A stretch of 33,363 bases of DNA from the NCBI GenBank assembly GCA_947630055.1, contig CANRGA010000010.1, positions 1 to 33,363 of the forward strand. Direction: 5' to 3'. Position 1 is the stretch's first letter, and each line of letters begins with the position of its first letter. Below are positions 1-33,363 of this stretch, one piece after another. Made by a program: the position numbers and the translations under genes. The DNA is from an uncultured Bacilli bacterium. GTDB taxonomy: Bacteria > Bacillota_I > Bacilli_A > RF39 > UBA660. The notes under the pieces were generated by a model. The model saw only the letters and a list, made by a program, of their open reading frames with translations. It was not told the origin of the DNA and did not search any database.

Positions 1-56
1 CCTGCTAAAATGCTTCTTCTAATTCTTGTTTCTCTTCCTAATTTTCTATATGCCAT
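1..56 (-). CDS. rplQ: Large ribosomal subunit protein L17 (bL17), 5' part only
   Basis: Partial gene: the ATG lies at 56-54 on the minus strand and the frame runs off the left edge of the window after 18 complete codons. The visible start, MAYRKLGRETRIRRSILAG, matches the N-terminus of bL17, a 50S protein near the peptide exit tunnel. It follows rpoA by six bases with an AAGGAG-type ribosome binding site overlapping the rpoA stop, as in the usual end of the alpha operon (rpsM-rpsK-rpoA-rplQ). Identity rests on the N-terminal signature plus position; nothing can be said about the C-terminus. Confidence 0.9.
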   Translation of the reverse strand, partial: MAYRKLGRETRIRRSILA

Positions 57-62
57 AATCCA

Positions 63-1010
63 TTACTCCTTAAATGTAAGTCCTAAATCAGCAACTTTAT
101 CTAGTACTTCTTTTAGACTCTTCTTTCCTAAATTTCTAATCTTAGTAACTTCAACTTCTCTTTTTTCTACTAAGTCTTGAACAGTATGAATTCCTGCTCT
201 TTTTAAGCAATTATATGCTCTAACACTAAATTCAACTTCTTCAATTGGTGTTTCTAGAGTTTTAGTAATTGTATCAACCTTTTTCTCTTGCATCATACCA
301 GAGAAATCAGCAATTGAATTTAAATCAGTAATAATATTGAAATGTTCAACTAATATTTTAGCTGCTAGAGCTAATGCTTCTTCTGGAGTCATACTACCAT
401 TAGTAGTAACTTCCATAATTAATTTATCATAATTTTCATTTTGACCAACACGAGTATCAACTACATCATATTTAACAAGTTCAATTGGTGAATATGATGA
501 ATCAATAGCGATTGTACCAACTGATGCATCTTCTAATCTTTTTTTGTTTTCTTTAGCATCAACATAACCACGACCATTTTCAACAGTCATTTCAATGTTA
601 ATTTTGCCACCCTTTACAAGGTTACAAATAACTAAATCACCATTAATAATTTCAACATCAGCATCATGTTCAATCATACTAGCAGTAACAGGGCCTTCGC
701 TATCAGCATAAACTCTGATTACTTTTTTATCTTCAGTATGATTTTTAACAACTAAGTTTTTAATTGCTAGTACTATACCAGTAACATCTTCAACGACACC
801 CTCTATTTTTTGAAATTCGTGTAAAACACCATCAATTTTGATGCTAGTAACAGCACTTCCAGGTAAGCTTGATAATAATACTCTTCTTAAAGCATTACCA
901 ATAGTAGTACCAAATCCTCTTTCTAATGGATCTAATTCAAATTTGCCAAAGTGATTGCTTTCTTGATATTCAGTAATTTTGTATTCCGGTTTTTCAAATT
1001 TTATCATCAT
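63..1010 (-). CDS. rpoA: DNA-directed RNA polymerase subunit alpha
   Basis: 315 aa, the normal size for the alpha subunit, which dimerises to scaffold beta and beta' and contacts upstream promoter DNA. The N-terminal assembly domain (about residues 1-230) carries the conserved stretch around LERGFGTTIGNALRRVLL. The C-terminal domain (about 255-315) has the helix-hairpin-helix region SVRAYNCLKRAGI...NLGKKSLKEV that binds UP elements and activators. Two consecutive ATG codons begin the frame; an AAAGGA ribosome binding site lies seven bases before the first, so I keep the first. Lies between rpsK and rplQ in the alpha operon. Confidence 0.98.
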   Translation of the reverse strand: MMIKFEKPEYKITEYQESNHFGKFELDPLERGFGTTIGNALRRVLLSSLPGSAVTSIKIDGVLHEFQKIEGVVEDVTGIVLAIKNLVVKNHTEDKKVIRVYADSEGPVTASMIEHDADVEIINGDLVICNLVKGGKINIEMTVENGRGYVDAKENKKRLEDASVGTIAIDSSYSPIELVKYDVVDTRVGQNENYDKLIMEVTTNGSMTPEEALALAAKILVEHFNIITDLNSIADFSGMMQEKKVDTITKTLETPIEEVEFSVRAYNCLKRAGIHTVQDLVEKREVEVTKIRNLGKKSLKEVLDKVADLGLTFKE

Positions 1011-1030
1011 ACAATATTCCTTTCTTTTAT

Positions 1031-1414
1031 CTAATTTCTAGGTCTCTTTGGTGGACGACAACCATTGTGTGGTACTGGTGTTTCATCAATAATGCTTGTA
1101 ACTTCTAGACCAGCACTTTGAAGTGAACGAATTGCGTTTTCTCTTCCTGGTGCTAAACCTTTAACATGTACTTCTACTTTTTGAACTCCTTGTTCAATTG
1201 CTGCAGCAGCTGCTGCTTCAGCAGTAAGACCTGCTGCATAAGGAGTTTTCTTTTTACTACCAAGATATCCTATTCTTCCAGCACTTGACCAACTTATGGC
1301 ATTACCATCTTTATCAGATATAGTAACTATGGTGTTGTTATAAGTAGCGTGAATATGTGCAACGGCTTCTGGAATATTCTTTTTAACTTTTCTTTTTCTT
1401 CTATTATATGCCAT
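1031..1414 (-). CDS. rpsK: Small ribosomal subunit protein S11 (uS11)
   Basis: 127 aa, full length. uS11 sits on the 30S platform and helps form the mRNA channel near the E site. Conserved signatures include [15 protein letters not shown] near the N-terminus, the alanine-rich [16 protein letters not shown] stretch, and the basic C-terminal [14 protein letters not shown] type ending (here [14 protein letters not shown]). It lies between rpsM and rpoA with a 10-base gap after rpsM, in standard alpha-operon order. Confidence 0.98.
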
Positions 1415-1424
1415 ATATTATCCC

Positions 1425-1799
1425 CTACTTTCCTACCTTTTTCTTATTAGCCACAACTTTACCTTTACCTTTACGAGTTCTTGCATTACGACTAGTTCTT
1501 TGACCTCTTACAGGTAAGCCTTTCTTGTGTCTAACACCTTCATAACAATTAATTTCCATTTTGTTTTTAATGTTCATTTGAACATCACGTCTTAAATCAC
1601 CTTCAACTACATATTTATCTACTTCTTTACGTAGAGCAGTGATTTCGTCATCTGTTAAATCTTTAACTTTTTTGCTTGGATCAACTTTAGCATCAAGACA
1701 AATTGTTTTTGCTAAAGGACGACCAATACCATAAATAGCTGTAAGACCGATACAAGTATGTTTTTCATTTGGTAATTCAATATTTTTAATTCTTGCCAT
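1425..1799 (-). CDS. rpsM: Small ribosomal subunit protein S13 (uS13)
   Basis: 124 aa, full length. uS13 is in the 30S head and forms intersubunit bridges with L5 and 23S rRNA. The N-terminal [13 protein letters not shown] region and the basic C-terminal tail [19 protein letters not shown] are diagnostic. It follows rpmJ by 10 bases and precedes rpsK, in the conserved order. Confidence 0.98.
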
Positions 1800-1809
1800 T
1801 TAAATCCTC

Positions 1810-1923
1810 CTAACCTTGAACTTGCTTATGTTTAGGGTTATCACAAATAACCATAACTTTGCCGTTTCTTCTAATTATTTTACATTTTTTGCATATCTTT
1901 TTTACTGATGGTCTAACTTTCAT
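1810..1923 (-). CDS. rpmJ: Large ribosomal subunit protein L36 (bL36), zinc-binding form
   Basis: A 37-codon gene read directly from the sequence: ATG at 1923-1921, stop TAG at 1812-1810. The product starts [19 protein letters not shown] and ends [11 protein letters not shown]. The C-x2-C ... C-x4-H arrangement is the zinc ribbon of the ancestral C+ form of bL36, which stabilises 23S rRNA near the peptidyl transferase region. It sits between infA and rpsM exactly where it is expected. A GGAGAG-type site precedes the start. Confidence 0.96.
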
Positions 1924-1935
1924 ATCAATACTCTC

Positions 1936-2196
1936 CTATCTTTTATTCCATGTTATTATCCCACGTGTTAAATCATAAGGCGATAATTGTACTGTAACGG
2001 TATCACCTGGTAGAATACGTATCATATTAATGCGCATTTTACCAGAAACGTAGGCTTTTACAGTATGGCCATTAGGTAGTTCAACTAAATAATCTGACCC
2101 CTTTAATACTTCAATGACCTTGCCTTCAACTTCAATTTTATCATTCTTTTTAGATTCTGCCAAATTCTTATGTTTATCTTTTTTCGAATCTGCCAT
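1936..2196 (-). CDS. infA: Translation initiation factor IF-1 with a lysine-rich N-terminal extension
   Basis: 86 aa; the family is usually about 72 aa. The S1/OB-fold body starts near residue 20 ([14 protein letters not shown]) and contains the hallmark [18 protein letters not shown] and [15 protein letters not shown]-1 occupies the A site of the 30S subunit during initiation. The first ~18 residues ([18 protein letters not shown]) form an extra charged, lysine-rich leader with no alternative Met start, so it appears to be translated. The start codon directly abuts the map stop codon (2197). Located between map and rpmJ as in other Firmicutes. Confidence 0.97.
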
Positions 2197-2967
2197 TTAT
2201 TCACTCTCCCTTTCGCTATCTTCCATATTACCTGTTAAGATAACATATCCTTCTTTTGTAACTAAAACTGTGTGTTCAAAATGGGCACTAGGAAGTCCAT
2301 CATCGGTTCTTATTGTCCACTCATCATCTTCCATATAAATATGTCTAGTACCAAGATTTAACATTGGTTCAACAGCGATGACCATTCCACTTTTAAGTCT
2401 TGTATTATCATTTGTGTAGTAATTAGGAACATCTGGATCTTCATGAACACTCGTACCAACCCCATGACCAACAAGTTCTCTTACTACGCCAAGGTGATGT
2501 ATTTTAGCAAAATTTTCAATTTTCTTGCCAATTTCACTTATTTTAACACCATCTTTAATAACACTCAAGCCTTCATATAGTGATTTTTTAGTATTTTCTA
2601 CTAAATCTTCTATTTCTTTTGATGCACTACCAACGATGTAAGTATTCGCGGAATCTGAATGATAACCTTTATAACAAACGCCAATGTCGATAGATACAAC
2701 ATCTCCTTCTTTAATTTTTCTTTTGGAAGGTATGCCATGTACTACTTCGTCATTAACGGAAACACAGATACTTGCTGGGTATCCTTCAAAATTTAGAAAT
2801 GAAGGAGTACAATCATGCGCTAGGATAAACTTATAAGCAATATCATTTAAAGCTTTAGTACTAATACCTGGCTTAATGTTTTTTGCTACTTCCAAATGCG
2901 TAAGATAATTTATATACCCAGCATGTCTCATTAATTCAATTTCTCTATCACTTTTTAAACTAATCAT
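2197..2967 (-). CDS. map: Type I methionine aminopeptidase
   Basis: 256 aa, normal for bacterial type I MetAP, a cytosolic metalloenzyme that removes the initiator Met. Conserved pieces include the substrate-side histidine region PSICVSVNDEVVHGIP, metal-binding Asp residues in SIDIGVCYKGYHSDSANTY, the His of ELVGHGVGTSVHEDP, and the Glu residues in AVEPML and FEHTVLVT. The ATG overlaps the TGA stop of adk as ATGA, implying translational coupling. The secY-adk-map-infA order is standard. Confidence 0.97.
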   Translation of the reverse strand: MISLKSDREIELMRHAGYINYLTHLEVAKNIKPGISTKALNDIAYKFILAHDCTPSFLNFEGYPASICVSVNDEVVHGIPSKRKIKEGDVVSIDIGVCYKGYHSDSANTYIVGSASKEIEDLVENTKKSLYEGLSVIKDGVKISEIGKKIENFAKIHHLGVVRELVGHGVGTSVHEDPDVPNYYTNDNTRLKSGMVIAVEPMLNLGTRHIYMEDDEWTIRTDDGLPSAHFEHTVLVTKEGYVILTGNMEDSERESE

Positions 2968-3602
2968 TTTAAAATTTCCTTAATCTTATCTGTTATTTCT
3001 TCATTTGATGCTAGGGCATCAATGATATGTAATTTATTTTTATTTTCATAATATTCTTTTATTGGTTTAGTATTATTAATAAATGTTTCAAATCTAACTT
3101 TAAAAGATTCTTCATTATCATCACATCTTTTAGTTAATTCCTCGCCACACTTATCACAAATACCTTCTTTCTTTGGTGCTAAATTCTTATAATAGATATT
3201 ATAAGATGCGCCACAAGAACATGTAAGACGTCCAAGTGCTCTTTTTAATGCTTCCTCAAATGGTAAATCTAAATAAATAACTTCATAATTATTTAAATTT
3301 AATTCTTGTAATAAATTATCTAAAGATTCAGCTTGAGTTAGGGTTCTTGGATAACCATCTAAGATAAATGGTTTAGTAATATTATCTAGTTTATTTTTAA
3401 TAAGTTCATAAACTAATTCATCACTAACTAAATTACCTTTATCGATGATTTCTTTTATTTCCATACCTAACTTACTACCACTAGATATTTCTTCTCTTAA
3501 CATATCACCGGTAGAAATATGGATATATCCTAAATCTTCTAATCTACTACTTTGAGTTCCCTTTCCTGCTGCAGGGGGCGCAATAAAAATCACACTTTTC
3601 AT
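2964..3602 (-). CDS. adk: Adenylate kinase with zinc-finger LID
   Basis: 212 aa. Catalyses ATP + AMP = 2 ADP. The P-loop reads APPAAGKGTQ (residues 8-17) instead of the usual G-x-PGAGKGTQ; it still fits the broad [AG]-x4-GK[ST] pattern. The NMP-binding ISTGDMLR and DGYPRT motifs are present. The LID domain carries a zinc-type Cys set CSCG ... CDKCGE, with C-x-C as the first pair instead of the usual C-x2-C. It overlaps the first base of the secY stop region upstream and ends in TGA within the map start (ATGA). Confidence 0.97.
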   Translation of the reverse strand: MKSVIFIAPPAAGKGTQSSRLEDLGYIHISTGDMLREEISSGSKLGMEIKEIIDKGNLVSDELVYELIKNKLDNITKPFILDGYPRTLTQAESLDNLLQELNLNNYEVIYLDLPFEEALKRALGRLTCSCGASYNIYYKNLAPKKEGICDKCGEELTKRCDDNEESFKVRFETFINNTKPIKEYYENKNKLHIIDALASNEEITDKIKEILK

Positions 3603-4867
3603 TATCTTATCCTTCTTCTTTTTTCTTTATAACTTCTTGCAAGTAAACTACTTTCCATTTGTTTATAAGTTTCAATTGCAACTCCAACTACGATAAGTAA
3701 ACCAGTTCCTCCGATAGTAACTGTACTAGGAAGAGATGTGAATTTACTTATAAGTACGGGTAGTATTGCTATAACCATTAAGAATATACTACCAACTATA
3801 GTTAGTTTACCAATAGATGAACTTATATATTTTGATGTATCTTCACCGGGTCTAACTCCTGGAATATAGCCTCCTCTTTCATTTAAGTTTTTACTCATTT
3901 CTTCTGGATTCATTATCATAAATGTATAGAAGTATCCAAAGAAAATAATTAATATTAAATATAATATAATTCCGGTATTAGATGTATAAACAATATAATT
4001 ATTTATAAATTCCATTGCTTTTTCATTACCAGTTAAGGCTACTATTGTTGATGGTATTGTTAATAATATTTGAGCAAATATTACGGGAATAACACCAGCA
4101 GCATTAATTTTAATTGGTAAGAAACTTTGTTGGGCACCATAAGCAGAAGTAGTTCTATTGGCATATTGTATAGGTATTCTTCTTTCAGCAAGTTGAATAT
4201 AAATAATACCAACTAATACTAAAATATATACTAAGATGAATACGACAAATAAACTAATTCCTACCCATAGAGTGTAATCACTATTGATAAATCCATTGTA
4301 AGCTCCAACAAATATTCTTGGCATACTTTGGATAATACCAGCCATGATTATCATTGATGAACCATTACCAATACCTTTTCTCGTAATTTCATCACCTAGC
4401 CATAAACAGAATGATGTACCAGCAGTCATAACTAAAGCTGTTTTAATCATATCCATTGTACCTAGTGATGATTTCATATAGAATAGACATAAAGCATAGG
4501 CTTGCGCAAAAGCAAGTATTATTGCTAAATATCTAGTTATTTTATTAATTTTTTGTCTACCAACATATCCTTGATCTTTTAATTCTTTGAAATATGGAAT
4601 AATATCCATTTGTAATAATTGCGTAATGATGGATGCAGTAATGTAAGGAGAAACTCCTAGAGCAAAGATGGAGAAGTTTTGTAAACCACCACCACTCATT
4701 AAGTTAAATATTTCTAAGAATCCTAAATCTTGATAGATTTTAGATGCCCAAGGAATAGTAACTGTTGTGCCTAGACAAAATATTCCTAAACATAGAAGTG
4801 TAAAATAAATTCTATGTCTTAAATCTTTATTGGATTTACTAAATAATTGGGAAAACCCACGAAACAT
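3602..4867 (-). CDS. secY: Preprotein translocase subunit SecY
   Basis: 421 aa with about ten hydrophobic segments, the channel-forming subunit of SecYEG in the cytoplasmic membrane. Family signatures include ALGVSPYITASIITQLLQ (TM2 region), GIGNGSSMIIMAGI, and the cytosolic loops with ERRIPIQYANRT and the NLNERGGYIPGVRPGEDT stretch. It lies directly after rplO (adjacent stop and start) and one base overlaps the adk start, in the usual spc operon position. It would export the secreted proteins encoded elsewhere in the window. Confidence 0.98.
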   Translation of the reverse strand: MFRGFSQLFSKSNKDLRHRIYFTLLCLGIFCLGTTVTIPWASKIYQDLGFLEIFNLMSGGGLQNFSIFALGVSPYITASIITQLLQMDIIPYFKELKDQGYVGRQKINKITRYLAIILAFAQAYALCLFYMKSSLGTMDMIKTALVMTAGTSFCLWLGDEITRKGIGNGSSMIIMAGIIQSMPRIFVGAYNGFINSDYTLWVGISLFVVFILVYILVLVGIIYIQLAERRIPIQYANRTTSAYGAQQSFLPIKINAAGVIPVIFAQILLTIPSTIVALTGNEKAMEFINNYIVYTSNTGIILYLILIIFFGYFYTFMIMNPEEMSKNLNERGGYIPGVRPGEDTSKYISSSIGKLTIVGSIFLMVIAILPVLISKFTSLPSTVTIGGTGLLIVVGVAIETYKQMESSLLARSYKEKRRRIR

Positions 4868-5311
4868 CTAAATCACCTCGGCTTTGCCACCGGCTTCTTC
4901 AATTTTAGTTACAGCTTTAGAAGAAAATCTTTGTGCTTTAATATTAAGTTTTTTCTCTAAAGTACCAGTAGCTAAAACTTTAATTCCAGCCAAGCTTTTT
5001 TTAATTATTCCTCTTTCTTTTAAAATTTCTGGTGTTACAACATCACCATCTTTGAAGAAATTATTTAAATCACTAAGATTAATTGTTGCATATTCAACTC
5101 TAAATCTTTTGTTATTAAATCCTCTTTTAGGAATTCTTCTATATAATGGAGATTGTCCACCTTGGAACCATGCAGGAATAGAAGCACCACTTCTAGACTT
5201 TTGACCATTTTCACCACGAGTAGCAGTTTTACCCATACCTGATCCTGGTCCTCTTCCTACTCTTTTTATTCCTTTAGTTTCTTTAGATTTTGGTAAATTT
5301 TCTAGTCTCAT
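4868..5311 (-). CDS. rplO: Large ribosomal subunit protein L15 (uL15)
   Basis: 147 aa, full length. The N-terminal glycine-rich RVGRGPGSGMGKTATRGENG segment is the signature of uL15, which threads into 23S rRNA during late 50S assembly. The start ATG overlaps the rpsE stop codon by one base (TAATG), so no rpmD (L30) gene lies between S5 and L15, unlike in most bacteria. Confidence 0.98.
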   Translation of the reverse strand: MRLENLPKSKETKGIKRVGRGPGSGMGKTATRGENGQKSRSGASIPAWFQGGQSPLYRRIPKRGFNNKRFRVEYATINLSDLNNFFKDGDVVTPEILKERGIIKKSLAGIKVLATGTLEKKLNIKAQRFSSKAVTKIEEAGGKAEVI

Positions 5312-5829
5312 TATAATTCCTCCACTTTCTTGCCACGAAGTTCTGCAATATGTTCTGGAGTTCTTTGAGCTTGTAAACCTTTAAGAGTTGCTTTAGCAAC
5401 ATTGATTTGCGTATTAGCTCCTAAACTTTTCGCAACGATATCTTTAACACCAGCTAGTTCTAGTACAGCTCTTGCTGCACCACCAGCAATAATTCCACGA
5501 CCTTCTTTAGCAGGTTTAATTAGTACAACACTACGACCAACTTTACCAGTCTCTTCATGTGGAATTGTTCTATTATCGATTAAAGATATTCTTACAACAT
5601 TTTTATTGGCAGCTTGAATAGCCTTTTTAATTGCTTCAGAAACTTCATTAGATTTGCCAGTACCAATTCCTACTAAACCTTTTCTGTTACCAACAGCAAC
5701 ATCTGCTTTAAAACGGAAATGTCTACCACCTTTAGTAACTTTTGTTACCTTAGATATAGAGATAACTTTTTCTTCTAATAAGTTTTTCTTCGCATCATTA
5801 TTTTTACGATTAAACGGTTTCTTTTCCAT
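5311..5829 (-). CDS. rpsE: Small ribosomal subunit protein S5 (uS5)
   Basis: 172 aa. uS5 lines the 30S mRNA entry site and affects decoding fidelity. The N-terminal double-stranded-RNA-binding-like part contains [19 protein letters not shown]; the C-terminal part has [13 protein letters not shown] and [10 protein letters not shown]. Its stop codon overlaps the rplO start by one base; rpmD, which normally follows, is absent. A nine-base gap separates it from rplR upstream. Confidence 0.98.
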
Positions 5830-5838
5830 GCTTCCTCC

Positions 5839-6195
5839 TTATATCTCTAATCCTGCTTCTCTAGCAGCATCTGCTAGAGCGCTTACACGACCATGATATA
5901 AGTAACCACCACGGTCAAAAACTACTTTATTAATTTTTGCTTTTTTACATTTTTCAGCAATATCTTTACCTACTAATTTAGCAGCTTCAATATTACCACC
6001 ATTAGCTATTTTTAAACTACGGCTTGAAGATGATACTAGTGTTGTTCCAGTTACATCATCAATTACTTGAGCGTAAATTTCAGAATTGGAACGAAATACA
6101 TTAAGTCTTGGCATTTCTTTAGTACCATTTATATTTTTTCTAACTCTTGTATGTCTTATTTTACGAAGAGTATTTCTAGATTCTTTTTTTATCAT
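5839..6195 (-). CDS. rplR: Large ribosomal subunit protein L18 (uL18)
   Basis: 118 aa, full length. uL18 binds 5S rRNA with L5 in the central protuberance. The basic N-terminus ([16 protein letters not shown]), the central [18 protein letters not shown] and the C-terminal [20 protein letters not shown] are all family signatures. Lies between rplF and rpsE in standard spc order. Confidence 0.98.
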
Positions 6196-6206
6196 ATTTT
6201 ACCTCC

Positions 6207-6743
6207 TTAAGCCGCTTTCTTTCCTTCTTTACGACGAACATATTCATCTTTATAACGAATACCTTTACCTTTATATGGTTCAGGTTCTCTTATCTTACGA
6301 ACATTAGCCGCAAATTCAGAAACTTTTTGTTTATCAATACCTTTAATTGTTATTTCTGTATTACTTACTAGTTCTGCTTTTAGTCCTTCTGGAACTACTA
6401 CTTCAACTGGATGTGAGTAACCAGCATTAACAACTATTTTGTTTCCTTGAACATTGAAACGGTAACCAACACCGATAGCTTCTAATCCTTTTTCAAAACC
6501 TTTTGATACACCAATTAACATATTATTAATTAATGAATTAACAGTTCCTTGCATCATATTAGCAACTTTTGAAGGACTAACTTGTTTAGTTTTAACTGTA
6601 CCTTCTTCAACTACTACAGAAATTAAAGGATTAACATCTAGGGTAAGTTCACCTTTACTACCTTTAACTAATAACTTATTATCATCAATTGTAACAGTTA
6701 CACCTTCAGGTATATTTAATTTTCTTTCACCTATTCTACTCAT
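6207..6743 (-). CDS. rplF: Large ribosomal subunit protein L6 (uL6)
   Basis: 178 aa, normal length with two repeated L6 domains. The N-terminus MSRIGERKLNIPEGV and the C-terminal REPEPYKGKGIRYKDEYV are diagnostic. uL6 lies at the base of the L7/L12 stalk near the factor-binding site. It starts six bases after the rpsH stop. Confidence 0.98.
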   Translation of the reverse strand: MSRIGERKLNIPEGVTVTIDDNKLLVKGSKGELTLDVNPLISVVVEEGTVKTKQVSPSKVANMMQGTVNSLINNMLIGVSKGFEKGLEAIGVGYRFNVQGNKIVVNAGYSHPVEVVVPEGLKAELVSNTEITIKGIDKQKVSEFAANVRKIREPEPYKGKGIRYKDEYVRRKEGKKAA

Positions 6744-6749
6744 AATTAC

Positions 6750-7148
6750 TTACCAAATATAGGCAAGGACTTCGCCTCCTAACTTTTGGCTTCTTGCTTC
6801 TTTATCAGTCATTAGACCTTTAGAAGTAGAAATTATAGCAATACCTAAGCCGTTTAGAACACGAGGAACTTCATCAGCTTTAGCATATACTCTTAAACCA
6901 GATTTACTAATTCTTCTTAAGCCAGTAATAACTCTTTCTTTTTTAGCACCATATTTAAGAGTTAATGTTAAACTATCACCTTGGGTACTTTTTTCATATT
7001 TAAAATCTTCTATGTAACCTTCACGCTTTAATATTTCGGCAATACCTAAAGTCATTTTTGTACCAATTACAGTAACTTCAGGATATCTCATAATATTAGC
7101 ATTTCTTATACGAGTTAACATATCTGCTATTTTATCTTGTACAAACAT
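6750..7148 (-). CDS. rpsH: Small ribosomal subunit protein S8 (uS8)
   Basis: 132 aa from the ATG at 7148. The frame is open seven codons further (to 7169), but that ATG would overlap rpsN and has no ribosome binding site, whereas GGAGGAG sits six bases before the ATG at 7148 and [17 protein letters not shown] matches the family N-terminus. uS8 nucleates assembly of the 30S central domain; the C-terminal half has [20 protein letters not shown]. In several bacteria S8 also represses the spc operon; no such site was identified here. Confidence 0.97.
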
Positions 7149-7162
7149 ATTTGCTCCTCCTT

Positions 7163-7348
7163 CTACCAACTTGATTTCTTGACGCCAGGAATTTGACCTT
7201 TATTAGCTAATTCTCTAAAACAAATACGACATAATTTGAATTTAGATAAAACTGCATGTGGTCTTCCGCATCTTTCACATCTTGTATATTCTCTAGTCGA
7301 AAATTTTTGTTTACGACTATTTTTAACAACCATACTTTTCTTTGCCAT
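7163..7348 (-). CDS. rpsN: Small ribosomal subunit protein S14, zinc-binding type Z (uS14)
   Basis: 61 aa, the short zinc form of uS14, with C-x2-C (RCERCGRPH) and C-x2-C ([10 protein letters not shown]) pairs about 12 residues apart and the ending [11 protein letters not shown]. It sits in the 30S head near S3 and S10. The type-Z form is typical of Firmicutes and Mollicutes relatives. Located between rplE and rpsH. Confidence 0.98.
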
Positions 7349-7356
7349 AACTTCAC

Positions 7357-7896
7357 CTAACCTTTAAATGGCATTCCAAATGCCTTAAGTAATGCAAGTG
7401 CTTCTTCATTACTCTTTGCTGTTGTAACAAAGACGATATCCATTCCTCTAACTTTATAAACATTGTCATATTCAATTTCTGGGAAGATTAATTGTTCTTT
7501 AATTCCTAAAGTATAATTACCATTGCCATCAAAAGCATGAGCAGATATACCACGGAAATCACGAACTCTTGGTAAACCAATTTTAATTAATTTTTCCATA
7601 AAATTGTACATATTTTCACCTCTAAGTGTTACTTTAACACCAACAGGTTGACCTTCTCTTAATTTAAAGCCAGCGATTGATTTACGAGCATTTGTAATAA
7701 TTGGATGTTGACCTGTAATAAGTTCAAGATCTTTTTGGGCAGCTTCAATAAATTTAACATCATGACTACCTTCACCAACGCCCATATTAATAACAATTTT
7801 ATCTAGACGTGGAACTTGCATTATACTTTTATATGAAAATTCTTTCATTAAATCTTTTTTTATTGTCTTATCATATAGTTCTTTAAAATTACTCAT
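7357..7896 (-). CDS. rplE: Large ribosomal subunit protein L5 (uL5)
   Basis: 179 aa, full length. uL5 binds 5S rRNA and contacts S13 across the subunit interface. Signatures include [42 protein letters not shown] and the C-terminal [20 protein letters not shown]. Spaced eight bases from both neighbours' coding ends in the spc operon. Confidence 0.98.
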
Positions 7897-7904
7897 AAAT
7901 TCAC

Positions 7905-8246
7905 CTACTTACTAGCTTTCTTGGTAGTTTTCTTTTCAGTTGTTTTTTTAGTTTCTTTCTTAGTTGTCTTTGTTTCTTTTTCTTCTACCTTTTTAGTTTC
8001 TTTTTTAACTTCTTTTTTTGGTTTTTCATCCTTAACTAATTTAACATTAGAAATATGAATTGGCATTTCGATATCGAAAATACCACCTTTATCTTCATTA
8101 GTTCTAGGTTTTGTATGTCTTTTAGATATATTAATACCTTCAACAACAACTTTTTGGGCATTTTTAAATGTCTTTAAAACTTTACCAGTTTTGCCTTTAT
8201 CTTCACCAGCAATAACTATTACATTGTCATTTACTTTTATTTTCAT
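7905..8246 (-). CDS. rplX: Large ribosomal subunit protein L24 (uL24) with Lys/Thr-rich tail
   Basis: 113 aa. The KOW-containing N-terminal part ([20 protein letters not shown], then [13 protein letters not shown]) is clear up to about residue 74. The usual C-terminal part of uL24 is then not recognisable; instead about 40 residues rich in Lys, Thr and Glu follow (segments such as [18 protein letters not shown]). uL24 initiates 50S assembly and lies beside the exit tunnel opening. Position between rplN and rplE is standard. The tail is low complexity but has no frameshift and continues to a proper stop. Confidence 0.96.
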
Positions 8247-8254
8247 ATATCCTC

Positions 8255-8623
8255 CTATAAAACCTCAGGAGCTAAAGATACGATTTTCATATAATCTTTT
8301 TCTCTTAATTCTCTAGCTACTGGACCTAGTACTCTTGTACCAACTGGTGATTTATCATCTCTAATAATAACGCAAGCATTATCATCAAATTTGATATAAC
8401 TACCATCAGCACGACGAACACCTTCAACAGTTCTTACGATAACAGCTTTTACAACTTTACCTTTTGGCATATTACTATTAGGAATAGCTTTTTTAACAGT
8501 ACCAACAACAACATCACCAATGTTACCACTTCTAACTTTAGATCCGCCCAAAACTTTAATTACTAAAAGTTCACGAGCGCCTGTATTGTCAGCAACTTTT
8601 AATCTTGTTTCTTGACTAACCAT
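8255..8623 (-). CDS. rplN: Large ribosomal subunit protein L14 (uL14)
   Basis: 122 aa, the normal length. [20 protein letters not shown] and [19 protein letters not shown] are diagnostic of uL14, which contacts L19 and helix 44 of 16S rRNA and is the docking site of the silencing factor RsfS. Between rpsQ and rplX. Confidence 0.98.
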
Positions 8624-8633
8624 AATATACCTC

Positions 8634-8891
8634 CTAAAGTACTACAGCTTTTTCTAAGACTTCAACTAATTCGTATTTCTTAGTTTTAGAAATAGGTTTA
8701 GTCATTCTTATTCTAACTGTATCTCCTATATTTGCTTTATTCTTTTCATCATGTGTTGCATATTTTTTAGAATATTTAACACGTTTATTATATAGTGGAT
8801 GACGCTTGTAAGTTTCAACTAAAACAGTGATAGTCTTATCATTTTTACTACTTACTACTTTTCCAACTAATTCTTGTACTCTTTTAGCCAT
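8634..8891 (-). CDS. rpsQ: Small ribosomal subunit protein S17 (uS17)
   Basis: 85 aa, normal length. The OB-fold protein uS17 binds the 5' domain of 16S rRNA. Signatures: [19 protein letters not shown], a [16 protein letters not shown] segment, and [20 protein letters not shown]. Its start overlaps the rpmC stop by one base. Confidence 0.98.
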
Positions 8892-9094
8892 TATTTACGT
8901 CCCTCCTCTATTTCTCTTTCTTTAAGAACAGTTTTCATTTTAGCAACATCTTTTCTTAATGCTCTAAGTTCAGTTGGATGTTCTAAAGTACCATTTGCTT
9001 GTTGCATTCTTTTAGTGAATAATTCTTCTTTTGTACTAATTATCTTTTTCTTTAAATCAGCATCAGATAATTTTCTAATATCTTTAATATCCAC
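8891..9094 (-). CDS. rpmC: Large ribosomal subunit protein L29 (uL29)
   Basis: 67 aa, two long helices as in uL29, which sits at the exit tunnel rim near the SRP and trigger-factor docking site. Core signature: [20 protein letters not shown] followed by [18 protein letters not shown]. It starts three bases after the rplP stop and overlaps rpsQ by one base. Confidence 0.97.
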
Positions 9095-9096
9095 TG

Positions 9097-9510
9097 TTAT
9101 TCACCGTCCTTTTTAACAAATTTACATTTGATAGGTAGTTTATGAGAAGCAAGTCTTAAAGCTTCACGAGCAACTGCTTCTTCAACTTCACTAATTTCAA
9201 ACATAATTTTACCTTCTTTAACTACTGCAACATATTGTTCTACGTTACCTTTACCTTTACCTTGACGAGTTTCAAGAGGTTTCATAGTTAATGGTAAATG
9301 TGGGAATATATTAATAAATACCTTTCCACCACGTTTCATATAACGAGTCATAGCAATACGAGCTGCTTCAATTTGACGAGCAGAAACCCAATTACCTTCT
9401 AAGGCCATTAGGCCATAATCGCCTTTAGTAAGGGTTGTATTTCCTTTAGCATGACCATCATATGTTAATCTATGCGACTTTCTATATTTAGTCCTTTTTG
9501 GCATCAACAT
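9097..9510 (-). CDS. rplP: Large ribosomal subunit protein L16 (uL16)
   Basis: 137 aa. uL16 organises the A-site tRNA region of the 50S and is added late in assembly. The start at 9510 ([11 protein letters not shown]) overlaps the end of rpsC by 23 bases; AAGGAGG lies nine bases before this ATG, and MLMPKR is the usual Firmicutes start, so I prefer it to the ATG two codons later. Conserved body: [20 protein letters not shown] and [20 protein letters not shown]. Confidence 0.97.
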
Positions 9511-10168
9511 CTGAAGTCGCCTCCTTTTTAACTAATTTTTTAGCAGGTAGGATTTCATCTTTATAAATCCATACTTTAACACCGATCTTACCATAAGTTG
9601 TATTTGCTTCACTTTGTGCATAATCGATATCAGCACGAATTGTATGAAGAGGAACAGTTCCTTCAGTATAACCTTCACTACGAGCCATTTCTACACCATT
9701 AAGTCTTCCAGATACTAAAGTTTTAATTCCTTTAGCACCAGCCTTCATTGTATCTCTAATTGCGCGCTTTTGAGCTGCTCTAAATGGTGCTCTATTTTCG
9801 ATTTGCATTGCAATATTATCTGCAACTAATTTAGCATTTAAATTAGGATTTTTTTCTTCTAAAATGTTAATAAATACTTCTTCATTAACAAGTTTAGCAA
9901 CCTTCTTACGAAGTTTTTCGATGTCTTCGCCACCACGACCAATGATTACACCTGGTTTAGCAGTTTTAATTGTAACATCTACTCTATTTTTCTTTCTTTC
10001 AATAATTACAGAAGATATTGAAGCATCTTTTAATGTTTTTAAGATATATTCACGAATTTTAATATCTTTATTTAAATTAGTGGCATAATCTTTTTTAGCA
10101 TACCAACGAGAATCCCAATCTTTATTAACACCTAAACGATATCCGACTGGATTAACCTTTTGTCCCAT
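9488..10168 (-). CDS. rpsC: Small ribosomal subunit protein S3 (uS3)
   Basis: 226 aa. uS3 lines the mRNA entry tunnel and has mRNA helicase activity with S4 and S5. The N-terminus [20 protein letters not shown], the KH-domain GxxG loop in [19 protein letters not shown], and the C-terminal [20 protein letters not shown] are diagnostic. Its end overlaps rplP by 23 bases and its start overlaps the rplV stop by one base. Confidence 0.98.
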
Positions 10169-10524
10169 TATGCTTCACTTCCTTCCACAACTTTGTTATC
10201 AGTAACAACTACTTTAATATGACTAGTTCTCTTATCATGTCTATCAACATTTCCACGAGATGCAAATTGAATTCTTTTTAATGTTCTTCCTGGATTTACA
10301 AAACATTCTTTGATAACTAAATCATCTTCGTTCATACTATAGTTATTAACAGCATTAGCAACAGCAGAATTTAATACTTTAAGTATCATTCTACTAGCTT
10401 TTGTGTTAGTAACTTCTAAAATATTTCTAGCAGTTTTAACATCTTTGCCTCTAACTAAATCCATAGTCATACGAGCAAGACGAGGTTTAATAATAGCACC
10501 TTTATGAATTGCGTAAGCTTCCAT
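10168..10524 (-). CDS. rplV: Large ribosomal subunit protein L22 (uL22)
   Basis: 118 aa. uL22 spans the large subunit and its beta-hairpin lines the exit tunnel constriction. The hairpin region is seen in [19 protein letters not shown] with the terminal TSHIKVVV strand; the N-terminal helical part has [17 protein letters not shown]. Overlaps rpsS and rpsC by one base each. Confidence 0.98.
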
Positions 10525-10793
10525 TATTTATTACCTCCACCAGCATGGCCAGTAAATTTACGAGTAAGTGCAAATTCACCTAATTTATGACCAACCATTT
10601 CTTCAGTTATATAAACTGGAATAAAATCTTTACCATTATGTACTGCAATTGTATGTCCTACAAATTCAGGAAAAATAGTACTTCTTCTTGACCAAGTTTT
10701 AATAACTGTCTTTTTATTTTCTTTATTTAAGTTTTGGACCTTTTTTAAAAGTGATTCTTCAACATAAGGCCCTTTTTTCAAACTTCTTGCCAT
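10524..10793 (-). CDS. rpsS: Small ribosomal subunit protein S19 (uS19)
   Basis: 89 aa, normal length. [43 protein letters not shown] and the C-terminal [15 protein letters not shown] are diagnostic. uS19 is in the 30S head, bridging with L5 through S13. Follows rplB by nine bases. Confidence 0.98.
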
Positions 10794-10802
10794 ATTGTCC
10801 TC

Positions 10803-11636
10803 CTATTTACTCTTCCTACTGATTATTAATTTTTCAGAAGCTTTCTTAGTTTTACGAGTTTTATGACCAAGGGCAGGTTTACCCCAAGGAGTCATAGGAC
10901 TCTTACGACCAACAGGTGCTCTACCTTCACCACCACCATGTGGGTGATCGTTAGGGTTCATAACACTACCACGGTTCGTAGGTCTAATTCCCATATGTCT
11001 TTTACGTCCAGCTTTACCTAAGTTAACTAGATTAACATCTTCGTTACCTACTACACCAACAGTAGCAATACAAGTACCTAATACTTTTCTTGTTTCACCA
11101 GATTGTAAACGAACGATTACATATTTACCATCACGGCCAAGGATTTGAGCACTTGTACCAGCAGAACGACATAATTCTGCCCCTTTACCTGGTTTTAATT
11201 CTAGACAATGAATCATTGTACCAACTGGAATATTTTGAATAGGTAAGGCATTACCAACTTTGATATCAGCACCTTCACCATTTTCAATAATCATATTAAC
11301 TTTTAATCCTTGTGGCGCAATGATATATTTCTTTTCACCATCACGATAGTTAATTAATGCAATATTTGCATTTCTATTTGGATCGTATTCAATACTAGCT
11401 ACACGACCAGTAATCCCAACTTTATTTCTTTTATAATCAATAACACGGTATTTCTTAGTAGCTCCACCACCAATATGGCGAACTGTCATTTTACCTTGAT
11501 TATTTCTTCCACCAGTTTTCTTTACTTTAACAACTAAAGATTTAGTAGGATTATTTTTAACTGTTAACTCTTCGTTATTTAAAGTAGACATACCTCTGCG
11601 ACCATTTGTCGTAGGTTTATAATGTTTTATTGCCAT
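10803..11636 (-). CDS. rplB: Large ribosomal subunit protein L2 (uL2)
   Basis: 277 aa, normal length. uL2 is needed for subunit association and peptidyl transferase activity. The conserved C-terminal loop [17 protein letters not shown] contains the histidine near the catalytic centre; [12 protein letters not shown] and [15 protein letters not shown] are also typical. Lies between rplW and rpsS in S10-operon order. Confidence 0.99.
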
Positions 11637-11649
11637 TTTTTAGAGCCTC

Positions 11650-11925
11650 CTATAAATCTATGGTAGAGCCATCTTTAAGAGTAACAATTGCTTTTTTGTA
11701 TGTTTTTGTCATACCAGCATATCTACCCACTCTACGCTTTTTAGCTTTAGTATTTAAGGTATTAACACTTTTAACACTAACTTTAAATGCATCTTCTACA
11801 GCTTTTTTAATTTCATCTTTAGTAGCATCTTTAACTACTTTAAAGATATATACATTATTTTGTCTTTCAGCCATAGATTTTTCAGTAATAACTGGCGCTA
11901 TAATAATATCACTATAATGTTTCAT
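11650..11925 (-). CDS. rplW: Large ribosomal subunit protein L23 (uL23)
   Basis: 91 aa, normal length. uL23 is the main docking site for trigger factor and SRP at the exit tunnel. Signature: SDIIIAPVITEKSMAERQNN near the start and NTLNTKAKKRRVGRYAGMT in the rRNA-binding loop. Overlaps the rplD stop by one base. Confidence 0.98.
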   Translation of the reverse strand: MKHYSDIIIAPVITEKSMAERQNNVYIFKVVKDATKDEIKKAVEDAFKVSVKSVNTLNTKAKKRRVGRYAGMTKTYKKAIVTLKDGSTIDL

Positions 11926-12548
11926 TATTTAAGCACCTCCTCAATTTCTTTTAATGCTTCTTCTTCAACTACTAAAGTATCAGCATTAACAATGTCATAA
12001 CAATTAATTTCATCAGGCATTAAAACTAGAACATTTCCTAAGTTTCTTGTAGCCATATAGAAATTTTCATTTTCATCTTTAGTTACAAATAATATTTTGC
12101 CACTTAATTTTAGTGTTTCTAATATTTTAGTTACTTCACTAGTTTTTAAAGTGTTTAATTTAATATTATCAATAACTACTAGAGCCTTTTCTTTTGCTTT
12201 ATATGTTAAAGCAGTTTTTAAAGCTAAAACTCTTTCTTTACGATTAATTTTAAATGAGTAATCTCTTGGACCAACACCTAGAGGAATACCACCACCACGC
12301 CATTGTGTAGCACGGATACTACCTTGACGAGCACGACCAGTACCTTTTTGTTTCCAAGGTTTTCTACCTCCGCCAGATACTTCACTTCTATTTTTTGTTT
12401 TTCTTGTTCCTTGACGCATGCTATCTAGTTGTAAACGAATCATTTTCTTTAGTGCATCATCATTAGTTTCAATATTCCAAATTTTACTTTCAAGGGTTAC
12501 ATCTTTAATAGATTCACCTTTTATATTTTTTATACTTATCTTTGTCAT
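11925..12548 (-). CDS. rplD: Large ribosomal subunit protein L4 (uL4)
   Basis: 207 aa, normal length. The extended loop lining the exit tunnel is visible in SGGGRKPWKQKGTGRARQGS and RATQWRGGGIPLGVGPRDYS. In Gammaproteobacteria L4 also represses its own S10 operon through the mRNA leader; whether that occurs here is unknown, although this operon does have a substantial leader. Nineteen-base gap after rplC. Confidence 0.98.
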   Translation of the reverse strand: MTKISIKNIKGESIKDVTLESKIWNIETNDDALKKMIRLQLDSMRQGTRKTKNRSEVSGGGRKPWKQKGTGRARQGSIRATQWRGGGIPLGVGPRDYSFKINRKERVLALKTALTYKAKEKALVVIDNIKLNTLKTSEVTKILETLKLSGKILFVTKDENENFYMATRNLGNVLVLMPDEINCYDIVNADTLVVEEEALKEIEEVLK

Positions 12549-12567
12549 AATATTTCCTTTCTAAAGC

Positions 12568-13413
12568 TTAATTGCTTTCTTCTGGAGTTTCTTCTTTAGT
12601 TTCTTCTTTTTCTTCAACTGCTTCTTCAGTAGTTTCAGTGTTTTCAGTTTCTGCTACAGTTTCAGTTGCTTCAGTATTTTCTACTTCTGGAGTAGTTTCT
12701 TCAACTACTGGAGTATCTTTCTTAACATCTTCAACTGCATCTACAACAGTTTCTTCTGTATAAGTTAAAATTTCTTTAGGACTAGCCTTTCTAGAATTTT
12801 TAACAGCAGTTCTAATATAAACTAAAGAATTTTTTGCACCTGGAATATTGCCACTTACTAAGATGTAATTATCTTCGGTATTTGCTTCAATAATCTCAAG
12901 ATTTTGAATTGTTACCGTTTCAACTCCCATATGTCCTGGAAGTTTTTTACCCTTTAATACTCTTTTTGGAAGCATTGTACCTAAAGAACCAGGTCCTCTA
13001 TGATAATGTGATCCATGTCCCATAGGTCCACGAGAACCATTCCATCTTTTGATAACACCTTGCATTCCTTTACCTTTTGAAGTACCAGTTACATCAACAA
13101 CTTCTCCTACTTCAAAAATATCTACCCCTATTTTATCTCCTACATTATAAGCGCCTTCAACATCTCTAATTTCTTTTAAGAAGCGCTTAGGTGTAGTGTT
13201 TGCTTTTTTTGCGTGTCCAGCTTCTGCTTTATTAACACGACTTTGTTTCTTTTCAAATACGCCAAGTTGAATAGCATTATAACCATCTTTTTCAACTGTC
13301 TTAACTTGCATTACTACATTTGGTTCACAAGATACTACTGTAACTGGAATTAATTTTCCATCTTTAGTAAATACTTGTGTCATGCCAACTTTGCGTCCTA
13401 AGATTCCTTTCAT
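12568..13413 (-). CDS. rplC: Large ribosomal subunit protein L3 (uL3) with long acidic C-terminal tail
   Basis: 281 aa; the family is usually about 205-215 aa. The complete L3 core lies in residues 1 to about 208: [15 protein letters not shown] at the start, the [16 protein letters not shown] and [17 protein letters not shown] loop that reaches the peptidyl transferase centre, and the terminal strand [14 protein letters not shown]. About 70 further residues are very rich in Glu, Thr and Val (blocks such as [19 protein letters not shown]). The tail is in frame, with the same codon use as the core, and ends at a normal stop. Located between rpsJ and rplD. Confidence 0.97.
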
Positions 13414-13434
13414 AACTTTACTTTCCTTCCTTTA

Positions 13435-13743
13435 TTATAATTTTATATCGATGTCAACGCCACTTGGTAAATCTAAATGAGTTAAACCATCAATTGTTTC
13501 CTTACTAGGATTTTTAATATCAATAAGTCTCTTATGAGTTCTTCTTTCAAATTGTTCACGAGAGTCCTTATTATTGTGGACAGCTCTAAGTACTGTAAAC
13601 TTCTCAATTTCAGTTGGAAGTGGTACAGGACCAGATACTTCACCACCAGTTCTTTTCACAGTTTCCACAATTTTAGCAGCTGCAAGATCAAGTACACGAT
13701 GATCATAAGCCTTCAAATTGATTCTAACTTTGTTATTTGACAT
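13435..13743 (-). CDS. rpsJ: Small ribosomal subunit protein S10 (uS10 / NusE)
   Basis: 102 aa, normal length. First gene of the S10-spc-alpha operon. Signatures: [37 protein letters not shown], and the loop [15 protein letters not shown] that enters the 30S head. uS10 also acts as NusE in transcription antitermination. AAGGAGG precedes the ATG by ten bases. The promoter and a leader of about 125 nt lie just upstream (13744-13907). Confidence 0.98.
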
Positions 13744-13871
13744 TCTACCATGTCCTCCTTTCGTCTATATCTAGTATAGACTTGCTCCACCCGAATTCCC
13801 CAAAACCTATAAAAAGTTTTAACAACTCTTCCTAGTGTATCAGCAACCTCGTGCATCATCGCAGTCATACG
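13744..13871 (-). ncRNA. 5' leader of the S10 operon mRNA (candidate regulatory leader)
   Basis: About 125 nt lie between the inferred start site (near 13871) and the rpsJ ATG. The proximal part reads TGCACGAGGTTGCTGATAC, which resembles what I recall from S10-operon leaders of other Firmicutes. It also holds a hairpin just before the ribosome binding site. A 51-codon reading frame (13868-13713) opens in the leader and overlaps the start of rpsJ, but it has no ribosome binding site. A role as an autogenous control element is an inference from length, position and remembered conservation. Confidence 0.5.
13763..13781 (-). promoter_or_regulatory. Hairpin directly upstream of the rpsJ ribosome binding site
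   Basis: The perfect 7-bp inverted repeat GTCTATA / TATAGAC with a 5-nt loop ends two bases before the AAAGGAGG site of rpsJ. Its closeness to the ribosome binding site suggests it could influence initiation; no U-run follows, so it is not a terminator. Confidence 0.55.
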
Positions 13872-13877
13872 ATTAAC

Positions 13878-13907
13878 ATTATAACACAATAATTATATGA
13901 AATGCAA
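13878..13907 (-). promoter_or_regulatory. SigA-type promoter of the S10 operon
   Basis: On the minus strand, TTGCAT (13907-13902), an 18-bp spacer and a perfect TATAAT (13883-13878) lie about 135 bases upstream of rpsJ. This is the only strong promoter seen for the operon, and it follows directly after the terminator at 13935-13967, so the ribosomal operon is insulated from the upstream gene. Confidence 0.8.
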
Positions 13908-13911
13908 CCAT

Positions 13912-13926
13912 AAATTTGACAAATTT
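13912..13926. repeat. Small palindrome just upstream of the S10 promoter -35 box
   Basis: AAATTTG-A-CAAATTT on the plus strand is a perfect 7-bp inverted repeat around one central base, five bases upstream of the -35 box. It could be an operator or simply an AT-rich UP-like element that binds the alpha C-terminal domain. No binding protein can be named. Confidence 0.35.
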
Positions 13927-13934
13927 TTGCATAG

Positions 13935-13967
13935 AAAAAATCTTAAACTTTTGTCAAGTCTAAGATT
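13935..13967 (-). terminator. Rho-independent terminator after the 441-aa secreted-protein gene
   Basis: On the minus strand, a 12-bp stem with one G-U pair (AATCTTAGACTT / AAGTTTAAGATT) closes a GACAA loop and is followed directly by a run of T. It begins seven bases after the stop codon of the upstream gene and separates it from the S10 operon. Confidence 0.9.
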
Positions 13968-13973
13968 TAATTA

Positions 13974-15299
13974 TTAAACATTAATTAAATACGGATTATC
14001 TATTGTACCTTTGCCAGATAATTGAATTGTATTTGTTAAATAAAATGTTGGTCGAATAATATTCATAGAATCTAGATAACGACCATTTGTAATTCCTTCA
14101 GTCCATATTCCCCAAATGTGTTTTACTCCATCAGGACCAGGACCAATACGAGAAATTAAACTTTCATAATGGATATCAGTAGTATTTTTATTATTATCAA
14201 CGAAAAGCCAATTCTTTGTATCATAATTACTTCTCCAAATCACATTATTATCATAAGATAAATAATAATCGTGTAAATACATAAGTCCAATTTTAGCTTC
14301 AACCTTTTTTTCTTTATTCCATTGAAACTTGACAAGATTCCATTTACCATCGACTTCATAATTATGTAATGTTGGCAATTGGCCTTGTTCAATTTGATAT
14401 AATATTAATCCATTGTTAAATGGACCATATAATATTTCATTATTCAAATTTGTATTTGATGTATTGTATATATCTCCATATAACCAATTATACTTTATAA
14501 TTAATTTATTCCAGTTATTATTAGCAAGCATATATTCATAATGAGAATTATTTAAAAATATATTTGAATTTTCATATTCCCCATTTAATTTCTTATATAC
14601 CAGTGATTCTGACCATTCAATATCATCAGTTTTATTTTCCCACCATTGAAAAGTATTGTTTTCTCCTTCTTCTACACCTTTCATTTTTATTAAGTATAAT
14701 TGATTATCTTTAGTTACCCCTATTATTCTATACATATATTTATCACAATTTTCTTCTGTATTACAATTACACTTATTTATATCATTTGTTCCAAAACATA
14801 TATAATTATTGTCTACAAGTTTATGAGTTGCATCTACTCCTTCTTCAGTACCTACCCCTTGATAACGATACATACCACCTACTTCTTCAGTACTTAATAC
14901 TTTATTCGGATCTTTTTCTCTTAACTTTCCTATTATTGATTTATCAAAATATACTGTACAATATACTGTCTTATTTGTAGTTAAGGTTATTTTACCTTCT
15001 TCATATGTTACTGCTTCTGTTATTTCATCACCATTATTATCAATACATTTTGCTTCTTTAAATACATAATCATCTCCAGGCCATGTATTACTACTATATT
15101 CTTGATATTTATCTGTTTCACTTTTTTCTTGAATCATTATAGCAAATGATTTATCTTTATTTACTATTTCTTTTAGTTTTACTTCAGGTAATTTATTATC
15201 AACTTTTTTATTAAAAGGTAAAAAATGTAACGATAATAACGATACTAAAGATATAAATAAAAATAAAACACCTATTATTTTTTTATTCATAATAATCAT
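13974..15299 (-). CDS. Secreted or membrane-anchored surface protein of unknown function
   Basis: 441 aa. Residues 8-29 form one hydrophobic segment after MNKK, fitting a signal anchor. Residues about 50-120 look like a small beta-type repeat ending TVYCTVYFDK. Residues 144-200 carry YRYQG ... NNYICFG, a cluster of Cys (KCNCNTEENCDKYMYRIIGV), and the C-terminus has RPTFYLTNTIQLSGKGT with PYLI close to the end. I recognise this overall pattern from large families of uncharacterised extracellular proteins in uncultured gut Bacilli, but know no function. Start: ATG at 15299 has GGAT/AAGGA upstream; an in-frame ATG three codons later is possible. The gene has its own promoter and terminator. It diverges from an XRE regulator gene, and one of three shared operators lies inside its promoter, so it is very probably the regulated target. 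Confidence 0.75.
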   Translation of the reverse strand: MIIMNKKIIGVLFLFISLVSLLSLHFLPFNKKVDNKLPEVKLKEIVNKDKSFAIMIQEKSETDKYQEYSSNTWPGDDYVFKEAKCIDNNGDEITEAVTYEEGKITLTTNKTVYCTVYFDKSIIGKLREKDPNKVLSTEEVGGMYRYQGVGTEEGVDATHKLVDNNYICFGTNDINKCNCNTEENCDKYMYRIIGVTKDNQLYLIKMKGVEEGENNTFQWWENKTDDIEWSESLVYKKLNGEYENSNIFLNNSHYEYMLANNNWNKLIIKYNWLYGDIYNTSNTNLNNEILYGPFNNGLILYQIEQGQLPTLHNYEVDGKWNLVKFQWNKEKKVEAKIGLMYLHDYYLSYDNNVIWRSNYDTKNWLFVDNNKNTTDIHYESLISRIGPGPDGVKHIWGIWTEGITNGRYLDSMNIIRPTFYLTNTIQLSGKGTIDNPYLINV

Positions 15300-15313
15300 C
15301 CATTCTTATCCTT

Positions 15314-15333
15314 ATACAAAACATGTATTGTAT
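15314..15333. promoter_or_regulatory. Operator 1 (ATACAA-N8-TTGTAT)
   Basis: A perfect inverted repeat, the first of three identical half-site pairs between the divergent genes. It covers roughly +3 to +22 of the transcript of the minus-strand surface-protein gene, a position where bound repressor would block initiation or early elongation. Confidence 0.85.
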
Positions 15334-15342
15334 TACGACATT

Positions 15343-15371
15343 ATTATACAATATATGTTTTGTATAGTCAA
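15343..15371 (-). promoter_or_regulatory. Promoter of the 441-aa surface-protein gene
   Basis: On the minus strand: TTGACT (15371-15366), a 17-bp spacer and a perfect TATAAT (15348-15343). The inferred start site is near 15336. The second operator fills the spacer exactly, so occupancy should exclude RNA polymerase. Confidence 0.88.
15346..15365. promoter_or_regulatory. Operator 2 (ATACAA-N8-TTGTAT)
   Basis: A perfect inverted repeat located between the -35 and -10 boxes of the surface-protein promoter. Its right half TTGTAT doubles as the likely -35 box of the XRE gene. Centre-to-centre distance is 32 bp to operator 1 and 25 bp to operator 3. Confidence 0.88.
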
Positions 15372-15388
15372 TACAAATGATGTATTGT
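15360..15388 (+). promoter_or_regulatory. Likely promoter of the XRE regulator gene
   Basis: TTGTAT (15360-15365), a 17-bp spacer and TATTGT (15383-15388) on the plus strand, 27 bases upstream of the ATG. The boxes are moderate matches. Operators 2 and 3 overlap the -35 and -10 respectively, which fits autorepression. Confidence 0.6.
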
Positions 15389-15390
15389 AT
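15371..15390. promoter_or_regulatory. Operator 3 (ATACAA-N8-TTGTAT)
   Basis: The third perfect copy. It overlaps the -10 region of the XRE promoter and abuts the -35 box of the divergent surface-protein promoter, so one bound dimer could act on both. Confidence 0.86.
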
Positions 15391-15414
15391 GAAAAAATTT
15401 AATAAGGTGTAATT

Positions 15415-15645
15415 ATGAATATAAATAGATTAAAAGAAATAAGAGAAGATAATGATTTATTACAAAAAGATGTTGCTAAAGTATTGCATATTAAACAACA
15501 ACAATACTCTGAATATGAAATAGGGAAAAGACTAATTCCTATTAATTATTTGAGTGAACTTGCTGACTATTATAAAGTATCAATTGATTATCTGCTTAGT
15601 AAAACTGATGAAAGAAAACCATATCCTAAAAGTAAAATATATTAA
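15415..15645 (+). CDS. XRE/Cro-CI family helix-turn-helix regulator
   Basis: 76 aa, essentially one HTH_3 domain. NRLKEIREDNDLLQKDVAKVL, then KQQQYSEYEIGKR (recognition helix region) and INYLSELADYYKVSIDYLL are the classic five-helix XRE pattern. There is no added sensor or dimerisation domain beyond a short basic tail. An AAGGTG ribosome binding site lies five bases before the ATG. It diverges from the 441-aa surface-protein gene across three perfect ATACAA-N8-TTGTAT repeats, so it is probably an autorepressor controlling that gene. The inducing signal is unknown. Confidence 0.9.
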   Translation: MNINRLKEIREDNDLLQKDVAKVLHIKQQQYSEYEIGKRLIPINYLSELADYYKVSIDYLLSKTDERKPYPKSKIY

Positions 15646-15659
15646 TTTTTTACAAAAAA

Positions 15660-15712
15660 TTGACTTTATATCCTTTTAAAACTTGTATATAGGTATTATT
15701 TTAAATTATAAT
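15660..15712 (+). promoter_or_regulatory. Promoter region of the flippase-lemA unit
   Basis: Two overlapping candidates on the plus strand: TTGACT (15660-15665) with TGTATA 18 bp downstream, and TTGTAT (15683-15688) with a perfect TATAAT (15707-15712) 18 bp downstream. The second would start transcription almost at the ribosome binding site, so the first may be the working one. Read-through from the XRE gene is also possible, as no clear terminator lies between. Confidence 0.5.
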
Positions 15713-15731
15713 TATATATAGGAGTGATTCC

Positions 15732-17324
15732 ATGAAGAAAAGTGGATTTATGGAAGGCGCTATTATTGCCACTTTAGCTATCTTCTTTACTAAATTTTTA
15801 GGTATTATTTACGTAATTCCTTTTTATAGTATAGTTGGTACTCAAGGTGGAGCTTTATATGGCTATGCCTATAACATTTATAATTTATTTTTAATTATTT
15901 CAACAGCTGGTATACCTCTTGCAATTAGTAAACTTACAAGCGAATATAATACCTTAAATATGAAAAGGGAAAAAGCTTATATGTTTAAATCAACTCAAAG
16001 AATTATTTTAATATTTTCAGTTGTTTGTTTTTTACTTTTATTTCTTTTTGCCCCTGCTATTGCTCACTTAATAATGGGTAATATTACTGGTGGTAATACT
16101 ACTGAAGATATAGCTTTTGTTATTAGATGTGTATCATTTGCTATATTAGTTGTTCCAATGCTTGCAATAAGTCGTGGTTATTTACAAGGACACGGTTACA
16201 TAAGAGCATCATCATTTAGTCAAGTAGTTGAGCAAATAGTAAGAATTGCAGTTATAATTGGCGGTAGTTTCTTAGGTTTAAAAGTCTTTAATTTAAGTTT
16301 AAGATCTGCTGTTGGAATTGCCGTATTTGGTGCATGTGCTGGTGCTATTGCAGCCTTTATCTATTTAATAAAAAGATTTATAAAGGTAAAAAGAGCAGAT
16401 AAAACTGATATAAGTACTCTAAAAAAAGAAGAGAAAGCTGCTATTACCAAAAGAATCATAATGTATTCTATTCCATTTATTGTAGTTAACATTGCTAATT
16501 CATTATATACATCAACTGATATGATACTTTTAATTAGAGGATTACATTATTTAAAATTTGATACTCCATCTATTGAAGCTATTAGTAGTGTGTTTACTAC
16601 TTGGGGTGGCAAAATAAATACAATTATAACAAGTATTGCCACAGGTATTGCCATAAGTTTAGTACCTAATATAGCAATAAGTAACACAAAAAAAGATTAT
16701 AAAGATATCAATAATAAATTTAATACATTGTTACAAATATTTTTCTATGTTGCTCTTCCTTTAGCAATATTTATGAGTATCTTTGGGGATGCCATATGGA
16801 AAATATTCTATGCAAGTCAAAATGAATTTGGTCCAATAATAATTAAATTTTCTATTATAACTGCTGCTGTTGATGCATTATATATAATGATATGTAATGG
16901 TCTGCAAGGTCTTAATAAAACAAAACTTATTTATACTTCTGTTTTATTAGGTTTAGGAATTAATTTATTTTTAGATGTACCTTTAATGATCTTATTTAAT
17001 AACCTTGGTATTTATCCTTATTATGGTGCTATTGCAGCTACTCTTATTGGTTATATAATTTCTTTGATTATTCCATTTGTTAATTTAAAAAAAGAATTTC
17101 ATTTAGAATATGCAAATACTTTAAAAAAATTACCAAAAATATTATTAGTATATGCTTTTATGATATTCTTATCTTTAATATATCGTGGTATAATTATAAA
17201 TATAGAAAGTAGAATATTATTAATCTTATTGCTTGCAATATTTGGAATTATATTACTTACTATTTATATTTTAATTAATAAAAATGAATTATTAGAATTA
17301 TTAGGAAAGAAAAGGGATAAATAA
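15732..17324 (+). CDS. MATE/MOP-superfamily polysaccharide or lipid II flippase (SpoVB/MurJ-like)
   Basis: 530 aa with about 14 hydrophobic segments, the architecture of the MOP-superfamily flippases (SpoVB, YtgP/MurJ, Wzx). The start SGFMEGAIIATLAIFFTKFLGIIYVIPFY and the loop YNIYNLFLIISTAGIPLAISKLTSEYN are typical of the SpoVB/YtgP branch. Likely role: flipping an undecaprenyl-linked cell-wall or polysaccharide precursor across the membrane. Sequence alone does not separate lipid II from other substrates, so no symbol is given. AGGAGTG precedes the ATG by five bases. Its stop overlaps the lemA-like start (TAATG), so the two are coupled. Confidence 0.88.
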   Translation: MKKSGFMEGAIIATLAIFFTKFLGIIYVIPFYSIVGTQGGALYGYAYNIYNLFLIISTAGIPLAISKLTSEYNTLNMKREKAYMFKSTQRIILIFSVVCFLLLFLFAPAIAHLIMGNITGGNTTEDIAFVIRCVSFAILVVPMLAISRGYLQGHGYIRASSFSQVVEQIVRIAVIIGGSFLGLKVFNLSLRSAVGIAVFGACAGAIAAFIYLIKRFIKVKRADKTDISTLKKEEKAAITKRIIMYSIPFIVVNIANSLYTSTDMILLIRGLHYLKFDTPSIEAISSVFTTWGGKINTIITSIATGIAISLVPNIAISNTKKDYKDINNKFNTLLQIFFYVALPLAIFMSIFGDAIWKIFYASQNEFGPIIIKFSIITAAVDALYIMICNGLQGLNKTKLIYTSVLLGLGINLFLDVPLMILFNNLGIYPYYGAIAATLIGYIISLIIPFVNLKKEFHLEYANTLKKLPKILLVYAFMIFLSLIYRGIIINIESRILLILLLAIFGIILLTIYILINKNELLELLGKKRDK

Positions 17325-17854
17325 TGAAATTTTATATCATATTAGCTATTGTAGTTATGCTTATAGCCATATTAGTATTTACATACTTTGCTTGTGTAAC
17401 AAAATTAAAGAAATATCAAGAAAAAATGAATAAAGCTGAGGAAATTATTGATGAGAATTTAAATAAAAAATTAGACCTAGTTATTACATTAAATGGCACA
17501 ATAAAAAAAGTAACAGGCAAAAAAGACTATTTAAAAGATTACATATCAATTAGAGATTTAATTATAACTAATATTGAAAAAGATATGAAATTAAATGAAG
17601 CAATTAAATTAATAAATGAACTTACTAATGATTATAGTGATTTAAATAGTGATAAAGAATTTATGAAAACATTTAAATCACTAAGAGAACTTGATGAAGT
17701 ATTAGTATCAGCAAAAAATGTTTTTAATCAAAATGCAGTAAAATCAAATCAGCTAATTAAAACAGTTCCCTATAATATTGTTGCTAAGATTGCAAAATAT
17801 CGAATAAAAAGTTTTTATACAACTAATAAAACCGATGATGGCGATAACTTCTAA
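17324..17854 (+). CDS. lemA: LemA-family membrane protein
   Basis: 176 aa. One N-terminal transmembrane segment (residues 3-25) is followed by a long helical cytosolic or exported domain. The segment IDENLNKKLDLVITLNGTIKK and the C-terminal KNVFNQNAVKSNQLIKTVP...IAKIAKYRIKSFY follow the LemA pattern (Q/E-hydrophobic, LI..L, YN..V, P, F...F). The family's function is not established. Translationally coupled to the flippase gene (TAATG overlap). Its TAA stop interleaves with the ung stop of the converging operon. Confidence 0.8.
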   Translation: MKFYIILAIVVMLIAILVFTYFACVTKLKKYQEKMNKAEEIIDENLNKKLDLVITLNGTIKKVTGKKDYLKDYISIRDLIITNIEKDMKLNEAIKLINELTNDYSDLNSDKEFMKTFKSLRELDEVLVSAKNVFNQNAVKSNQLIKTVPYNIVAKIAKYRIKSFYTTNKTDDGDNF

Positions 17855-17877
17855 AGTTGCCAATCAATCGGTTTTTT
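17830..17877. terminator. Bidirectional terminator shared by lemA and ung
   Basis: Outer arms AACCGAT / ATCGGTT flank an inner TGGC...AACTT / AAGTT...GCCA stem. The plus strand continues with TTTTTT and the minus strand with TTTTA. Both coding regions end inside the structure: the stop codons of lemA (17852-17854) and ung (17853-17851) overlap by two bases in the loop. Confidence 0.8.
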
Positions 17878-18510
17878 ATTATTCTTAGTTAAAAATTCAT
17901 TTGTTTTCGAAAAAGGCTTTGAACCAAAGAAACCACTACTTGCGGAATACGGAGATGGATGTGGACTGGTTAATACTAAATGTTTTGGATTAGTAATATA
18001 TTTTTTCTTTTCCTTAGCAAAGTTTCCCCATAAAATAAAGACAACTGATTCATCTTTTTCATTTAAAGCTTTAATGATGTAGTCAGTAAGTAACTCCCAA
18101 CCTAAATTACGATGTGAAGCTGGTTTATCTTTTTCCACAGTCAAAACAGCATTAAGAAGTAATACTCCTTCTTTAGCCCATTTAGTTAAATCACCATATA
18201 AAGCTGGTTTAATTCCTAAATCATTATATAGTTCTTTATAAATATTTTGTAGTGATGGTGGTATTTTAACACCTTTTTGGACACTGAAGGAAAGTCCATG
18301 GGCTTCTCCTTCACCATGATATGGATCTTGTCCTACAATTACTACTTTAGTATCTTTATAACTTGTAAGTTTTAAAGCATTAAATACATAATTTTTAGGT
18401 GGATATACAACAGTTTTGTTGTATTTTTCGTTAATCATTTGCATAAATTTTTTAAAGCCAGTACTTTTTTCAATTATTTCTAATACTTGATCCCAATCAT
18501 TTCCTATCAT
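17851..18510 (-). CDS. ung: Uracil-DNA glycosylase, family 1
   Basis: 219 aa, full length. Removes uracil from DNA to start base excision repair. The water-activating motif GQDPYHGEGEAHG includes catalytic Asp62; the second motif is HPSPYSA (His184 region); LLLNAVLTVEKDKPASHRNLGW is also characteristic. Last gene of the rplI-dnaB-M23-walJ-rlmH-ung run, nine bases after rlmH, ending in a shared bidirectional terminator. Confidence 0.98.
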   Translation of the reverse strand: MIGNDWDQVLEIIEKSTGFKKFMQMINEKYNKTVVYPPKNYVFNALKLTSYKDTKVVIVGQDPYHGEGEAHGLSFSVQKGVKIPPSLQNIYKELYNDLGIKPALYGDLTKWAKEGVLLLNAVLTVEKDKPASHRNLGWELLTDYIIKALNEKDESVVFILWGNFAKEKKKYITNPKHLVLTSPHPSPYSASSGFFGSKPFSKTNEFLTKNNKKPIDWQL

Positions 18511-18519
18511 AAAACACTC

Positions 18520-18957
18520 CTACTTATGATAATTTTCATTATTATTTATTTTAAATGAACGATATATTTGTTCTAGTAAAATACCCCTAAATAAACCATG
18601 AGGGAAAGTTAAATTACCAAAACTTATTTGTTCTTTGCACATATTTAATATATCACTACTTAAACCATTAGATCCACCAATAATGAAAGATATTGTACTA
18701 TTATAAATAAATAGGTTATCAATATGGTGAGCTAAATCAACACTATTAAAAGATGAACCATTAATAGAAAGAGCAATATTATAATCTTTTGGATTAATAA
18801 CTTTAAGCAAATTATTAGCCTCTATTTTTAAATTATCATTATCTTTTACTTCAATAATTTCAATTTTATGATATTTACTTATTCTTTTTAAATAGTCATC
18901 AATTAATTCATTTAGATAATTTTCTTTTATTTTACCTACACAAATTATTTTTATCAT
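18520..18957 (-). CDS. rlmH: 23S rRNA pseudouridine-1915 N3-methyltransferase RlmH
   Basis: 145 aa, about 14 shorter than the usual 156-159; the missing residues fall in the variable region after VKDNDN. SPOUT-family signatures are intact: KIICVGKIKENYL at the start, the SAM-binding FIIGGSNGLS, and the C-terminal FPHGLFRGILLEQIYRSFKI with the terminal YHK that is needed for activity. The start overlaps the walJ-like TGA stop (ATGA). Confidence 0.95.
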   Translation of the reverse strand: MIKIICVGKIKENYLNELIDDYLKRISKYHKIEIIEVKDNDNLKIEANNLLKVINPKDYNIALSINGSSFNSVDLAHHIDNLFIYNSTISFIIGGSNGLSSDILNMCKEQISFGNLTFPHGLFRGILLEQIYRSFKINNNENYHK

Positions 18958-19718
18958 AAAGTTATCACTTCACTTATTTCATTTTGCGTAGCACATTTTA
19001 TTTCTTTAAAATTAACATCATATTCTTTTAAAGAATCTTTAACCGTTTTTAATGCTATTTCTGGTTTGTTATTAACTTCACTTAAATGCATCAAATAAAC
19101 TTTTTTAGTTTTGTCACCAATTAATTTAGATAAATAGAAACCAGCAGCTTGATTAGAAAGGTGTCCCTCATCTGATAATACTCTTTTTTTAAGCCAATCA
19201 GGATAAGGGCCATGTTGTAACATTTCCACATCATGATTACTTTCTAATAAATAAACATCTCTATTTTTAAGTAAGTTAAAATATTTACTTTTTATATAAC
19301 CAGTATCAGTTATTTGCACTACGGAAGTACTTCCTTCTTCAACGATAAAGTTATGCGATGCAATAGCATCATGACTAGATTTTAAAGCATATATTTTAAC
19401 ATCATCAAAATCCATTTCATCATCATATATTTTGATATGTTCATAATTTTGTAAACTATCTAGGGAAGCAAACATATCCTGTGGCATACAAACAGTAGCA
19501 GGGTAACTTTTAATAAATGTTTCTAAAGCTGAGATATGATCATTATGTAAATGACTTATTAAAATGATATCAATATTTTTAGGATCTACCCCAATTGATT
19601 TAAGAGAATCGACAATGTATTTTTTATTTTTACCCATATCTAGTAAAATGTGATGATTTTTGGTTTCAATATAAGTAGAATTTCCTTTCGAACCACTTGC
19701 TAATACACAAACACGCAT
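18954..19718 (-). CDS. walJ: MBL-fold metallo-hydrolase of the YycJ/WalJ family
   Basis: 254 aa. The metal-binding HLHNDH motif (His56, His58, Asp60, His61) and later TDTGYI and HLSN elements define a metallo-beta-lactamase fold of the YycJ type, starting MRVCVLASGSKGNSTYIE. In Bacilli this gene usually sits near the walRK (yycFG) genes and has been linked to cell-wall and DNA-repair phenotypes. Here the two-component genes are absent from the window. It ends in TGA overlapping rlmH and starts one base into the M23 peptidase stop. Confidence 0.9.
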   Translation of the reverse strand: MRVCVLASGSKGNSTYIETKNHHILLDMGKNKKYIVDSLKSIGVDPKNIDIILISHLHNDHISALETFIKSYPATVCMPQDMFASLDSLQNYEHIKIYDDEMDFDDVKIYALKSSHDAIASHNFIVEEGSTSVVQITDTGYIKSKYFNLLKNRDVYLLESNHDVEMLQHGPYPDWLKKRVLSDEGHLSNQAAGFYLSKLIGDKTKKVYLMHLSEVNNKPEIALKTVKDSLKEYDVNFKEIKCATQNEISEVITL

Positions 19719-21223
19719 TATTTAAATAGCTCCCTTGGATTTTGCCATGTACCCCCACTATTTGGATTACCTTGTGATAAACCAAAGTGTAAGTGAACAC
19801 CTTTTGATTGACCACTATTACCCATATAACCAATTACATCGCCACGACTAACTGTTTGACCAGTTCTAACTCGAATATTTTGAAGCATATGACCATAAAG
19901 AGTATAAATATTATTACCATGGTCAATTATTACATAATTACCATAACCGCCACCACAATTGTTAGGATAACTACCATTATCAGGACAACCACTAGAAGCA
20001 TAGCTAACAACACCATCATTAGCGGCATAAATCTTTGAACCTTCACCAGGACCAGATATATCTATACCATTATGTTGTTTACCCCAGCGCCATGTAAATT
20101 CACTTGTAATAGCATAAGGGTTAGATGTCGGCCAACGCCATCCAGTACCAGTATCGGTATAATTGTTCCATCCCCAAACAACACTTTTTCTACCCTTTGT
20201 AGTAATTTGATCAACTTTAGCTATTAATACTTTTTCATTATCGATTATTTCATCAGTATTTTGTTCGCCATTAACTACAGTATAGTGACTTGTAACTAAA
20301 GATAATCCTTTTACACCATTTTGCGTAATTTCAGAATAACTTGATGGTTTAGATTCATCACGTTCAATTTTTGTTTCATAATCATATTCTACTTGTTTCA
20401 TTTCATAAGCATTATAAGCAAATGATATTTGCGGATTAATTAAAGTAATATTTACTGTATCACCTATAGTTAATAGGGAATCTTTGCTTGAATATTCAGG
20501 ATTAGCTACTAAAAATTCTTGAGTATTTAAAGAGTTATCATCAGAAATTGATTCAATAGTGTCTCCTTCTTTCACTGTATATGTTTTAGTTTTATAATTA
20601 AAACCAAATAACAATTGTTGAGCAAGTTCTTCACTATTTTGATATATTTTATCATTAATACTAATATATTTTTCACGAATTACGATATTTTCTAGTATAG
20701 TCATACTATTATAAGTTTTACCTATATCATCTAATTCTTCTTGTTCCCCATTTAAATATTTTTGATAATCTTCTTCATCAATGAAAGCTAAAATAAAATC
20801 TTTAACAGCTTCTCTAAAAATATTTTTATCTAAAACATAAAGACTAAATTCATCATGATCGCTACCTTTACCTACTTTTATTTCATAACCTTTAATAGTG
20901 AAATCTTGTGAATCTTCTATTTTTTTATAAATATTATTAATTTCATCTGGCTTTATATCATAAGCATAATTTTCTACAATTTGTAAACCGCTTGGAGGAT
21001 ACACATTATTAACATTATATTTATCTTTAATATTTTGTTGTTTTTCATCAATTAAACTATATAAAGCATCTTTATCAGTAATAGCACCGATTGCTTTACC
21101 ATCTAAGTAAACATTATATATTTTATCTGCCTCTGATACATTTTGATAACCATTAATAACTGCAAATAAAGATATAGCAATTAAACATATTAAACTAGTA
21201 ATAATTTTTTCTTTTATTTTCAT
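19718..21223 (-). CDS. Membrane-anchored LysM-G5-M23 murein peptidase
   Basis: 501 aa. An N-terminal hydrophobic segment (residues 8-25) is a signal peptide or anchor. Residues about 215-262 form a LysM peptidoglycan-binding module (YTVKEGDTIESI ... LTIGDTVNI). Residues about 265-343 fit a G5 domain. Residues about 365-500 form an M23 LytM-type zinc endopeptidase with His384 and Asp388 in QHNGIDIS and the HLHF motif at 477-480. All metal ligands are present, so it should be active on peptidoglycan cross-links, indicating a cell wall. Lies between dnaB and the walJ-like gene with one-base overlaps. Confidence 0.93.
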   Translation of the reverse strand: MKIKEKIITSLICLIAISLFAVINGYQNVSEADKIYNVYLDGKAIGAITDKDALYSLIDEKQQNIKDKYNVNNVYPPSGLQIVENYAYDIKPDEINNIYKKIEDSQDFTIKGYEIKVGKGSDHDEFSLYVLDKNIFREAVKDFILAFIDEEDYQKYLNGEQEELDDIGKTYNSMTILENIVIREKYISINDKIYQNSEELAQQLLFGFNYKTKTYTVKEGDTIESISDDNSLNTQEFLVANPEYSSKDSLLTIGDTVNITLINPQISFAYNAYEMKQVEYDYETKIERDESKPSSYSEITQNGVKGLSLVTSHYTVVNGEQNTDEIIDNEKVLIAKVDQITTKGRKSVVWGWNNYTDTGTGWRWPTSNPYAITSEFTWRWGKQHNGIDISGPGEGSKIYAANDGVVSYASSGCPDNGSYPNNCGGGYGNYVIIDHGNNIYTLYGHMLQNIRVRTGQTVSRGDVIGYMGNSGQSKGVHLHFGLSQGNPNSGGTWQNPRELFK

Positions 21224-22566
21224 TAATTCTCTTCCTCAACATCATGTGCTACACTTCTAAAAGCACTCATATTTAATTCAAATAATAAATCTATTGTACC
21301 TAAACTACCTTTACGATGCTTAGCAATAACAAGCTCAGCTGGAACTATTTTCTCAGTTTGATCTTTTTTTGCTTCATAATAATCTTTTCTATTAATAAAT
21401 AATACGATATCGGCATCTTGTTCAATTGAACCTGATTCTCTTAAATCGGCAAGCATTGGCATATTTGATTCTCTTCGTTCAGCATTTCTTGAAAGTTGGG
21501 CACAAGCTATAACTGGTACACCAAGCTCTAAGGCCATTGTTTTTAAATTTCTTGATATTTCTGATACTTCAACTTGTCTTGATTCTACTCTTTTACTACC
21601 AGTTGTAACAAGTTGTAAGTAATCGATAACTACTAGACCTAAACCTTTAGGCATATTAGCAAGTCTTCGACATTTAGCTTTAATTTCAGATACCGTAATA
21701 CCAGAATTATCTTCAATATAAAGATTAGTATCTGCAAGTTCATTCATCGCTTCATTGTAGCGTTTCCAATCTCTCTCTTGCATATTACCTGTTTGAAGTT
21801 TATAAGCATCAATAGAACCAATTGAGCTAATTATTCTATTTACTAGTTGTTCAGCTGGCATTTCTAAGTTAAATATTGCCACGGCTTTTTCCGTTTTAGT
21901 GGCCGCATATGTTGCCATATTTAGAGCAAGGGCTGTTTTTCCCATACCAGGACGAGCTGCTAAAATAATAAGTTCACCCGGTTGAAATCCGGTAGTTATT
22001 TTATCAAAATCATAAAATCCTGTTTCAAGTCCAGTAATAAGTTTTTTATTTTTAGCAAGTTCTTCTAATTTCGCTTGTGCCCTTCTAAGTATTTCATGAA
22101 TTGGCACAAAATCTTTAACTGTTCTTGTTTTAACAACATTTAAAATATTTCTCTCCGCATCATCTAAAACAGTTGTAACATTTTCTTCATCATATGCTTC
22201 ATTAATAACTTCTGTTGCGGCATTAATTAAATTTCTTCTTGTAGCGTGTTCTTTTAAAATAGCAATATAATGTGATAAATTGGCAGTAGTAATAACTGAA
22301 TCAATTACTTCACTAATATAAGACAAACCACCAATAGTATTTAATTTTTTCTTTTTATCTAACTCTTCTTTAACCATTCCTGCATCTATGGGTATATTTT
22401 GGTTATGCAATTCTGCAATTGCTTCAAATAGTATTTTGTTTTTTTCATCAAAAAACATATCTGCATTTACTTCTTCACAAATACTATCAACTAAGCTATT
22501 ATCAATAAACATTACCCCTAAAATGCTCATTTCAGCTTCTTTATTTGAAGGCATTACTCTTGCCAT
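21223..22566 (-). CDS. dnaB: Replicative DNA helicase DnaB
   Basis: 447 aa, normal length (called DnaC in B. subtilis). The N-terminal DnaB domain (about 1-110) starts with PSNKEAEMSILGVMF; the RecA-like C-terminal domain has Walker A ARPGMGKT (residues 204-211), Walker B GLGLVVIDYLQL, and the DLRESGSIEQDADIVLFINR segment. It unwinds DNA ahead of the replisome. The rplI-dnaB pair is conserved in Firmicutes near oriC. No intein. Confidence 0.98.
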   Translation of the reverse strand: MARVMPSNKEAEMSILGVMFIDNSLVDSICEEVNADMFFDEKNKILFEAIAELHNQNIPIDAGMVKEELDKKKKLNTIGGLSYISEVIDSVITTANLSHYIAILKEHATRRNLINAATEVINEAYDEENVTTVLDDAERNILNVVKTRTVKDFVPIHEILRRAQAKLEELAKNKKLITGLETGFYDFDKITTGFQPGELIILAARPGMGKTALALNMATYAATKTEKAVAIFNLEMPAEQLVNRIISSIGSIDAYKLQTGNMQERDWKRYNEAMNELADTNLYIEDNSGITVSEIKAKCRRLANMPKGLGLVVIDYLQLVTTGSKRVESRQVEVSEISRNLKTMALELGVPVIACAQLSRNAERRESNMPMLADLRESGSIEQDADIVLFINRKDYYEAKKDQTEKIVPAELVIAKHRKGSLGTIDLLFELNMSAFRSVAHDVEEEN

Positions 22567-22574
22567 AATATCAC

Positions 22575-23015
22575 CTACTTATCTAACACAACATTTATAT
22601 AAAATTTAACTCTTTTATGAAGTTCAATTAATACTTTATGAGTACCTAAAGAATCTATATTACTATCTGGTTTAATACATTTTTTATCAATATTAAAACC
22701 CAATTTTTTTATCTCTTCACTAATTTGTTTAGTCGAAATATTACCAAATACTCTATCTTCTTTACCGACTTTTACTTTAAATTTAATATTTTTATTTTCT
22801 AATTTTTCTTTTATTTTAGTTAAATCATTAACTAAAGCATCTTCCTTATCTTGTCTATTTTTTATTTCTTTATCTAGTACTTTTTTACTACCTTCAGTAT
22901 ATAAAACTCCTAATTTATTTTTTAGTAAGTAATTTTTACCATAACCATCACTTACATTAATAATATCATCTTTCTTACCTTTTCCTTTAACATCTTCTAA
23001 TAAAATAATTTTCAT
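22575..23015 (-). CDS. rplI: Large ribosomal subunit protein L9 (bL9)
   Basis: 146 aa, normal length. The N-terminal domain MKIILLEDVKGKGKKDDIINVSDGYGKNYLL is diagnostic; a long connecting helix (about residues 42-75) and the C-terminal rRNA-binding domain (VFGNISTKQI) follow. bL9 projects from the L1 side of the 50S. AGGAGGACATT precedes the ATG. A possible promoter lies just upstream. Confidence 0.97.
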   Translation of the reverse strand: MKIILLEDVKGKGKKDDIINVSDGYGKNYLLKNKLGVLYTEGSKKVLDKEIKNRQDKEDALVNDLTKIKEKLENKNIKFKVKVGKEDRVFGNISTKQISEEIKKLGFNIDKKCIKPDSNIDSLGTHKVLIELHKRVKFYINVVLDK

Positions 23016-23041
23016 ATAATGTCCTCCTAAAGGCTATAAAT

Positions 23042-23070
23042 ATTATAACATAATTTTTTACTTAATAGAA
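23042..23070 (-). promoter_or_regulatory. Weak candidate promoter for rplI-dnaB
   Basis: A perfect TATAAT (23047-23042) on the minus strand lies 27 bases before the rplI start; the -35 position 17 bp upstream reads TTCTAT, a poor match. rplI may instead depend on read-through from the small HTH gene. Confidence 0.4.
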
Positions 23071-23072
23071 TA

Positions 23073-23273
23073 TTACTTTAGAATAATCCATTTCCTTTTT
23101 GTGCCAGCTCCTTCCATAGTGATATATTTATTCTCTTTTAATATTTTAATATATCTTCTAATAGTTCTCTCTGAGCAATAATATTTTTGTGCTAATAAAA
23201 CTTCAGTAACATTATCATTAGTGGCAATTTCCTTATAAATTTTTTTCAGTAATTCTTGATCAATCAATTTCAT
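23073..23273 (-). CDS. Small winged-helix/HTH DNA-binding protein
   Basis: 66 aa from the ATG at 23273. A GTG-initiated form six codons longer is open, but GGAG lies eight bases before this ATG, inside the putative extension, so the short form is chosen. The protein is a single HTH unit: LLKKIYKEIATNDNVTEVLLAQKYYCSERTIRRYIKILKENKYI resembles the HTH_11/DeoR-type domain, with a wing ending TKRKWIILK. There is no effector domain. A TTCACT-N9-AGTGAA inverted repeat lies over its own promoter, suggesting autoregulation. It lies between the phase-variable-looking secreted-protein gene and rplI; target unknown. Confidence 0.72.
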   Translation of the reverse strand: MKLIDQELLKKIYKEIATNDNVTEVLLAQKYYCSERTIRRYIKILKENKYITMEGAGTKRKWIILK

Positions 23274-23286
23274 AAAACTATCTCCT

Positions 23287-23307
23287 TTCACTTATATATA
23301 TAGTGAA
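23287..23307. promoter_or_regulatory. Inverted repeat TTCACT-N9-AGTGAA at the HTH gene promoter
   Basis: Perfect 6-bp arms around TATATATAT, covering the -10 region and the start site of the small HTH gene. Placement and symmetry fit an operator, most simply for the HTH protein itself. Confidence 0.6.
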
Positions 23308-23319
23308 CTAGATAGCCAA
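23291..23319 (-). promoter_or_regulatory. Promoter of the small HTH gene
   Basis: Minus strand TTGGCT (23319-23314), 17-bp spacer, TATAAG (23296-23291). The overlapping TATATATA allows a -10 placed two bases earlier. It follows the terminator at 23361-23389 and begins a new transcription unit that can continue into rplI-dnaB. Confidence 0.6.
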
Positions 23320-23360
23320 TTTCCTTTTTTTTAGAGAAATTTTTTAAAATTTTTCTAAAA

Positions 23361-23389
23361 AAACAAAAAAGAAGTTAAAAAACTTCTTT
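23361..23389 (-). terminator. Rho-independent terminator after the 241-aa secreted-protein gene
   Basis: On the minus strand AAAGAAGTT and AACTTCTTT form a perfect 9-bp stem with a TTTT loop followed by TTTGTTT. It lies 37 bases after the stop codon. A second imperfect AT-rich inverted repeat follows at about 23331-23360. Confidence 0.88.
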
Positions 23390-23425
23390 CTAAATAGTTA
23401 ATTATATAATTAAAGATTAAAATCT

Positions 23426-24151
23426 TTATTCTGCTTCTTTTGTATCACATTTAAAATCTGTTAAATCAACTTTGACTGTGAATTGCTTATCTGCTAATCT
23501 TTTGCTTTGATCTACATTACTATTTTTTAAACTTAAAGAAGCTTCAAGTTTAGCATTTTGTGATTCACCAGTACCAGTAAATTCAAAATTTACTTTACCA
23601 CTTATACCATCTTCAGCAGCAACTAAGTCAGATAACTTAATTGTATTTGTTAATTTTGCATCTTCGCCAGGTACTAAAGTAATGCCATTACCTGGATAAA
23701 ATACTAATTGAGCTTCATCAGTATCTTCAAATTGAATTGTACCAGCTTCTTCACCAGTAACAGTTAAAGTAGCTTTAATATTAGCAGTACAATAATAGTT
23801 AACACCAGTATCTGCTTTAGGTTCATCTTCACCATTTATTGTAATATTAGCAACATTAAATTTTTCTAATGATGTAGAATTATTTGCTTCTTCTGCTGTA
23901 GCATAATATGTTGTGTTACCTTTAAGAGCCTCAGCCATATCAGCTGCAGTAATTTTTAATTTTAATGTAGAATCTTTTTCATCTAATACAATAGTACCTG
24001 GTGTAAAAGGATCTACAGTACCAGTAATTGTTGCATTTGTTTTTGTACCAGTAGTACTAATTGCAAAGAATGCAAATGTAGCTCCTACTACTGCAACTAA
24101 AAGTGTTGCTACTGCTATTACTGTTAATAACATTGTATTCTTCTTATCCAT
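23426..24151 (-). CDS. Secreted protein with SipW-type signal peptide
   Basis: 241 aa from ATG 24151 (GGAAGGAGGG seven bases upstream). MDKKNTMLLTVIAVATLLV followed by AVVGATFAFFAISTTG is the long hydrophobic signal with the G-A-T-[YF]-A-[YF]-F pattern seen in SipW/TasA-like secreted proteins. The rest is acidic, rich in Thr, Glu and Ala, with beta-sandwich-like strands, a possible disulphide pair (YYCTAN, FKCDTK) and no catalytic motif. A role as a fibre or surface-layer component by analogy with TasA is only a suggestion. An upstream in-frame ATG at 24190 also has a good ribosome binding site. Its promoter has a G8 spacer tract, suggesting phase-variable expression. Own terminator; monocistronic. 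Confidence 0.8.
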   Translation of the reverse strand: MDKKNTMLLTVIAVATLLVAVVGATFAFFAISTTGTKTNATITGTVDPFTPGTIVLDEKDSTLKLKITAADMAEALKGNTTYYATAEEANNSTSLEKFNVANITINGEDEPKADTGVNYYCTANIKATLTVTGEEAGTIQFEDTDEAQLVFYPGNGITLVPGEDAKLTNTIKLSDLVAAEDGISGKVNFEFTGTGESQNAKLEASLSLKNSNVDQSKRLADKQFTVKVDLTDFKCDTKEAE

Positions 24152-24171
24152 TATTTTCCCTCCTTCCTTTA

Positions 24172-24187
24172 TTCTATTTTGATAGAA
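24172..24187 (-). repeat. Hairpin in the 5' leader of the SipW-type secreted-protein gene
   Basis: TTCTAT-CAAA-ATAGAA on the minus strand, a perfect 6-bp stem with a 4-nt loop, between the two possible start codons (24190 and 24151). It starts one base after the upstream ATG. Weak AT-rich stem; any effect on start choice is speculative. Confidence 0.4.
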
Positions 24188-24228
24188 CATTTTTTACCTT
24201 CCTGTAATACTCTTATCTATCTATAAAA

Positions 24229-24259
24229 ATTATACCCCCCCCGGTTTTTGATTTGTCAA
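24229..24259 (-). promoter_or_regulatory. Promoter with G8 spacer tract, SipW-type secreted-protein gene
   Basis: Perfect TTGACA (24259-24254) and perfect TATAAT (24234-24229) on the minus strand, separated by 19 bp rather than the optimal 17. Eight of the spacer bases are a G homopolymer next to the -10. The inferred start is near 24222, giving a leader of about 70 nt to the ATG at 24151. Loss of one or two G would give 18 or 17 bp. Confidence 0.88.
24235..24242 (-). repeat. Homopolymeric G8 tract (candidate phase-variation tract)
   Basis: Eight consecutive G on the minus strand (C on plus) in a genome of roughly 30% G+C; I saw no other G or C run this long in the window (the next longest I noticed is five, in adk). 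It lies entirely within the promoter spacer of a secreted-protein gene. Confidence 0.9.
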
Positions 24260-24289
24260 TATATTTTTATTTGTTTTAAAATTAGGCGT

Positions 24290-24314
24290 AAAAAAAAGAG
24301 CTTTATTTAAGCTC
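24290..24314 (-). terminator. Rho-independent terminator of the rpsF-ssb-rpsR operon
   Basis: Minus strand GAGCTT-AAATA-AAGCTC followed by eight T, five bases after the rpsR stop. It insulates the following secreted-protein promoter. Confidence 0.92.
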
Positions 24315-24319
24315 ATTAA

Positions 24320-24535
24320 TTATTTAACATATGGTATTAAAGCCATAAATCTTGCATATTTTACTTGTTCTGCAATATGTCTTTGATGTTTAGCACAAGC
24401 ACCGGTTACTCTTCTTGGTAATATTTTACCTTTTTCATTTATATATTTATTGATAATCATTACATCTTTATAATCAACGCTTTTACCAGCACACATTTGA
24501 CATATTTTCTTTTTCTTACGATAAAATTCTGCCAT
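24320..24535 (-). CDS. rpsR: Small ribosomal subunit protein S18 (bS18)
   Basis: 71 aa, normal length. ICQMCAGKSVDYKDVMIINKYI and the C-terminal KILPRRVTGACAKHQRHIAEQ are diagnostic. bS18 pairs with bS6 on the 30S platform. Third gene of rpsF-ssb-rpsR; a strong terminator follows, so rplI, which is often next, is a separate unit here. Confidence 0.98.
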   Translation of the reverse strand: MAEFYRKKKKICQMCAGKSVDYKDVMIINKYINEKGKILPRRVTGACAKHQRHIAEQVKYARFMALIPYVK

Positions 24536-24550
24536 TTAAATTCCTCCTTT

Positions 24551-25021
24551 TTAGAATGGTAAATCATCACTAGTTAAAGTAATTTCTTCGCCAAAACTTT
24601 TAAATGGATCTTCTGATAAATCTGCTGTTTCCATTGGTTGTTGGGCATTTTCAACTGGAGCAATATTATCTGCCATATCTGGAGCATAGTTTGCATTACC
24701 ATCACTTTTTGGTGATAAGAAATTTACATTTTCGCAAACAACTTCAGTAACATATCTTTTTGTGCCATCTTGGGCATCATAACTTCTAGTAGAAATTCTA
24801 CCTTCAACTGCTACTAAAGTACCTTTATGACAATATCTTGCTACATTACTTGCTTGTCTTTCCCATACAACACAATTAATATAATCAGTACCACGTTCAC
24901 CATTTCTATTTGTAAAATTTTGACTTACTGCTAAAGAAAATCTAGCAACAGCAATACCACTTTGGGTAGTTCTAAGTTCTGGATCTCTTGTTAATCTTCC
25001 TACTAATAATACTTTATTCAT
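24551..25021 (-). CDS. ssb: Single-stranded DNA-binding protein
   Basis: 156 aa. The OB-fold (residues 1-105) begins MNKVLLVGRLTRDPELRTT and includes INCVVWERQASNVARYCHKG. A flexible Gly/Asn/Gln/Pro linker follows, then the acidic C-terminal tip ending TSDDLPF, matching the D-D-[IL]-PF peptide that recruits replication and repair partners. Located between rpsF and rpsR as in most Firmicutes. Confidence 0.98.
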   Translation of the reverse strand: MNKVLLVGRLTRDPELRTTQSGIAVARFSLAVSQNFTNRNGERGTDYINCVVWERQASNVARYCHKGTLVAVEGRISTRSYDAQDGTKRYVTEVVCENVNFLSPKSDGNANYAPDMADNIAPVENAQQPMETADLSEDPFKSFGEEITLTSDDLPF

Positions 25022-25024
25022 GAT

Positions 25025-25315
25025 TTACTCACTTTCTTTTTTTAATATTAAATGTCTTAAAATATTTTCATTAATTCTAAGTTTACGATCAAATTCTTGG
25101 ATTACTTCATGAGTCGCTTCAACATTCATTAAATAGTAAAAACCACTTACCTCTTTGTTAATTGGGTAAGCAAGTTTCTTTCTACCCATATCCTTAAATT
25201 CGCTAATTTTACATTTATTGTCAGTTATTAATTTTTGTACTTCAGTTGTAAGTTTTTTTAATGCAGCTTCATCTAAAGTAGCTTTAACAATAAACATAAT
25301 TTCATAATTAGTCAT
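25025..25315 (-). CDS. rpsF: Small ribosomal subunit protein S6 (bS6)
   Basis: 96 aa, normal length. MTNYEIMFIVKATLDEAAL and the FYYLMNVEATHEVIQEFDRKLRIN region are diagnostic. bS6 forms a heterodimer with bS18. First gene of rpsF-ssb-rpsR, preceded by a strong promoter that overlaps a 28-bp palindrome. AAGGAGGTGG lies before the ATG. Confidence 0.97.
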   Translation of the reverse strand: MTNYEIMFIVKATLDEAALKKLTTEVQKLITDNKCKISEFKDMGRKKLAYPINKEVSGFYYLMNVEATHEVIQEFDRKLRINENILRHLILKKESE

Positions 25316-25378
25316 TATTCCACCTCCTTATGGTCTTTTGGCTTTTTTACAAAAAGCAAGGAGTAATAAATTTACTCA
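25316..25378 (-). ncRNA. 5' leader of the rpsF-ssb-rpsR mRNA with two hairpins
   Basis: About 63 nt between the inferred start near 25378 and the rpsF ATG. Two perfect hairpins on the minus strand: GAGTAA-ATTTA-TTACTC (25377-25361) and GCTTTTT-GTA-AAAAAGC (25357-25341). Known bacterial rpsF leaders bind the S6:S18 dimer through a CCG-containing bulge; I see no such CCG here, so this is not called as that motif. Confidence 0.4.
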
Positions 25379-25384
25379 CATTGT

Positions 25385-25413
25385 AGTATAACAAAAATGT
25401 TTACAATTGTAAA
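25385..25413 (-). promoter_or_regulatory. SigA-type promoter of rpsF-ssb-rpsR
   Basis: Minus strand TTTACA (25413-25408), 17-bp spacer, TATACT (25390-25385). The -35 box and most of the spacer lie within the 28-bp palindrome, so any protein that binds the palindrome would compete with RNA polymerase. Confidence 0.8.
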
Positions 25414-25420
25414 CATTTTT
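25393..25420. promoter_or_regulatory. Perfect 28-bp palindrome at the rpsF promoter; also a possible terminator
   Basis: The left half reads AAAAATGTTTACAA and the right half is its exact reverse complement, with no loop. It could be an operator (the core TACAATTGTA resembles the TACA-NN-TGTA box of CopY/BlaI-type repressors). It is also a hairpin followed by TTTTTG on the minus strand, 37 bases after the stop of the 338-aa gene, so it may end the parAB-ychF operon. Both uses can coexist. The plus strand carries a mirror-image weak promoter (TTTACA, 18 bp, TATACA). Confidence 0.7.
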
Positions 25421-25457
25421 TACTATACATTATATTAATTAAATAGCAAATTAATTA

Positions 25458-26474
25458 TTATTTTTTTATAGTTAAATCTTTATCTATTGTTAAATATTGC
25501 TCATAAACTTCTTCTGATATTAACCCAATTGCATGAAGAGTATTAACTAATGAATTTAAAGTTCCATCTCCAATAACTGGTTTTAATAATCTTAAAGAAT
25601 TAGCATCAGTAATTTCCTTTGCATTATTACAAAAAAATCTTACTAATTTATCCAAACTATCTTTTCCATCTATAATAACAGTTGATTTAGGTTCAATTTC
25701 TCGTAATTTTGAAATTTCTTCTTCACTAAATATTTGCCATTCTAAAAGTTCATCTAATAAACTTTGATATTCATCATTAGAATATAAAAATTTTAAATCA
25801 CGAAGATAATCAATCGTTAAATTGCCATTTAATCCTAATAAAATTAAATCACTATGTTTTCTATTACTTAAATTAAATTTAAATGTAGGTTCATCTTTTT
25901 CAAATTTAGTATTCGCTAAATCTTGATCTAAATACTTTTGAATCCGAAAATATTGTTCATGACTTGCAAATAAATAACGATCAACGGCATCATTTTTTTC
26001 TTTAGTACTCATATGTTTTTCTTCAGGGAATAAATCTAATTTACGCATTAACCATAGCCATTTATTAAATCTTTCTCTTAAAATATAATAACCTTTATAT
26101 TCTGTTAAATCTAATGCACTTTTACCATATGATTCTCCAATAATTTGAATTATTTCAACATAATATGTATAATTACCATAATTAGGATCAGCCTTTTCTT
26201 CACACATTGCTAGGAGTTCTCTAGTTTTATCTAAATATACTAAAGGAGATTCATTATCCATTATAGTAAATGTTCTTTCAGCATCAATTAATTCTTTAAA
26301 CTCACTTACTAATGAATTTTCAATATCATTATATAAAATATAAGTAAAATGATTATTAAAATTTTCTTTTATTTCATCTTCAGCTAATTCATTTTTAGCA
26401 TTTTTACTCAATTTAATAATTTCTACTATTCTTCTTATTATGTCACCATATGTTTTTATTGCATTATTTTTCAT
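25458..26474 (-). CDS. Uncharacterised 338-aa cytoplasmic protein
   Basis: Not recognised. A predicted soluble, mostly helical protein with no signal peptide, no membrane segment and no nucleotide-binding motif that I can see. It is rich in Leu, Glu, Asp and Lys; the middle has WLWLMRKLDLFPEEKHMS and the C-terminal third has a SLRLLKPVIGDGTLNSL stretch. It starts 14 bases after ychF and has AAAGGGA before the ATG, so it is probably the last gene of the parAB-DUF951-abgT-ychF operon. A clear, full-length reading frame with codon use like its neighbours. Confidence 0.8.
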   Translation of the reverse strand: MKNNAIKTYGDIIRRIVEIIKLSKNAKNELAEDEIKENFNNHFTYILYNDIENSLVSEFKELIDAERTFTIMDNESPLVYLDKTRELLAMCEEKADPNYGNYTYYVEIIQIIGESYGKSALDLTEYKGYYILRERFNKWLWLMRKLDLFPEEKHMSTKEKNDAVDRYLFASHEQYFRIQKYLDQDLANTKFEKDEPTFKFNLSNRKHSDLILLGLNGNLTIDYLRDLKFLYSNDEYQSLLDELLEWQIFSEEEISKLREIEPKSTVIIDGKDSLDKLVRFFCNNAKEITDANSLRLLKPVIGDGTLNSLVNTLHAIGLISEEVYEQYLTIDKDLTIKK

Positions 26475-26488
26475 AAGTTAATCCCTTT

Positions 26489-27589
26489 CTATACATTAAA
26501 TCTAAAATAACAAATATCTCCATCTTGAACTTGATAATCTTTACCTTCTAATCTTAGTTTACCATTTTCTCTTACTTTAAGTTCGCTACCAGCATCTTCT
26601 AAATCATTAAAACTCATAACTTCTGCTTTAATAAATCCTTTTTTAAAATCAGTATGAATAATGCCAGCACAATCTGGGGCTTTCATACCTTTTTTAAAAG
26701 TCCAAGCCCGACATTCATCAGGACCAGATGTAAAGAATGTTGCAAGGCCTAGTAAATCATAAGTAGCAAAAATAAGTTTATCAAGACCACTATTAGTAAT
26801 ACCAACACTTTTTAAAAATTCTTCTCTTTCACTATCTTCATAATCAGCTAAATCGCTTTCTAATTTGGCACACATAACTACCACTGATGCATTTTCTTTA
26901 TGAGCATACTCTTTTAATTTCAAAGAATAGTCATTATCACCAACAGATGCTGAAACTTCATCAACATTAGCTACATAAATAATTTTCTTTTGGGTAATAA
27001 AATTAAAATTTTTAATTATTTCTAGTTCATCATCATCAAAATCCAATAATCTTATTGGTGTACTTGCTTCTAAGCTTTCTTTAATTTTTTTTAAAACATT
27101 TACCTCTCTAATTGAGTCTTTATCTTTAGTAGTTTCAGCCTTTTTTTCAATTTTACCAAGTCTATTTACTACAATATCTAAATCTGCCAAAATAAGTTCT
27201 GTATTAATTATTTCAACATCACGAATTGGATCAGTAGCTCCTTCTACATGGGTAATGTTTTCATCATCAAAACATCTGACAACCTCAACAATGGCATCAA
27301 CTTCTCTTATATGCGATAAAAATTTATTACCTAATCCTTCACCAGTTGATGCTCCACTAACAAGACCGGCAATATCAATAAATTCAAAAGTTGTTGGCAC
27401 AATACTTTTTGGATTATATAAACTAACTAAATAATCAAGTCTAGTATCAGGAACAGTCACAACCCCTACATTTGGTTCAATTGTTGCAAATGGATAATTT
27501 GCAGCTAAAATATGTTTCTTGGTAATGGCATTAAATAATGTTGATTTTCCAACATTAGGTAAGCCTACAATTCCTGCTTTTAAAGACAT
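26489..27589 (-). CDS. ychF: Redox-regulated ATPase YchF (Obg-like GTPase family)
   Basis: 366 aa, normal length. The P-loop GLPNVGKST is at residues 8-16; the G3 motif DIAGLVSGASTGEGLGNKFL and the NVDE element in place of NKxD (fitting ATP preference) are typical. The C-terminal TGS domain holds KAPDCAGIIHTDFKKGFIKA and YQVQDGDICYFRFNV. A ribosome-associated ATPase implicated in stress responses. Next to abgT-like and the parAB genes, as near oriC in other Firmicutes. Confidence 0.97.
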   Translation of the reverse strand: MSLKAGIVGLPNVGKSTLFNAITKKHILAANYPFATIEPNVGVVTVPDTRLDYLVSLYNPKSIVPTTFEFIDIAGLVSGASTGEGLGNKFLSHIREVDAIVEVVRCFDDENITHVEGATDPIRDVEIINTELILADLDIVVNRLGKIEKKAETTKDKDSIREVNVLKKIKESLEASTPIRLLDFDDDELEIIKNFNFITQKKIIYVANVDEVSASVGDNDYSLKLKEYAHKENASVVVMCAKLESDLADYEDSEREEFLKSVGITNSGLDKLIFATYDLLGLATFFTSGPDECRAWTFKKGMKAPDCAGIIHTDFKKGFIKAEVMSFNDLEDAGSELKVRENGKLRLEGKDYQVQDGDICYFRFNV

Positions 27590-27602
27590 AATATCACCTT
27601 TC

Positions 27603-29147
27603 TTATCTCATAGTTGGTAAAGTATTTATTCCAAGTGGAATTCCAACAACATACCATAAAATTAATATTACAATTAATGTTAAACCAATAATTATTGTAT
27701 AAGGCATTTGGTATCTAATTGATTCAATTAATCTTACCTTTTTATCTCTTTGATTATATTTTTCTAAAAATGCTAGATATACAATAAAATAAGCAAGCAT
27801 TGGTGTAATATTCATTGTTGTAGTCTCCGCAAATCTAAAAACTATTTGAGCAAATTCTGGTGTCATTACAGAACGCATCATTACTGGTACTACAGTTCCA
27901 GATAGCATATACCATTTTAGAGTACTTGATGGCACAAATAAATTACATAAAGCTACTCCAAAGAATACTAGGATAATTAAAGGAAGTCCCGTAAATGTTG
28001 TATTATCAATAATTTCAGCAACTGATGCTACTATGACATTGCCAATATTAGTTTGTTTAAAAATACTAATAAATAGAGATGCTAAGAATATCATAACTAG
28101 CATATTACCAATACCATCTAAGGAATGACCTAAATTATCACAGAAGTCTTTATGATTTCTAATTGTTTTAACTCCAATACCATAAAATAAACCTAAAATG
28201 ATAAATAATAGAGTTATAACAAAGACAGATCCATTGTTGAAGAAAGCATTAACACTAAATAATTTATCGATATAATAAGTTTGACTATTATCAAGTAATG
28301 CCCCACTTAAAGGAAGTCCTGGAATAATACTATAAATAAATATTAATAAATATATTCCTGCACTAGTACAAGCATATATCATACCTTTTTTCTCATCTTT
28401 AGTAACAATATCTTCTTCAAGTTCAGTTTCACTAAATTCATATTTTGGTAATTTTCGCACAATTATATTTTCGGTAACAATTGTTATTATATAGGTAACT
28501 AGTAACACTGCAACTGCCATAATAAAGACAAATGCTAGATGAGAAATAATATAATTAGGATTTAGAGTATGTGATGCTAAAAGAGTATAATTTAAAAGTT
28601 CTGAATCACTACTTGTAAATATAACATTAATAGCACTACCACAAGAAAGGGCTGCAAAAGCTGCGATTATACCTATTGCTGGATTTCGCTTACCATAATA
28701 GAAAAGTAATGCCCCAATTGGAATAAATATTAAATATGATAAATTACCAAAGATACTTGATAATACACATAATAAGACAAAAATAAAAGTAACAGTTTTC
28801 TTTTTTAATCTTTTAGTAGTTAATGTTATAGCAGTTTGTAAGAAACCACTTTTATCCATAATACTTATACCCATTAATAAAATTATTAAATTAGAAAGTA
28901 CAGTAAAATTAGCAAAATTAGATACAGTATTAGTGAATATATATTTAACTCCACTTAAATTAAATAATGATTTAATAACTTCTGTAATTGGATTTAATTC
29001 TAAAGTAATATTATTTACTGTCGTATAAGTTGCTTGAACATCTATTAGTCTTAATATACCACTTAAAATAATACTAAATGCGATTAGTAAAACATAGGCC
29101 ATCAGTGGATGTAATTCAAACTTAGTTTTCCTTTTTATTCTCTTCAT
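27603..29147 (-). CDS. AbgT-family transporter
   Basis: 514 aa with about 12 hydrophobic segments. The N-terminus LHPLMAYVLLIAFSIILSGIL and the late segment FAETTTMNITPMLAYFIVYLAF with VPSSTLKWYMLSGTVVPVM match the AbgT family (p-aminobenzoyl-glutamate transporters, some of which export sulphonamides). Substrate cannot be assigned. Its start overlaps the end of the DUF951 gene by 26 bases, with an AAGGTG site eight bases before the ATG, so translation is likely coupled. Confidence 0.85.
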   Translation of the reverse strand: MKRIKRKTKFELHPLMAYVLLIAFSIILSGILRLIDVQATYTTVNNITLELNPITEVIKSLFNLSGVKYIFTNTVSNFANFTVLSNLIILLMGISIMDKSGFLQTAITLTTKRLKKKTVTFIFVLLCVLSSIFGNLSYLIFIPIGALLFYYGKRNPAIGIIAAFAALSCGSAINVIFTSSDSELLNYTLLASHTLNPNYIISHLAFVFIMAVAVLLVTYIITIVTENIIVRKLPKYEFSETELEEDIVTKDEKKGMIYACTSAGIYLLIFIYSIIPGLPLSGALLDNSQTYYIDKLFSVNAFFNNGSVFVITLLFIILGLFYGIGVKTIRNHKDFCDNLGHSLDGIGNMLVMIFLASLFISIFKQTNIGNVIVASVAEIIDNTTFTGLPLIILVFFGVALCNLFVPSSTLKWYMLSGTVVPVMMRSVMTPEFAQIVFRFAETTTMNITPMLAYFIVYLAFLEKYNQRDKKVRLIESIRYQMPYTIIIGLTLIVILILWYVVGIPLGINTLPTMR

Positions 29148-29328
29148 TTTTAAGCACCTTCTTTAATTTCTTTTGAAATTCTAAACGATCCATCATAATT
29201 TCTCTACCACAATTATTACATTTTAATTTGATATCAACACCAACTCTAGTAATAGTCCATAGATTAGTACCACAAGCATGTTGTTTTTTCATAATTACTT
29301 CATCATTTAGAGCAAATTCTTTATTCAT
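29122..29328 (-). CDS. DUF951 (YyzM-like) zinc-ribbon protein
   Basis: 68 aa. The family pattern is clear: LNDEVIMKKQHACGTNLWTI, then RVGVDIKLKCNNCGREIMMDR. The KKxHxCG and CxxCG parts probably bind one zinc. The family has no established function. It follows parB by two bases, as in many Firmicutes (yyzM next to spo0J). The basic tail (KKLKKVLKNEENKKEN) overlaps the transporter start. Confidence 0.9.
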   Translation of the reverse strand: MNKEFALNDEVIMKKQHACGTNLWTITRVGVDIKLKCNNCGREIMMDRLEFQKKLKKVLKNEENKKEN

Positions 29329-29330
29329 TT

Positions 29331-30215
29331 TTATTCATCTCCAATGGTAATATTTAATATTTCCATTATTCTTTCTAAATCTTTAACTGAATCAAAAGAA
29401 ATCTCTATTTTATTTTTATTTATTTTAACTTTATTACCAATTTTATCACTAATAACATTTTCATACATTTGATATTTTGGTTCTACCTCTTTACTTATCA
29501 TTGGTTTTCTTTTAGGAACCTCTTTATTACTTACTAAATGTTCTAAATCTCTTACATTTAAATTATCCGTAACAATTTTTTTAGCAAGTTCATCTATTTG
29601 TTTATTATCTTCGAGTTTACTTAAGACTCTAGCATGAGATGCAGATATTTCTTTATTAATTAACATTTTTTGAATATTTTCTGGTAAATTTAAAAGTCCT
29701 AATAAATTAGTGATATAACTTCTACTTTTACCAAATTTTTGGGCAAATTCTTCTTGCGTAATACCTCTTAAATTAATAATATTTAAAACACTTTTTGCTT
29801 CATCAATTGGATTTAAATCTTCTCTTTGAATATTTTCAATTAGAGCAATTTCCATCATTTCTTGGTCAGTAAATTCTTTTACAATAGCAGGTACTTCGGT
29901 AAGTCCAGCAAGACGAGATGCCTTACATCTTCTTTCACCAGCAATTAGTTCATAACCTTTAATGCTTTTTTTAACAATAACTGGTTGAACTACGCCATAT
30001 TCTTTAATAGATGTAGCAAGTTCCCTTAAACTTTCTTCATTAAAAGTTTTTCTTGGTTGATGCGGATTACTTCTAATCTCATCTAATTTAATCATTACCA
30101 CATTATTTTTATTTTCTGAAACAATTTCTTTTTCAAAGTTATCAAAATCAATAACATTGTTATTAGTAAATAATTGTTCTAATCCTCTACCTAAGGCTTT
30201 CTTTTTAGTTTCCAT
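29331..30215 (-). CDS. parB: Chromosome partitioning protein ParB (Spo0J)
   Basis: 294 aa. KKALGRGLEQLF is the N-terminal ParA-interacting motif; IRSNPHQPRKTFNEESLRELA and ELIAGERRCKASRLAGL form the CTP-binding domain (GERR box). The helix-turn-helix lies at ITQEEFAQKFGKSRSYITNLL, and a C-terminal dimerisation domain ends the protein. Binds parS and loads condensin near oriC. Overlaps parA by 11 bases. I saw no convincing parS in the window. Confidence 0.97.
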   Translation of the reverse strand: METKKKALGRGLEQLFTNNNVIDFDNFEKEIVSENKNNVVMIKLDEIRSNPHQPRKTFNEESLRELATSIKEYGVVQPVIVKKSIKGYELIAGERRCKASRLAGLTEVPAIVKEFTDQEMMEIALIENIQREDLNPIDEAKSVLNIINLRGITQEEFAQKFGKSRSYITNLLGLLNLPENIQKMLINKEISASHARVLSKLEDNKQIDELAKKIVTDNLNVRDLEHLVSNKEVPKRKPMISKEVEPKYQMYENVISDKIGNKVKINKNKIEISFDSVKDLERIMEILNITIGDE

Positions 30216-30990
30216 CTCTTAGAATCACTTCCTTTGCTAAATTGTGATAAGCTTCGGTTGCTCTACTAGTTGGATCATATTCATTAATTGGTTTACCATG
30301 AGATGGAGCCTCAACTAGTCTAACTAACCTTGGTATAATTGTATTAAATACTTTATCTTTAAAATATTTTCTAATTTCTTCAATAACTTCTAAACCTATA
30401 TTTGTACGTCCATCAAGCATAGTTAAAAGTACTCCTTCAATTCTTAAGTTTGGATTCATACTTGATTGAACCATAATAATAGAATTTAAAAGTTGAGTAA
30501 TTCCTTCTAGAGCAAAAAATTCACATTGAACAGGAATAATTACGGAATCACTTGCAACTAGGGCATTCATTGTGCCTAGTCCTAAAGAAGGTTGGCAATC
30601 AATAATTATATAATCAAAGATGTGTCTAATTTCTTGAATAGCTATTTTTAGTTGTTCATTTTGATGAAATGTTTGATCATCTAACATCTTTTTAACAAAT
30701 TCTACATCAACACCAGCTAAATTTAAGGTTGAAGGAATTAAGGCTAAATTTTCATATTTAGTTTTAATAATTGCACTTTCAATATTACATTTGCCAGTAA
30801 TAACTTCATAGACATCATGTTCAAAATCATTAGAATTATATCCCAAACCTGTAGTAGCATTGCTTTGGGGATCTAAATCAATTAATAAAACAGATTTACC
30901 TTCTTTGCCCAATGCTGCCGCTAAATTGATACTAGTAGTTGTTTTACCAACTCCGCCTTTTTGATTAACTAATGAAATAACTTTAGCCAT
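30205..30990 (-). CDS. parA: Chromosome partitioning ATPase ParA (Soj)
   Basis: 261 aa, normal length. The deviant Walker A motif QKGGVGKTTTSINLAAAL is at residues 9-26; LLIDLDPQSNATTGL and DYIIIDCQPSLGLGTM are the Walker A' and B regions. Works with ParB in origin segregation and regulates DnaA. First gene of parA-parB-DUF951-abgT-ychF-unknown. AGGTGTATT precedes the ATG. No clear promoter was found in the 70 bases between its start and the upstream terminator; a TAAAAT at 31032-31027 lacks a good -35. Confidence 0.98.
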   Translation of the reverse strand: MAKVISLVNQKGGVGKTTTSINLAAALGKEGKSVLLIDLDPQSNATTGLGYNSNDFEHDVYEVITGKCNIESAIIKTKYENLALIPSTLNLAGVDVEFVKKMLDDQTFHQNEQLKIAIQEIRHIFDYIIIDCQPSLGLGTMNALVASDSVIIPVQCEFFALEGITQLLNSIIMVQSSMNPNLRIEGVLLTMLDGRTNIGLEVIEEIRKYFKDKVFNTIIPRLVRLVEAPSHGKPINEYDPTSRATEAYHNLAKEVILRDGN

Positions 30991-31056
30991 AATACACCTC
31001 TAATTAATACTTCTTCACTACTTACTATTTTAACATATAAATATAAATTGGGGTAG

Positions 31057-31085
31057 AAAAAAGAAAGATTTTTTTATCTTTCTTT
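31057..31085 (-). terminator. Rho-independent terminator after the 98-aa gene
   Basis: Minus strand AAAGAAAGAT and ATCTTTCTTT form a perfect 10-bp stem around an A6 loop and are followed by TTTTTTC-type sequence. Lies 11 bases after the stop codon and separates this region from parA. Confidence 0.9.
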
Positions 31086-31095
31086 AATTTATAGA

Positions 31096-31392
31096 TTATC
31101 TATATATTGCATTTGGATTAGCAGTTATAAATTCTTGTATATTTTCAAACTCCCAAGCAAAATCTTGTAAACTTAAATATTCTTTATTATATTCTGCCAT
31201 ATCATTTTCATTATTAATTAAAACATTAATATTTAATAAAGCATGGGCAAGAGTTAAATAATCTACTCCATTTACTTGATAATTTGCTAACATTTTTAAT
31301 AATTCAAAATGTTTATGCCATTCACTATAACTAATACTATTTTTTGTAGTACAAGCCATAATTCTATTAGTGGCAATATTTAATGTTCCCAT
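31096..31392 (-). CDS. Uncharacterised 98-aa protein
   Basis: Not recognised. A soluble, probably helical protein (MGTLNIATNRIMACTT ... LQDFAWEFENIQEF) with no signal peptide, membrane segment or HTH. It has its own strong promoter (TTGCAA-17-TATAAT), GAGGGA before the ATG and its own terminator, so it is probably a real monocistronic gene. It follows the HipA-like kinase gene by 69 bases, but the dedicated promoter argues against simple co-transcription. A role as partner of the kinase cannot be shown. Confidence 0.7.
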   Translation of the reverse strand: MGTLNIATNRIMACTTKNSISYSEWHKHFELLKMLANYQVNGVDYLTLAHALLNINVLINNENDMAEYNKEYLSLQDFAWEFENIQEFITANPNAIYR

Positions 31393-31424
31393 AATATCCC
31401 TCTTTCTTTTGCAAACGAGAAAAT

Positions 31425-31453
31425 ATTATAAACATATACTAATATTTTTGCAA
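31425..31453 (-). promoter_or_regulatory. Promoter of the 98-aa gene
   Basis: Minus strand TTGCAA (31453-31448), 17-bp spacer, perfect TATAAT (31430-31425), about 33 bases upstream of the ATG. A second TTGCAAAA lies in the leader at about 31412-31405. Confidence 0.8.
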
Positions 31454-31461
31454 GTTATTTT

Positions 31462-32349
31462 TTATAATTCTCTTACTGATTTATTATAAATATTAATTAA
31501 ATCTTGTTTTCTATTCATTATAGATTTACGTAACCAATATCTAACACTATAAGGAACTGAATTATTAATTTCTTTTTCTACTTCATCTATGGCATTATCA
31601 ACATCTATTTTCTTTATACTTTCCATTATAGTAGAAACTTCTTTAGGAAACATCCCACATAATTTACTAAATTCATTCATAAAATTTAAATCATCATCAT
31701 CAGTTAATTTTAAAGTATATTGGATATTATCAGTAATATTATATACTTGACTATCATCTCTTAAATTACTAACTAAAGAGTCTATATTAGTATTCATTCT
31801 TGCCATAGTAGAACAATCATATATCGGAGCAATTTTAATATTCCCTTTTAAATCTTTAATTATACTAATATTTGTTAAGTTACGATCTGATTCCATAATA
31901 GTTAAATCAAAACAAAATATGGTTAATAATTGAAACATGATTTTATTTAAATCAGCATTAGTATCTTGCAAAGCACAAGCATTTAAAATATTTTCCACAC
32001 TATTACCTTTAAATTCTAAATGAATATTATTTTGTTTAGCAATTTCTTTAGCATGAGTAATATATTCATCACCAGTAATAATAATTTCACCCTTTTTTAA
32101 AAATGATGGTGTAACTACTCCAGTTTTGCCTTGATAAGTTGCTAATCTATATTCAGCAGTTAAAAAGTTACATTGTTTCGCTAATTTTTCCGCAATTAAC
32201 TCTGCTAATATCTCATAGTTTGTTGCACCAGTTTTAAATAAGTATTTTTGTTCACCATTCATTAACCAAATTTTTTCTTTTCGCCCTGTTGTATAATGAT
32301 TAAGTGGTATATAACTATCTAATATTATTCTTCCATATTTATCTTTCAT
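31462..32349 (-). CDS. HipA-like Ser/Thr kinase family protein
   Basis: 295 aa from the ATG at 32349, which has AGAGGA five bases upstream; a longer form from 32364 abuts the prfB stop but lacks a ribosome binding site. The N-terminal part YLFKTGATNYEILAELIAEK ... LATYQGKTGVVTPSFL resembles the ATP-binding lobe of HipA/CtkA-type kinases. The catalytic-loop-like ESDRNLTN (Asp155, Asn160) and the metal-binding-like IYDCST (Asp178) follow with the spacing expected for the HipA fold. There is no adjacent HipB-like HTH gene. Function unknown: toxin-like kinases, effectors and housekeeping variants all occur in this fold. Confidence 0.65.
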   Translation of the reverse strand: MKDKYGRIILDSYIPLNHYTTGRKEKIWLMNGEQKYLFKTGATNYEILAELIAEKLAKQCNFLTAEYRLATYQGKTGVVTPSFLKKGEIIITGDEYITHAKEIAKQNNIHLEFKGNSVENILNACALQDTNADLNKIMFQLLTIFCFDLTIMESDRNLTNISIIKDLKGNIKIAPIYDCSTMARMNTNIDSLVSNLRDDSQVYNITDNIQYTLKLTDDDDLNFMNEFSKLCGMFPKEVSTIMESIKKIDVDNAIDEVEKEINNSVPYSVRYWLRKSIMNRKQDLINIYNKSVREL

Positions 32350-32364
32350 TACATTCCTCTTCAT

Positions 32365-33363
32365 TTATTTAGTTTTAATATTTTTTAAATTAAAATCTAA
32401 CATTTCTTTAATATTACCATCAAGTATTGTATCTGGATCATTATTTTCATAATTACTTCTAGTATCTTTAACAAGTTTGTATGGCTCTAAAATATAACTT
32501 CTAATTTGGCTACCAAAATCAATATTCATTTGATTTCCTTTTAAGGCATTTTTCTTTACATCTTCTTCTTGTAAATATTTTTCATATAATTTATTTTTTA
32601 ATATTTTTAAAGCTATTTCTTTGTTTTTAAGTTGACTTCTTTCATTTTGACAAGTTACCACAATTTTTGAAGGTAAATGAGTAATTCGTACCGCTGAATT
32701 AGAAGTGTTAACTGATTGGCCTCCTGCTCCAGATGAATGATATACATCTATTTTTAAATCTGATTCTTTTATTTCAATATTTGGGGTATCAGTAAATTCA
32801 GGTGTTACAGTTACGGAAGCAAAAGAGGTATGTCTTCTTTTGCCAGCATCAAATGGTGAAATCCGTACTAAACGATGAACACCACTTTCGCATTTTAAAT
32901 AACCATAAGCATCTTCCCCATTAATTTTTATTAAAACTGATTTAAGACCAGCTTCTTCACCCGGAGTTTCATATATTACCTCATAAGTGTAATCATTTTT
33001 TTCACAAAATCTTTCATACATTCGCAAAAGCATTGATGCCCAGTCACAAGATTCCGTTCCCCCTGCTCCAGGATGAATTTCTAAATAGCAATTTAGGCTA
33101 TCATACTCTCCACTTAAATGAATTTCCTTTTCTAATTTTGTTATTTCTTCTTCTAAACTAATTAATTCTTTATTATATTCTTCTTCTGAAAGTTCTCCAC
33201 TTAATAACTCTAGAGTATTAATACTATCTAAAAGATTATTATAATTATCAATAATCTTTTTTAATTTTTGATATTCTTTATTAATGTTATTGGCATAAGA
33301 AAAATCTTGCCAAAAATCTTCTTTTTTAGTTATCTCTTCTAATTCTTTTAATTTTTCTTCCTT
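32365..33363 (-). CDS. prfB: Peptide chain release factor 2 (RF2), 5' end outside the window
   Basis: 333 codons are visible and the frame is open to the right edge, so an internal Met at 33033 is not the start. Conserved HPGAGGTESCDWASMLLRMYE, the RF2 stop-recognition region VRISPFDAGKRRHTSFA (SPF), and the peptidyl-hydrolysis GGQ in HSSGAGGQSVNTS are all present. RF2 reads UGA and UAA. The programmed +1 frameshift site found near codon 25 in most RF2 genes would lie outside the window. Ends with TAA directly before the HipA-like gene. Confidence 0.97.
   Translation of the reverse strand, partial: KEEKLKELEEITKKEDFWQDFSYANNINKEYQKLKKIIDNYNNLLDSINTLELLSGELSEEEYNKELISLEEEITKLEKEIHLSGEYDSLNCYLEIHPGAGGTESCDWASMLLRMYERFCEKNDYTYEVIYETPGEEAGLKSVLIKINGEDAYGYLKCESGVHRLVRISPFDAGKRRHTSFASVTVTPEFTDTPNIEIKESDLKIDVYHSSGAGGQSVNTSNSAVRITHLPSKIVVTCQNERSQLKNKEIALKILKNKLYEKYLQEEDVKKNALKGNQMNIDFGSQIRSYILEPYKLVKDTRSNYENNDPDTILDGNIKEMLDFNLKNIKTK

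Follow-up and report, generated by a model that had tools for sequence, protein, structure and literature searches.

The stretch of DNA analysed here (the window) covers 33,363 bases of an uncultured Bacilli genome at a GC content of 28.7%, and carries on its minus strand a promoter and a surface gene that sit between rpsR and rplI. The promoter, at 24229-24259, reads TTGACA-11-G8-TATAAT and consists of a -35 hexamer TTGACA (24254..24259), 11 bp of spacer outside the tract (AATCAAAAACC, 24243..24253), a G8 tract in the context C-G8-TA with the G on the coding strand (GGGGGGGG, 24235..24242) and a -10 hexamer TATAAT (24229..24234), giving a spacer of 19 bp. The original prediction of exact TTGACA and TATAAT boxes 19 bp apart, with eight G next to the -10, is therefore confirmed, on the minus strand. 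From this geometry transcription is predicted to start 6 to 8 bases beyond the -10 (24221..24223), and on inspection the arrangement TATAAT-N6-A is common to other promoters of the G8 set described below. Between rpsR and the promoter lies a terminator-like hairpin followed by a T run (24298..24314, minus strand). The downstream open reading frame occupies 23426-24190 in full, its likelier start being the ATG at 24151 behind a ribosome-binding site GGAGGG (24158..24163), which places the gene at 23426..24151 (all minus strand). The encoded protein has an N-terminal hydrophobic segment that is SipW/TasA-like by eye, and it gave no match above cut-off in Pfam or NCBIfam. A small HTH protein gene (23080-23290, minus strand) lies between the surface gene and rplI, and a similar HTH gene directly follows rpsR in many congeners without the surface gene.

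Orthologous promoters were found in two other species (G015 and G021), where the -35 hexamer, the 11 bp of AATCAAAAACC and the G8 are kept, and where the -10 (TATACT in both) and the leader have changed. Comparison of the promoter between relatives, which had been proposed as a check on switching, hence showed a tract that does not vary.

The window has no further run of at least six G or C, so that the earlier impression of a solitary run holds at this scale, but it fails for the genome as a whole. The genome to which the window belongs (G000; 1,194,517 bases in 60 contigs) contains 37 exact G8 runs and one G7, and a search of it for runs longer than G8 found none, G9 included. An independent-base model of the same composition predicts about 0.3 such runs, and since 37 were observed their abundance is far beyond chance, which led us to reject a chance origin along with the notion of a unique run. 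Thirty-five of the 37 read C-G8-TA, and wherever enough contig remains for a following gene to be visible, the G stands on that gene's coding strand. Of these 35, one falls within a coding region and 34 have a promoter-like setting; two of the 34 are truncated by a contig end no more than a few bases from the tract. All 35, the tract at 24235..24242 among them, have exactly eight G, over spacers of 15, 16, 18 and 19 bp. The two remaining G8 runs and the sole G7 are accounted for by a repeat near contig ends (L026, the end of L027 and the start of L374). Two copies of this repeat contain GGGGGGGG and a third contains GGGGGGG; it stands without promoter context and resembles the terminus of a mobile element.

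Where the target genes are recognisable they encode surface, secreted or envelope products, which bears out the expectation of a secreted or surface target. They belong to several families of signal- or membrane-anchored proteins, in some of which an InlB-type B-repeat or a GLUG motif is present; further targets are an acyltransferase-3 and a DltA-like AMP-binding enzyme. Other members of these surface-protein families have no poly-G and lie behind different TTGACA promoters (L358, L368), and some of these paralogs seem to have an HTH-like gene upstream in the opposite direction.

About 25 of the promoters in the genome are copies of one near-identical 87-bp cassette, TTGACTCTC-G8-TATTATATAATAATCTTATA..., as would be expected if a single G8 promoter had been copied as a passive passenger of a growing gene family, its run being without function. 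We consider this very improbable. At least ten other promoters of the genome, including the one at 24229-24259, combine the same G8 with unrelated flanks and different spacing, and these independent architectures disfavour mere copying; moreover, the cassette flanks differ at 2.8% of sites while the tract is interrupted in none of the 25 cassettes, and the same design is also seen in other genera of the family as well as in Faecalibacterium. Among the 22 cassettes that could be aligned, there was one tract change vs 28 flank departures. The changed tract is a G6 in an otherwise unaltered cassette (L182; G000:C26:12348-12432), and every other promoter tract in the genome is G8. An exact 37-base cassette search of genome_contigs returned no match, and viral contigs searched for the same promoter at G8 or G9 contained none.

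It had been proposed that eight G make the spacer suboptimal and that G6 would give the ideal 17 bp. With -35 and -10 elements assigned by a simple script, total spacers spanned 14 to 20 bp, the tract taking various positions, and were mostly 15-16 or 18-19 bp, 17 bp being rare. The rank correlation between the length of the tract and that of the rest of the spacer was +0.26, without the negative relation that compensation would leave, and tuning of the tract to a 17-bp total is thus unsupported. The totals are nevertheless compatible with sigma-A promoters whose strength would depend on spacing, by analogy with tp0126 and porA (PMC7864442). A sigma-B-like -10 (GGGTAT) was considered but not adopted, as TTGAC and TATAAT are kept at 15-19 bp and inspection revealed no GTTT box at the right distance. 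In G064 and G323, the tract stands about 12 bp upstream of TATAAT, and its length could therefore not alter a normal spacer.

Such constancy under changing geometry invites a second explanation, namely that C-G8-TA is an element of fixed length which coordinates a regulon of surface proteins, either as a site recognised by a regulator or sigma factor of its own or as a stiff spacer in the DNA, its length being conserved because it is read as such and not through slipping. We regard this as possible, though our confidence in it is tentative. It fits the exact eight G at all 35 sites across four spacer lengths, the cassette tracts that are never interrupted, the position of the G064 and G323 tracts outside the normal spacer, and the retention of the C before and the TA after the tract even where the -10 is located 3 to 12 bp further on; this conservation of the flanking bases exceeds what slippage requires and counts against slippage. 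The tract itself, however, floats, lying at distances of 0 to 12 bases from the -35, which speaks against a fixed element.

The one C-G8-TA run inside a coding region (G000:C5:2171; L015) lies 36 nt past the ATG of a surface gene and closes the frame after 19 codons, whereas G6 would open a frame of 702 codons and G9 one of 703 codons. A tract near the 5′ end of a gene that leaves the frame open at some lengths only, the arrangement of translational phase variation by simple sequence repeats, is thus present at G000:C5:2171 and not at 24229-24259. Similar coding tracts occur in G030, G033 and G036. In the same kinds of surface gene, frames were closed at the assembled length in L015, L090, L092, L094, L095 and L096 (two tracts) and open in L059 and L093. 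Tracts of this kind, which lack promoter boxes and break frames, once in the genome of the window itself, count against a fixed promoter element. Separately, a G7 near position 1502 of L071 lies inside a gene that by eye resembles a nucleotidyltransferase of the AbiEii kind; G7 closes its frame, and G6 or G9 would open it.

Across the 38 genomes of the genus, tracts are present in the majority, with summed G7/G8/G9+ counts of 33/370/153 that include a few coding or unrelated matches, and a control with the pattern read backwards was at or near zero in nearly all 38. The profile differs between species (0/35/0 in G000, 5/45/4 in G021, 9/26/9 in G034 and 1/14/18 in G004), some species having mostly G9, and lengths across the genus run from 7 to 11 G. 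Four tandem promoters in G004 carry 10, 9, 9 and 8 G with zero flank difference over 45 bp. That congeners have 7 to 11 G, and that identically flanked promoters at times differ in length, is a further point against a fixed length. In other genera of the family tracts are patchy. A relaxed pattern scan of public genomes had ‘uncultured Bacilli’ MAGs labelled Lapin among the matches listed, and also, as a surprise, MAGs of Candidatus Faecalibacterium from chicken (loci at 56-66% GC). As the scan imposed the geometry, the geometry that these matches share is not independent evidence, but its recurrence before paralogous lipoprotein genes in Faecalibacterium is. There, TTGACACC-Gn-TATGCTATAAT precedes a lipoprotein family, and in one genome (G332) cassettes that are 98-100% identical carry 7, 8 (several), 9 and 10 G. 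Evidence that the tract changes faster than its flanks is thus mixed: it appears to do so between paralogs in G004 and in Faecalibacterium, but not at the 24229-24259 locus or in G000. These comparisons use one genome per species and MAG consensus sequences, which hide minor tract lengths, and several of the searches imposed G8 or the following TA, with some match lists giving counts that are to be read as “at least”. A literature search of incomplete coverage found no description of poly-G promoters in these Bacilli or Faecalibacterium lineages.

The length differences between paralogs and the out-of-frame coding tracts support slipped-strand phase variation in the lineage. On this comparative evidence, we consider it rather probable that the G8 at 24229-24259 belongs to a genome-wide set of tracts through which surface genes would undergo slippage-based phase variation. 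Nearly all poly-G tracts are located in sigma-A-type promoter spacers, ahead of genes for surface, secreted and envelope proteins, and a few lie within the start of such genes; at all these sites replication slippage would now and then add or delete a G. In a spacer, this would shift the distance between -35 and -10 and, we infer, change promoter strength; in a coding tract, it would change the reading frame. Individual cells would then display different subsets of the surface proteome, and the changes would presumably be reversible within the population, with the tract at 24229-24259 taking part.

As to the switch initially proposed for this promoter, the tract within a near-consensus spacer, the paralog length differences in G004 and Faecalibacterium and the out-of-frame coding tracts speak for it, but variation at the locus itself did not emerge, with G8 in three species and all promoter tracts of the genome at G8 bar one G6. 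Phase variation at the 24229-24259 locus is thus unproven, and since hypermutability was not seen in its genome, membership of the locus in the class is not established. A fixed G8 element stays a real rival because of this uniformity, the G8 of the orthologs in two other species and the missing spacer compensation. Exactly eight G at 35 of 35 sites is an unlikely outcome if lengths are drawn from the genus-wide spread, and in this respect counts against slippage; if slippage does operate in G000, it must be slow, or the length must be strongly held at eight. We suggest that G8 (G9 in other species) may be a mutational resting length, like the G9/G10 peak in Campylobacter. The out-of-frame coding G8 agrees with such a resting length, as selection for expression cannot explain a length of eight there. 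It is, in our estimation, rather unlikely that C-G8-TA is an undescribed fixed-length element of the uncultured Bacilli family and Faecalibacterium, co-regulating a surface regulon via a dedicated factor, with slippage secondary or occasional.

Very large sigma-70-family proteins are encoded in the genus, several copies per genome, and combine sigma regions 2, 3 and 4 with a long extra part (846 aa for L370:738-3275 in G000:C14, and at least 1434 aa for L371:3-4304 in G004:C1). The existence of several such unusual proteins would suit a fixed element read by its own factor, against which stands that no candidate factor is linked to the tracts. With regard to slippage, almost every genome of the genus encodes a full-length MutS, G000 and tract-variable genomes such as G034 among them, and slippage should therefore undergo some repair. 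Loss of mismatch repair as the source of length variability was rejected, because even the variable G034 has full-length MutS. Short proteins that match MutS domain I alone are encoded in G000 at L373:983-1372 (G000:C3), G000:C28:2819-3016 and C43:7591-7743, two of these three genes being about 2 kb from a G8 promoter. The protein scanned has about 130 aa, and many congeners possess several copies in addition to full-length MutS.

Among known systems, Treponema pallidum has poly-G tracts of 7 to 11 in surface-protein promoters (tp0126, of the spacer type, tprE/G/J and tprL), and the tract of tp0126 lies, as here, between -35 and -10 and acts through spacing, best at a distance of 17 (PMC7864442). 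In T. pallidum, variation and reporter effects were measured at a limited number of loci, whereas the present set comprises 34 promoters in one genome, is exactly G8 and is known from assembled sequence. In Neisseria meningitidis, as reviewed in PMC7864442, a homopolymer lies within the spacer of the surface-protein promoter porA, which resembles the arrangement here, and another lies across the -35 of opc, a placement similar to that of the G064 and G323 tracts. The Neisseria device concerns one or two promoters of a pathogen, in contrast to a dispersed promoter class in gut Bacillota, where spacer totals are mostly 15-16 or 18-19 bp and not 17. Tracts of eight or more are predominantly variable both in meningococcus (PMC5084427) and in C. 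jejuni NCTC 11168 (PMC6321876). In scale, the set is like the Campylobacter phasome, with dozens of poly-G tracts of sharply peaked length (9 in 53% and 10 in 26%) in a small AT-rich genome; however, 77-82% of the Campylobacter tracts are in ORFs (PMC6321876), unlike the 34 of 35 in promoters here, where the modal length is 8 and MutS is present. By analogy, the mode of action of the poly-G set is probably closest to that of the tp0126 and porA promoters; in scale it matches the Campylobacter phasome, its tracts lying in promoters instead of ORFs.

The known poly-G contingency promoters come from a small number of pathogens, each with one or a few of them. In the present case dozens of surface-protein promoters carry the device, in a lineage of gut commensals with small genomes and, separately, in a group of Faecalibacterium. 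If the tracts switch, simple promoter repeats would create surface diversity between single cells of gut commensals, which could be measured directly in existing metagenome reads; if they do not, G8 would be a new kind of promoter element.
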